This document shows, piece by piece, positions 1-64,000 of a DNA stretch of 64,000 nt. The DNA is from Allodiplogaster sudhausi. Lineage: Eukaryota; Nematoda; Chromadorea; Rhabditida; Diplogasteridae. The position numbers and the translations under genes are program-made. The DNA lies in NCBI GenBank assembly GCA_945643635.1, contig CALZFC010000044.1:1696001-1760000 (forward strand), given 5' to 3'. The notes under the pieces are model-generated. The model searched no databases, was not told the origin of the DNA, and saw nothing but the letters and a program-made list of their open reading frames with translations. How positions within the stretch are numbered: the stretch's first letter is position 1; each line of letters opens with the position of its first letter.

Positions 1-371
1 GTAACGCAATACTAATGGGAATGGAAAGGAGGTGGTATAAAAGAAAATCCTCCTTCCTATTTGTATCCATGGGTCGCTGTTCCAAGTAACAATACGTTAG
101 CGTCAGTGCTCATGTCCATCCTGCCGCCAATGAGCTTCCCTTCTGTGATCAGGGATATCTAGCGGGTTGCGATTTTATGAATCATTTAGTTGGGTACTTC
201 CCTTGTCAATGATGAGTGTTCCTCTCTCCGAATGATAGTCTTCCCAGAGTACGTAAGTGGGTGTGATAAGCCAGATCTTGTGGAAAGTATATATGAATCT
301 GAGCCAGGGCTCCCTAACCCTCTTTTTACTACATCTTATTTTACTAGTTACAAAACTGAATGCCATTACAG
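1..371. other. Intron of the PUF gene, no coding exon seen
   Basis: This stretch ends in a splice acceptor just before the first recognisable PUF exon at 372. No PUF-like coding sequence was found in it on either strand, so it is read as the 3' part of an intron. The exons for the N-terminal PUF repeats must lie before the window. Confidence 0.5.
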
Positions 372-2547
372 GTCATCAAATGCGTCAAGGACCAGAATGG
401 CAATCACGTCGTGCAGAAGGTCATTGAGAAGGTGCAAAGTGAGCGACTCAAGTTCATCACGGACGCCTTTGTCAAGAATGGACCGGATACGGTAAGAACA
501 CTAAAATCTAGTCCCGCACCAAATATCAACATAGAGAGAAATTGCATCTGGAACAGTAAAATACACAGAATAAAATTTTTGGGCATTTTCTTTAGCATTC
601 ATTTTGTTTTGCCACATCCATTAGGTGAGCGATTATAAATTTAAACGAATGATCAGGTGCTGAACATCTCCACTCATCCGTATGGCTGCCGCGTCATCCA
701 GCGAGTCCTGGAGTACTGTACGGAGGAGCAGAAGAAGCCCGTGCTCGAGCAGCTGCATAGCCATCTGAAGGTTAGATCATGATTATAAAGTATCTTCTAT
801 TCCACGGAAGACCCACCATGCCTCCCCGGAGTCATAACCCACTACGTTTTTTTTTTTACAAATATTTTAGCTTCAAACACGCTTTTCAACCCTTCCTCAC
901 CCTTGATTTCCGGGCCCTGTATCCAGTGCCCCACCATTTTCGACGTGGCCAACAACTGTAGCTCTTATGGCCTGAGTTAGCTTGTGTTTAAAAATAACTA
1001 GTGTTATTAGTAGTACAGATTCTGTACTACTAATAACGCTAGCTATTTTCTTTCTATACTACAGAAAGAAAAAAAGTTATTAAATTGGCAAATTTTATCT
1101 TTAATAAAACTGTATACTTTCCAGCAATTGGTTGTCGATCAGTACGGTAACTACGTCATCCAGCATGTCATCGAACACGGCACTGAGGATGACCGCGAGA
1201 AGATTGTCACCGAGGTGTGCGGGGGACTTTTACTTATCGATTTTGCGGAAACTACGGAAGAGCGAAAACGAAAATTTTCTTGCGTTATTTGTTCACCTTG
1301 CAGTCCATGTGGTTTTCGTCAGCAACTAGTTCTTTATATACTTTAGTGCGAAAGCAGTGTTGCTAGCTTAGTAAAAAGGTCTACATATTTAAATAGTCTT
1401 GAAACTCTATAATAAAAAGTCTATAATTCGTGCGTTTATCAATTTCTTACTAATTTAGATGGCCGGCGATGTTCTCAAGTTCGCCCAGCACAAATTCGCG
1501 TCGAATGTGATCGAGAAGATCCTGACTTGCTGCGATCCTCGACACCGCAACATGCTCATCGTCGAAGTGTGCGGAGGACCGAACGAGTAAGAAGGGAGAT
1601 ACTGTAGGAGGCTGCTAAGAGGGATTCTGTAGGGGACTACTGTATTAGATGAGGGAATGTCGGACTGCTGATACGGATACAGAGGAGTACTACATGTAGT
1701 TGAGGCAGTATACATGCAGCTAATGTAAGGGAAAAGGTGGTCCTTTCGACACGACTTATCCCTCTCTCTCTCTCTCTCTCTCTCTGTTTCTCTGTTTCTC
1801 TGTTTCTCTCTCCTCTCTCTCTCCCATTGTTCCCTTTCATTGCCCTATCTTTCTTTCTCATTCCACCTTACACCGTCACAAGCTGTCTCCACTTTGCAGC
1901 CCCTGCCCCCCTCTTCTGCTCATGATGAAGGACCAGTTCGCCAACTACGTCGTACAGAAGATGCTTGATGTTGCGGATTCGGCCCACCGGTTTGTAAATG
2001 TTGTATCACACTCTATATTTTTTTGTAATTTTTACGTGCAGAGGTTAATAACTGTCGTGCTAGTATAGATTAAAGAATGTTTTACTATTTTCAATGCACA
2101 GCAGTCTCGCGATTCCATGGATTTTGTACACAACAACAATATAAAATGTATGTCTCAGTTCGAAAACTGCAGGTGATCAGCTGATGCTGTTCATAAAAAT
2201 TATTTTTTTTCCCTACTAGGATGAAAACTCTTCAACATCCATTCCCAGAACTTTCGTTGACATATGAATAGTTGAATTTGTTAATAACAGTTAATATACA
2301 TATATATATATATATATATATATTTCTCAAAAAGAAAATTATTTCTCTATATGTTTCAGCAAGAAGATGATGCTCGCGATCAGGCCGCACATCCCCGCGC
2401 TGCGCAAGTACAACTACGGAAAGCATATTATCAGTCAGTTATCTCTCTCTCTCTATCTCTCTTCATCCCTCTTTCTCTCTCATCTCCCCTCACTCTATCA
2501 CCATCTCTCTCTCTCCATCCCTCTTTCTCTCTCATCTCCCCTCACTC

Positions 2548-2595
<48 letters not shown>

Positions 2596-2945
2596 CTCGA
2601 TCTCTCTCCCTCCCTCTCTCTCATGCCCCTAAACTCTTTGCAGCCAAGCTGGAGAAGTACTTCCAAAAGCAGAAGGTGGACTTTGGCGGGCCGAGCAACA
2701 CGAGCTCAGGCGGCAGCAGCAACGGCGGAGGGGGCAGCGGGGGCGGAGGAGGACCCCTTGGCATGATGCCAGCCCACCTGGGCGCGGCTGCCCTCGCAGG
2801 GGGTGGTCAGCTGTCTCCACTGCTTGGAGGACCCCCTGGTGGAGGACCCCTTCCACTTGACTTCCTTGCCATGGGTGGACCGCCTCATCACCAACACCAT
2901 CACTTCCATCCTGGACATCACCACAACTCGAATCCACTCCTCTGA
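372..2945 (+). CDS. Pumilio/PUF-family RNA-binding protein, C-terminal part (5' end outside window)
   Basis: PUF proteins bind 3' UTR motifs through about eight helical repeats, each reading one base, and repress or localise mRNAs in the cytoplasm. Seven exons keep one frame: 372-491, 657-770, 1125-1214, 1459-1586, 1900-1989, 2360-2433 and 2644-2945 (stop TGA). They encode five consecutive repeats whose base-contact helices read NHVVQ, CRVIQ, NYVIQ, SNVIE and NYVVQ. These match the pattern of repeats 4-8 in classical Pumilio proteins. The conserved C-terminal cap (HIITKLEKYF) spans the last splice junction. After it comes a ~90-residue tail rich in Gly, Ser and Pro, then His ([13 protein letters not shown]). 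Such tails are not part of the fold and are presumably disordered. The acceptor before exon 5 adds a PCPPLLL segment ahead of MMKDQ. Recognition-helix residues look intact, so Pumilio-like specificity is expected by inference. The family call is strong and exon borders are good by phase. Confidence 0.9.
1000..1040. repeat. Short near-perfect palindrome in a PUF intron
   Basis: Two 20-base arms (AGTGTTATTAGTAGTACAGA and its reverse complement with one mismatch) are separated by one base, inside the intron at 771-1124. It could form a strong hairpin in DNA or pre-mRNA. It may be the tip of a small foldback element; no function can be assigned. Confidence 0.7.
2441..2636. repeat. CT-rich microsatellite filling the last PUF intron
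   Basis: Runs of CT with short interruptions fill almost the whole intron between the last two PUF exons and end at the acceptor CTTTGCAG before 2644. On the sense strand the array is a very long polypyrimidine tract. The Ser/Leu-rich frames across it are spurious. Confidence 0.85.
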
Positions 2946-3306
2946 AAGGAGTTCCCCCTGTGAAGTCTCTTCCCCCTCTCCCCCTCTCGCTTTCTCAGAT
3001 CCCCTGTCTTTGTTGTTATGTACAGTTCCGGCCTCAAACTCGCACGCATCCCACCTTTTTTCGTTCTCCGTTCATTTTTTCAGTTTGTCACTAACCTTTG
3101 AGCATGCCCTGGCGACTCTTTTTCGATACAGGGCACGGAAAACACATATCTTATTCTTCTCGACGAGCCCTACAAATGGGCCGTATTTTAGGTTTTTCTA
3201 AGCTTTTACGTTTTAGGTACGCTACCGTATTCTGTTGAATATTTTTAATCATAACTTTGTTGAATGGTTGATTTTTTTCCCATAATCTATATGCCATTCG
3301 ATAGCT
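2946..3306 (+). other. Presumed 3' UTR of the PUF gene
   Basis: Non-coding sequence after the TGA at 2943-2945, CT-rich at first and then AT-rich. No clear AATAAA was singled out. The segment runs to the edge of the inverted-repeat element at 3307. Confidence 0.4.
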
Positions 3307-5752
3307 CGTTTAAAGGGCTTCAATTGTCATATAGAGACCGATTTGGTGAAAATTGATTTTCTTCCCAAAATAGGCCCGAACATTATGAAAGTCAAAATTC
3401 TCATGTTATAGTCATTTGCTCAAAATGGGATATGGATATTCGGAAGGTACGTGAAACTTTCAAAACCATTCAAGGTTACTATTTTTTGCTACAAAGCTCG
3501 AAACTCTTTAATTGGCAAAGTGCCAATCAAAGTGTTGTTTCGACTCATAATTTGGTTCGTTGTGAACTATTTCAGAAAAGAGCACATAAATCGAAACGGT
3601 TTTTGAATGTGCTTCAATCTCTATCTTGTGAAATTTCGTTTCTCCTTTTTTTGCTTTAATAGTTCGATTAAGAGCATTTTTGAGTTTCAAAAAATACATG
3701 TTTCGGCCAAATTTTAAGTAAGCCATTCATTAGCCCAAAAGACATAGTTGTCGTGAATGCATCTTAAATTTGCTACAAAATGACATCCTTAAAACGAAAA
3801 TCAAGGGTAGCTACTTTTCGTTACGACTAAAATGCGATCCATACAAGCGCTAGCTTGCTATGTATATACACCAATTCATCTCTTTCCCCGCAAATGCTCA
3901 CCATGTAAATTTGAATATTCGAATGTCGGAGGAGAAAAAAAGTATTCTTGTTGAGGAACGTCTCTTCATTTTTTATGGGACAGAATTGTTATTCGTTGAC
4001 TTTGGTTTTAGGTTTTCAGTCCTTTGTTATTGTATGAGTGTATGTGTGAAGAAATGCATAAATGAGCCCAAAAGACCCATGCGCGTTTATTTATGTCGAG
4101 AACAAGAGAAATGAAGAGGGCAGGAACGGTACCCCTAGCCGGACTAATCTAACGGACCCATGGGCTGGTGGGTATACTCTTGACACCGTGGATCACAGCA
4201 CCTATCTAAGCCAGTTTAAGAGAAAGTCGAAAGGGAGTTAAGGGAGACCCAGAGGGGGACCACTTTCGGGATTGAGTCAATATTCGTCTATTCTAGCATA
4301 TCGCTTACTTTGTCCCAGGCTATCAGGGCATCACTTACACCAAATCCCTTTTGATACATCTTGACCATTGGTCCGTAAGTCGCGCGTGGAGTGCATGCGC
4401 TGGCAAAATACAAGTACGACATCCCAGAATTCGAGCTTACTGAGTAGGTAACATTGTTAAACTGCAAACAAGTACAAAACAAACATGAAGTCGAAGCCTA
4501 CCGATCGTAACGAACGAAAGAACAGAGCTAAGATTATCAGTCAACTGGAAGAAGGGCACGCATTGATTACCTTGGATTACGCCGTGAAGATGCTGCCGGC
4601 GTTAGCAAGAGATAAATCTTCGGACCTTTATGGTAAACGCGACATGTCGTGTCATGTGAGTGACACGCTCGCCAGAACGAACGGAGACCGGTCTAAACTT
4701 GCTGACAAAACGAATACAACGATCATCTTTGGAGATAGCGGCAGAAAACGTCATCGTCATTCGACAATCGGAACTGGAAAAGAGAATGTATTCCTCCTTG
4801 AAACGGAACCATGCGGAATTTCTGGAATTATCGTGTGGATGCGCTCCGCAATCTGTTAAAGACCGGTGTCGCCCAGCGCGTCCCCAGGATCATGGAACCA
4901 AGGACGTTTCGGACGATTCGGACGCTTCCAAAGGGATCCTCGTTAATAATTATTTACCTAGGAAAGAGTAAAATATTTTAAACGGTACATCGTCCTAAGC
5001 GGCTCTGGTACCAAGATCCTAGCGGCTCGGCTCGGGCCCGGCGCTACCGAATGTCTGCATTCGAATTCGTTATTTTCTAGCCCTTCAAACCTAATGAAAC
5101 TTTGAAACCCAACAAAAGTTCCTCTTCCGACATTCGATTATTGCAATTCACATGTTGAACATTTGCGGGGAAAGTTGTGAATTGGTGTATATATATATAT
5201 ATAGCAAGCTGTTTCTTTTATGGATCGCATTTCACGTCGTTGACAAATAGCTACCCTTAATTTACGTTTTAAGAATGTTTATTTAGTTGCAAATTTAACA
5301 TGCTTTCACGGCAACCACGTCTCTCTTGTGCAGGTGAATGGTTTGCTTTAAATTTGGCTGAAACGTTTATTTTTTTTAAATAAAAATCAACAATGAGCTT
5401 ACACTATTAAAAAACAGAGAAAAGAAATTTCACTAGATGCAGATTGAAGCACTTTTAAAAACGTGTGTGCTCTTTTCTGAAATTGATCACCAATGAAACA
5501 AATTATGAGTCGAAAGAACACTGACAGCATGGGGCTAAAAAGAGTTTCGCGCTTTGTAACAAACAATTTGTTACCTCTAATGTTTTTGAAAGTGCTTTGT
5601 CTTACGTAAAATTTCCGAATATCTATACCTCACTTTGCGCAAATCACTGTAACATAATATTTTTTACTTTCAAAATGTTCGGGGCCTATTTCGGGACCAA
5701 AATAATTTTTCGCGAAATCGGTCGCTATACAACAATCGAAGCCCTTTAAACG
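3307..5752. mobile_element. Decayed DNA transposon with ~600 bp inverted ends
   Basis: The left arm (about 3307-3905) and right arm (about 5157-5752) are diverged reverse complements. The left edge begins CGTTTAAAGGGCTTCAATTG and the right edge ends in its imperfect inverse, GAAGCCCTTTAAACG. Internal pairs include the AATGCTCACC / AACATTTGCGGGG region beside a TATA run and the two 'gatcgcatt' blocks near 3834 and 5223. The ~1.25 kb centre is less AT-rich and holds a reading frame related to a repetitive transposon-type protein (4485 onward). Arms differ by many substitutions and indels, so the copy is old. No target-site duplication could be defined. It lies between the PUF gene and the next gene. 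Confidence 0.7.
4485..4859 (+). pseudogene. Fragment of a repetitive transposon-associated protein
   Basis: The first ~55 residues (SKLEEG-like ISQLEEGHALITLDYAVKML, then LYGKRDMSCHV) resemble a protein family seen in many copies in invertebrate genomes, in which a segment of the form 'LEEG-ALITMDWAMKFLP' precedes 'FFGKRGLSWH'. That likeness is from memory of the family, not a search. After about residue 60 the frame loses resemblance and a second frame (4660-4971) stays open, suggesting frameshifts. It sits between the inverted arms of the element, as a transposase would. It is probably inactive. Confidence 0.45.
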
Positions 5753-8700
5753 TGCATGGAATGGTACATAGAATAAAAAAATACCCAAACTTATGATTAA
5801 AAGTGATTAATAAGATTTCTGTAGCGTAACTCGAACATACTATTTTAGAAAAACCTTTCCATGCCGGTATCGAAAGAGTGTCCCCAGGGCACACTTGTAC
5901 TGGCCCTGCTCACTCCTTACATAAAGGCTGTCTTATACACATTTTCCACTCTGCTCACAGACCTGTCCTAGGCGTCGAGGAACTTTTTTTCATGAAATAG
6001 ATTTTTTCTTTTTCTTATTTCTTGCTTAGCCTCTCAGCTATTGTATCGTTTTATTAATTTTTGTGCGGCTTGAGTTTGGAGCGAGAAAGACATGCCTTTT
6101 TTTAATCACTGCCGACGAGCAGTGAGGCGCCATATAGTTATTCTCATCATTAATCACCTGTTTTGTAGTGAATGCACAGAAAATAGAGCGTTTTTCGGTA
6201 TAGCCGGACTGAAAGATGAAGACAGTCTTTTGAAGTTATAAGCTCATTTTTCTTTCCCATCATATTGTAAATTTTTGTTATCTTATGGCTGACAGTATAT
6301 TTCTTTCTCTACGATTAGTGAGTAGCCTGAGACGTTAAGTTTGTTCTCTCTCTCTCTATCTCTCTTTCTTTCTTTCTCTTTCTCTTCTTCTCTTTTCTAT
6401 CTCTCTGCATTCTCTCGCGAGAAATTCGTCGTATTCAGTTATTATATCTTTTTTCGCTGCCTACGTTGAATCCCGTGAAGTTGTGTAAGTCGTGCACTTG
6501 AAACTTTTGACCCTATTTCTTTTGTCAGTTTGAGTGACTTTCTCGAGCCTCTGTTCCTCTCACTGTCCGACGCTCTCTGCTGTGAGTCTCCTTGATGTAG
6601 TCTACGACATCGACAATGAGTCCAGGTCCTCCTCCTTCTCCCACTCCACGGGACACCATCCAATCTTTCCTGCAAACTAATGTTGTCCAAGACCCTCCCC
6701 TCTTCTCCACCTCTCACCCTTACTTCCTACATTTTAGCTGTGAAAGGCGAGATTCGTTATTGTTACTGTACAGCTCGACCCAACACGCGTATATACATAG
6801 TCCTTTTACACTCACTTGCTCTGTTACAAACACTACCGTAATCCGTGTACAGTACCTTAACTCAGCCTGGACTCTTGTTGCCCGACATTGTAAGACATTT
6901 GCTTGCGTTTCCCCGCAGATGCTCCCATCCCTCCATTTTCCCTTGCACTCGGTTCACCTTCTATATCTCTTGATTTTATTCAGTAACATTTTTGCTGTTT
7001 GGACATTTGATCAGTCAAAAACATTTCGACTCGAATATGATAATTCTTTTTTACTTCTTTTCATTATTTTGATATTTCTTCCCTCCTCTCCTCAACTTCA
7101 CTGCCAATACCCCACAGAGGATTCGGATGCTGTGAAGGAAGTCCTCAAACTCAGATTTTTTCCTTTCTCAATTTTTCTTGCTCCTAGCACGATTTATTCG
7201 TGGTCGTACCATACGGCACTTGATTATATTGCATGTTTGAATGTTGCTCTCTTTGCTTCCACTATTGGAGATGGTTGTAGTGAGGAGGCGAGATGCGAAG
7301 AAGATGAGAATTTTGGGGGAAGATTATAACTAGACAAAGTTGTTCCATTCTTATCTCAGACATTGTTATTCCATTCTGTCTCCAGAGCACAGCTCCTCGT
7401 TCCAGTCTTGTTCATCATAATTGTTAAGACTTGTTGTACAATTCCCCCAAAAGCCTATTGCATGCATTTTTTTTTGTTATTCTTACTTACTTGCCCAATG
7501 CGTTGTTTCCTCCTCTATTCCTATTTTCACACCACCGCGCACAAAAGATACGAATCAGGGGCTTCTAACTCTCTCACATATGTATATTATTCTTTTCTTC
7601 TCTCTTTATCTCAGTTTTGTTGACTCGAAAACAAATGTAAAAAGGCATGTAAGTACAAATTGTTTTCTGTAAATTTACGGTGTTAATGTATAGGCACGTT
7701 GTTTTGTACAGTGAAATCTTAGTGTTTAGTTTTAAAAAAAACTGGAATTTTATTGACGCGGTGATATGATGGAAACCATGCATGACTGGATGTGTTGGCT
7801 GACTGTGGATATATTTTGGAAATCTGCCCCTGAACCGTCTCTTCGACTTCGCTCTCCCACATTCTCGTACTCTCTCGCTCCCTCCATCTCCCTGTTGCCT
7901 GTTAATCTGCTGATATTTCGCTGTCTTGCGTATATTTACGAATGTGACATTTTTCCCGCTCTCATGGTTTTATGTAAACAGATGCGCTTTTATGCAAATG
8001 CTGACATGCTAGAAGAAGGGTATAAAACGCTGAAAATGCGAATTGGCATCTTCTACAGTATACGGAAATGTCAGACTGTAACGAGTTGGATGAAGTCTTC
8101 TCGAATGATGTATCTGAACCGATGATGGGCATGATGAAATGTGGGCGGGCAGGGAAGCAGCGATAGTGACTCGCAGGGGTGCATTGGCCGTGTGGTGGTG
8201 CCAACGCTGTTATGCCATGATATCGTCGTTGCTCACACGATCTCTACCTCTGCAAATGCAATGCAGAGCAATCATTCCCGATGGAATGGCCCGACCCGCA
8301 TTTACGAACGTTTTTCGTCATAAAATCCTATTATTATTCGTCATATTCGGCTAGATGGTCTAAATAGCCCAAATCATCCAAATACCACGGAGATTCGACT
8401 AGTATAAATGCCCGTGGGCCTGCGCTAGCTTATATATTTTAGCAATCAGTTGAAAGTGCGCTACGGCATCATGTCCCACTAAAAGACTGTTCATTCGTTT
8501 AGGTTGTGCTGACACGATTTCTCTTCTTGGAAAATTGTTAACTATATTTTATATACATAGCTTATCTACTTACCGTTGCCTGATCACGGGGTTTCAGTAA
8601 TGCATTAGCGCTCACTCGATTTTCGCTGAATCGTGGAACGGAAAAAATATTAGCAACAACCCCTAGTTCGGGAGATCAGCATTACCATGCCAGGCCAAAA

Positions 8701-9035
8701 AATGGATATTCGGAACTCTCGAATGGAAAGCCCTTAAAGAATAAGAATGTTTACGAAGAAATCATACCGTAGTTTATGCCAAAAAAGAACGGACGTTACA
8801 GTCGGTGCGCAAGTGTCAACGAGGGGAGATTTCCTAAACAGAAACGAGCACTCTATCGGGCGCACCAAATCCCCGTGCTGATGGGCTGGGCTTGTTCATC
8901 GTAATGTTAACGCCAATATATCTTTGGAATCCATTTATGCTGCCATTTTTTTCCAAATATGCATGAATATTGACTCCTTTTCTATCAGTGCGTAATATTG
9001 GAATACGCTTTTGATTCCTGTCAGTCCTTAAGAGG
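5753..9035. other. Intergenic region without a gene I can support
   Basis: AT-rich sequence with a CT tract near 6341-6420. Open frames at 6616-7329, 7363-7623 and 8139-8354 lack family resemblance and have the Ser/Leu/Phe bias of random pyrimidine-rich DNA. A short frame at 8068-8169 (starting MSDCNELDEVF) is acidic and possible but unsupported. A non-coding or small gene could be missed. Confidence 0.4.
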
Positions 9036-11020
9036 ATGTGGCGGCGTGCCTTCTCGTCGGCGGCCGTCCTTGGCTTCGGCTGGGGCAACGGCTCGGCGGC
9101 GGCCATCCAAAAGGAGACCGTCTCGACACTCGGGGGCGCCGCGGCGGCCACCCCACACATCAGAGTGGTGCAGCCAGAGAGGACGAGCGGAGATGTGCTC
9201 GTATCCAGGAAGGTTAGAGCCAAGAGAGTTAGGGTTAATTTACAGTTAGGCTAAGGTATTTATTTATTCTCATGTAAAGTCTGTTTGATGGCGGCTAACA
9301 CGCTTCAGAATGATAATTACGGTATTATAACAACAATATTGGAAGTTCGCTGATAGTGCCACTCATGTCATAAGGAACGTTTATTCAAAATCGTGCCCTG
9401 CGGAGAATCATTTTATATTTATAGCAAATTTTTGGATTTAAGTCGTATTTTTGGGAGTAATATTACTAACAATAGCAGTAATAATTGATGATAATGATAG
9501 ATAGAATATTTGCCAATATATATTTTTTACAATTCAGATCGTGAACGAACACGACCGGACGCATCTGAATCTTCGACTCTACCAGTACGAGACGTGTCCA
9601 TTTTGTTGCAAGGTAAGTTTTCTTTATGTTTCGCTGACTTTGATTTAGCTTCTGTATTTTTTCCTCGGACTGAACAACCAAATTTTACTCAGGTCCGGGC
9701 CTTCCTCGACTACTACGGCTTCTCGTATGAAGTGGTTGAGGTGAATCCGGTCACTCGATCGCAGATCACCTTCTCGACCAATTACAAGAAGGTTTGTAGA
9801 ATTGAGTGAGAAAGGAGGAGATGAGAGGGAGAGAGAGATGAGAGAAGGATAGATAAATCGATTTGACAAATAGATTAGACAGATTAACTGGTAGCATATG
9901 CTTACGCAGATGGATAAACCTTTGCATTTTGCTCGATACAATTTTTTTGTTCAGAACAATTATAGCATATTTTCAAGGGAAATCGTTTTAATTCGATGAA
10001 TTTATCGTACTGTATTTCGAGTCCTACCGTAATATTTCCCATACATTCTTTCTCTTCAAATACAACTTTTTAGGTGCCTATCCTGCGCTCGAATAATGAA
10101 GCATCTCTCACGGAGTCTTCACTGATTATATCCGAAGTGAGATTTAATAATATTTTTCTTCTAATTTTTGTGGCTTTACTATTTCGATTTTATTCTGAAA
10201 AATGATATAACGACAATTTTTTAACCGTTTCTGCCGCTTTCCGTTTTACGTTCTTTATTACTATATCCTCATCATTCTCTAACTGTCTCCCACTTTCTCT
10301 CGTTATCTTGCCCCCACCCCTTTTTTGTTATTCATAACGATTTGAGCCTAAAAGTTGTATGTTTCCTTGTACAGCTGGCAACTCTTTTGCACCGGCCCGA
10401 GAAGACGCTGGAAGAAGTAAACGATATGTATCCTGCTGTGCAAAGCACGGATGAGAAGGTTAGAGTCCAATTATTTGTTAGATGTTTTCATCTTACATGT
10501 CTTTTTTTTAGATATTTATTTTAAATACATAGGTGGATTTAATGGGCTTCGTTACTATTAGTTTGACCCTAGTTCTCGGCACGTTTTGGTCGGTGTTGCT
10601 AGTTGGATGAATAGCTTACTTCTATTTTGCTCTATTAAGGGCAAGGCGGTTGTCCGATACCCGAATCAATACTTTATCATGCACGGCAAGCAGTTGGATC
10701 CAAAGAAAATGGCCGAGGCCAAGTTGGTTCTTTCTTGATATCTTATATTCAATATACCTTGCTTTCAAATTCTTCTACTTGTTTCTTCGTTGCAATTTAA
10801 TTTTTTTGAACATAACTGTTTTATTTGTTCTACTAAATGAATATATGTATTAATGACAAGTGAACTCTGTGTGATCAAGAAGTAGGTTTTTTTTCTCATG
10901 TTTTTATTAAATATTTGTTTTCATCACCTCCATCGTTGCCTTTATTCTCACTCTTTCTCCCTTCTCTCTGCTCCTCTCTTCTCGTTTTATTCTCTCTCTC
11001 TTTCTCTCTCTCTCTCTCCC

Positions 11021-11076
<56 letters not shown>

Positions 11077-12579
11077 GCAGAGAAGAACGTGAATGGCGTG
11101 AGTGGGTAGATGGCCACTTTATCCATCTAATCTCGCCCAATGTCTACCGTACTTGGGCGGAGAGTCTCGAGACCTTCCAGTGGTTCCAGCAGGTTTTAAT
11201 AATAAATAATATGAAGCTAACTCTAAATTCGTTTTTGTTTTCTTTTTTTTTGTTGGATCATTAAATGAGATGCTTTATTAATTTACAAATTAATTTATGT
11301 GAAACATTGTCTTTTTAGCGAAAAAGACACTCGAGAATGTATTTTATTATTAATATAACGGTTAAAAGCAGAAGTAAATCATCGCTTTGACAGGTTGGAG
11401 ACTGGCACCGCACCTTCCCTTCATGGGAGCGCTGCCTTGCTGTTTACGTCGGCGCCACGGCCATGTTCGCGCTCTCCAAGCGATTAAAGAAGAGGTTTGT
11501 TATCACTCATTGTCAGAGATCACTTTTGCTAATCAACAATTCAATTCTTGTCACTATTATTCTTCTTTTAATGTAAAAGTAGTCTACTTTGTTATTTTTG
11601 ATTACTTAATCTTAATATTGTTTTTCTGTTTATTTTTATAACAGTCATAAGTGACTGGAATTTTATTTTAGCTAATACGGCGGAATTAAAAAAATGTGTA
11701 AAAAAAAAAGAAATATAAATGTTTTCTTCTTCCAGACACAACATTGACGACGAGAGAGCGGCGTTGAAAGACGCGTGCGACAAGTGGATGGACTCCATTG
11801 GGCCGTCCCGCAAGTTCATGGGAGGAGACAAGCCGAACCTGGCCGATCTGGTTTGTGCGGATGTACTCCTGTTTTTTTAAAATTATTATTATGAAATAAG
11901 GAACTTGTACTTGACACCATTAGTGCGGCTATAAACGGCGTAGGAAGGAGATTTTTGCTCGTCCTTTGTTACTATACTTTTTTTGTATGGCCTATGTGCC
12001 TCATTGCAATTGTGGGGGGTTCTTTTTCGCGATTCGCTTCTGCCGAATAGTGGCTTTTCTTTCTGTCACTCTCTCATTTCGCGGAAAGAGCTTTATGTAG
12101 ATGAATATTAAGTGATAATTCATTGAGAAGAAAAAAAAACAATATATTTATAGGCTCTCTTTGGCGCGATGAACTCGTTCTATGGCTGCACGGCGTTCAA
12201 AGAGGTAAATGAAGTTTTTTGGAGTGTAAGATTTGCGTTACAGTAAAATTTGTGTTCTCACATCAAAATCTTAATTTCATTTACGATAAATAAATACATG
12301 GGCTGAAAATAAGATATTTTGTTCTTAGTTTTGCAAATTTATTTTTGAGAATATATATATGTAAAAAGTAATAGAACTCTCTCTCCTTTCTCTCTCACCC
12401 TTCTCTCTCTCTCCTCTTGCTATCTCTCGTCCTCTCTCCTGCTATTCCCCTCCCTTCCTGCGCTCTCTCTCTTTCCCTCTCAGGTGATAGAAACGGGTCG
12501 AGCGGGCGAGTGGTACAAGGCGGTGAAGGCAGCGGTGGAGCGAAGAGAAGGACAGACGCTCCTTGCAGCGAGAAAATGA
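9036..12579 (+). CDS. Prostaglandin E synthase 2-like protein (glutaredoxin/GST-C fold)
   Basis: Membrane-associated PGES2 proteins have an N-terminal hydrophobic region, a glutaredoxin-like domain with a CxxC motif and a GST-like C-terminal domain. They can isomerise prostaglandin H2 to E2 and bind heme and glutathione. Eleven exons keep one frame and give about 351 residues, close to the family's ~375: 9036-9212, 9538-9612, 9693-9791, 10074-10136, 10375-10458, 10640-10722, 11081-11192, 11394-11494, 11736-11850, 12154-12204 and 12484-12579. The motif YETCPFCCKVRAFLDYY spans exons 2-3, followed by VPILRSNN and SLIISEL. The C-terminal part contains REWVDGHFIHLISPNVYRT and the GST-C-like GGDKPNLADLALFG. 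The first ~35 residues (MWRRAFSSAAVLGFGWG) could be a mitochondrial or membrane-targeting segment. The start is the first in-frame ATG, 11 bases after a CTGTCAG acceptor-like site, consistent with leader trans-splicing. Catalytic cysteines are intact. Physiological substrate in nematodes is uncertain. Confidence 0.93.
10985..11080. repeat. CT microsatellite abutting a PGES2 exon acceptor
   Basis: Almost uninterrupted CT repeats end in CTCTCTGCAG at 11080, immediately before exon 7. The array doubles as the polypyrimidine tract. GA-strand frames across it (10896-11140, minus) are spurious. Confidence 0.85.
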
Positions 12580-13398
12580 TGATTCGCCCACTTTTCCCTG
12601 AATCAGGGATTACGGTATACGCGAAAAATGTCCTACTGTGACGCTCTAAATGGAACGGTCATTTATAGGGTAAAGTAGACGTAGAAGTTGTTCATCTCCC
12701 TATTGTTTTGTTTTCAAAATACGCATTATCGCTTGTTGTGTTTTTACAATTTTGAATAGAAACCGAGGAAGCTTTATATCAGTTGTTGGAAACCCCCGTT
12801 CTTCCCTTTCTTTGCTCATTGGATGAAACTGCTTGAGAATATTATCAACTTTCATTAATGATGCTCAGCGACAAAATGATATGAGAGATTTGTTTCGACC
12901 ACGCATTATTATGAAACAGATAGCAGCAAGAATACATACAACAGACGTGTCAAATTTATTCACTGTGACTTCTCCAATCGAATTCAAGACGGCGAGATCT
13001 TCCGATATGACAAAAAGAAATTTTTGTTGATCGCTATAACTATTTCGTTCGCAATACGGTGCTTTCGTCAACTTTCACTGGCTAACACTAGAATTGCTGC
13101 ACTAAAGATCAAGCACAAAATAAAGTAGAATATACGCCTCAGACTTGGCATCAATCGATATGTACAAACATGAAATCGGCAGAATCGACGGCCAACGCAT
13201 GATTTTAAAAGAAACATGTCAAAAGCTTACGAATTACAATTGATCGTGCAAACATGTACCGTTTAACATTCAAATTAACACACAAAATAAGGCTTAAGAG
13301 GATATATCTCTCAAAAGTAAGTTTGAAGAGGCTACAGTGGTCAGGAAAATAAGCACATAAATAAGTGACGAATCATTAAAGAGGTATCCAACGGCTTC
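12580..13398. other. Convergent intergenic region, PGES2 and CMTR-like 3' ends
   Basis: AT-rich sequence between two stop codons on opposite strands. Minus frame 12865-13071 is open but has no recognisable family. No repeat or RNA gene seen. Confidence 0.4.
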
Positions 13399-14110
13399 TT
13401 ATGTGTTGTTCTGCATGATGAACACGTCGTAACTTCCGAATGCGTTGTCCCAGAATGTGACACCAGTAGACGATCTCTCTTGAAAGGTAATATATGTAAA
13501 GTTCACTCTTTTTGCTCCGGTGATATTATTACACAGCTATTCTAATTCCTCATATGGTTTAATAGAGCCAAATAGGACCAACGTGATCGTGATTGAATGA
13601 CACGGTAACCGTTGATTGGAATCTTTAAATTCGCCTCGATCACGGATGTCGACGGTGTGGCCTGTTAAAAATGAAGGCGTTCGCATTCTATTTTCTCATT
13701 TAGTCACACAAAAATAAATTAAATAATACAGATAATGTTGTATAAGAAGACACTAAAAAGGATTGGAAGGTAATCCATTGGTACTTCATTTTAAGATTTA
13801 TTTACCCTATTTCTCTCCTCTATAACATTCAAATTCGTGCTTTTAAAAATTAGTGAAAGATGATGAGTGCCAATTATTCTAGATTGCTTCTAGTTTTTGG
13901 TCAAGTCTCAAATTGACACCATTAGATTGATAATGCTTGACAAACGAATAAATATATTTATTTTACTTCCGGAGTGTGATTCCTCTCGGGCTGCACGGCG
14001 CAGATGGTCGCGACGCTCCCACTCATCTAGAACAATAGGTCAGCTAAGATCCTTTCGCTCGACAGCGTATCAGGAAGGGAGGAGAGAGAGAGAGAGAAGA
14101 GAGAGAGAAA

Positions 14111-14161
<51 letters not shown>

Positions 14162-14584
14162 GAAAGGAGAAAGGGGGAGAGAAAATGTGTCTAAGAGCGA
14201 GAGAGAGAGAGCGACAGAGAGAGAGAGAGAGAAAGAGAGAGAAAGAGAAAATAGAAACAGAGAGAGAGAGAGAGAGAGAAATCTCCCTATTGGGCCACCC
14301 ATATCTAAATACCCGCAAGCTCGATCAGAGAGTAGAATGAACTGACTCTATTGAAGACATAGAGGAATTTCTTGGCCGCCGCTAGTCGTTCTTCCAGAGG
14401 AACAGTAGAGACGTCGTCGTCGGCAAGGAGAGCAGCGTCCAAGACGCGAATGTGGAAAGGATCATTGTAACCGTTGCTCGGACACTTAAAATTGAATGTC
14501 TTTCTCTCTGTCTTCTCATTCTCTCTCTCTCTCTTTCTCTCTCTCCTTCCCTCTCTCTGTCTTCTCCTTCTCTCTATCTCTCCT

Positions 14585-14615
<31 letters not shown>

Positions 14616-14656
14616 TTCTCTCTGTCTCCTTCCCCCTCTTCCTGTCTTCTACTTTT

Positions 14657-14696
<40 letters not shown>

Positions 14697-17600
14697 CCCC
14701 ATCTCTCTGCCTTCTCCTTCTCTCTCCCTGTCTTCTCCTTCTCTCCCTCCCTCTTTCTCTCGAGCAGCAGAAACTCTTGCACACCTTGGAATGATCCCAT
14801 TCGATCAGTTCCACCATGAGAACGGTCTGGGGCGGCAGGAAGAAGCAGTGGCCACGTCCAAGGAGACGCCAGTCAGCGTTCGCCTCTAGTGGTTTCGTGA
14901 AAGCGCCATCCTACGAGAACAGGAATGAGTGACATCTCCAGCAGAATTTGAGATTACGGTTTTTGGAAGGTTTGAGATGGCGATATTGCTGAATCTTCAT
15001 CTTCTGCACGAAGATGGTTTTATTGTTGCGAGTCGTGTTGAGTTCTTATATAGCAAGAGCGTAATGGACGCCAGTTGAGGCAAGCAGAAACTAACCGAAG
15101 TAACGACGAGAAGGGACGGCGGCTTGCCAGGGTCGACGATCGGAAAGGAGAAGAGCGAATCTTCATGCGCTTTCCTCACAAGCCATCGTACATCCTGGGT
15201 GATTCGAGACGATTTCCCGTTTCCAACTGGCACCTCAAGTCAAAACAATAAATAGTTAGACCAAACAAAGGAAATTGAGTCGATTTGTAAGATTTCTCCA
15301 AAAACTTGGAGATTTTTTAAACAATTAATTTACCTGAACATTGTTATCCTCGCAAAACTTCTCCAGTACGTCTTCAGGTGGAGAGGTATTCTGCAGGTAT
15401 GGTTTTGCGCGATACCATAATACCTCGGGCATACGGTAGAATGGTAAGCAGGTCTCCAGGCACTTTTCCTGGAAAAGATACGGTTGTCGAAAATGATAAG
15501 GGTCAACGCAATTTGAAATCTCATATAATTTTAAGCTGATTCCATTAAGAGAATTGATTACAGTGGACATCAACAGCATATTTGTAGTTTTGTATCTAGG
15601 ATGCGTAAAGCCTCTACATTAGCGACAAGATAGCAAGCTAATTGAGAGAGAATTTGATTTGATGATACTTTCATCCTCAATGTATTCGATGTAGCTCTGC
15701 AGCGCCCAAAGCTGAAAATCCGCAAGACTGAAATGTAAAATTACAAGGAATCGTTGAATCAAATCCTATGAGATTTCAAATTGCCGCCGTCTTTCGCACT
15801 CTCATTTGCTAGTGCTATTTTCACGCAGTGGGGTTTGTGCTACCTGCAGTGCTTACTCCCCGGGGAAACGCGGTAATTAGAAACACCATTAATTATTTTT
15901 TGGCGATCGTCCTCCTTTTATATGGAGAGTTCCACACGCCAAATCAGGATAATAAACCTTTTTTGCTTCAAATAAACATTTATCTTTCAGTGTGGAAATC
16001 AAAGTTTCGGAACTCGACAAGATACGTGAGAAGGAAAAAAATGTTAATAATAAAATAACGTACTGCTTATTGCAGCAACGAATGTAGCGGCAGAAATCAC
16101 TGCATTCATTTAGGAAGTCCTTTGGAACAATTGAGAGAATTACCTGGAAAAAAAAAACAAATAAAAAAATGTACACGATTGAAGCATATGGCCGATCAAT
16201 GTAAATAATTCTACAACATGCTTCATCCCTTTTACACCCAAAGAGACTTTTGATTAGTGGAACACTTTGATCTGAGGACTTAAAAGCTTTTAACGAAGAT
16301 TTGTGCACGGGGAAGGAACCTCGTTGTCTTTCTTCTCAAAATCGCGCTCGAGGACCCGCGACAAGAATTCTTTAACGACATCGCTCACTCCAGCGATTGG
16401 CTTGGACGCAACGAGAAATCTTATGAAGAAAGAGAACTACAATTATCGTCGTGTTTCTTCATACAAAATGACTAGCTTTCTGGGTACATAAGCAAAAATT
16501 TCTTGAACAAGCGAGGATTTTTTTGAATAGGGTACAAATAGCCATAAAAAAATTTTTTAATCTATAAAATAACAGGAATAAAAACCGTTCGCCATTGCCG
16601 ATTCGGCTCGTTTGTAGATCGAGACGCGCTCGAATGCAATGTGAGCCCAGAAGATAAGGCCTACCTATGAAGACAGAAATGCAGACAATAAGGAGAGAAG
16701 CCCATTTCAGCCTTCTACAGATGTATTTTAGCAGCTGACGCAAAGATTTATCCACTTACAGTATTAAGATGAGAAGCCCACCTACCGAATGGTCGATTAT
16801 CGAGTCTGCCAATTTGATGCAGGCAACACCGTCACTTTTGAGCACGGCTAGGGCGGCAAGGAGCTGCGCAACATGACGAGACGAGCAGTACCATTCCTAA
16901 CAACAGCATATAAGAAATAAATAATATAACATTTAAATTTCCCGCCAAGACGCAATATAACGCATAAAATTTCGGCAGATAATAAACAAACAAAAAAAGG
17001 ACGCACCCGATCCACGGTCTCTGAGTCTCCTTCCACTTCGCCCATGAGAAGATCCACTCCATTCGGTTGCTTGTGGCGGACGAATTCCTAACAAGATTAG
17101 GTCAAATATGAGCGGCTTTGCAATCTCACAACTAAGAAGATTCTACCTTTCAAATGTATGCAAGAGTGTGCATGAATATCGATTGACAAAGTAATTTACG
17201 TGGAAAAAATCGCGAAATTTTTTATGAACAACTTACACAAAAGTCATGTAAGGCCGACAGCAAGTAGCTCTCCCATAGGTATATGCCACTCGGTTCCCAC
17301 TTTACAAGCGGACTCTGCACGTAAAATTGAACCGATCTTGAGGAAGATGCCCTCAGTTGCTCTGAAAAGTGATAATGTAGGTCGAGCTAACAATCTTAAT
17401 AAACATGACATAAACTACGGCCACAATTATACAACTTACTATCGCTCCTTCTTGGTAGGTACCCGATTGCGTTGTAGTAGCCTTTTCGCCAAAGGACATA
17501 GTCGGTATATCCCGGAGTCATGGCCGGCACCTAAACCCGATACGGTAAGGGCGTTACTAATTGAACCCCATAGCCGTTTTCTCGGAATCTTCATAGTTCC

Positions 17601-18241
17601 CAAGTGATTCGGAGAACCCAGTAAAGGGAATGCAATTATATGTTAAGAAATCAGCGAAAACTTGCCTCAACGAACGTAAAAAGTGGAGCAGACCGAGTGG
17701 AATTCTCCGGCTGTCCACGGCAGTCAAGTGGATGTTTTGCCTTAAAAAATTCAACTTTCTAAAAGGCTCAATTCTTGCTTACCCAGCTTCATGCTAAAAT
17801 TAAACATAGAATCTAACATTATTTTGTGTATATTTACAACGGGTCAAAAATAAACATGCCAGGGCCGGCTCTTCGGATTCCTTTGTGAGTAGAAAGCCAA
17901 AGATGGAGTCTATAGCTGCCGCCTGCATTCTGCTGCGTGAACAGAAGAGAATCTGTAAAGGAATTTCTCATTTACAATAAAAATAAAAATAGAAAAATTT
18001 CGTTGACAAAAATATTTTTATCAATCTTTTAGTCCTACTATAATTTCACTATCAAAATAAGGTGAAATTGCTGTCATATAGTAGATAAAGAAACCATTCC
18101 TTTCATCCCCGTTGAACTCTGAGCGAGCATTACTATAATTTATCCAATAATTAACAGCACCTGGTCCATTGGATCATGTGGATTGGCGCGTCTCCTCGCT
18201 TTCATGACTGCCTTTGGATGCAACTCGTCAAACTTCTGGAA
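13399..18241 (-). CDS. CMTR1-like cap 2'-O-ribose methyltransferase family protein, active site apparently degraded
   Basis: CMTR1 methylates the 2'-O of the first transcribed nucleotide of capped nuclear mRNA. It has a Rossmann methyltransferase (RFM) domain and a C-terminal guanylyltransferase-like domain. Minus-strand exons follow CMTR1 order: ~18241-18160 (ARRRANPHDPMDQ), ~17945-17870 (RMQAAAIDSIFGFLL), ~17530-17450 (TPGYTDYVLWRKGYYNAIGY), ~17087-17008 (FVRHKQPNGVDLLMGEVEG), ~16899-16785 (QLLAALAVLKSDGVACIKLAD), ~16660-16590 (LIFWAHIAFERVSIYKRAES), ~16416-16290, ~16145-16060, 15735-15665, 15471-15335, 15233-15100, 14913-14764, 14490-14340 (RVLDAALLADDDVSTVPLEE), ~13661-13590 (FKDSNQRLPCHSI) and 13480-13399 (FWDNAFGSYDV, stop). 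By eye, the S-adenosylmethionine loop GPGGF reads TPGYT, one catalytic Lys aligns with Gln, and the catalytic Asp segment ADGG is GEVEG. The later catalytic Lys (CIKLAD) is kept. Exact borders and the 5' start are not settled. Confidence 0.7.
14075..14280. repeat. GA-rich microsatellite inside the CMTR-like gene
   Basis: Interrupted GA runs on the plus strand, i.e. CT on the sense strand of the minus-strand gene, placed in an intron near its 3' end. Arg/Glu-rich and Ser/Leu-rich frames here are spurious. Confidence 0.85.
14510..14763. repeat. CT-rich microsatellite in a CMTR-like intron
   Basis: About 250 bases of CT/CTT repeats fill the intron between exons 14913-14764 and 14490-14340. Here the sense (minus) strand is GA-rich, so this array does not serve as a pyrimidine tract. 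Confidence 0.85.
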
Positions 18242-18656
18242 GATAAGAAAGGATTTGCGAAAATTGCAGAAGTACTGTTATTACTATCACTCTTTCGAAA
18301 TAGTAGCATTCAAAAACATAACTGAATAAAAAAACTATAACCAAAATATTGTTTAACTTGTAAATAAAAAAAATATTTAACTACAAACCCCCTTGATGTC
18401 GTTAATACGTGAAATCACCGAGTTTGGACACCATTCCGAGGCATTCGGGAAAGGCATCTGACAAGGGAATGGTCTATCCATAGGGTGGCGGATTGCAACG
18501 AAATGTAGTTTCCCTGAAAGCTGAAGTTCTAAAATATATGGAAACGTGAAAAATTTTTGCCCGTATGGCCTCAGAACCCAGAAATAAATCGATAAAAATC
18601 TACCTCCCGGTAAGGCAAATTTTGTCTGCAATTCCAGCTGGGGCTTCTTCAAGTGG

Positions 18657-18729
18657 CTGCGTAGTCTAGTGGATAAGGCGGTTGCGTTACAGTTTGCAGT
18701 TCTCGGGTTCGAATCCCAGTTCGGGCAAA
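18657..18729 (+). repeat. tRNA-like sequence, probably a tRNA-derived SINE head or tRNA pseudogene
   Basis: The segment has a D-arm/A-box-like part (GTCTAGTGGATAAGGCG) and a B-box-like part (GGGTTCGAATCCCAGTTC) at tRNA spacing. The 5' and 3' ends do not pair into a proper acceptor stem and the T stem is imperfect. The sequence then runs into TTTTTGC-type flank. It therefore looks tRNA-derived and not a working tRNA. It sits upstream of the last clear CMTR-like exon, perhaps in an intron. Confidence 0.6.
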
Positions 18730-18899
18730 ATTTTTGCAATGATTTGCAATTTAAAGTAGGACTGTGTAACTGTGAAAAAATAGGATTTTTCGCACCAATT
18801 AGAGTAATATTATTTCAGTTAAATAGATGCCTACAGCAACCAATTATGTGGACAAAGATGCATGATGTTGCGTAATTAAGCGTGAAAAAATAATGTTTC

Positions 18900-19047
18900 C
18901 TACCACTCCCGTTGTAATGAGCCTGTCGTGTGGCGTCTTTCGGAGAAGATCGACCGCTCGCCGGCGGAGTGCCTGGTCGGCAATGAGCCATAATGGAGCC
19001 GCCTCAATCTGAATCCTCTCGAGCATCACGGCCAAGGAGTGGGCCAA
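18900..19047 (-). other. Possible upstream exon of the CMTR-like gene
   Basis: The minus strand is open and reads LAHSLAVMLERIQIEAAPLW then a basic leucine-rich helix-like segment. It is far more protein-like than its surroundings and lies upstream of and co-oriented with the CMTR-like exons. No specific family match is recognised. Equally it could belong to a separate gene. Confidence 0.35.
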
Positions 19048-19811
19048 GCCACTGAAAAAAGATACCAGAAGCTAAAATATAAAGAAATAATAACACTTTT
19101 TAAAAAGATATACATTATTATTTTATCGTGCATGAAATTACATATTGAAAATGGACAAACGTGGCACAAGGAGTTGAAACGACGCAAGGAAGGGCTCAAG
19201 GAATGGCGAATTGAGGATCGATTGCAATCCTAGATGGATGAATTATAAATTGCACCAGGCAGATGTGACTTATAAGATAATTCAGCGATGTACCACTGTT
19301 GCATCCAAAGTACTTAAATTGCCCATTTAAATCATATTTCTTAAACTACATATTCACATTTTAAATAATTTTATCGCTAATTAATCAAAATAATCGCACT
19401 ATTTTCTTGGCATATTTGTGGGGCAAAACGAATCTGTGGTAAGTTTCTAATAAATTTATGCTCATTGAACAAGTGAGCAAAGAGAGAGGAGAAAGGTTAC
19501 AGAATAGAGCGAGAATGATATGAATGAATAAATGTGAGCAGAGAAGGGAGAAATAAGAATGAAATAAATTTACAACTGTAAATTTCTCTGTCTTCTCTAA
19601 CAAGGGAACCATCTGAAGATATGTTGGAAGATTTTGATCTCACCTGTCCAGATCGATTGGTACGGTCAAGAAATGATGTCAACTATTTTTACTTTTTCCT
19701 TAATGGCCTCCGGCGATTTTATATTAATTTTTAAAATTTGCATAAATCGCAGATGTGGGGTGCTGATCGTTGCTTTACCATTGTCAACGACCCGCTTGAG
19801 ATTTAAAATGT

Positions 19812-19885
19812 GACCAGCGTGGCGCAGTTAGTTGCGCGCTCGCCCGTTGTTTTGAGTGTCGCGGGTTCAAATCCAGTTTGGAGCA
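19812..19885 (+). repeat. tRNA-like segment, left arm of foldback
   Basis: Contains A-box-like TGGCGCAGTTAGTTGCGCGC and B-box-like GCGGGTTCAAATCC at tRNA spacing. The acceptor ends do not pair well. It is diverged from its partner in the right arm, mainly in the anticodon-arm region, so it is a tRNA-derived relic and not a predicted functional tRNA. Confidence 0.6.
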
Positions 19886-20147
19886 GATGTTTTGCTATTG
19901 TTTTGGATATTCAATTTTGGCAAAGTACATATGTACATAATTTTGGCAAAGTACATATGTACCCGCGAGAGCTTTGTGCGATGCTCTCACTGTGAGAAAA
20001 ATTTCTGCCTGAACTGCTTCGTCGTCGATTATCATATTTGCTAACTTCAAACATCCACCACCCCACTCCTTGCATTAGAATAAATTTTTTATATTTACTT
20101 TACCAAATTTGAGTATATTAAACTGCAGCAAAACATAAGCACCGGAA

Positions 20148-20213
20148 GGGATTCGAACCTGCGACAGTCAAAACTGTAGGCTAGCGCACTACTAACTGCG
20201 CCACGCTGGTCAC
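20148..20213 (-). repeat. tRNA-like segment, right arm of foldback
   Basis: On the minus strand it reads GTGGCGCAGTTAGTAGTGCG then GTCGCAGGTTCGAATCCC. By eye, about five of seven acceptor positions (ACCAGCG with CGGTGCT) can pair, better than its left partner, and the B box is standard. It is still most likely a tRNA-derived repeat, given its inverted twin. Confidence 0.6.
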
Positions 20214-20451
20214 ATTCCAAGATTCAATTCAGGCATTCATAATTGCAAAGCCATTAATTTCCATTATTTTATGCAATTTTTAAAAATTAATATAAAATCG
20301 CCGAAGGCCATTAAGGAAAAAGTAAAAATAATTGACATCATTTCTTGACCGTACTAATCGATCTGGACAGGTGAGATCAAAATCCTCCAACATATCTTCA
20401 GATGGTTCCCTTGTAAGTGCTCCGACCTACAGTCCGGTCAAGATACTCGTC

Positions 20452-20502
<51 letters not shown>

Positions 20503-20546
20503 TATCTCTCTCTCTCTTCTCTCTCTCTCTCTTATCTCTCTCTCTA

Positions 20547-20590
<44 letters not shown>

Positions 20591-20600
20591 TCTCTTCTCT
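20452..20600. repeat. CT microsatellite beside the foldback element
   Basis: Long CT runs with TCTTAT interruptions begin about 40 bases after the foldback's right end. A similar array lies at 21195-21375. Ser/Leu-rich frames across both are spurious. Confidence 0.85.
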
Positions 20601-21194
20601 TTTTCTGTCATTTCCTACAAGCTTCTTTACTCCGTGAATCAGTCATGGATTTACTCATGCATTTTTTAATGGCACCTTTAGTTCCTTGTTCAAGATCGCT
20701 GTCTAACCTCTTTGTACTACAATAGTATGCACTTTGTAGAAAGAGAGAACGAGAGAAAGATAGAGATAGTGGAGGAGAGAGAGAGGTGACTGCCAAAAAC
20801 ATAAGTTGTATCCTTTTCCATATATTGCATTCAATTCCATTGTTTGTGATCCCCCTTAATTTGTTTTCAAAAATATCATTTTTTTTAAACCATGCATACC
20901 GCCAGTTCTAGCACGCTGCCACTAACAATAAAGAAATAGGATTGCGCATTTTGTGAAAAATTTAATTCACCGCATGTACAGAAGGTTCTGTGCAAATAAA
21001 ATAGATTAAAACGCAATATTTGTTGATTGTGAATAAGTGAGCATATTATATGCAAAAATGTATGTACATAAATATATTGAAATTGCGCATACACCCACCT
21101 ATCGAAGTGGCTAAATTAATACATTGAATGCTGACATGTTGATGAAATGTTCAGAAACAGTTGTCTTGATTCCTCCATTAAATCTCGTGCTGTC

Positions 21195-21201
21195 TTCTCT
21201 G

Positions 21202-21240
<39 letters not shown>

Positions 21241-21328
21241 CTCTCTCTCAGACTCTCTCTCTCTCCACACTTCTATCACCTTTTCTGTCTGCCTCTCTTT
21301 CTCTCTCTCACTCTTTCTCTCTCTCCCC

Positions 21329-21375
<47 letters not shown>
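21195..21375. repeat. CT microsatellite upstream of the small secreted protein gene
   Basis: Interrupted CT repeats about 170 bases before the start codon at 21543. No coding potential is inferred from it. Confidence 0.85.
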
Positions 21376-21378
<3 letters not shown>

Positions 21379-21542
21379 ATTCTTTCTTTGCACACTCCAC
21401 ATCATACCCATGGTGTCCTTATTCAATTTTGTATTTTCCAATATGCACAAAGGTGATCGGAAGTAGCGACATTTAAACTCACTTTCCCGCGTTCTCCTCT
21501 GCTTGATCGGTCGACTAGTTCTAGAGAAGAAGAAGCTTGTAA

Positions 21543-22569
21543 ATGCATCGCTCCGCCGCTCTTCTCTTCCTATTTGCTCTCGTCCTCGCCAGCCTCGCCT
21601 CCGAGAGAGACTCTACGTGGTTCAAGACGGTCAGGATATTTTATTTCCTGTTCATTTCATTCTATTCATCCTTAAAGGAGCTTTACGATCGTATTTCATA
21701 CTTTAAACGATAAGTTGAACTAAAAGAAACGCTTCAAAGGTCAAGCAATAATTGCACGCCAACACACTGTTGCAGACAAAACTGTATGGAGAATTTGTTT
21801 TCAAACGATTTTTTTTAGCAAAGATTATGTGAAGCTGTCTTTTATACTATGATTACCACGTCATCAAGTTCACAGTTTAAGATGGGTCGTGAAGTGCGAG
21901 CAGTGAACGGCGATTCTAAGGAGGAGGCAGTGGAGGAGCAGAGCATCGACATTGATGTAGATTGGGAGAAAGAGAGAGAAGGGGGGTGGAGAGTGCGAGT
22001 CAGAGAGAGCAAAATAGAGCGAGACAGTGAGACAGAGAGCGAGAGAGAGAGTGAGAGAGTGAGAGAGTGAGAGAGAGAAAATAGAGAGGGATGGGAGCGA
22101 TAGAGCGAGAGAGAGAGAGAGAGAGAGAGATAGAGGTTAAAAATATAAAGAAATGTAGCAATCTATTGTTATCGAATGAGGCACTCATTTCAATTGTTTT
22201 TCTTTTCAATTTTTTAGTTAGCCACTGGCATTTTTGACGGCATCTTTGCCTTTTTATTGCTTTGGCCTTATTCTTTATGATTTGTAACTGAATTCCTTCT
22301 TAATTAGCTGCTTATTGTTAGCAAAATTATCTTTTCTGTATGAATGCTTCACTTTACATGTCCATATATGTTGTATATGTTGTTATGTTCACCTTACATA
22401 TATGTTGTTAAATTAAATGATTAAATTATATGTAAATATAAATATAAATATATATATAAATATATTCATATATTAATAAAAAAATTTAAAAGAGAGAATT
22501 CAGGTCGTTCTTGTGCCTCGCGCCGTGAACACGCGACGAAAGACGGTGAAGAATGAGAAAAAGAACTGA
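21543..22569 (+). CDS. Small secreted protein, unknown function
   Basis: Exon 1 (21543-21629) encodes a clean signal peptide, MHRSAALLFLFALVLASLAS, followed by ERDSTWFKT. It ends at a possible donor GTCAGG. A middle exon near 21877-21954 is tentative: it starts after an acceptor in CACAGTTTAAG, reads GREVRAVNGDSKEEAVEEQS and is acidic. The last exon (22504-22569, after TTCAG) encodes VVLVPRAVNTRRKTVKNEKK and ends in TGA. All three are phase 0, so exon 1 could also join the last exon directly. No domain is recognised. The basic C-terminus and short length would fit a processed peptide or small extracellular protein. The ATG follows an acceptor-like TTCTAG by ~18 bases. A fragment similar to the middle exon lies at 27179-27268. 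Confidence 0.5.
21960..22135. repeat. GA-rich microsatellite in the small secreted gene
   Basis: Degenerate GA runs follow the acidic middle segment and extend to 22135, within the presumed second intron. A similar GA tract follows the related fragment at 27.2 kb, so the array was probably part of the duplicated unit. Confidence 0.8.
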
Positions 22570-23534
22570 ATGCTCAGAAGAATGTAAAGATGTTTGAACG
22601 AATAAAGTTGAAATGAGCATGGAATCCGAATACATCAGAAAGATATTTCTATCGATAATTTTTTCATTACGAAAACTGTTGAAAGAGGGAATAGCAACAA
22701 GTAATCGTTGAAGGAAAAGAAATACTAGTTATATCTAAAATAATTGCTAACAAAATATCTATTTTTTATCACTGACTCGCATCGGTGGTTTTCAGAGCCA
22801 TGTGAAATGCTTAAGACAATAACTGTTAAGACGGCGGTTCTTGAACTTGGATGATTAAGTTAAACAAATTACTTAAAAGTTGAAAAACAATTACCAATGA
22901 GGTAAATACATTTATAATAGTGAAGATATTAGTTGGTATTTATTTTGCAGTATTTAGATATCTTAATAAATAAATGGATGCTTAACTTCACAAATAAAAG
23001 TGAACATTATTGCTTATTCGACTTTCAATATTGCTGTAATGATGTCAATGAAAGGTTTCTGCTATAAACATTTTGGAACTATAAAAAAAATTTTATTTAA
23101 TTTTATTCTAGACTAAAAAAAGCAAGAATAAAGTGAGTAAAGAGGAAAGACGGCATGGCATTTCAGCTGTAGGTCGGAATGAGTCGAGATATCCCCCATT
23201 GAGTAATGAAAACCGTGCTTTTGCTAGCAATTTTAAATTCTAATGATCATGAACGCAGCAAGCTTCCGATGCATTTGTCTTTCGAAGTCTTCAGTTTTCT
23301 TCTAGTGTTCGATTGGTAACAGCAGCGTTAAATATGAATATTATTCACATTTTAACATTATAGAATCTGAAAATTTATATTTAAGTAAGCAGTCATCGAA
23401 GATATTAACCCTACAAAAACATTTTGGCAATAAAACTGTATGGAGAATTTGGAACCATTTCTTGGCAAATGAAAGAATATTAGCATCGATTAAGTCTTAA
23501 ATAGGTAGGTATATTATGTTGTCATTGTGAGATC
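22570..23534. other. AT-rich interval, no gene seen
   Basis: No supported coding sequence. The stretch around 22755-22875 resembles 27415-27520 with many changes (shared 'catcggt-gtttt' and 'ctta-g--aataa' blocks), part of an old duplication between these two areas. Confidence 0.4.
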
Positions 23535-23692
23535 CTAAAGGCCGTTGAATGTCCGATACATGACTGCATAAAAGAGTCCGACGGGGTAGTTCACCATGTA
23601 TGGATGGACTTTCCTTATTCGCATCCTTGTTTTGGCAACGCACAACTCGTGCGCAATTCGTTCAAGAGGCGCTGGTCCTTCGTTCATCTGAA

Positions 23693-23738
<46 letters not shown>

Positions 23739-24782
23739 CAACATTGGTAATCTTCTTCTTTCACTATGATTATTTCACATCTTTTCCGGAATTAAACTTC
23801 TTTTGTAAATTATAAAATTAAATAAAAATTGAAAGAACCGTATACCACTCGAATGCATAGTATAGATCACGCCCGATTGCCACGGCGTTCACTGCGTCGT
23901 CTCTGCAGAAAGTCGGGGGAAATCTGAAGAGAGAGAAAATGGCAATAAGGATATTTAAAAATAATTATTTATTTACATATTTTAAAAAATAAATTGAAGT
24001 AGCAAATTTGAAACTGACACAATCTCTCTCCATGCGTGCTCTCGTGCGGCCAATCTCACTGCTCTCTTTTGCCCGAATTGAAGCGCTCCGCCGTCCCAAT
24101 CATCTTCTCGCTGCAGAGAATCCACTCTTCTCCACGAAGCATCGTAAAGGTGACGGATATAGGGAGCGAGGGACGCTGCAAAATGTATGTTCGAAAGCAT
24201 TAAAAAAAGTAGAGGATACAATTTGTTTTTATGTATTACAATGTATTTAGGGCGTACATTTCCGCGGTTATATGCTCTAGAATGCGACAAAAATATATAA
24301 TTAGCAAAAAAGCTAACTCTAACATGCACACCCGTGGTGCTATTAATCTAGGAAGAAAACGGGGCGAAAGTTGAGCTCAACTTTTTAACAAAAAAGATTG
24401 AGGGTGAACTCTGAAAATTGCGGATTAGTATGGAAAAGAAGAAAGATGGGCCCAACTTGCTCCAAAAAAGATCCCATCTTTAAAAAGCAATATCAGCCAA
24501 AAAGTGGTCAACGTAATGGTCAACTCTTTTTCTAACAGCAAGAGTGTGGAAGACGAGAACTATTGAGAGTTGAACCATTGAGAGTTGAACTCAACTCTGA
24601 AAAAAGTTCCTGACAAAAGAGTCGAGCTCAGCTTTCTTTCTTCCTAGATTAATTGCACCACCGGTATGCTGATACTGTAGATGAACGTGTTCAATAGGCA
24701 ATCATATACATCAATCATATACACGTTCGAAATTGCCGCTCTGATGTACGGTAGAAATTAAATATATGTATATACATACATA

Positions 24783-24826
<44 letters not shown>

Positions 24827-25180
24827 CACGATTTATACAAGAAAAAAGTTGTAGGAAATATGAATATTTTTAACTTTAAATATCAACAAAACGCATGAAA
24901 CAAATGACTTTTGCTTGCCATCCGACGCAATTGAGTACTTTGCATTCTCGTGTCGCTGTCCGCCCATTTTGATCTCATTTTGTGCATAAATATAAATAGA
25001 TAAAACACATTTGTTTTCAGTAATAAAGACAATTTTTGATGATATTCAACTGATTTCAAGCTACGAAAAATGCAATAAAAACGGAATTCTAATTTCAATC
25101 TCTCTCTCTCCCTTTTCCATTTACTTAAAATGTCTCTTTCTCTCTCTAGCTCTATTTCTCTAAATTTCCTTCTCTCCGTA

Positions 25181-25212
<32 letters not shown>

Positions 25213-25250
25213 CGTATTAATCTCTCTCTCGCTCGCTCTCTCGTCTTTCA

Positions 25251-25292
<42 letters not shown>

Positions 25293-25862
25293 CTCTCAAT
25301 CTATCTATTTCTCTCTCTCTCTCCAACCTTCAGTTCACAAGCATCTCTCCGCTCTCCGTTGAGTTTGACAAGGAAAATGTGTAGGAAGTAGTACCCATTA
25401 TCCGTATAGGATACTTTGATGAATAATGGAGTCACTCCATCCGCATCCATTCCCAGGGCTGATAGCCCGTAGATACCTGGCGGCATGGTTATCGACGGGC
25501 GACCTGTAGTGATGATTACAGGATGCACGCGAGTTTCTAGCTGTTCTACAGTCACAGTAACCCTACAATACAGTAATCCGCGTACATTCTGAAAATCGTC
25601 TACAATAATGCTAGCTATGAATCACTAGTTTATATTAGATGTTTCCCTTAGGCCTCATTGGTGAAGCAACGAGTTCAATCAATAATGAATGGCTGCACAA
25701 CCTGCATTGTACTGCTTTACTTGGAGTTGAGTGGATTCTCTATACAGCCTTACGTCCACCTTGAGAAGACACATCTTGGGCTCATTCAAGATGTAGAAGG
25801 CAGATGCAGCCGCAGAGGTAGTCAGAACGCATGGAGCATTGGTTGAGCCGGCCCATCCGAAA
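23535..25862 (-). CDS. Alpha-2-macroglobulin/thioester-protein-like, C-terminal part only
   Basis: Thioester proteins (TEPs, alpha-2-macroglobulins) are large secreted proteins that trap proteases or tag microbes. They end in a thioester domain, a CUB-like strand region and a receptor-binding domain. Minus exons: ~25862-25690 (GWAGSTNAPCVLTTSAAASA, then CLLKVDVRLYRESTQLQVKQ), ~25558-25390 (SITMPPGIYGLSALGMDADG, then PLFIKVSYTDN), ~24185-24010 (APYIRHLYDASWRRVDSLQR), ~23930-23850 and 23695-23535 (ELCVAKTRMRIRKVHPYMVN, stop). The order follows the family pattern: end of the thioester domain (GS-TQDTVVAL-like), the LPxxPGxYxxxxxGxG strand pair, then the receptor-binding domain. The call rests on that order, not on a strong motif. 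No thioester GCGEQ was seen upstream within the window. The gene may be truncated, or its other exons were missed. The Cys of the MG strand pair is Asp here. Confidence 0.42.
23697..23737. repeat. TA dinucleotide repeat
   Basis: About 20 TA units at the 5' edge of the last exon of the minus-strand gene. A second run lies at 24778-24823. Tyr/Ile-rich frames are spurious. Confidence 0.9.
24331..24665. mobile_element. MITE-like element with ~28 bp terminal inverted repeats
   Basis: The left end starts CCCGTGGTGCTATTAATCTA and continues GGAAGAAA. The right end is the reverse complement of CCGGTGGTGCAATTAATCTA then GGAAGAAA. Subterminal pairs such as GTTGAGCTCAAC / GTCGAGCTCAG extend the similarity to ~50 bases. 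Total 335 bp with no coding capacity. It lies in an intron of the thioester-like gene. No clear target duplication. Confidence 0.75.
25100..25325. repeat. CT-rich microsatellite
   Basis: Interrupted CT runs in the intron between the 25558-25390 and 24185-24010 exons of the minus-strand gene, which is GA in the sense direction. The 147-residue Arg/Glu frame on the minus strand is spurious. Confidence 0.85.
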
Positions 25863-26570
25863 GGTAGGTGCTCACGAGGGATAGCTGAATAGAGAGGTGC
25901 TAGAGAGAAAGAGAGATAGTGAAAGAGAGGGAGAGAGAGAATGGAGAGAAAGAGGAGGGGAGGAGGATGAAGATAGAGAGAGAGAGGAGGCAGAAAGATA
26001 TAGAGGTAGGTAGGGGGAGGGGAGAAAGGGAGAGAGAGAGAGATGAGCGAGAGAGTGAGAGAGGCAGAAAAAGCGATAAGAGAAAAAACATCGGAAACGT
26101 TCGAATGCCGAAGAAAAGTCATTTTAAAAGGATGAAAGTTGATAAATAGTGGGGGGAAAGGTACAGTTGAGTGTGTGGATGTAGAGAGAGAAAAGAGGTG
26201 GAGAGAGATAGGAGAGGAGCAGAGAAACAAAGCGAAACTTAGCGAAATCGGCGTCTGACAATGAGTGTGCGCGGCCGGATCAGCCGATTTAAAACTACAA
26301 GATGTACGCTGAAGAGGCAGAATGTGCTCAATCGTTTAACAATCGTTTAACAAATAAATCTGTAAGGTGGAATGCAGCAGATATATCTGTACCCCATTAT
26401 ACATACAACGAAATATTTTCCGTATGAGGTTCCGTCACCTAGTGTTTTATCGTGCCTCAAACAAGGATAACATGGTTTTTTTATAATTGAAAGTTTTTGA
26501 GTCATAATTTGCTTATTAAAGAGAAACAAGAACAACAATATTTCCAAGACCGAACCTATTTTACAGCCGC
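25863..26570. other. GA-rich interval, no exon established
   Basis: GA microsatellite runs at about 25905-26060 and 26180-26225. The long minus frame through here is mostly low-complexity Ser/Leu. Only its distal end (25862-25690) is protein-like. Confidence 0.4.
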
Positions 26571-26720
26571 TCGCTGGCACCCTAGATTCTCCTCCTCGTC
26601 GCCTTATCAGCAATCTGAGAGTAGCGTCTGCATCCGGGTTCGACTCGTCCTCTTCGATGAGTACGAAGAGCGCGTCGTTGGCAGCCAAGAGAGTGCGACG
26701 GTGGTGGGAGGACGGCAGAG
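26571..26720 (-). other. Possible damaged upstream exon of the thioester-like gene
   Basis: One minus frame reads TLLAANDALFVLIEEDESNP then ADATLRLLIRRRGG. This fits the helical end of a thioester domain (the AxxALLAL...WLxxQRN pattern) and immediately precedes the next recognised exon in order. That frame has a TGA shortly upstream with no AG between, so no normal acceptor serves it. It may be a broken exon, a sequencing frameshift or chance. Confidence 0.3.
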
Positions 26721-26799
26721 GAAGGCATCAGGAGGACTTGGAGTAGAAGAAGGGTTGCGTCATCCTTAATATTAAACATTAATCGAGACATAATAATGA

Positions 26800-27259
26800 T
26801 GACTAGAATAGCAAATGTTGTGTGCGACGGATGGTGAGGCGGATAGAGAGGAGAGATATGAACAATGAAGAGGGAGAGAGAGAGAGAGAGATAGCGAGAG
26901 AGAGAGAGAGAAGTGGAGAGCCAACGAAATGAATGACCGACTATATTCTGATCAACAGGTCGCTCGCTTATGCGTAGGGAAACTAGCGAATGACCTCAGC
27001 CGGACAAGGCAGTGCCAAAGGTTACGATTTAAAGAGATTCAACTCTACTGCTAACTACCAAACCATACACTGACTCAAATATTAGACAACATGTAGATAA
27101 TAGACCACCAACACAACGGAAATAATGTTAAAAATGTAACGAGAACATTAATAAACTATACTCCCCGTTTAAGTTCAGTCGTGAAGAGCACGCAATAGAC
27201 AGCTATTCTAAAGAGGAAGCAGCAGAGGAGCAGAGCACCAACATTAATGTCAATTGGGA

Positions 27260-27291
<32 letters not shown>

Positions 27292-28222
27292 AACACACAG
27301 AGAGAAACAGGGAGAGATATAGAGAAAGGAAGGAGAGCGAACGATACACCAACGCATTTTTAAAATATAAAATATCTCAAAAATTTACGCGTACAAAACA
27401 AATCATAATAGTGGTCAATTTCGCCGAAATACATCGGTAGTTTTATGTGCCGTTTGAAAAACTTAAGAGAATAATAGCGAACTTAATGATCGCCGATCTT
27501 GGGTAACTAAACTAACAAATTCATTAAACGAAATTGAAACCAACTAAACTAATATATGTTAGGAACAAACAAGATACGAAACACGAAACAGAAAAAACGC
27601 TCCACGAACGTATGGGGGTGGGAGAAAAATAGAGTGAGAGAGACACCGAGAGACAGACGCAGGGGAAGTGATGGAGAGGAAAAAGGAAAAAAAGAGATAG
27701 ACAGCAAGAGAGGCAGAGAGCGGCTTGTGAAGGCCGAAGGAAGAACAGCATAAGAACGAAGGGGACAGAAGTAGCAAATTAATGGAAAATGGCTTAGATG
27801 TACATGTTTATATAGGTATGTACGTCTAAAAATTTTATGCTTGCTTATTGAATTATAAGAAAAAAAACGATGGCTCCACAAGTAAATAAAGTAAAGAATA
27901 CACGATGTATCGAATGTGTTCAAATCTCGCTGATTGGAGATCATTGTTGAGGTGAAGCAGCTGTGCAAACATGGCAGAAGAAGATTGACGTACACGAATG
28001 GCCGAACCTCCTCTGCCCTTCAGCACGAATGGCATATAAAAGCAAGGCATTGAAATCAGGAAGGCATGCTCAGCTTTCGCTGTCCTTCGCTCTTTCTTCT
28101 ACTGTATACTGCATCTCTTTATACTCTTCCAGTGAATTATTGTTAGAAATTAAATAAGCATTCCTTTCTAGATGCTAGAAATAAAGGGGGGGGGAATATT
28201 CATAATATTGCTCCATTTAAGA
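26800..28222. other. Intergenic region with a duplicated coding fragment
   Basis: Short GA tracts (26872-26912, 27255-27330) and AT-rich DNA. The related fragment is listed separately. Minus frame 27853-28050 (LKGRGGSAIRVRQSSSAMFA) is open and protein-like but unassigned. Confidence 0.4.
27179..27268 (+). pseudogene. Partial copy of the small secreted protein's middle exon
   Basis: Aligned by eye with 21883-21972: both run CGTGAAG..., then TCTAAAGAGGAAGCAGCAGA versus TCTAAGGAGGAGGCAGTGGA, then GAGCAGAGCA and ATTGGGAGA, followed by GA repeats. The frame remains open here (SREEHAIDSYSKEEAAEEQS). No matching signal-peptide exon was found upstream, so it is taken as a partial duplicate, though an unrecognised paralogous gene is possible. 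Confidence 0.5.
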
Positions 28223-28891
28223 ATGTCAGGACTTCTCACTCTTGTCTGCATCTTTGCCGCTCTCTTCCCACTCTCCACTCATGCGCAGGAATGTGTTGAT
28301 GCGGAGCCAAAGTACGTTTTCGTCGTCTTTATTTTTTTTAAAAATAATTGTCGAACAGTAAGAGTACCTTTCTTCATAAAGAAAGTAATAGTAAACAAAA
28401 ATAAATCTTGTCGTTAGCTGTGCCCGGTGGGTGAGGAATGGCTTCTGCACGAGCCGACGCTACACGATGCAGGAGAAGGTAAGTTTCTGATGTCCGGAAA
28501 TGACCAATCTATCTATCATTCTATTTGCTTATCATCTTCCCTTTCCTTATCACTTTTCCCTTCTCATTGCTAGCTTGAATCATGCTGCGCGAGTTGCTCT
28601 CCGCATACGACAACTCCTCAGCCGACTCCGGCTCCAGGCACATGCCAGGACTTCTCGCCTCGGTGTGGTGCTCCATTCTCTGACACAACCATTTTGTATT
28701 ATCCATCGATTACTGTAGACACCTTAAATATAATTCACATTGAAAATCGTTACAGATGCCAGCAGTGGGTGAACAATCGTTTCTGCTCGAGCCCGCGCTA
28801 CACTCTGGAAGAGAAGCAAGGATGGTGTGGAGTGAAGTGCAGCCTCTGCCCCTCGGGCAGCAAGAGCGACGACGGGCCAACGACTGCCTAG
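28223..28891 (+). CDS. Secreted protein with two ShKT domains
   Basis: ShKT domains are ~36-residue, six-cysteine modules found in many nematode secreted proteins; some relatives block potassium channels, but function varies widely. Four exons keep frame: 28223-28311, 28418-28478, 28574-28662 and 28756-28891. They give a ~124-residue protein. The first ~21 residues (MSGLLTLVCIFAALFPLSTH) are a signal peptide. Domain 1 starts ECVDAEPNCARWVRNGFC and closes with CCASC after the second intron. Domain 2 starts CQDFSPRCQQWVNNRFC and closes with CGVKCSLC. A Thr/Pro linker (TTTPQPTPAP) separates them. All six cysteines are present in each domain. An acceptor-like TTTAAG lies two bases before the ATG. 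The family call is firm. No role beyond secretion is inferred. Confidence 0.92.
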
Positions 28892-29632
28892 AGAGCCGCC
28901 CTCCTTCACTCGCTTCTCGTTCTGATTTAGTCGTCTCTTCAGAACACAAGAGTGTCTCCTCCCTTTAACAGCAGCAGCAGCAGTTGGAGTGAAAATAAAT
29001 ATGTTTAAAAAATCAGTAAAGCTCACGTCAGCACTTTTATCTGCACTATCGCCATGCAGTGCATATGGAACACTTATTGTTAGGCGCAAATCCAGACATT
29101 TGTTGACTTCTCTGGGTACACAAAAAATTGTTTTTTTTTCCGAAGCGCTACGAAAGGGGTCATAGAGACATAATAATATTTTTAATCAACTCAGCTCGAA
29201 GAGCTGTGAACTACGGAACGTAACTTAGGATGCACAGAACAAAGTGTTGGAAAACCCAGAGGGAGAAACGAGGGAAACTCATTGCAAAAGATTCACATTG
29301 CTCGCTGCGCTTGCAGTAACGATAAAAGCTTGAGCGACGCTAAATGAACGCATCAAAATTTGCCTGGAAGCACGAAGTATTTTTCATCCCAACACTGGCA
29401 CACACACCCATTGTCTATTACAAATAAATTTCGTAACAATTTTCTTTGCGCCCATTTCCTAATGCTGACTAGCAGGATAGTGCAAACAGTTTTATTTTAT
29501 AATCCACATTTTACATTTACGTGAACCTTGAATAGTTATCAAAGACGAGCCAGTATGTGGCATGTGCTTTATTGGGAAGGAGTCATGGAGGAGGAAGAGG
29601 TCAGAGAGAGAGAAGGGAGGAGGAGGGAGATT
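28892..29632. other. Convergent intergenic region
   Basis: Holds the presumed 3' UTR of the ShKT gene (with GCAGCAGCAGCAG at 28971-28983 and AATAAA near 28996) and AT-rich DNA. The minus frames across 28710-29089 mirror the ShKT exon and are shadows. Confidence 0.45.
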
Positions 29633-31525
29633 CTACTTCTTGGGCTCATCTTTCTTCTCATTCTTCTTCTAAAAGTAATTAAAGAAATCTACGTAATTAT
29701 TCAAATTAAAAAAAAATGATTAAACCTTCTTTTTCTTGCTGCCCTTCTCGACGTCTGGCTGCGATTCCTTTTTCTCTTTCTTCGAGACTTTCTTCTCTTT
29801 CTTCGAGACTTTCTTCTCTTTCTTCGACTCCTTCGATTCGTTAGACTCCTTCGATTCCTTCTTCTCAGCCGTCGACCACTTTTTGTCTTTCTTTTCTTAA
29901 TTTTCCTCTTCCTTCTCTTCTTCCTTCTTCTCCTCTTTCTTCTCTTCCTTGTTCTCCTCTTTCTCCTTCTTTTCGCCCTCCTTTTCCTCCTTCTTTTCCT
30001 CTTCCTTCTTTCCCTCTTCCTTCTTTTCCTCATTCTCTGCCTGTTCTCCTCCCTTCGCGTCTGCCTTCTCTTCGTCTTTCTTTTCCTCCTAGAAAAAGCT
30101 TATTTAAATCTAGAAATTTTTCTGCCTAATCCAGTTTTTTTTCTATTTTACCTTTTTCATTATACATAAATGTAGTTATTAATTTCAATCAATTTCTACT
30201 TCTATTACGAAATAAAAAGTGGCAGACATCCAAGTGCCAACCTTTTTCTCATCATCTTTCTTCTCTTCCTTCTTTTCCTCCTTCTCTGCTTCCGCGAGCT
30301 GGAAATCGCAGGTCACACGCAGCACGCCAGTCGGCTTTTCTTCAGCAAACACCTGGAAGTGGCCGCTTTAATGAATCAATCAATCAAGAATCGGAATTCC
30401 CTTCTACTCAGAACTCTCTTATTTATCAGATAGTTTTCAGTTAGCTTTTCCTCAATATTCCAAGAAGAACCTGCTTGGCCGTCTTGCTCTCATCGTTGAC
30501 ATCGGCGTGGTAGAAGGCGAAGAAGTGCTTGTGAGCATCGGCCGGTGTCTCCTTCCCGGCAAAGTTCATCTTGATCGTTGCCTGTAATTATCTAATTTGT
30601 TTATCCTGCTTCACATTTTCATATGGTTACATATATTTGTTTTTTTTATATTTCATTATGCTAATTGTCACTTACCATTAGAAATGGTCATATGCATGCC
30701 ACCATTGTCTATCGTCATTTTTAACCTTTTCGCTAGGCGCAATCATTCCGACTGGTGGCTTCACGCGGAAGAGGTCGTTGTCGGTCACTTTGACCTGAAT
30801 TATTTGAATAAATTAGTCCCCGTTTTCTACGCATAAAATTCTATAAGTCTTGCCTACCCTTTCGCTCTCTCTCTCTTTCTCGCTCTCTCACCTTGAATGC
30901 GAGTTTCTTGGTAGTGTTGTTCGTGATAACCCTCTCGGTTGCAATCGGCGTTCCGATCTGCCCCTTGAAGACGACCTTTCCCTCGGGTTCGATCGGAAGC
31001 TGTAACCACTTGATGAAATTTAAACAAAAGAATTTCTCCAAAGGCTAAATAGGAATATCAAAGTACCATGCAATTTTCGTTGTTGTTTATTTTATTTTTA
31101 AAAGTGATTTTTATTTCATCAAATTAATATACCATAATATACATACGTATCATTCTAATTGTATTGCAATTGTTCCAAATTTCTCTCAAATCTTTTTTAA
31201 TTCTTATATCAAGTGCCTGGAATTCTGGCTCGCCCGGCTTCTTTATTTTCCAATCCTTCTTTCCATCCTTCCCCTTCTTTTCCTTTTTCTCCTCTTTCTT
31301 CTCCTCCTTCTTTCCTTCTTTCTTATCCTCCTTCTTCTCGTCCTTTTTTTCTTCCTTCTTCTCCTCCTTTTTTTCTTCCTTCTTCTCCTCCTTTGTTTCT
31401 TCATTCTTCTCCTCCTTTTTGTCTTCCTTTTTCTCCTCCTTTTTGTCTTCCTTTTTCTCCTCCTTTTTGTCTTCCTTTTTCTCCTCCTTTTTGTCCTCCT
31501 TCTTTTCGGCTTGAGGCTTCGCCAT
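29633..31525 (-). CDS. MSP-domain protein with long Lys/Glu-rich tails; in-frame TAA in the penultimate exon
   Basis: MSP domains are immunoglobulin-like folds. In nematodes they build the sperm cytoskeleton or act as VAP-like adaptors. Seven exons: 31525-31217, 30999-30892, 30794-30726, 30581-30471, 30352-30242, 30088-29726 and 29668-29633. Residues 1-103 are mostly K/E repeats (AEKKEDKKEEKKEDKKEEKK). Residues ~104-225 are the MSP domain: LPIEPEGKVVFKGQIGTPIA, VITNNTTKKLAFKV, DNDLFRVKPPVGMIAP and LRVTCDFQLAE. The tail is again K/E-rich. The first intron needs a GC donor (CAG|GCACTT). A TAA at 29899-29897 interrupts the tail after ~299 residues. The same frame nevertheless continues for 58 lysine-rich codons, splices, and ends with KKNEKKDEPKK and TAG, giving ~368 residues if read through. 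So the stop is a recent nonsense change or a sequence error, or the shorter form is real. The ATG follows TTTCAG by six bases. Confidence 0.85.
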
Positions 31526-31729
31526 TTTGTCCTGAAATTCAGAATGTTTGCATTATATACAACTTCGAATAGCAATACGACAGCTTCTGGTAAATATTAA
31601 GGAAACTTATTTAGAAGTTTCGAAAAGGAAAGAATCGAAGAACCGACCGACTTGGCGCTTTGAGGCAGATGAGAGTAGTGAAACGAGAAATGCCATCTCC
31701 TTTTCCCTTTTATACAATTTGCTGACGTG

Positions 31730-31843
31730 CTCATAAAGGTTAAATTCCCTTGAATATGCATTCAACTAAAATATCCTTCTATTCCTTTCTTAGTTGCGCA
31801 ACCTTAACGGTGATTTTCATTATGTGAATTTAACCTTTATGAG
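31730..31843. repeat. Small element with perfect 18-bp inverted ends
   Basis: CTCATAAAGGTTAAATTC at 31730-31747 is the exact reverse complement of 31826-31843. The 114-bp unit has no coding capacity. It lies between the MSP gene start and the left edge of the phosphatase duplication, only 20 bases from that breakpoint. Confidence 0.75.
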
Positions 31844-31863
31844 TATACTTTTGAACTGCAAGT

Positions 31864-33679
31864 GCAAGATATCCTGAAGACGCTGTGGTGCGCGCGTGAT
31901 GTGCTGGAGAAGGAGAAGCAACTCGTGGAGATCCAGCCGCCCGTCGTGGTGGTCGGCGACATCCATGGCCAGGTCGGCGAAGGAAATACAGGAAATTGGG
32001 AAAAATTATTAATATCAAAGAACACAAGAATCAAAAATGCTTAGGACACGAAACTATCACGTATCACTTCCCATTTACAGTTCCAGGATCTCTGCCGCAT
32101 CTTCCACGAGCTCAGTGATAAGGAGAGCGGTCAAATGGCAAGATGCTCATTTTTAATTTTAATTTTTTTTTTTAAATTTAACACTCGCTAAATTTGTTTA
32201 AATTTCATTTAAATTTAAAATTACTAATTGTTTGTTTTGCAGGGCTACAAGTTCGTGTTCCTCGGCGACTACGTCGACCGTGGCCAGCAGTCCATCGAAT
32301 GCATCATGCTGCTCCTCTTGCTGAAGATCCTCTACTCGAGCAAGGTCGAGGAGCAAAGTCTCGCCTCGAATTGCACTTTCTCTATCCTGAGAATCCAGAA
32401 GGGCCAATGAATGTACTATTATCATGGCTTCACGGCATTTTCTGGAAAAAAAAATTAATATTTGGAATTCATTTGTTTCGCTGTTAGATGTACATATGTA
32501 CATATATCATTGCGCACGTTTTAGGCTGAGTGAATTTGCATATTTTAAGTATGCCTTTTTAATATGCAAATGTTTGAGATTTTGCTAAAAATTTTGTTGG
32601 TAAATCCAGGTGAAAAACTATAGTAATCCAGTTTTTTTCAGTTTATGCTCCTGCGTGGGAATCACGAGTCGCGCAACATCAACTACCACTACGGCTTCCA
32701 CGAAGAGATCACCGAGCGCTACCCGAAGGCGAGGGAAATGTTTTAATAGAGGCATTAATCTACACGATTTCAACGGCTATTTTTGTGAATTTATAGAAGT
32801 GAAATAAAGGAAATACAGCATTCAAATGTACCGTAATGCTAAGGGTGGACCCGGGATCTGGTTGCTCTTCAACGACGTCTTCAACCACCTGCCCGTGGCG
32901 TGCCTCATCAACGGAGAGATTCTCTGTATGCACGGGGGAATCTCGCCCCATCTCAAGAGCCTTGATGATATCAGAAATGTACCCTTCTGCCTTCTTCTTC
33001 ATTAGAATGCTCAAAGAAAGGAAGTGTTTCTGGGTGGAAAATCTTCTGAACTTTGTCTTCTTGAGCTTCCGAAGCCCCTTCCCGACCCTGTGAAGTCTCC
33101 GCTCGCGCTCGATCTCATGTGGGCCGACCCGGTGCTCGGGCTTCATGGGTTCGCTTTCAGTTGGCTATGAAAGTGGCAAAGTGAATTTTTCTAAAGTTAA
33201 AAAAAATGATATTAAATTTTGTTCAGCTTTGAGCCGAACGTCATTCGCGGCGTTTCCGTCAACTTTGGCGAAGACGCGACCCTCGCGACTTGCAAGCAAA
33301 TCGGCATCCGACTCATCATCCGATCTCATCAGGTGATCATGAACAAGAATGGGGATTACTCTTTCGTAATCTTGGCAAGGATTAAATAATTATAAATTAG
33401 GTTATCATGAAATTATTTCATCACTACCTAATATTGGCACGCATTAAAAAGTTGAAACGCCCAAACATCTTCGCGTGCAGATGATGCTAAACTGGTTCAA
33501 CTTCTTCTGCAACCGCCTCCTGCTCACCATCTTTAGCGCTCCCGACTACTTCGTCTCCAAGGTTTTTTTCTTATATTTTTTATCTCTTAAAAAAGCATTC
33601 GTCCGAAGAATCCTCCTGAAATCTTCAGAAGAACCGTGGCGCCGTCGTTATTATGAATGGCCAAATGGTACTGACATAA
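31864..33679 (+). pseudogene. Truncated PP1-like phosphatase, left copy
   Basis: It matches the right copy exon for exon: 31864-31972, 32081-32137, 32243-32344, 32642-32739, 32819-32978, 33075-33148, 33227-33365, 33481-33561, 33629-33679. Metal and phosphate motifs are present (GDIHGQ, GDYVDRG, RGNHES, HGGISP, RSHQ). The first two exons and the FPFTE start of the third are missing at the left breakpoint. The last ~46 residues are missing because the ~465-base deletion joins NRGAV to VIMNGQMVLT and a stop. All remaining exons are open, and the donor after GQM is GCAAGA, a normal GC-type donor. Without a start exon it is probably not made as a full enzyme. A fused or alternative transcript remains possible. 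Confidence 0.8.
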
Positions 33680-33689
33680 GCAACTTTAT

Positions 33690-34500
33690 GTAGTCTCTAG
33701 GCGCTGCAAGCGCTCTAGAAATTTTGAATAAAAGTTGGACATTGGAAATGTCTATATCTCGGCCCCTCGGGATCGAATAGACCCAGTCGATAGCTCATTC
33801 GACTCAGTTCGACATTTCATTAACTATACATAGAATGCATCATACCATGGAGCAAAAACTTACTGTTCCCTGGGGGAAAAACTGCCCAGGCCGAAACCCA
33901 AACAGCGTCAGTTTCGCTCTGACGCCAACCATGGAGTAGAAATTGTGGCGCCTAGAAAGTTCGCTGCCCTTCAAGGACACTGTAAGTTTCATGGTAGTTT
34001 TCACGTTTTCGGACCGTTGAAGTAATTTTTACGTGATTTTTTTTTTGTCATTTATTGGTTCTAACAATAAATGTGGTTTTATTAATGTACTAAAGAACAA
34101 TTTCGGTTCTTGTATACACACGTTAAACGTATTTTTGTCAATTACACGAAAACTACCATGAAACTTACAGTGTCCTTGAAGGGCAGCGAACTTTCTAGGC
34201 GCCACAATTTCTACTCCATGGTTGGCGTCAGAGCGAAACTGACGCTGTTTGGGTTTCGGCCTGAGCAGTTTTTCCCCCAGGGAACAGTAAGTTTTTGCTC
34301 CATGGTATGATGCATTCTATGTATAGTTAATGAAATGTCGAACTGAGTCGAATGAGCTATCGACTGGGTCTATTCGATCCCGAGGGGCCGAGATATAGAC
34401 ATTTCCAATGTCCAACTTTTATTCAAAATTTCTAGAGCGCTTGCAGCGCCTAGAGACTACATAAAGTTGCTTATGTCAGTACCATTTGGCCATTCATAAT
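33690..34500. repeat. Foldback core of the palindrome, a dispersed repeat
   Basis: Beyond the gene sequences, each arm continues with ~310 bases of non-coding repeat. Left: GTAGTCTCTAGGCGCTGCAA onward from ~33692. Right: its reverse complement ending near 34464. The blocks CGGCCCCTCGGGATCG and CTGCCCTTCAAGGACACTGT occur in both. A diverged relative lies alone at 38265-38420. This suggests an inverted-repeat element sat at the symmetry axis when the duplication arose. Confidence 0.65.
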
Positions 34501-34716
34501 AATACCTAGCCAAGTCCCAATTTTCTACTCTTTTCATTTCTTACTGTACAAAACCCGAAGATGTCTTTGCAATATTTGGCAATGATACAGCCTTTTTATG
34601 CTTTATTCGAGCTGATAAATTGTGTTTTCCATTGAGCTGAAGGCGTTTGTGGAGAAAAGGATGGCGAAGCGAAATAGAAAAGGGCTGATTGGTGGACGGG
34701 TGGGCGGAGCTTCCTC

Positions 34717-37229
34717 TTACGTTTCCTTCTTGCGGTGGATGCCGCCAAAGTCGTTGTCGATTGCCTCGTCGTGCTCGCCGCGAAAGAATTTTTCGCCTGA
34801 ACCAGTTTTTATTATTATTATTACATGATCTAATTTTTGCAATCAATCGATTATTCTTTTAAACAATTAATTATTTTAATTAATAATAAATAATGTATTA
34901 ATTACCCATCTCCGCTTCGGTCGGGACGAGGAAGTGCATTCCGATGTGGCCGCGCTCGTCGATGAGAGCGACGGCGCCACGGTTCTTCTGAAGATTTCAG
35001 GAGGATTCTTCGGACGAATGCTTTTTTAAGAGATAAAAAATATAAGAAAAAAAACCTTGGAGACGAAGTAGTCGGGAGCGCTGAAGATGGTGAGCACGAG
35101 GCGGTTGCAGAAGAAGTTGAACCCGTTTAGCATCATCTGCACACGAAGATGTTTGGGCGTTTCAACTTTTTAATGCGTGCCAATATTAGGTAGTGATGAA
35201 ATAATTTCATGATAACCTCATATATAATTATGGAATCCTTGCCAAGATTACGAAAGAGTAATCAGCATTCTTGTTCATGATCACCTGATGAGATCGGATG
35301 ATGAGTCGGATGCCGATTTGCTTGCAAGTCGCGAGGGTCGCGTCTTCGCCAAAGTTGACGGAAACGCCGCGAATGACGTTCGGCTCAAAGCTGAACAAAA
35401 TTTAATATCATTTTTTTTAACTTTAGAAAAATTCACTTTGCCACTTTCATAGCCAACTGAAAGCGAACCCATGAAGCCCGAGCACCGGGTCGGCCCACAT
35501 GAGATCGAGCGCGAGCGGAGACTTCACAGGGTCGGGAAGGGGCTTCGGAAGCTCAAGAAGACAAAGTTCAGAAGATTTTCCACCCAGAAACACTTCCTTT
35601 CTTTGAGCATTCTAATGAAGAAGAAGGCAGAAGGGTACATTTCTGATATCATCAAGGCTCTTGAGATGGGGCGAGATTCCCCCGTGCATACAGAGAATCT
35701 CTCCGTTGATGAGGCACGCCACGGGCAGGTGGTTGAAGACGTCGTTGAAGAGCAACCAGATCCCGGGTCCACCCTTAGCATTACGGTACATTTGAATGCT
35801 GTATTTCCTTTATTTCACTTCTATAAATTCACAAAAATAGCCGTTGAAATCGTGTAGATTAATGCCTCTATTAAAACATTTCCCTCGCCTTCGGGTAGCG
35901 CTCGGTGATCTCTTCGTGGAAGCCGTAGTGGTAGTTGATGTTGCGCGACTCGTGATTCCCACGCAGGAGCATAAACTGAAAAAAACTGGATTACTATAGT
36001 TTTTCACCTGGATTTAGGAACAAAATTTTTAGCAAAATCTCAAACATTTGCATATTAAAAACGCATACTTAAAATATGCAAATTCACTCATCGTCAGCCT
36101 AAAACGTGCGCAATGATATATGTACATATTTACATCTAACAGCGAAACAAATGAATTCCAAATATTAATTTTTTTTTCCAGAAAATACCGTGAAGCCATG
36201 ATAATAGTACATTCATTGGCCCTTCTGGATTCTCAGGATAGAGAAAGAAAAAATTCGAGGCGAGACTTTGCTCCTCGACCTTGCTCGAGTAGAGGATCTT
36301 CAGCAAGAGGAGCAGCATGATGCACTCGATGGACTGCTGGCCACGGTCGACGTAGTCGCCGAGGAACACGAACTTGTGCAGCGTGTAGCCCTGCAAAACA
36401 AACAATTAGTAATTTTAAATTTAAATGAAATTTAAACAAATTTAGCGAGTGTTAAATTTAAAAAAAAAAATTAAAATTAAAAATGAGCATCTTGTCATTT
36501 GACCGCTCTCCTTATCACTGAGCTCGTGGAAAATGCGGCAGAGATCCTGGAACTGTAAATGGGAAGTGATATATTTTCGTGTCCTAAGCATTTTTGATTC
36601 TTGTGTTCTTGGATATTAATAATTTTTCCCAATTTCCTGTATTTCCTTCGCCGACCTGGCCATGGATGTCGCCGACCACCACGACGGGCGGCTGGATCTC
36701 CACGAGTTGCTTCTCCTTCTCCAGCACATCACGCGCGCACCACAGCGTCTTCAGGATATCTTGCTCGGTAAACGGGAACTGAATGGGGCGCTTTGTTTTT
36801 ATGCAATATTTAACAACAATTTTATTTGTCTTGTTTGAAATTTTTTTTAAATTTCACTTGTTCGTTATTAAAATGCTTATATATGTACACAGATCAATTT
36901 CTCCACCACAATCTTTCGTCAGAATGCTTTGCAACACAATCAGATGCAGTTTAAATTCAATAATTGCTAAATCCATTCAATCTGACATAGCTGCCAAAGT
37001 ACTCCTTCTTCATGAGCTTGCGGATAATCTTGGCGATGCGCTTTTGATGCTTGGTCAAGATCTTGTTAGGGTCGTCGCTCTGATCTGGCTGCAAAAGTCT
37101 CGTTACTTTCTTAATTCTCAATTCTTTCCTATAGTCGCACCACGCTGTTAAATTGTTGTTCGAGCAAAGAAAGAATAGAAAGTGTTTGACCGCTTCGCTG
37201 GCGACCGTCTTAGTCTTGTCATCGGACAT
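34717..37229 (-). CDS. PP1-family Ser/Thr phosphatase catalytic subunit, full-length copy
   Basis: PPP enzymes dephosphorylate Ser/Thr with two metal ions. Nematodes have many diverged PP1-like genes, some sperm-enriched. Twelve exons keep phase and give ~381 residues: 37229-37191, 37088-36987, 36778-36656, 36552-36496, 36390-36280, 35975-35878, 35798-35639, 35542-35469, 35390-35252, 35136-35056, 34987-34906, 34796-34717. Motifs in order: GDIHGQ, GDYVDRG, RGNHES, HGGISP, IIRSHQ and SAPDYF, the last in place of the usual SAPNYC. Metal ligands therefore look intact. The C-terminus ([20 protein letters not shown]) differs from PP1. Three oddities: the donor after GQM reads ACAAGA where the left copy has [17 protein letters not shown] carries three extra residues against the left copy; and several donors are GTC-type (GTCAAA, GTCAGA, GTCGGC, GTCGAG). 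The start codon lies seven bases from a minisatellite. Confidence 0.88.
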
Positions 37230-37235
37230 CGTGAC

Positions 37236-37598
37236 GCAGAGGAGAAAGAAAGAGCAGGGAGAGTGGAGAGAGCAGAGGAGAAAGAAAGAGCAGGGAGAGT
37301 GGAGAGAGCAGAGGAGAAAGAAAGAGCAGGGAGAGTGGAGAGAGCAGAGGAGAAAGAAAGAGCAGGGAGAGTGGAGAGAGCAGAGGAGAAAGAAAGAGCA
37401 GGGAGAGTGGAGAGAGCAGAGGAGAAAGAAAGAGCAGGGAGAGTGGAGAGAGCAGAGGAGAAAGAAAGAGCAGGGAGAGTGGAGAGAGCAGAGGAGAAAG
37501 AAAGAGCAGGGAGAGTGGAGAGAGCAGAGGAGAAAGAAAGAGCAGGGAGAGTGGAGAGCAGAGGAGAAAGAAAGAGCAGGGAGAGTGGAGAGAGCAGA
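37236..37598. repeat. 36-bp minisatellite, ~10 copies
   Basis: Tandem near-identical units begin GCAGAGGAGAAAGAAAGAGC and continue AGGGAGAGTGGAGAGA. The penultimate unit lacks two bases. The array lies between the PP1-like start codon and its upstream region, so it occupies the promoter or 5' UTR of that minus-strand gene. The plus-strand frames across it (RRKKEQGEWREQ repeats) are taken as spurious. Confidence 0.93.
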
Positions 37599-38264
37599 AA
37601 GCGGCTGCTTACGATGAGTGGAGTGGGAAGAGAATGAGGATTCTGCTGGCCGCAGTCTCTTTTATACTTTCTATTCTACCCCAATTTAAAGAGTTCTTCG
37701 TACTTTCACTGAAAGGGCGAAGCTCCGGCAAGAACAACATCCGATTTCAAATTCAATTGAAAAAATCACGTCAAATTTCACAGGAATTTATCAAGTTTTC
37801 CTGTCCTTAAAAGTATTGATCACCAACAGAATTATTGCACAATATGTATGTACATAAGCATAAATCTAGGTTTAATTTTAACAATCAAATAAATTTTTTG
37901 TTAGTTCGACTTTTAAAATGCAAAGAACAACAATTTCATACAATGATCGTTTTTATGCTTCAGTTTTTATGATGACCTCATTGCAAAGTTTGCCAAACTG
38001 CGCTTGCAAGAAAACAGGAAAGAAAAAGAAAGGTTGTATATTCGTGGTTTTCCAGCATTATTTCATCTTACTGTTGCACAGTTGATTGAAATTTCCTAAT
38101 ACCCTAGCAGGAACCACTGTTTCCCCCGCTTGGCGTAAGTGCGAGCGTTTCAGCACGGGCAGTTTTGTACTGACTTTCCTGTTTCTTCTTATAAGTCATC
38201 CCCAGGGTGCCGTACCCTTTCTGGTTTGTGGTTACTACTATTTTGCGCTGTAAACACGTAGGGA

Positions 38265-38420
38265 GTTGAGCTAATTGTAAGTCGAATAAGCTATAGCAGA
38301 GTTCTGTACGGCCCTGGGGGCCGAGATACAGACCCTCTGAAAGACGCTAAGACAAACCGCGGACTTTCAAGCCTTCTAGAGTGCTCGTAGCGCCTAGAGA
38401 CCTTATATAGGCGTACCTTT
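38265..38420. repeat. Solo copy of the palindrome-core repeat
   Basis: Shares, in the same orientation as 34330-34500, the order 'gagctat', 'gtctat/gttctgtac', GGGGCCGAGATA, 'agac', 'ttctagag-gct', GCGCCTAGAGAC and a final 'ggtac'. Identity is moderate, indicating an older insertion of the same family. Confidence 0.55.
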
Positions 38421-39394
38421 GGTACCTCTACCGATAGTAACAAAGTAGCAATTTGCGTAAATTTTCATATTACAAATTTCCATAATGGACCATTTCAAGT
38501 GTAGCAAAAGCAAGGAACCCCTTGTTTCCCCTGCCTTCCTGGGGATCAGGTGGGATCCTTTCTTCGCTCTCTCCGCGCGAATATAAATACCGTCTATTTG
38601 GATTCCTGCCCGAGATCGAATGGAAGTAGCAGTACTGTAAATTCGCGAAAAAAATCGACAAAAAGTTGTGAATTGTAAGAACTTCTTATGATTTCTCGAC
38701 TTTTATTCGATGTTTTGTTGGAAGGCAAATAGACGACATCTATATTCGCATGGAGAGCGCAAAGAAAGGATCCTATCTGCTCCCCCGGAAAGCAAGGGTG
38801 TTTATCTGTTTTGTAGGCGATGGGAGGAAAGAGGATTGGCAGGATATTCCACGATTTTACTATGAAAACTACACCATTAAATCTTTTAATTGTTACATTT
38901 TCTTGGATATTGCAAAAAAAAAATGCACGTCTAAATTCAGCGCATTGAACTGTAGATCGAAATAAAATTGAGAAATGATAACCGTTTTCAGCTCGCAATG
39001 TTGAATTCTTATTGTTAGGCCCTGAACGATAAACTTAGGTGTGTTTTTCGTTGTCTTCTTTCTTTAATTGATTTGCGAACTATCAACACATGTCTCCATT
39101 TTATTTGCAATCTTTGCTTTTCTTCAACGATCCGTCATGAATGATAATTGCAGCGTTATATCTTTTTTTTCTATTGTAAAACGAACTTAAGATAACTTAA
39201 TTAAGCACTCAACAAAAAACTAAAAATACAAGAGAGAACAGTTGAAATTTGACATAGTATCTATAAATCTGAACCTATTTAATTTAACGGTAACTTCACT
39301 GTTTCTCTGAATGAATGACGTCAATGTCGCTTTCGCAACTTGAACTACTGGCATTCGCTCATGCTTTCTTGCACTATCATTTCCATATTATTTC

Positions 39395-39747
39395 TTCTTT
39401 TCTCTCGTTCTGTCTCTCTTGCATTGTATATATCTCTTCATCTCCTTTTCTCTCTCTGTCTCCGCTTCCCTCCATCTCTCCTCTATAAATCCATCCTTCT
39501 CTATTTCCTTCACATGTGCGTCATAAGCGCACTGTCTCCTTATCAGAACAGATTGCCCCGATCCGTAAGATTCTCTTACCGCATGCATTTCCTCTTATAC
39601 TGTTTCCCGCCCATTTCCCTCTCTTACATTTCTCATCTCTCTCATCTCTCTCATCTCTCTCATTTCTCTTAGTCTCTTACTCTTTCTAACCTCTCTCTCT
39701 CACTCCTTTCTTTCTCTCCTGCTCTCTTTCTCTCTCTCGCTTACCTC

Positions 39748-39790
<43 letters not shown>
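39395..39790. repeat. CT-rich low-complexity tract
   Basis: Irregular CT-rich DNA that becomes a pure CT microsatellite at about 39745-39787. Ser/Leu-rich frames over it are ignored. Confidence 0.8.
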
Positions 39791-39791
<1 letters not shown>

Positions 39792-40224
39792 GTGTTTCCC
39801 TCTCTCTGTGGAACAAGACAACAATACAATTATAGATAGCACACTGATTGAGCGATAGTGATCGCTCGATTCCTTATCGCCTACGCAACGTCAGCTTCCA
39901 AAGGCTTCTTCAGGTGCTTGAAAAGAGAAATGAGAGCAAGGAAATCGACTCCTTTACTCGCTTGCTTCTCTTTATGCGCGAGCTAAGAACTTCATCGATT
40001 TTTTCCCAAATCTAAAGTTTATTTCATTTATATTCAGGACAGCAAAGTAGTCCAATAATTTTCGCGACTAGAGCAGTGACTTTTGAAAATTATATTTTCC
40101 CGCTTTAATGGAGCATGAAATTCAATCGTAATTTTTTCGAATTTTTCTCTCTGAATAAAATGCTTTCTCGTCCTTGTGTCAGGGAAAAGGGCGCGAATTC
40201 AAATAAGGTTTTTGGCTCCTTTAA

Positions 40225-42894
40225 GAGAGCCTCTCTGTAAGACTCAAGGAGGCTTGTATAGGCTCCTGCCCTGAGGAATTTTTGTTTTCTTTTAATTTGA
40301 AAACTTTATGAGGGATGTATCCCTTGTTCATAACAAAGTCTACGCGGTCAGAAAGTTTAGAAAAATTTTTTTCCACTTAGATATAAGTCGTAATGTTCTT
40401 AAATTTAGGATGACCATATCTAACGTTATACTTAATATTTCTCAATATTCTTTTCAATGTTCGATTTCTTGTCGAAAACTACACAAAAAAGTCCCAGATG
40501 ACCATATTCGAAAAATTAAAATTTTTATAACTTTTGGTCAATTGAATTTTTTGAAATGTCGTTTTCAGGCAATAACTTTTTTTATTATTATGACTTGCAG
40601 AAAACTGAATTTTCCATAAGAAAGAGGGGAAAAAATTACACATAATATGTGTCTACGAGGAAAAATCTCCGATACCTTTTTTGGGTATCTGCATTTGAAT
40701 ATGGGTTTCTGAGCAAATTTCGGCTTTGGCTGCAAACCATAATTTCTTTCAAACTTCATCAATTTTAAAACCGAATAGTCCATTCGATGTAATTTTTTAT
40801 CCTCTTTAAAATAGTATGTACTTTGTTTGCAAAAGAAATTAGTCTAAAGGCCTAAAATTGACTTTTTGTGTTTTTGGCCAATTTCTGGTGTTAAAATACT
40901 CGTTCTTTGGACCATTAATGGGTCATATAGACCGACTTTCCTCATAATGTTTACTCTACAAGAAAGAGCAGTTAAAACTGAGTCGGATACAGCTTTTTCA
41001 TCAAAATCTGAGGATACTTTTTTTGGGAATACGTATTTGAATGCTGACTGCTGACGGCGATATTGCTGAATATTTTTTAGCAAATATTTAAAATTAGTTT
41101 TTTTGAAATATCTAACACCCAATAATCTGTATTCCCGAATTCTTTGCAGTTCTTTCATGATATACCACTCAAAAGTACTCAAAAAGCCAAGAAATTTCAT
41201 GTTTACAAGCCTAGATGGCGAAATAAATGTACGAAAACTCCTTCGGGGCCAACTATCAGGTCATTTGTGAGCCTGATTGCCAAAAAGGTCATAACCATTC
41301 GAAACAGCAGAGACTTTTACATAATATATCCACCGATGAAAGAGAATAACCTGTAGATGTTTCAGAAATCTTGAAATTTCGAAAAACAAATCGACTACAG
41401 GATTCGACTATTTTGAGCTGTTCTGCGAAAGCTGTTAAAAATGGAAACTATGTTCGGAAAACTCTACAATAATGTTTGTTGAGACGAGAAACATGAATTT
41501 GATGTTCATTTTCTACTTTTGAGTACCATCCATGGTACTTTTGCCAGAAGAATGAAATATAAAATGCAAAAAAAAAATTCATTTCGATCAAGCGTACCAT
41601 GGATGGTACTCAAAAGTAGAAAATGAACATCAAATTTATGTTTCTCGTCTCAACAAACATTATTGTAGAGTTTTCCGAACATAGTTTCCATTTTTAACAG
41701 CTTTCGCAGAACAGCTCAAAATAGTCGAATCCTGTAGTCGATTTTTTTTCGAAATTTCAAGATTTCTGAAACATATACAGGTTTTGCTCTTTCATCGGTG
41801 GATATATTATGTAAAAGTCTCTGCTCTTTCGAATGGTTATGACCTTTCTGGCAATCAGGCTCACAAATGACCTGATAGTTGGCTTCGAAGGAGTTTTCGT
41901 ACATTTATTTCGCCATCTTGGCTCGTAAAAATGAAATTTCTTGACATTTTGAGTACCTTTGAGTGATATATCATGGAAGACCTGCAAAGAATTCGGGAAT
42001 ACAGATTATTGGGTGTTAGATATTTCAAAAAAAAACTAATTTTAAATATTTGCTAAAAAATATTCAGCAATATCGCCGTCAGCAGTCAGCATTCAAATAC
42101 GTATTCCCAAAAATATTATAATCAGATTTTGATGAAAAAGCTGTATCCGACTCAGTTTTAACTGCTCTTTCTTGTAGAGTAAACATTATGAGGAAAGTCG
42201 GTCTATATGACCCATTAATGGTACAAAGAACGAGTATTTTAACACCAGAAATTGGCCAAAAACACAAAAAGTCAATTTTAGGCCTTTAAACTAATTTCTT
42301 TTGCAAACAAAGTATATAATATTTTAAAGAGGATAAAAAATTACATCGAATGGACTATTCGGTTTTAAAATTGATGAAGTTTGAAAGAAATTATGGTTTG
42401 CAGCCAAAGCCGAAATTTGCTCAGAAACCCATATTCAAATGCAGATACCCAAAAAAAGTATCGGAGATTTTTCCTCGTAGACACATATTATGTGTAATTT
42501 TTTCCCCTCTTTCTTATGGAAAATTCAGTTTTCTGCAAGTCATAATAATAAAAAAAGTTATTGCCTGAAAACGACATTTCAAAAAATTCAATTGACCAAA
42601 AGTTATAAAAATTTCAATTTTTCGAAAATGGTCATCTGGGACTTTTTTGTGTAGTTTTCGACAAGGAATCGAACATAGAAAAGAATATTGAGAAATATTA
42701 AGCATAACGTTAGATATGGTCATCCAAATTTTATGAACATTACGACTTATATCTAAGTGGAAAAAATTTTTCTAAACTTTCTGACCGCGTAGACTTCGTT
42801 ATGAACAAGGGATACATCTCTCATAAAGTTTACAACGCTATACTAAACAAAAATTCCTCGGGCAGGCGCCCTCGATCCTTACAGAGAGGCTCTC
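40225..42894. mobile_element. Long foldback element 1 with TTAA flanks
   Basis: Ends are GAGAGCCTCTCTGTAAG and its reverse complement, each directly flanked by TTAA (40221-40224 and 42895-42898). TTAA is the target used by piggyBac-type transposases. Nearly the whole 2.67 kb is an inverted repeat, left ~40225-41555 and right ~41590-42894, around a short centre near 41573 with ACCATGGATGGTACTC palindromes. Arms are highly similar but carry scattered substitutions. No transposase is encoded; both arms show the same short non-coding frames. Its right end is 12 bases before the start codon at 42911. Confidence 0.85.
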
Positions 42895-42910
42895 TTAAGC
42901 AGTCCTCAAG

Positions 42911-45900
42911 ATGCGCACCCTAATCGTGCTCGCGCTCGTTTCTGTGCTTCTTCTCGCGTCACTAGGCGCCGACGCCAAGAAAGTCAAGGGGTACTGTTAT
43001 TTAATTATTAATTACTAATTATTTAGTTATATTCAAAATTTGCTTAATAATTTGAAAACTCTTTATCAAAATTATTATCAAAAAAAGAGGAACAAAAGTA
43101 TTTTCATTTAAAAATACAGTCGTTTTAGTAAGCAGGAGAAGGCGCCGAAGAAGGGAGCCGAAGTGGCAGCTGAAAAGGGAGAGAGCGTGGCGGCGAAGGA
43201 GACGACGAAGAAGCAGACAAAGGGAAAGGGGGAGAAGGTCGTGGCGGAGAAGGCGGGCGCGAAGAAGCAAAAGGGTGCCAAGGGAAAGGCGGCGGTAGGA
43301 ATTCTATTTCATTTCTTTTAGTTAAAAAATTTTAGTTGTTTTTTCACAACGTTTAATTGTTGTTTGTTATCGTTCTTCAATTCAAGCGTTATCTCACCAA
43401 AGTGAACGCTTTTAAAAGGCTTGTTTTTTTCCTGGCATCTATATATTTTACGCATTGTCCGCATTGTTGTTTTCTTTAGAAGAAGCAGATAAAGAAGGAG
43501 AAGATCGAAGAGCCGGCTGTTGAGGAGGTCCGAATCGGTCTTTTTTTTATTTAATTGTTTTAAGAGAGCCTCTCTGTAAGGATCAAGCAGCCCTCAATGG
43601 GGGCCTGCCCCGGCGCAAAATTTTCCGATTCAGTTGTCCAAAATTTTATTAGGGGTACTCATACGCACTGTAAAGAATATTAGTAGATCAATTTTGTTAT
43701 AAAATTTTTTTCCTTGTCTAGGCATGCAAAAGTAAGGAAAAAGTATAATTCGCCATAAATTTCTTTAACATCAATATTTTTCAATTTTCTTTTTTTTATT
43801 GACATCTCCGTTGAATTCTAAACGAAAACTCTGTTGATGTATTTGATCAAATGTTATATTTTCATATCGAAAAATAATTTTAAATATTTCAATTTGACCG
43901 TTGAATACCTTATACTCAAAACTTTTTGGGTACTATATCTCAAATTGTAGAGCGTTAAAAACTGTATAACATTTCTTCTTTTCGTTTCATGTATCCTTCC
44001 CTAGAGGGGTTAAAAATAGGCTCAAATACGGGTACCTCGGCGACATCGGATTCAAGGAATGCGTGAAAAAAGGTTAAATAATTGTTTTAGCATAAAGTGA
44101 ACCACTTCATTCAATTCAGCGCGTTTTTATTGTCAGAAAGTTATATATCAAAATTCATTAAACTATCGCTTTCCACGAAGAAAACTCATTTTTCGATTTT
44201 GCTACCATGGAAAGAAAATGACCTAAACTATTCGAATCCCTATATTTTCGACAGATTCAAAGACTACAGAAGGTGAATAGTACTATTTTGTACGCGACAA
44301 AATTCTCTACAAAATCTCTCCTCATTTACATCTGGATAGGACGTCCCTACCAATGACTGTATCGATTTTCCCATGGCGGTCGCGTCAAAACTGACAGATC
44401 AGCATTTTACAAGTTTTCGTGCAATCTTAATGTTTCCTACTCATCCAATACACCATTCTGCTCCACGAAGCATCCTGAGGGCAGAACCGATGTTTATTTT
44501 GCAAATTTCCCGTGGTAAAAGCCCGCAAAAGGGTTTGCATGCGCGCGGAATTGAACCTGCGACCCATGATATCGACGTGCACAACCAATACGACAAAATT
44601 TCATTTAAAAATTCATTTCTCGAGACTGCTTGAACAAATTTTATAGGTTGAACTATCAATCGATAGCAATTTTTGCGCTCTATCGACATAAAAATATCCG
44701 CCAAAAAGTGTAAAATGATGGTAATACCGAATAAGACGCCAAAATATTCGAACACAAAAAAGTAAATCAAGCAATTTATTCATGAAGATGTGATGTATGG
44801 GAACATTGTTCGTATTCGCGAAAGCTATCTAATAGCATATGAAATGTGGTGATAGGTTGAATATGCGAGAAGTAGAGGCTGCGGAACTGGCCCCTTTTGC
44901 GGGCTTTTACCACGGGAAATTTGCAAAATAAACATCGGTTCTGCCTTCAGGATGCTTCGTGGAGCAGAATGGTGTATTGGATGAGTAGGAAACATTAAGA
45001 TTGCACGAAAAGTTGTAAAATGCTGATCTGTCAGTTTTGACGCGACCGCCATGAGAAAATCGATACAGTCATTGGTAGGGACGTCCTATCCAGATGTAAA
45101 TGAGGTATTTTGTAGATAATTTTGTCGCGTACAAAATAGTACTATTCACCTTCTGTAGTCTTTGCATCTGTCGAAAATATAGCGATTCGAATAGTTTTAG
45201 GTCATTTTCTTTCCATGATAGCAAAATCGAAAAATGAGTTTTTTTCGTGGAAAGCGATAGTTTAATGAATTTTGATATATAACTTTTCTGACAAGAAAAA
45301 CGCGCTGAATTGAATGAAGTGGTTCACTTTATGCTAAAACAATTATTTAACCTTTTTTTCACGCATTCCTTGAATCCGATGTCGCCGAGGTACCCGTATG
45401 TGAGCCTATTTTTAACCCCCCTAAGGAAGGATACATGAAACGAAAAGAAGATATGTTATACAGTTTTTAACGCTCTACAATTTGAGATATAGTACCCAAA
45501 AAGTTTTGAGTATAAGGTATTCAACGGTCAAATTGAAATATTTAAAATTATTTTTCGATATGAAAATATAACATTTGATCAAATACATCAACAGAGTTTT
45601 CGTTTATAATTCAACGTAGATGCCAATAAAAAAAAGACAATTGAAAACTATTGATTTTGAAGCGAGATACATCAAATCACAAATTATCCAAACATTTAAC
45701 TGTTCACGTAAGTATATTTTTTGAAAAAAAAATTTTTGCCATCTAATCTTGTTACTGGGGCCCAGTGCCATGTCCGGCAACGTTTTCGCTCTCGAAATCC
45801 AACATCTGGATCTGGGGCAGGCCCTACTGGAGGCATACGGAGAGGCTCTCTTAAATTAAATAAAAAAAACAACAAAGATTTTAAATATTTCTAACCTAAC

Positions 45901-46399
45901 GAGACATAGATCTACATATGTAACTGAACTAAACTTGATGTAGTAAAGATTACTGTTTTTTTCCATTTACTTCTTTTCTAGGTCGTTGAGCCGGAAGCCG
46001 AGAACGCTGAGCAGGCCAGCAGCCATCACGAGGTCGTGTGCATTATGAAAGCCATTTTGACATTCATACAGCTTTACTTCATTCAAAGCAAAGCATTAAA
46101 CGTGTTTTTTTTAGTCAATATAAAAACAAAAGTATGGCAAGTAAATAAATAACAAAATGTAAATTTCCGTCCTGCTTCAGACAGTTGAGCGTCTTCGCGC
46201 CGAGCTCGCTGCGGCTGAGGCCGAACTTGCTGGAGAGGAGGTCGTGGTTGAGGAAGAAGCCGAGGAAGCTGCGGCAGAAGAAGCTGCGGCTGAACCGGAA
46301 GAGGAACCGGTCAAAGAAGAGAAGAAGCCAGCCAAGAAGTCATCCAAGAAATCGTCCGGAGGAAAGAAGTCAAAGAAGTCGACGAAGAGCGAACTCTAA
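42911..46399 (+). CDS. Secreted Lys/Ala/Glu-rich low-complexity protein
   Basis: Five exons give ~190 residues: 42911-42990, 43120-43294, 43480-43527, 45982-46032 and 46181-46399. The N-terminus is a good signal peptide (MRTLIVLALVSVLLLASLGA then DAKKVKG). The body is rich in Lys, Ala and Glu: first basic (TKKQTKGKGEKVVAEKAGAK), then acidic (EEVVVEEEAEEAAAEEAAAE), then a basic tail KKSSKKSSGGKKSKKSTKSE. No fold is recognised; a long charged, helix-prone or disordered secreted protein is inferred. The donors of exons 3 and 4 are weak (GAG|GTCCGA, GAG|GTCGTG). The 2.45 kb third intron holds foldback element 2. Element 1 ends at the TTAA 12 bases before the ATG, and the AAGCAG formed there could act as a leader trans-splice acceptor. 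Exon phases all agree, which supports the model. Confidence 0.75.
43564..45850. mobile_element. Long foldback element 2 with TTAA flanks
   Basis: It has the same terminal repeat as element 1 (left GAGAGCCTCTCTGTAAGGATC; right end TACGGAGAGGCTCTC), with TTAA at 43560-43563 and 45851-45854. The inverted arms run about 43564-44530 and 44895-45850. Pairs include the GGTACCTCGGCGACATCGGA / CGATGTCGCCGAGGTACCCG blocks. The unpaired centre carries a tRNA-like piece. Internal arm sequence is unlike element 1, so the two share ends but not bodies. It is inserted in the third intron of the secreted Lys/Ala/Glu-rich gene. Confidence 0.85.
44535..44600 (-). repeat. tRNA-derived fragment in the loop of foldback element 2
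   Basis: On the minus strand it reads ATTGGTTGTGCACGTCGATA, then ATGGGTCGCAGGTTCAATTC: a D-loop-like stretch and a standard B box. There is no matching copy in the other arm and no convincing acceptor stem. It is probably a SINE or tRNA relic that inserted between the arms. Confidence 0.5.
45855..45981 (+). other. Remainder of the third intron after element 2
   Basis: About 130 bases of AT-rich intron ending in TTTTCTAG before exon 4. Nothing else seen. Confidence 0.6.
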
Positions 46400-46691
46400 G
46401 TGCTTATCTCTTTTATATAGATACATACATACATATCTATTATTTTTTCATAATGTAAGGCTGCCCAATTATTTGACTATCATGCTCAAATCACTGCCAT
46501 CATTCTCATACAATTTCAAATCTAGAGACCATGAATATTTTCTGAAAATATTCTACATTCATTGGTCATGTTCAGGTTTTTGTCACGAACTGTATATAAA
46601 GAATGGTCTGTACTGTTTTACTTCACAGCCTGTGCAGAAAGTTGCTGGTTTACCATACGAGGGTGTACATTTGAAACTGGATTTGGCTTGA

Positions 46692-47694
46692 CTAGGCGCG
46701 CTTTGACGCGTTCTCCACCGAACAAATTGTTATCATTGCGTCGTGAGGGGCAGAGCGATTTCCTCTTCCACCTCTTCCACTTTCTGCAGAAGGAAATTCG
46801 CTTTCTTTTTTTTTTAATATTTATCGATTATAATCCAGAATTGAACTCTGTCAATGCATGAATAAACCGACTTGGGTGGCCTTTGTCATGAAGGATCGCG
46901 CTGAAAATAGAAACAAAACATTTTTTTTAAACATAATATCAAAGGTTTTCGATTCACCAAATTTAATCAACGCGAATAACTGAATAAGTGAAAGAGGTAG
47001 AGAGAGAGTGCAGATAAATGGGAGAGCTTAAAGAAGAGAAGTAGCAAGAGATCTGTCAAGAGCGAGGAGAAAGAGAGAGCGAGAGAGATCGAGAGCGAGA
47101 GAGTGAGAGTGAGAGAGGGAGAGAGAGGGAGAGAGAGGGAGAGGGAGAGAGAGGGAGAGGGAGAGAGAGAGAGAGAGCGGAGGGAACCGTCGAGTCTCTT
47201 GATTGAAGACTTCTTCTGGTCGAGTATGTCCAAGTCGCCGGATCCCGTGCTGCTCGAGGTCTTCGACCGCGACTTCTTCTTTTTCCCTTCTTTCGACTTC
47301 GTAGTCTAAGGGTCAAAAGGTCTTTTGAATATAATTTGCATACGGTGCTCATTTCCAATTTATATGGTCGACATTTTCATTTGCAAGTCCGAAAACTTTG
47401 GACATTTCTCGAAATTATTTTATTTAATGAAAACAAAATAGAAAAAACGCCGTGATCACCGGGGACTGGCCCTGTTTGTGCGTGGGCTTGCTCTTCTTTC
47501 GACGAGGATGTTGGACGTCCTGAAAGCGGAGATCAGCAGTGAGAACAAGATATTCGATTAGGAAGATTTCGAGGCTGCATATTGATGAATGGGACGAAAT
47601 GGAGGGAGGCGGAAAGACGTGCCTTGTGATCGGAACGATGTGACTTCTCCTTGGGGGCGCTGTCCTTTTTGCCGTCTAACTTCTTGCCATGCCT
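46692..47694 (-). CDS. Lys/Ser-rich protein, tentative (5' end not found)
   Basis: Four candidate minus exons follow good acceptors and agree in phase: ~47694-47624 after CTTTCAG (HGKKLDGKKDSAPKEKSHRS), ~47521-47455 after TTTCAG (DVQHPRRKKSKPTHKQGQSP), ~47307-47195 after CCTTAG (KSKEGKKKKSRSKTSSSTGS, GDLDILDQKKSSIKRLDG) and ~46787-46692 after CTGCAG (SGRGGRGNRSAPHDAMITIC, stop TAG). The first of these would use another GC donor (AAG|GCACGT). No domain is recognised. The composition suggests a basic, disordered, possibly nuclear protein. The start codon was not located. The neighbouring plus-strand gene is also Lys-rich, but no relation is evident. Confidence 0.4.
46995..47180. repeat. GA-rich microsatellite
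   Basis: GA runs with GGGAGAGA variants between the 47307-47195 and 46787-46692 candidate exons; CT on the sense strand of that gene. Confidence 0.85.
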
Positions 47695-48675
47695 GAAAGA
47701 TTTCTTTGCTTAGGTTAGTTGACCGTATTGTGCTGAATTTAAATGCTTATTACAATTTCGAAGGATTCAGACATAGTAACAACGACACATAACATGTTTA
47801 AGAAAACCAACTTCATTGTGAGCAGATAGAGCGCCGACCGCGAGCCTTGATGTGTTGCAGGAGAAATGATGGAGCTGATTGTGAGGCGCAAGCCATTCCA
47901 TCGAATCGATGAATACAAATATATTATTTATGTAAATGTTATTGTACTATTAATGGCCTTAAGTAAGTTGGCCCCTTATATGAATAGGCATAAAGTACTA
48001 TAAGGTCAGAAATTGAATAATACAATTAATATGATTAATTAAATTAATTTACATTATTCAAACTCACATTGCGGAGATTCTCTTAAGGTTTCCTCTACAG
48101 AGAATAGAATAAGCACTCATAAATTTACGTAAATTGCAAGAATGTCATGAAATGATAGAAATCTGAAAAAGATTCATAGCTTTAAATTTACATTTTACAT
48201 GATTTTCATGGCTTAAATTTTGAAAGATCACATTTTAAAGCAATAATGAAGCTAAACAATTAAGAAAATCGACCCGTTCAGATTCTGTTATTTAATAAAG
48301 CTTTCGCAGTTTAACTCCATTAATTCCATAAAGCCAAATTACTTCTCCTACATATAAGGAAACTGCAAGAGAATGCATCCCCGCTCCGCAAGTTGAGTTT
48401 GAATTATTTAAATTAATTTAGCTAGTCCTAGTAATTCGATTAATCCAATGAATTATTGTGATCCAATGAATTGCTTACCCAACAAAGTTGGACGGTGTTG
48501 TATGTATGTATATATGTACATGTCAGTAACCAACCGATAACAAGCCGTTCTACTGCGCACTCCATGTACATACATACATACACCGATACTTTATGAAAAT
48601 GATAGCAGGTGTAAATTCGACATGTATATGAGTCAGGAAGAGGTAATTCCGATGGAAGACAAGGAAAATGATCTT
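47695..48675. other. Intergenic or 5' region, no gene seen
   Basis: AT-rich with TACATACATA-type repeats near 48500-48585. No coding sequence was recognised on either strand. Confidence 0.4.
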
Positions 48676-50391
48676 TTACTCAATCTCCGACTTAAAGGTC
48701 TCTTGGTGGCCGAAAAGAAAGTAGCCAAGTGCCTTTGTGTAGAAGAAGAGAGCCAGGAAAGTCTGTTGAGCGTAGGCAATCCACTATACAAAATCGATCG
48801 ATTTCGAATAATCCTGTTAATTTAAATAGAAATAAAAATGAAGGCATAAAGCATACGGCATTTCCTCTGGAGAACAAGAGCTGCACGAAGATGAAGGCGT
48901 CGAACGTGTAGAGGATGGAGAAGAAGAGATATGAAGGCGACCACTCGAGATGCAGAGACACGAGCAGAGTGAAGCAGCCGCCAAGAGAGCCGGCCAGCAA
49001 CAGCACTCGCTGTCGTCCGAGCGACGGAGCCAGATACTGCGAGGGGTCAACATTCAGGAACACCAGAAGATTTTTTAGGTAACCTCTTTTCAGTCATTTC
49101 AGTTTGAAACTAAAATTATATTTATTCGACTTTCGAGCTTTTACAAACATTCAATCATGGATTTTTTTCAAAATAAGAACGGATTTATTTTTAAACTAAT
49201 TTTTCTCCTCTTACACACACACATAGAAGAAGACGGCAAGAACAGCCGGGACGAGGAAGGCGGGAGGCTCGGCATCCACGATGAAGCCAGAGTGGGTGGA
49301 GCCAAGGAAGAAGCCCGCGAGCAACGCGAACTCACTCAGCACGTCCTGCACTGCCGTGCGCGAACGAGCCTGAGGGAGGAGAAAAGAGGATTAAGTGAAG
49401 TGTACAGAAGAGATGATGCTAGATGCAAATGGCAAATTCATTTTTATGTGGAACTGAATGAGTAAAGAAATCGAAAAATAGATTTAAAAAAGTGAGGATA
49501 TGTACATAAACAAATGATAGATAAATTACATATGTTAGAGAAGAAGGACAGGGATGTGAACGCAATAGAGAGCATTAAAGGCGTCAAAAATTCTATCTTG
49601 AATTCCTTTTCGTCTGGCACATGGGTGAGAGAGCACGTGATTTAGAGAGACGCGACAACAATGATCAGGAAGTTCAAATATGTTACTGTTCAGTTTCGTG
49701 TGCTCTAATAACCGTTCTGATCAGACAGCAGGCGCTGGCGGGCAGGCAGACAAGCGCGGCGAACGTAGCGAAGCTCGCATCGTCGCCGCCGCGTCCACGG
49801 GCGCCGACGAGTTCGAAGAAGGCGCGCCAGAGATTCGAGCTCGTCTCGAACGCCGACGACGCCAGCAGACAGTCCACGGCCGTCGGCGCGAACACGAACC
49901 ACGCCTGCGGAGAGGAATGTTGTCTATTTATTATTTTATATTAAAAAAAACCCATCATTTACAATAATTCTGTCTCGAAAACAATTAGGCGATTGACCGG
50001 TCGCGGCCGGAATGAAGCGTGAGAAAAGCTGAACAGCAAGGCGACTACACCGGAGAAGAACTCACGAAGACGAGCGAAGCAGGAGACGAGCAAGGCAAGA
50101 ATGTGCTGAAGAACAATATACTGAGGTTGGCGCTGGTTTCGATAGGCAAGTAGGAACCACAACTATGGTTGCACCTAAAATACCTCGGGGAAAGTATGTT
50201 TATACGGAAGTTTCGTAACTGACACCCATGATGACGAGTGTTGCATGCTTGAACAACTCGACTGCCTTTCTAACAATAAGGACGAGGGGAGATTCCAGAG
50301 AGTGGGCCGGGGAAAGGCCTGGCGCAGAATCAGCGGCTGCCACGAGAGGTGGCTCGACGATCTCTGGGCCAACAGAAGAAACGTCGACCAT
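48676..50391 (-). CDS. Multi-pass membrane protein, possibly a major-facilitator-type transporter
   Basis: Minus exons, borders approximate: 50391-~50215 (MVDVSSVGPEIVEPPLVAAA, later LFKHATLVIMGVSYE), ~50150-49990 (FFSGVVALLFSFSHASFRP), ~49915-49695 (AWFVFAPTAVDCLLASSAFE, ATFAALVCLPASACCLI), ~49375-49225 (SEFALLAGFFLGSTHSGFIV, PAFLVPAVLAVFFYV), ~49037-48845 (SLGRQRVLLLAGSLGGCFTL, YLFFSILYTFDAFIFVQLLF) and ~48786-48676 (QQTFLALFFYTKALGYFLFG, stop). There are at least seven hydrophobic segments. 'APSLGRQRVLLLAG' and the loop 'ARSRTAVQDVLSEFALLAGF' resemble loop-helix patterns of SLC46/SLC22-type MFS carriers. That likeness is weak, so transporter status is inference. The acidic N-terminus lacks a signal peptide. 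A receptor or other polytopic protein cannot be excluded. Confidence 0.45.
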
Positions 50392-50630
50392 GACAAGTGG
50401 GAGTGAGTGCGAGGGATTAGGAGATGAGAATAGAGCCGACCGACCAAAGCGGAAAGGCGAGTAGAGAATGGTCATATTGCAGTGTTCGAAAGTGTATTCA
50501 ATCAAATGCGATTCGCTTTCTCAAAACGTTTTCTTTGGAAAATATAGAATTATTGGTGGCAAATGTTTCCAATGTCTGAATTGTCATACATCCCTATGGA
50601 CAGTTGACAGAAAAGACATAGTTTTTCAGA

Positions 50631-50683
<53 letters not shown>

Positions 50684-51098
50684 GAATTTATATGAGAATC
50701 ACGGCGACTTGAATGTTTTCGGGAGGGCATCGTTTCTACATGTTTACGTCGCATTCTCTAGCTGTTGCCAAGGCCATGAGTTGTCCTTTGCTGTTTTCGC
50801 GTTGACCACTTTCTCCTTTCGTTTCTTCCAACCACTCTTTCTTTCTCTCTCATTCCATCTCTCTCACTCTCTCTCTCCCTTGATATCCTTTTTTTGACTA
50901 ACCATCGCTGTCTTACCCTCGCATCCTTCTTCTTTGATCCTCTATTCCCTCATTATCCTGCCACATCCTCTTTTCCTCACGCAGTCATCTCGTCGCGTCA
51001 CCTCATTAGAATACGAAACCAGCCAATTTGGAACCTCACTTGACCTCTTCCGGGGTGGCCTTCTCTCTCTATCTCTCTCTCGCTCTCTCTCTCTCCGC

Positions 51099-51130
<32 letters not shown>

Positions 51131-54100
51131 TTCTCTGTGTCTCTAATCCTTTCCCTACTCATTTGCTTACAGTTTCTCACGCTTCCACCCTGCTTCTTCT
51201 CTCTGCTTCTCTCGCCCTCTCTCTCCTCTCCCTGCTCTTTCCTCGCTTATTCCGCAGTGCGCGCATGTATGGCGTGGCTGCATCGATAATGCCTCCGGGG
51301 ATGCCCGAGATGGGAAGAGAGAGAAAGAGAGAGAGGAAGAGAGAGGGAGAGAGAGAGAAAGAGAGAGAGAGAGGGGGAAAGAAAGAGAGGAAGGGAGAGA
51401 AAGAGAGAAAGGGGGGGGGGCTGGGAGTGGAAACGTTTCAATGTGGGCGGTTGACGGCCCCCTCCCCGAACTGGCAGGCCCCATTTTCGTGGTCTCAGAA
51501 GGGCCTGTTTTTTTTTCCTCGACGACACCCGTGCCCATTGTCAGGACATTACGTTCTCTCCTTCCTCTTACAATTAGTGCACCATTCTCTGCGGAAATTC
51601 CCCCCCCCCTCCATCACTTTTTACCTCATTGTCAGGGCTCACTCCACCGTCAACTTTTTTATTCAATGTTCGTTAAATGCTAATTGCTTTATTTAATCAC
51701 CTTTCGAATGTACATACATACGTGCATGCATATGTATGTACATGCTCTTTGTTAAAGTGTTGCCTAAATGTGCCTAAACCGCTATCCTTCAAAAAGTCTT
51801 GTCAGCAATATATGTAAATACATATGTATATGTATGTCTTTTATTTCTCTTTATGTAATTAGATTCCATTTTTGGAGAGAAGAATCTCCATTGCAGTCAA
51901 ACATCTCACTTTGCTCTGTTGCTCGAATGCTCTTCTCTTCTTTGCCAAGGACAGCTAAGTCACGCGAACCTACGATGGTAGAGATTGAAAGCGAAAGAGA
52001 GAGAGAGAGAGAGAGGGAGAGAATGAGAGAGCGAGAACGAGAGAATGAGAGAAATAACATTTGTTTGTGTATCCAAAGCGCACTTCTCCACAACTGACAC
52101 TGTCCACTTTTGATAGATCTCTCTTTGTCAACTTTTAGTCTTTTCCACCTATCTCTCTCAATCTCTCCCTATCACTCTCTCGCTCTCGTTAATACCGCAT
52201 GACTGTGTGAAAGCAGGAGACTATTCACTACCCTTATAGTTTTCCGTGTTTTTTTTTCATTTGTCTCTATTCATTTATGATGGTTTTCATTCATGTATTT
52301 TTGATGGAAAGTTGTATTATTGCCTAAATCTCCATCAATCCGATTTCTCATAGAAAAATCAAATTGAATAAATTACTTTGTTTTGAATGAGTCAACGTTG
52401 AAACGGGAAAATGTAGTCATGGGTGGTGAGTGAGTAGAAAAAGAAAGAAAGAGACAGGAAGAGAAAGAAAGAGAGCGAGAGAGTGCGAGAGACTGCGAGA
52501 GAGTGAGAAAGTGCGAGAGAGAAGAGATGTCCAGCAGGTGAGCAACGGGAGCATGAGCCCACCTAGCCAATTGTTGCGGCTGGCCTACAAGGTAACGATT
52601 TCGTAACTCCCTCTTCTACTTGCTGAGGCGCAAGTAAATCGAAAAGAGTGTGAATGAGAGAGTGAAGAAAAGAAGAGGGTGAAAGAGTAAAGGAGAGCGA
52701 GAATGAGATAAAAAAGAAGAGAGGAGAGAAAGGCCGATTTCCGCACTCACTGCATCCATTCATGATGCGGAAGAACGATTTCCAGAGATGCTAAAAAAAA
52801 AGATGTGAAAGATTTAAAAAAAGAAATAGCTGAAAGAGTTATAGAAATGTGAAAAGCAAAAACGATGAGGTAAAGAACGAGAAAGAGAGAAAATAGCAGA
52901 TTGAATGAATGACCATTCTGTCTGGACACGATAGAGATTGCCTGAAGATATTGAGAAATGAAATTAAATGCACAAGATAGAGAGAGAAAGAGAGAGAGAG
53001 AGGGAGAATACAAGATTGATTCCGTTTCAGCACCTCTTCTTCTTCTTCTTTTTCTTGAACAGCTATCAATATCAATTGCTCTTTTTCCCGTTTCATTACT
53101 TATCTACTACTCCGCAATACTTTCTTTCCCCGACTTTCCCTAATGAGTTTTTTATTCGTAATTTCTCTTGTTCCTCTCTCTCTCTTACTCTCTCTCTCTC
53201 TCTCTCGTTCTCGTTCTCATTATCTCTCTCTATCTCATCACCCCTTCGCTCTCTCACTCTCACCTTTTCTGTCCAATTCGTACCCGATTCGTACAGCAAT
53301 CCTTCAAAGCCTTCAATATCCGTCCGGCTTAGTAAATCAAAATCCATAAGCGCCAAGGCTGAAAGCTACGCTTGCGCGGAGGAGAGAGAGGAAACGATTC
53401 AATCTCCCCGTGCAAAGCAATCCATTTGCCAGTTGACATGCATACATATTTCTCTGGCTTTCGTCACATTTGTATAACAGTCAAGTTTATCTTTTAAAAG
53501 AATTCTACACTTCATATTCGCTTTTATCAATGTTTTTTCTGCATACTTCTCTTATTCTCTCCCTCACTCACCCTATCTCTCCTTCTCTCTCTCCGTCAAT
53601 CCATCTCTTCATCTCTCTTCCCTTCTTTCTTTCTCTATCTTCCCTTTCCATCTGTTGCACTGTAATGCACTTTCTCGCTTCTCCATTATTACGCAGATGC
53701 TGTCCACCAACCTAACAATAAGAGATGCACACTGCACTCTCTATTCATGTCTTCCAGTCCTTTTCTGTGCTTCTGCCCCGGGGCAGCATAGCCATTCCTC
53801 CTTTCATACCAAAATGCCCTTAAATGCCAGCCAGAATGTCTAGGGAAAGAGGGGGAGATGATGGAGAGAACGAGAATGGAGAGAGGAGGAGAAAGAAGAA
53901 AGTAGAGAAGCAGAGAGAGATAGAGAGAGAGAAGGTGAGAAAGAAGAAGAATGGAGAGCAAAAGAGATAGAGACGAGGAAGAACAGAAGCTGTGGCTTCA
54001 AGAAAGGAGCCGAAGAAGGAAAAGAAGCCTTCGGAAAGCGGCCGTTCATTGTTTATTCACGGATGTCAAGGAATCCAACTTTCTCATTTCTTTCTCGATT

Positions 54101-55259
54101 TCTCTCTGCCCTTCATGTGTATCTAATCTGGCCTGGCACTATTTGACCTCCAATGTCACTTTTCTCATCTTCCATTTTTTACTTCTCGCCTATGCGTCTC
54201 TTTCCTCTCTCATTCCTTTTCAATTCTCTCATTTTCTCATTTTCGTTCGCCTAGTATATATGTACATACATACATACATATGTATTTAGGAACGCATTTG
54301 CGAATTGCTTTTCTTCAAGCACACGTTGCATTTTAGAAAAACTTTTTTTCAATTACATATATTTGTTTTTCTCTCTTTGCATGTCCTGAAAACTTTGTAT
54401 TTATTCATTACTTTTTTTTTAGCTTCTACTTCTTGGCAACAAATGTCATGATTTTTAAATCGTTCATACGTCTTATTTCTTTGTTTTATGATGCATAACA
54501 AGTGATTAATTTCGCCATCCTCGTGTCTTATTCTCGATCTCTCTCGATCTCTCTCCTTCACTCTCTCTCATCCTCTCTCTCTCTCTCTCTCTCTCTCTTC
54601 CTCTCTCTTTCTCTCCATTCTCTCAGTCTCTTTAAGAGCTTTCTCTTTCTAACGCGTTCTCCTTGCCTTAGCCATCGAAGTTCCCAGCCGTATCTGCCAG
54701 CCTTATGAATTTCCAAGTGCAGACCCCTGGCTATGACAGCAAAACTGCTGCTAGTGCTGCTGGAACTTCCAACTTTTTTTCCATGCACATAACTTTTGGG
54801 ATTCGGGGGAATTCTCCCTTATTCTATTTCAATTGTGGCAACTATGGCTATTATATTACAAAGTATTTTTTGGTAGTATCAAACAAAAGAGGCGTGGTGG
54901 ATGCCATTAACTTTCTGCTCGTCATTTTCACTCAGAAGATGTGGAACTTCAATCATTTTTTTGTGTTCTTGAGACTGTTTAGAAGAAAATTGCAGAAAAA
55001 TAATGTAGCTGATTGAAATTAGCCTCAAAGGAACACGACGCACAACCTTCATCTATTTGAATTTTCGTGCCGAATGTACTAGTCGCATCTCTCTAAATCA
55101 TGCGCCTTTGGGCCTTTGTGCCAGGCATTCAGTTTTTAGGTTCTTTCAAAAACTATTGAATAATTGAATAATGCTATCGATGAAATAAGTGTTGTATTTG
55201 AATTGAAATGAATGAAAAGAACAAAAGAACACGTGCGCCCTCAGCAGGAAAAGCAAGAG
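50392..55259. other. Long microsatellite-rich interval, no gene established
   Basis: Nearly 5 kb with CT tracts (50840-50880, 51060-51140, 53160-53260, 54535-54620), GA tracts (51315-51420, 51980-52050, 52440-52520, 53835-53960) and C-homopolymers (51411-51420 as G, 51601-51609). Scattered short frames (minus 53820-53700, 54788-54690; plus 53955-54050) are somewhat protein-like but show no family and no consistent exon chain. A weakly conserved gene could be hidden here. Confidence 0.4.
50632..50682. repeat. TA dinucleotide repeat
   Basis: About 25 TA units, about 240 bases upstream of the membrane-protein start on the minus strand. Confidence 0.9.
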
Positions 55260-56909
55260 ATGGAAGTGGCCTACGACTTGACACCCTTCTTCGAGTCTCT
55301 CTCCACGGGGCCGGTCGCGCGTCTCGACCGCGCCGCTCTGCTTCGTCTGTCGCCGAAGCGTTGCTGGGCCGTCAAAGACGCCATCGACCACATGGGCGCC
55401 GGCTCGACGGCCGTGCGTTTTCATTTTTATACTTTTTACTTTATTTTTTATTTTTTTTATAGAAAAAATATGATGAACTTTTTTGAAATTTTATTTAAAA
55501 AATTGAAGAAGATCTAATGCATTCATCAAATGCATTTAAAATATAGGTAAAAGTTGTAAAAAATAAAAATAAATCATTTAATATTTGACAATTTAGGCGC
55601 AAGGTCTGAAACGGCAATTGACGACGTATGACAAGGTGCTGGACACGGAGGACGAGCAGGCCATCTATTTGATGTGGGAGAAGCATCCAGAGAAGGAGTA
55701 CGTGAACTAAGAATTAAGTGATGTTCCTATGGGCTCCATTAAGGTCACTGTTATACTTAGTTTTCATAGATAACTGATGGTTTACTTAATAGGCATTATG
55801 GAATTTGCCTATTAAATAAATTTTAGAAATGTGAGCATCATCACGGGCCTACTCAAGGTCGGCCGCAAGAAGCTGTTTTTGATGGACGAGCAGCAGAGGC
55901 AGTACGAGGTGTGTGAGGGAGAGAGAGAGAGAGAATGTGAGAGAGAGAGAGAGAAAGAGAAAGAGACATGTTTAACCGGGTCTTTACAGCTATTTCTCGG
56001 TTCTCGGCTGTTTTTTTTGGTGACCTTTTTAATTCAATGACAGCGCCAGCTTCTTTTTAACAGTGTTGTTTTCAAAGCCATGTCAGACGGTTGACAAATA
56101 AGATTCCTGTACCCGCCGTTCTCAATATTTTCTTTCCCTCTTACTTCTTCCCTTTGTCATTCTCTTTTCTTTCTCACTCAACACCCACTCTCTTTCTCTC
56201 TTTATCTCTTTCTCTCTTTCTCTCTTTCTCTCTTTCTCTCTTTCTTTCTTTCTCTCTTTCTCTCTTTCTCTCTTTCTCTCTTTCTCTCTTTCTCTCTTTC
56301 TCCCTTTCTCTCTTCCTCTTCCAGACGACCCCTCTTTGCGTTCTCGACTTCTACGTGCACGAGACTCGTCAGCGGCAAGGTTTCGGCCACGTGATCTTCG
56401 ACGCCATGCTCGTGGTTACTTCTATCATCTACTTTATTTTCGTTTTAACATTCTGCTGCTTTCTTGAATTACTCCCGCACTCTTTTCCAAATAAGTATTT
56501 TAAGGAAACTAATAGTATTTTTTTAAATTAAATGTATGTTTAATATAATGAAAATAGGTGTAAATATCGCAGGCTATGCAAGCGAAATAGGGTATGCAAC
56601 TTTTATATATTTGCTATTATCCAGAGAGACGAACCACAACTTAAATCACGCTTTTCCGTATATTCGGCGGAAGCCAAAGTAAACCGCCTGTTTAATTTAC
56701 AGGAAGAAGCAGCAGATCCATACACACTCGCATTCGATAGGCCATCCACGTCGCTGCTCTCTTTTCTTGCCAAGCACTATCAACTCGAGAAGGAGGTAAA
56801 AGAGTGGGGGAGGGAAGAAGGAGAGAGAGAGTGTGAGAGAGTGAAAGAGAGTGTGAGAGAGCGTGAAAGAAAGAGAGAGTGTGAGATGGAGACTGAGATA
56901 CAGAGTGAA

Positions 56910-56942
<33 letters not shown>

Positions 56943-57861
56943 GAGAGAGAGAGAGATGGCGTGGGAGAGTGGGACGGAGAAAAAAACAGAGAGAGTAATT
57001 TATTTTGAGGTCAGATTGGCAACTTAGATTTAGGAAAATTTGCTTCAGTTTTTTTTCTTGTAACCCGGCGGTTCCCAGCTGCTGTTAGCCTATTAAATGT
57101 CATTGGTGTTGAAACAGCGATTAGATGTATTCTTTTTCTTAAGATCTATATTTACTATTGAATAAACTTACAAGTAAGAGGTAGATATAACGAAGTAGAT
57201 ATATACTACAAATGACAGTCATGAATCTGCACAGGTCTGGCAGAACACGCACTTTGTCGTGTATCCACTCTTCTTCGATGACTACCAGCCGATTCAGCGT
57301 GATCAGCGACGCACCGTCAACTATCAGGCACGGCTTGATTCCCCTCCCCCCTCCCCATCTATATTCCTTAGTTACAGTAGGCAGTGATGGCAATGCTACA
57401 GTTAATTTCTCTCTTTTTCTTTAGTCAATTGAATTTTCATTTATTTATTTCCTTTAAATTGGTAAAAAAATATTTATAGGCCATTTCTGAGAAACAGCAG
57501 ACGCGCGTCGGTAGCCGCTCGTCAAGCAGAGGAGTATGTTTCTCTTTATTTCTTTCGCTCTCACTCTCTCTCTCTCTCGCTCTCTCTCTTCTTCCTTTCT
57601 CTCTCTCTCTCGCTCTCTCTATCTCTCTTCTTCCTTTCTCTCTCTCGTTCTCTCTTCTCATATCTCTCTCCCTCTCTCTCTCTCATCTCTCTCCCTCTTC
57701 CTCTACAGACTTCACCCCGCCACTCGGTCTCATCTGCGCGTGACTCTGCCGCAGGAATCATCCACGGCACGGCTCCTCTGCCCGCCCGGCCGTTGTTCGG
57801 AGCGGACACGCCCCAGGGCAGAAAGAACACCCGCGACTTTGGCCATACTAATCTCTGGTAA
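55260..57861 (+). CDS. Alpha-tubulin N-acetyltransferase (MEC-17/ATAT family)
   Basis: These enzymes acetylate Lys40 of alpha-tubulin inside the microtubule lumen, using acetyl-CoA. Eight exons keep frame: 55260-55412, 55597-55697, 55827-55908, 56325-56411, 56703-56795, 57235-~57327, 57480-57533 and 57709-57861. They encode ~272 residues, close to nematode MEC-17. The GNAT-like core contains GLLKVGRKKLFLMDEQQRQY, then PLCVLDFYVHETRQRQGFGH (acetyl-CoA loop RQRQGFG), LAFDRPSTSLLSFLAKHY and VWQNTHFVVYPLFFDDY. The catalytic Cys of LCVLDFY and Asp of LAFDRPS are both present. The C-terminus is Ser-rich and ends GRKNTRDFGHTNLW, a family-like LW end. The sixth intron seems to start with GC (CAG|GCACGG). 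In C. elegans such genes act in touch neurons; the role here is inferred. The ATG follows CAGCAG by 12 bases. An in-frame upstream ATG at 55212 is less likely. Confidence 0.93.
56190..56320. repeat. CTTT/CTCT repeat before ATAT exon 4
   Basis: A regular TTTCTCTC repeat runs up to the acceptor TTCCAG at 56324. It serves as an extended polypyrimidine tract. The Ser/Leu/Phe frame across it is spurious upstream of 56325. Confidence 0.85.
56815..56995. repeat. GA-rich microsatellite in ATAT intron 5
   Basis: Interrupted GA/GTGAGA repeats follow the donor at 56796 closely; purine-rich on the sense strand. Confidence 0.85.
57555..57705. repeat. CT microsatellite before the last ATAT exon
   Basis: CT runs with CTTCTTCC spacers lead into CTCTACAG at 57708. 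Confidence 0.85.
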
Positions 57862-60800
57862 AGTATAGAAGTTAATTTATACTTCCCGCCAGAACATAAG
57901 ATGAAATTAATTTAAATTTGCCGTAAGGATTTACCGTAACCATTACAATTAAGATTCATGGTATTCTCGCATAGTTGCATACATTCATAATTCTCTCTTT
58001 CATCTTGCGCCTATTCATTATTCTTTCACATGCTCGGAGTGTTCTAGACATTTTGCAGAAAAAAAAGTATAAAATGTGCACGAGCAAACATCCTTTTAGT
58101 ATTCAAAAGATTATTCAAGGAGTATTAATAGAATGCATTAGAGATTTGCAAGTTTTATAAATTGAAAAAGAACAATGGATTCTCTTTTACTATATGCTTC
58201 ACATTTTATGTCCTCCTGTTGTTCGCAGCTATATAAAACAATTCATATAGAAGTAAGAGTTAAGTTAATGTCGATGTTTTATGTCCTTTTTTAAATAATG
58301 CATTCTCTAAGACGAGTATGAGCGCGATGCGATCGCAGAATCTCATTCGTGGAGTAAATCTTTGCTACTTTCTAATTGTTCATTAAGATTGTTCATGCTG
58401 TTTCCCCGGCGCATTTCAAGTAATGACTCGTATACGCTACACTGTACAGTCTCCGATAAATGATTCCTATGATCTCAACATATGTAGCTACATGCTGCCG
58501 AACAAAAGTGTTGACAGTCATGATGACAATGCGCTGTTCTCGCTTGACAAATTTGGTTGTTCGTTTTTTTTATGAATCGTATTATTTTGTTCTACTAGAT
58601 AAAGATTTCAGCATGAAAGAAATTTGTATAGAATCTCGATCATCGTTAAAGGGTTTAAATATTTATGAACCTATAGGCTGCTTTGAACAATGGGTTCAGA
58701 ATGACGAATCTCAATTGAAAGATCACTGTTGTAAATGAACGTTTGTCTGCAAATGAAAAGTTTGTTATGTTATAGGAGATGTAAGTGAGCATGTGAATAT
58801 GAAAGCAATAAAGAATGTCTAGAGACTTTTCATGTGACATCTACAAGCTCCGCCCACGTGGCTGACTTGTTATCCACTCTATACAAAATTTAAATCTGAA
58901 GTGAAACAAATTTGCATCCCACGTCAATTGAACCTGGTGGTCTAATCTAACATCTCCATTCTCAATTTATTTCAGCAAATTCCTCTTTCATTTTATATAC
59001 TGCTTCTTATCAATTTTCACTGCATTGTAATTTTTCATGTGCTAACAGATAAGGGAGTTTTTGTTCCGAGCATGCGCATAATTAATTTATTTATATTTAC
59101 TATGCCTTTTCAGCTCATTCACTTCTAAAGCAAATTTTCTTAATTAAAATTATGAACAGAAAATGCACAGCCCATGGATGCGCTTGGTCCTCTTTCTGAT
59201 CGTCTCTTTATCATTATCTCTTTGTCTTGCTCTTTTTAAGCATTTTTGTGCCACATGGTCTTTCAATTGTAAGCTGCTCTCTGTTCGGATCACATGAAAG
59301 TGCTTCATTTAGTGCTTAACAAACTAGCAAAAGCAGAACAATTAGCCATTTCGTTCCAAATGCTCTTCTCATGTCACTCGTTTATTTCTTCTTTTAAATA
59401 TAGCTTTGAACGAGTGTTAATTCTATATCCTAAGCCCCAAACTGGAACATTATGATTTTCGAAATGTGAACTGGAGTCCGCAAAAAGACAATTGCCTTTT
59501 TTTATAATGATGCCTTTTTGTAATCCCTTTGAGACTATTGTCAAGTATAAAAGTGCTCTCTCATGACTGTCAGGGTCGCTTGTTGAATCTTTCCTATGAA
59601 TTGAACACATTTTGCTGGGTTTCTGATAAAAATACCTTTAATTTTTTTATGTTTAATTGTAGACAAATGAACATGTTGTTGTAATTTATTTAACACTCGA
59701 TACCTTTTTAGATATTGTTGTTAGTTTATAATATAATAATGTAATCAGGTGGATTGTGATCGGAACAACTATGTTGCAAATGAGATGCATGTAATATGAA
59801 AGGCGGTAAAGTGTACACAATGTTTGGATTAAAAAAATTTTTTCTTCATATTATGTATATTTGTATTCATGTCTTATATTAGTGTCATTATTTTACGATA
59901 TGCTTAAATTACAACTACTAGGTTACACAATTCATTCCACAGCATGTTACTCTCTTATCTACATAATGCCAGTCAGTACACGCCAATCGCATTTCATCTT
60001 CATGCATAAGATTTGTTCAGACGAATAAATATAATAAAGGTACTACATATAAGCGAAGGGAAGATTATTACGGACCACGGAGCTTGCTGCGTTGATTTGG
60101 TTTTTTGCATTCGTTTTCTTACCGTATACGCAAAATTAAATTAGTCCCTGACGTAAAAATTACTTCGATTTAATCTCTTGGCATAGCGTTTTCTTCTTCA
60201 ACTTCTCTCTATCTGTCACTATTACTGTCTTTCACTCTCCTTTTCTCCACGACTCTTTTCGTTCATTATTTTTTTGTTGCGAATATGTGCTAGCAATTGT
60301 CTACCGCCTTGCTTTTCCACATATTATATACATGCATTACGTGTAGTCTATCTCTCTCGATATGAACCCCATTATCTCTACCTGACGAATTAACTCAGTT
60401 AAATCTTGTAGGATGCATTTTCTACACATGTATGTTTAAAGGCATGGAAAAGGGTGTGAAATGCGGTGAAGCATTCTCATCTCCTCATTTCCCTTTGCGT
60501 CTAATCCCTCCCTCTTTGTTTAGCGGACTCTAACGGCACTGGGAGAGAATTGCAGTTGAGCTTGAGACTTACAGTATGATGTCTCATATCGCCGAAATTC
60601 TCGTTCTACTAATCTTTCCGTTAGACCTCTGGTTGACAAGGAAAGAGTTCCTTTCTTCTTCTGACGTTTCCCAATCGTGAGAACCTGACGCTCTTCCACT
60701 AACAAACGTGAAGCTTGGAATGTTCACTTGAGCAGTGATCGCTTGTTTCGCTCCCTATCCTCCTCTCCTTCGCATCTTTGTTCCTCTCCGTCTCTTAACT

Positions 60801-61129
60801 TCTTCCTCCCTGTACCACCCCTCTCTTAGACCTTCATCTACTGGATTCGCTCATTAGTCTTCTATTCATGGAACCTCGCGGAGTGCATAATTGTTACTTT
60901 GCCTGCACATTGCATGAATATTCTGCAAGGCCACAATTAAATCGAGTCCCAGAAAACCTGGCTGAGATAAGCAAAACATCTTCCTTGCCAGTGGGCAATG
61001 TGTGCAATGTGAATGTGTATACATATGTACATATATTGTGTCACCTCCTTTTCTTCTTGTTTGTATTTCTTTTTTTTTATAAAAAAATGTTTAAAACAAA
61101 AATAGCATGTTTCAGGCAATCTTTCCAAA
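57862..61129. other. Intergenic region between ATAT and the receptor gene
   Basis: AT-rich DNA with no supported gene. Frames at 58460-58738, 59374-59610 (minus), 60520-60705 (minus) and 60868-61233 lack family resemblance. The last overlaps the receptor start in another frame. Confidence 0.45.
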
Positions 61130-63972
61130 ATGGTGCGCATTCACCAGCTTCAGTTCATTTGGATCGCCGAAGGCGAGGCTATTTACAACTGCAGGTTTTC
61201 ATTTCACTCTCTTTTATACCTACAAACAACTAAAAATGATCAAATCCAGAAAGAAATCAATAAATTTCAGCTCTTTACAGAGTGTAATGTTTGATTTTAA
61301 CGCTGAAAAGGGACCCTTAATCAAATGACAAATTGTTTTTTTTCTGTTATTTCTAGCTCAGTACCCGAACCAGCGGGCGGCTGGAGGGGCGAGAGACACT
61401 TCGCGTTCGGTGTTTACTGCATCACCTTTGGCACTGTCGCCGAAGCGCTCTACGGCCTTTGCATGATGGCCATCTGGAAGGAACTCAAGCACTCCTGTTA
61501 CAAGGTTGGCAGGGAGTAAATGGGCGGCCTTCTATCAGATATCCCCAAAATCGTTCCCTTTCTTTAACGGTCCCAAACATTGCATTTCATTTCATTTACC
61601 AAACATTTCACTTTACGACTTCCATTAGTCACTCATAATTGTGTAATACATATCTGTGCAATGCATTGCGCCGACAGAAGCATAACATTTCACAAGGCAA
61701 GATTTCGCTTGTGCTAAAGTGTTCTACCGAATAACATTGCTGTCATCGGCGGGGGAAAATAGCGTCACATTGCAAACTTTCGCTTGCTGCGCCCATGAGT
61801 CTTTTCTTCGAATCTACACACAACATTCTCGTGGGATAACATTGAAATCGGGCGATAATATTTGTCCGAACAAGCGTGTACTTTACTCTCGCTGGAAGCG
61901 TCTGGGGTGCAAATGGAACAATAAATACATATGTACTTGCACATGTGACATTAATTCTAGGCAACATGGCAATACAAAATAGCGAACCCTAAGGAGGCAA
62001 ATTTTTTAGAAATTTAATTAGTTTACATTTTTTTCTTTATTTTAGATAATGTTCTTCATGGGAGTCCTGGACATGCTCGCGCTGGCTCTCAACGCGATTG
62101 TCGACGGCATCTTTCTGATCACCGGAGAAGTCTATTGCTCGTCGCCGGTCATCAATTATATCGCGGGCGCCCTTGCCCTGGGTACGGTATTTACTGAAAA
62201 ACAAAGAGAAATTGACACTGTTTTATTTTGTAACTCATAGTTGTGATAATTGTTTTGATCTATGAAATAATTGTTTTTTTTTAAACTTTATTAATCAATT
62301 GTGGCGCGAAATTCAAAAATGCCACTTTTAAGGCTTCTGGACGAGCGCATGCATGACGTGCTTGTTGCTCGTGCTGAATCGCCTCATGGACCTGATCTCG
62401 TACGGGCGTCCCAACGCCATCTTCCAGGTCTGCCCGTGAGGTTCAATGGGGGGGGGGGATAAAGTCCAATTTCTTCTAGGGCAATCGAACGTGGCTGGTG
62501 CTTCTCGTGCCCTCGGCCTATGGAATCTTCTTCATCTGCTGCACTCCTCCGCACGTCTTCAACTCTGACAAGATGGCCTGGTTCTTCGATCCTTTCATCG
62601 GCATTCCGGATCTTCAGGCAACTTTTCTCTCTTCTCTCCTCTTGTTTTTTATCAGACTCTTTTCAATAATAACTTTAAAAATGAGTTCTACGCACTTACA
62701 ACTTCCAAACGTTTTGGTAGGCCTTTTTAATCTTCTTAGTCCCCTAATTTACGATGTGAAAAGCCATCATCAATTTTATTTATTAATAAAACAAATTAAA
62801 TGGTCTGACAACAATTGAAAATGATGCCATGCTTTATAACAGATAAATATGAATCATTCCCTTCAGTACGAGAATCTCTTCCATACGGCTAACAATGGTT
62901 TGATCGTCGTTGGCACGGCCGCTCTCTACGGCGTTCTCTGTTTCCGACTCGCTACGCGGCCATCGTAGCTGCTTTTTATTCCTCTTTTAAAACATTAAAA
63001 GTTCAAAATCTCCTGAGTATCATTTGAAATTTGTGTTATTTAAAAGAGCCAAAAATTTAATCTTTAATTCGCGCAGTTTTGCCTCGCACAATGTTTTTCA
63101 TAATTTAGAGAGACGCGCCTAGAATAGTTATAAAAATTCAACAAAAAAACCCTATTGAGATGTGTAAGCCTCTAAGGTGAATTTATAACGACTATGACCA
63201 CATAAAAAAAAAGAAATTTGCCCAAATAATAATGAATCCTCTTGAAAATATATACTTTTTTTCAGGCTTGAAACCGGCGCATCGAGGCCACAGAAAGTTA
63301 ACACAACGGTACATACATACTTTATTTTTATTCAGAAGATGAGCGGAAAATTTTTTTCAAAAATATTTTTATTATTATTTTTTTTAATCCAGATTTTCAT
63401 TCAATCTTCGATCATCTGCCTCTTCAACCTGGTGGCTGCAGCGATCTACGTGTACATGAACTTCCTGCCGGCGCCGTCCTACTTCATCATCGTCGGCCAG
63501 ATCATGTGGCAGTTCGGGCATGGTATCGAGGCTTCTTTTTTTTTTAGCTTAACTTATTTTCAATAAAAGTTTTATAACTAAGCTCTAACAAAACCATGGC
63601 CATAGCAAGCGACACGTGGTTTTTTTTTGTAAGACGGCCCTATATACATATGTAGATTTATACGACGTTTTCAACGGTTATTCCATGGCGATATATACAT
63701 ATATGTATTTACTACTTATCAATCGAGATAGACACTGATGGGGAGGGTGTGAGATACTGTTTTATTGCGTAGAAAATACAGTTTGAATTTCCCGCAAAGC
63801 TTGCATACATTCAGCAAGTCCCGCATTCATCTACCTCGCTCTGAATAAGACGGTGCAGCGGTCGGTGATGTCCTGCTTCTTCCCTCGCGCAAGGCGATCT
63901 CGCATGGTCACTGCTGCTTCCTCTGCTGCCATCACTGCCAATCCAAGCAGCATCCAGCCTACCGTACTCTAG
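61130..63972 (+). CDS. Serpentine receptor class T (SRT) seven-pass chemoreceptor
   Basis: SRT proteins are nematode-specific seven-transmembrane receptors, mostly in sensory neurons. Nine exons agree in phase: 61130-61194, 61357-61504, 62046-62181, 62333-62427, 62480-62617, 62867-62964, 63266-63308, 63393-63522 and 63815-63972 (stop TAG). They give about 312 residues. Family features, in order: YNCSSVPEPAGGW at the N-terminus; FGVYCITFGTVAEALYG (helix 1); FFMGVLDMLALALNAIVDGI (helix 2); CLLLVLNRLMDL (helix 3 end); TWLVLLVPSAYGIFFICCTP (helix 4); HTANNGLIVVGTAALYGVLC (helix 5); SSIICLFNLVAAAIYVYMNF (helix 6); and PSYFIIVGQIMWQFGHG leading to ASPAFIYLALNKTVQRSV (helix 7). The exon 5 donor reads CAG|GCAACT, a GC donor. 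The ATG follows TTTCAG by 14 bases, consistent with trans-splicing. All seven helices are present and the frame is unbroken, so the gene looks functional. Ligand unknown. Confidence 0.93.
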
Positions 63973-64000
63973 CTCTTACAGTACTCTCATGTCGAATCTC

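Follow-up and report, generated by a model that had tools for sequence, protein, structure and literature searches.

A predicted PP1-like phosphatase gene and a partial second copy of it account for much of one large inverted repeat in the analysed window, i.e., the whole stretch of 64 kb. In the assembly sequence, two long inverted arms are separated by a 145-base spacer. The features referred to below are as follows (window positions).

31864..34002, plus strand: left arm of the inverted repeat, 2,139 bases
34148..36764, minus strand: right arm of the inverted repeat, 2,617 bases
34003..34147, no strand: spacer between the arms, 145 bases
33648..34002, mirrored at 34148-34502, no strand: inner palindrome (left half and its mirror)
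34503..34968, minus strand: segment found in the right arm only, 466 bases, with most of exon 11, exon 12 and an AATAAA at 34607
34717..37229, minus strand: right copy, predicted PP1-like phosphatase gene, 12 exons, 361 aa (exon model, Pfam and nematode homologues)
31864..33679, plus strand: left copy, which enters the central palindrome and ends at 33679; Pfam Metallophos E 1.3e-38
36490..36495, minus strand: intron start after right exon 4, ACAAGA, neither GT nor GC
32138..32143, plus strand: left-copy counterpart of the exon 4 boundary, GCAAGA
36378..36386, minus strand: 9 bases (three residues) of right exon 5, absent from the left copy and bounded by 3-base direct repeats
33481..33561, plus strand: left exon 10, with Trp at 33493 and Leu at 33520
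32601..33351, plus strand: identical run, likely a conversion tract, 751 bases (411 exonic and 340 intronic)
33684..33804, mirrored at 34346-34466, no strand: part of the centre similar (64% over 132 columns) to 38280-38410, where the stretch is single and not palindromic

The arms are of unequal length because the left one lacks the 466 bases of 34503-34968. The gene arms comprise 31864-33647 (left) and 34969-36764 (right), and the outer flanks of the two arms differ. When the window is compared with itself by BLAST, the longest arm pieces match with E 0.0, which excludes chance similarity. This bears out the inverted duplication around a centre of roughly 145 bases that a preliminary description of this DNA had proposed. 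The orientation given there, i.e., a head-to-head pair facing outward, is wrong: the right gene is read on the minus strand (37229 to 34717) and the left copy on the plus strand (31864 to 33679). That is, the exon model places the 3' ends of both phosphatase copies toward the centre, such that the copies are convergent (tail-to-tail). An MSP-domain gene adjoins the duplication.

Both copies show the Metallophos domain (PF00149), with E 1.4e-37 for the right and 1.3e-38 for the left copy. Both predicted proteins also contain GDIHGQ, GDYVDRG, RGNHE, HGG and RSHQ; these, the last being of the Arg-x-His-Gln type, are metal-binding and catalytic motifs of PPP family phosphatases. Judged by domain and motifs, both copies are PP1-like members of this family at the sequence level. 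Nearest to the right-copy protein are Pristionchus proteins (44% identity), and the relatives in our homologue alignment are 40-49% identical to it. Best matches of a phmmer search against the PDB are FAP15 (1.9e-56) and a Ser/Thr phosphatase (3.2e-55); a PP1-alpha chain (3.2e-52) and PP2A (4.5e-49) are also matched, all of these being pairwise scores rather than a tree. PP2B reaches about 1e-37 or weaker, except for one chain labelled Protein phosphatase 3 (1.5e-48). The gene family is likely of sperm type.

As had been claimed before, the right copy has all exons, i.e., all 12 predicted by the exon model. An initial model of 388 aa was dropped: the homologue alignment exposed insertions of 12 and 15 residues, and we therefore adopted the model of 361 aa. 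Here, exon 6 of both copies uses a GC donor (AAG/GCGAGG, the slash marking the exon end) and a CTAAG acceptor; a GT donor that adds the 12-residue insertion is a possible alternative. At the end of exon 4, the right copy shows AC at the donor position where the left copy has GC, and the right copy may therefore not be intact. The earlier statement that each copy is damaged differently thus holds even more strongly, since the supposedly complete right copy is affected at this donor. GC-AG introns are reported at about 0.6-0.8% in C. elegans and in re-annotated H. bacteriophora (PMC5906903), which makes the GC donor of the left copy plausible yet uncommon.

The left copy lacks exons 1-2 and 14 bases of exon 3 as well as the 466 bases that hold most of exon 11, exon 12 and the poly(A) signal. 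All exons it retains are open. Truncation at both gene ends with open internal exons, as first described, is therefore also what the refined exon model gives. No microhomology was found in the junction sequence at the 466-base join. Differences of 9 and 6 bases between the copies are left-copy gaps flanked by 3-base direct repeats. The 9-base gap is an in-frame deletion of residues present in 14/14 aligned homologues. At 33493 in exon 10, the left copy encodes Trp instead of the Gly found in the right copy and in all 14 aligned homologues. At 33520 it is the right copy that deviates, i.e., it shows Val in place of the Leu shared by the left copy and 14/14 homologues. Measured against the 14 of 14 aligned homologues, the Trp and the 9-base gap of the left copy are derived. 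We predict that the left copy makes no working phosphatase.

Two further candidate features of the left copy were rejected. A -1 frameshift near 32371 is not coding; it becomes intronic once exon 5 ends at AAG/GTCGAG. A resemblance of the copy's final residues, which lie in the palindrome, to a PP1 ending was dismissed by eye, with the DNA match at chance level.

The gene arms differ by 20 substitutions among 1,776 aligned bases (about 1.1%) and by 5 indel or complex events, and the self-alignment confirms that the near-identity extends into the introns. For the inner arms, we count 1 substitution in 354 aligned bases. Neither the similarity difference between inner and gene arms (P = 0.23) nor a lower number of changes in exons compared to introns (P = 0.11) is significant, and thus neither a separate age of the centre nor selection on the exons is shown. 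The 751-base identical run is unexpectedly long among 21 difference events (P = 0.0002, 200,000 shuffles; adjacent substitutions were merged into one event, such that the run was scored as 752). It suggests gene conversion between the arms. Conversion tracts in Caenorhabditis are reported to be mostly 50-200 bases long, with a range up to 2,958 (PMC3966223). Three pairs of substitutions are adjacent (P = 0.001); such clustered mutation could account for part of the clustering credited to conversion. Divergence and identical run together support the recent origin and/or gene conversion that had been suggested for the arms.

We read the locus as an ordinary young partial inverted duplication, with a probability of roughly 0.7. 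That is, one fold-back or template-switch event was probably followed by partial conversion, leaving a left copy that is predicted to be nonfunctional. Inverted arms, a single-copy spacer and retained introns imply a copy made at the DNA level, and the right copy is taken as its source since only there are the 5' and 3' exons common to the homologues. The left copy covers part of one source gene, introns included, as is characteristic of partial gene duplicates, and the two inverted copies enclose a single-copy spacer of 145 bases, as is characteristic of fold-back.

In the proposed course of events, leftward DNA synthesis would have left the 3' end of the right gene and crossed the 355-base inner segment and the spacer. 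It would then have switched to the opposite strand, copying the inner segment and the gene back up to exon 3, and the new copy would have been rejoined to the old downstream sequence next to the MSP-domain gene. The new arm would have lost the 3' end of the gene through a 466-base deletion, either in the course of the duplication or later. Afterwards, the left arm would have acquired its small deletions and the Gly-to-Trp change, and one splice donor and a single conserved residue would have changed in the right copy, with conversion keeping the central tract identical between the arms. The anatomy, the orientation and the differences with their clustering are read directly from the sequence; this order and the polarity of the rearrangement are what we infer.

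Alternatively, the centre (33648-34502) could be a mobile element of palindromic structure that caused the inverted duplication, or arrived after it, by inserting or by transposing aberrantly. We consider this unlikely. The gene homology of the left copy does end at the outer border of the palindrome, but the 466-base deletion accounts for this border equally well. A dispersed repeat makes up part of the centre, but its only relative in the 64-kb window, at 38280-38410, is partial, single and not palindromic; a second palindromic copy of the centre is not present in the window. Two other large palindromic elements (40221-42898 and 43560-45854), which show TTAA-flanked GAGAGCC ends, do lie in the window, but neither has a BLAST match to the centre. 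A target-site duplication at the centre was not seen by eye beyond a possible TA. Rfam gave 0 matches at the gathering threshold and ARAGORN 0 tRNAs.

Quite improbable is an assembly mis-join of two haplotypes or loci at the palindrome, for which the inverted pair would be absent as drawn. Palindromes are difficult to assemble and alleles could presumably also show about 1% divergence, but the 20 substitutions, the 5 indel or complex events and the 466-base difference between the arms as well as their distinct outer flanks speak against a sequencing artefact of the simple fold-back kind.

The convergent arrangement would also allow the promoter of the right gene alone to transcribe both arms. 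Read-through could thus yield an RNA in which about 2.1 kb of long complementary arms pair nearly perfectly, and siRNAs derived from it would act in the male germ line, silencing this gene or paralogous ones. The likely sperm-type family adjoining an MSP-domain gene would fit such a locus, and there is a precedent in the Drosophila testis, where the hpRNA loci Nmy and Tmy silence Dox genes (PMC10292708). Such a hairpin transcript is possible, but transcription would have to continue past the poly(A) signal of the right gene: an AATAAA lies 110 bases beyond the stop, ahead of the palindrome, and three more on the same strand (34423, 34083 and 34056) precede the left copy. The first exons are missing from the left arm. 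For C. elegans, about 25% of expressed genes are reported to carry an inverted repeat within an intron of more than 1 kb (PMC4282642); with inverted repeats that common in transcripts, an inverted repeat alone is little informative. In a literature search on long hairpins or palindromes of nematodes, the one close match was off topic, judged by title and abstract, and among the matches listed for Pristionchus no title concerned such a locus. We give very little credence to a hairpin-RNA locus, and equally little to its extension, i.e., a newborn self-targeting hairpin gene whose dsRNA of about 2 kb would silence its own phosphatase and paralogues in the male germ line, with conversion maintaining the pairing while both copies lose coding capacity.

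As a young partial inverted duplication, the locus provides a clean example of how such duplicates arise and decay in a likely sperm-type family of phosphatases; its convergent copies have each changed at different places and show likely conversion between them. It would be relevant to gene silencing only if one RNA carried both copies. Should transcription run through the pair, the locus would offer a natural test for hairpin RNAs derived from genes, as flies make them, in the male germ line of nematodes; if the self-targeting hairpin were true, a nematode hpRNA locus would have been caught at birth from a sperm gene.

Under the silencing reading, the locus would resemble Drosophila Nmy and Tmy (PMC10292708) in an RNA hairpin aimed at a male-germline gene family, but here the source gene is itself one arm and the locus is known from DNA sequence alone. 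The C. elegans sperm PP1 phosphatases GSP-3/GSP-4 are co-expressed with MSPs, and their family is expanded in Pristionchus (PMC11269235, PMC8480184). Our gene shares with them the PP1-like phosphatase family, but it is only 40-49% identical to the aligned relatives. Among young C. elegans duplicates, partial ones are common (PMC3449122). The left copy is alike in being a DNA-level copy of part of a gene with introns kept and a longer source, but it is set in inverted, convergent orientation, with a short palindromic centre between it and its source. In human and yeast, fold-back duplications that enclose a single-copy spacer have been documented (PMC3907307, PMC10622511); they share the two inverted copies around a short spacer. 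In contrast to their chromosome-arm scale, the duplication studied here is of kilobase size, interstitial and rejoined to the old flank, and its spacer, at 145 bases, falls below the 766-70,466 bases of the human fold-back cases.

The preliminary description had reported a head-to-head inverted duplication of a PP1-like phosphatase gene with outward-facing copies. Both arms are found at the positions it gave, separated by a spacer of 145 bases; the orientation was not borne out, i.e., both copies aim at the centre and lie tail-to-tail. The respective features are (window coordinates):

31864-34002, left arm of the inverted repeat
34148-36764, right arm of the inverted repeat
31864-33679, plus strand, left copy, predicted exon model
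37229-34717, minus strand, right copy, PP1-like phosphatase gene, predicted exon model (12 exons, 361 aa)
about 30480-31530, minus strand, MSP-domain gene adjoining the left copy, N-terminal part repetitive and lysine/glutamate-rich

The arms are of unequal length, since 34503-34968 (466 bases) of the right arm is absent from the left. Aligned over 1,776 bases, the gene arms (31864-33647, 34969-36764) differ by 20 substitutions and, in addition, by five indel or complex events; in the inner arms (33648-34002, 34148-34502), one of 354 aligned sites differs. Substitution does not differ significantly between exons and introns of the gene arms (5/779 vs. 15/1,005 bases, P = 0.11), and three of the five exonic changes are silent while two change a residue. 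With the differences in the arm alignment grouped by hand into 21 events, the longest identical run between them spans 751 bases, a length attained in 0.02% of 200,000 shuffles. Gene conversion between the arms, suggested before as one option, is the likely cause of this run. Clustered mutation also contributes, as seen from three pairs of substitutions at neighbouring sites (P = 0.001). If the mutation rate is about 2e-9 per site per generation, the divergence of 1.1% translates into an estimated age of a few million generations, which is a floor if conversion has been active. A Caenorhabditis study describes conversion between adjacent inverted paralogues that extends into introns, with tracts mostly of 50-200 bases and ranging up to 2,958 (PMC3966223).

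The right-copy protein matches Pfam Metallophos (E 1.4e-37). Its best nine homologues among 120 listed of 2,606 are all from Pristionchus (41-45% identity), the top-ranked one with 44%. Among solved structures, FAP15, an unnamed Ser/Thr phosphatase and PP1-alpha chains rank top, with PP2A slightly weaker. Motifs that we take to be catalytic (GDIHGQ, GDYVDRG, RGNHE, HGG, RSHQ) occur in the predicted translations of both copies. The left copy's neighbour carries an MSP domain (E 1.5e-20). Taken together, these matches point to a nematode as the probable source. Male-germline expression of the phosphatase gene is likely, because Pristionchus has an expanded set of sperm-related metallophosphatases that are co-expressed with MSPs (PMC8480184). 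A 36-base tandem repeat (37236-37598, about ten copies, 98% matching) ends 7 bases before the right gene's predicted start codon.

Exons 1-2 and 12 are absent from the left copy, as are the first 14 bases of exon 3 and most of exon 11; the copy keeps its remaining exons open. Its frame extends back only to a stop at 31811, and this open stretch holds no ATG. A 9-base in-frame deletion removes residues present in 14/14 aligned homologues, and Trp replaces a Gly found in 14/14. A short element (31730-31843) whose inverted ends are 18 bases long lies about 20 bases outside the left arm's outer edge.

The right copy, previously described as complete, does hold all predicted exons; it is nevertheless altered after exon 4, where it reads ATG|ACAAGA compared to ATG|GCAAGA in the left copy, and has Val where the left copy and 14/14 aligned homologues have Leu. 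The AC boundary is predicted to damage the gene. By-eye inspection revealed no alternative in-frame donor for exon 4, whose skipping would keep the frame and lose 19 residues. Nematode GC donors are real but rare (PMC5906903).

An origin of the centre as a mobile element is less likely, as the dispersed part of the centre (about 130 bases) is single, not paired, at 38280-38410, and BLAST within the window found no match to two nearby large palindromic elements. These (40221-42898, 43560-45854) show GAGAGCC(TCTC) ends and TTAA flanks; by eye, the second is flanked by exons of a gene rich in lysine and glutamate at about 42.9-46.4 kb. Further inverted repeats are found at 19597-20417 (about 80% identity, 336 columns) and 3190-5856 (arms 3190-3934/5122-5856, 74% identity, 774 columns). 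The latter may represent an old element bounded by long terminal inverted repeats; its inner open frame (4461-4859) has no match in Pfam.

Given the tail-to-tail orientation, the right gene's promoter alone could in principle transcribe both convergent copies. Hairpin silencing by an RNA holding both arms would be notable; it is improbable. An AATAAA lies 110 bases past the right gene's stop, ahead of the palindrome, and the minus strand carries three more between this signal and the left copy. Most likely, the locus is nothing more than a young partial duplicate in decay.

The simplest account of the inverted pair is one fold-back or template-switch event, which would place an inverted copy around a short single-copy spacer. 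A 466-base deletion, in the same event or afterwards, would have removed the gene's 3' end from the left arm. The sequence at the deletion join shows no microhomology; differences of 9 and 6 bases are each flanked by 3-base direct repeats. In human and yeast fold-back duplications (PMC3907307, PMC10622511), too, the inverted copies flank a short spacer of single-copy sequence, although the human spacers are longer than the 145 bases found here.
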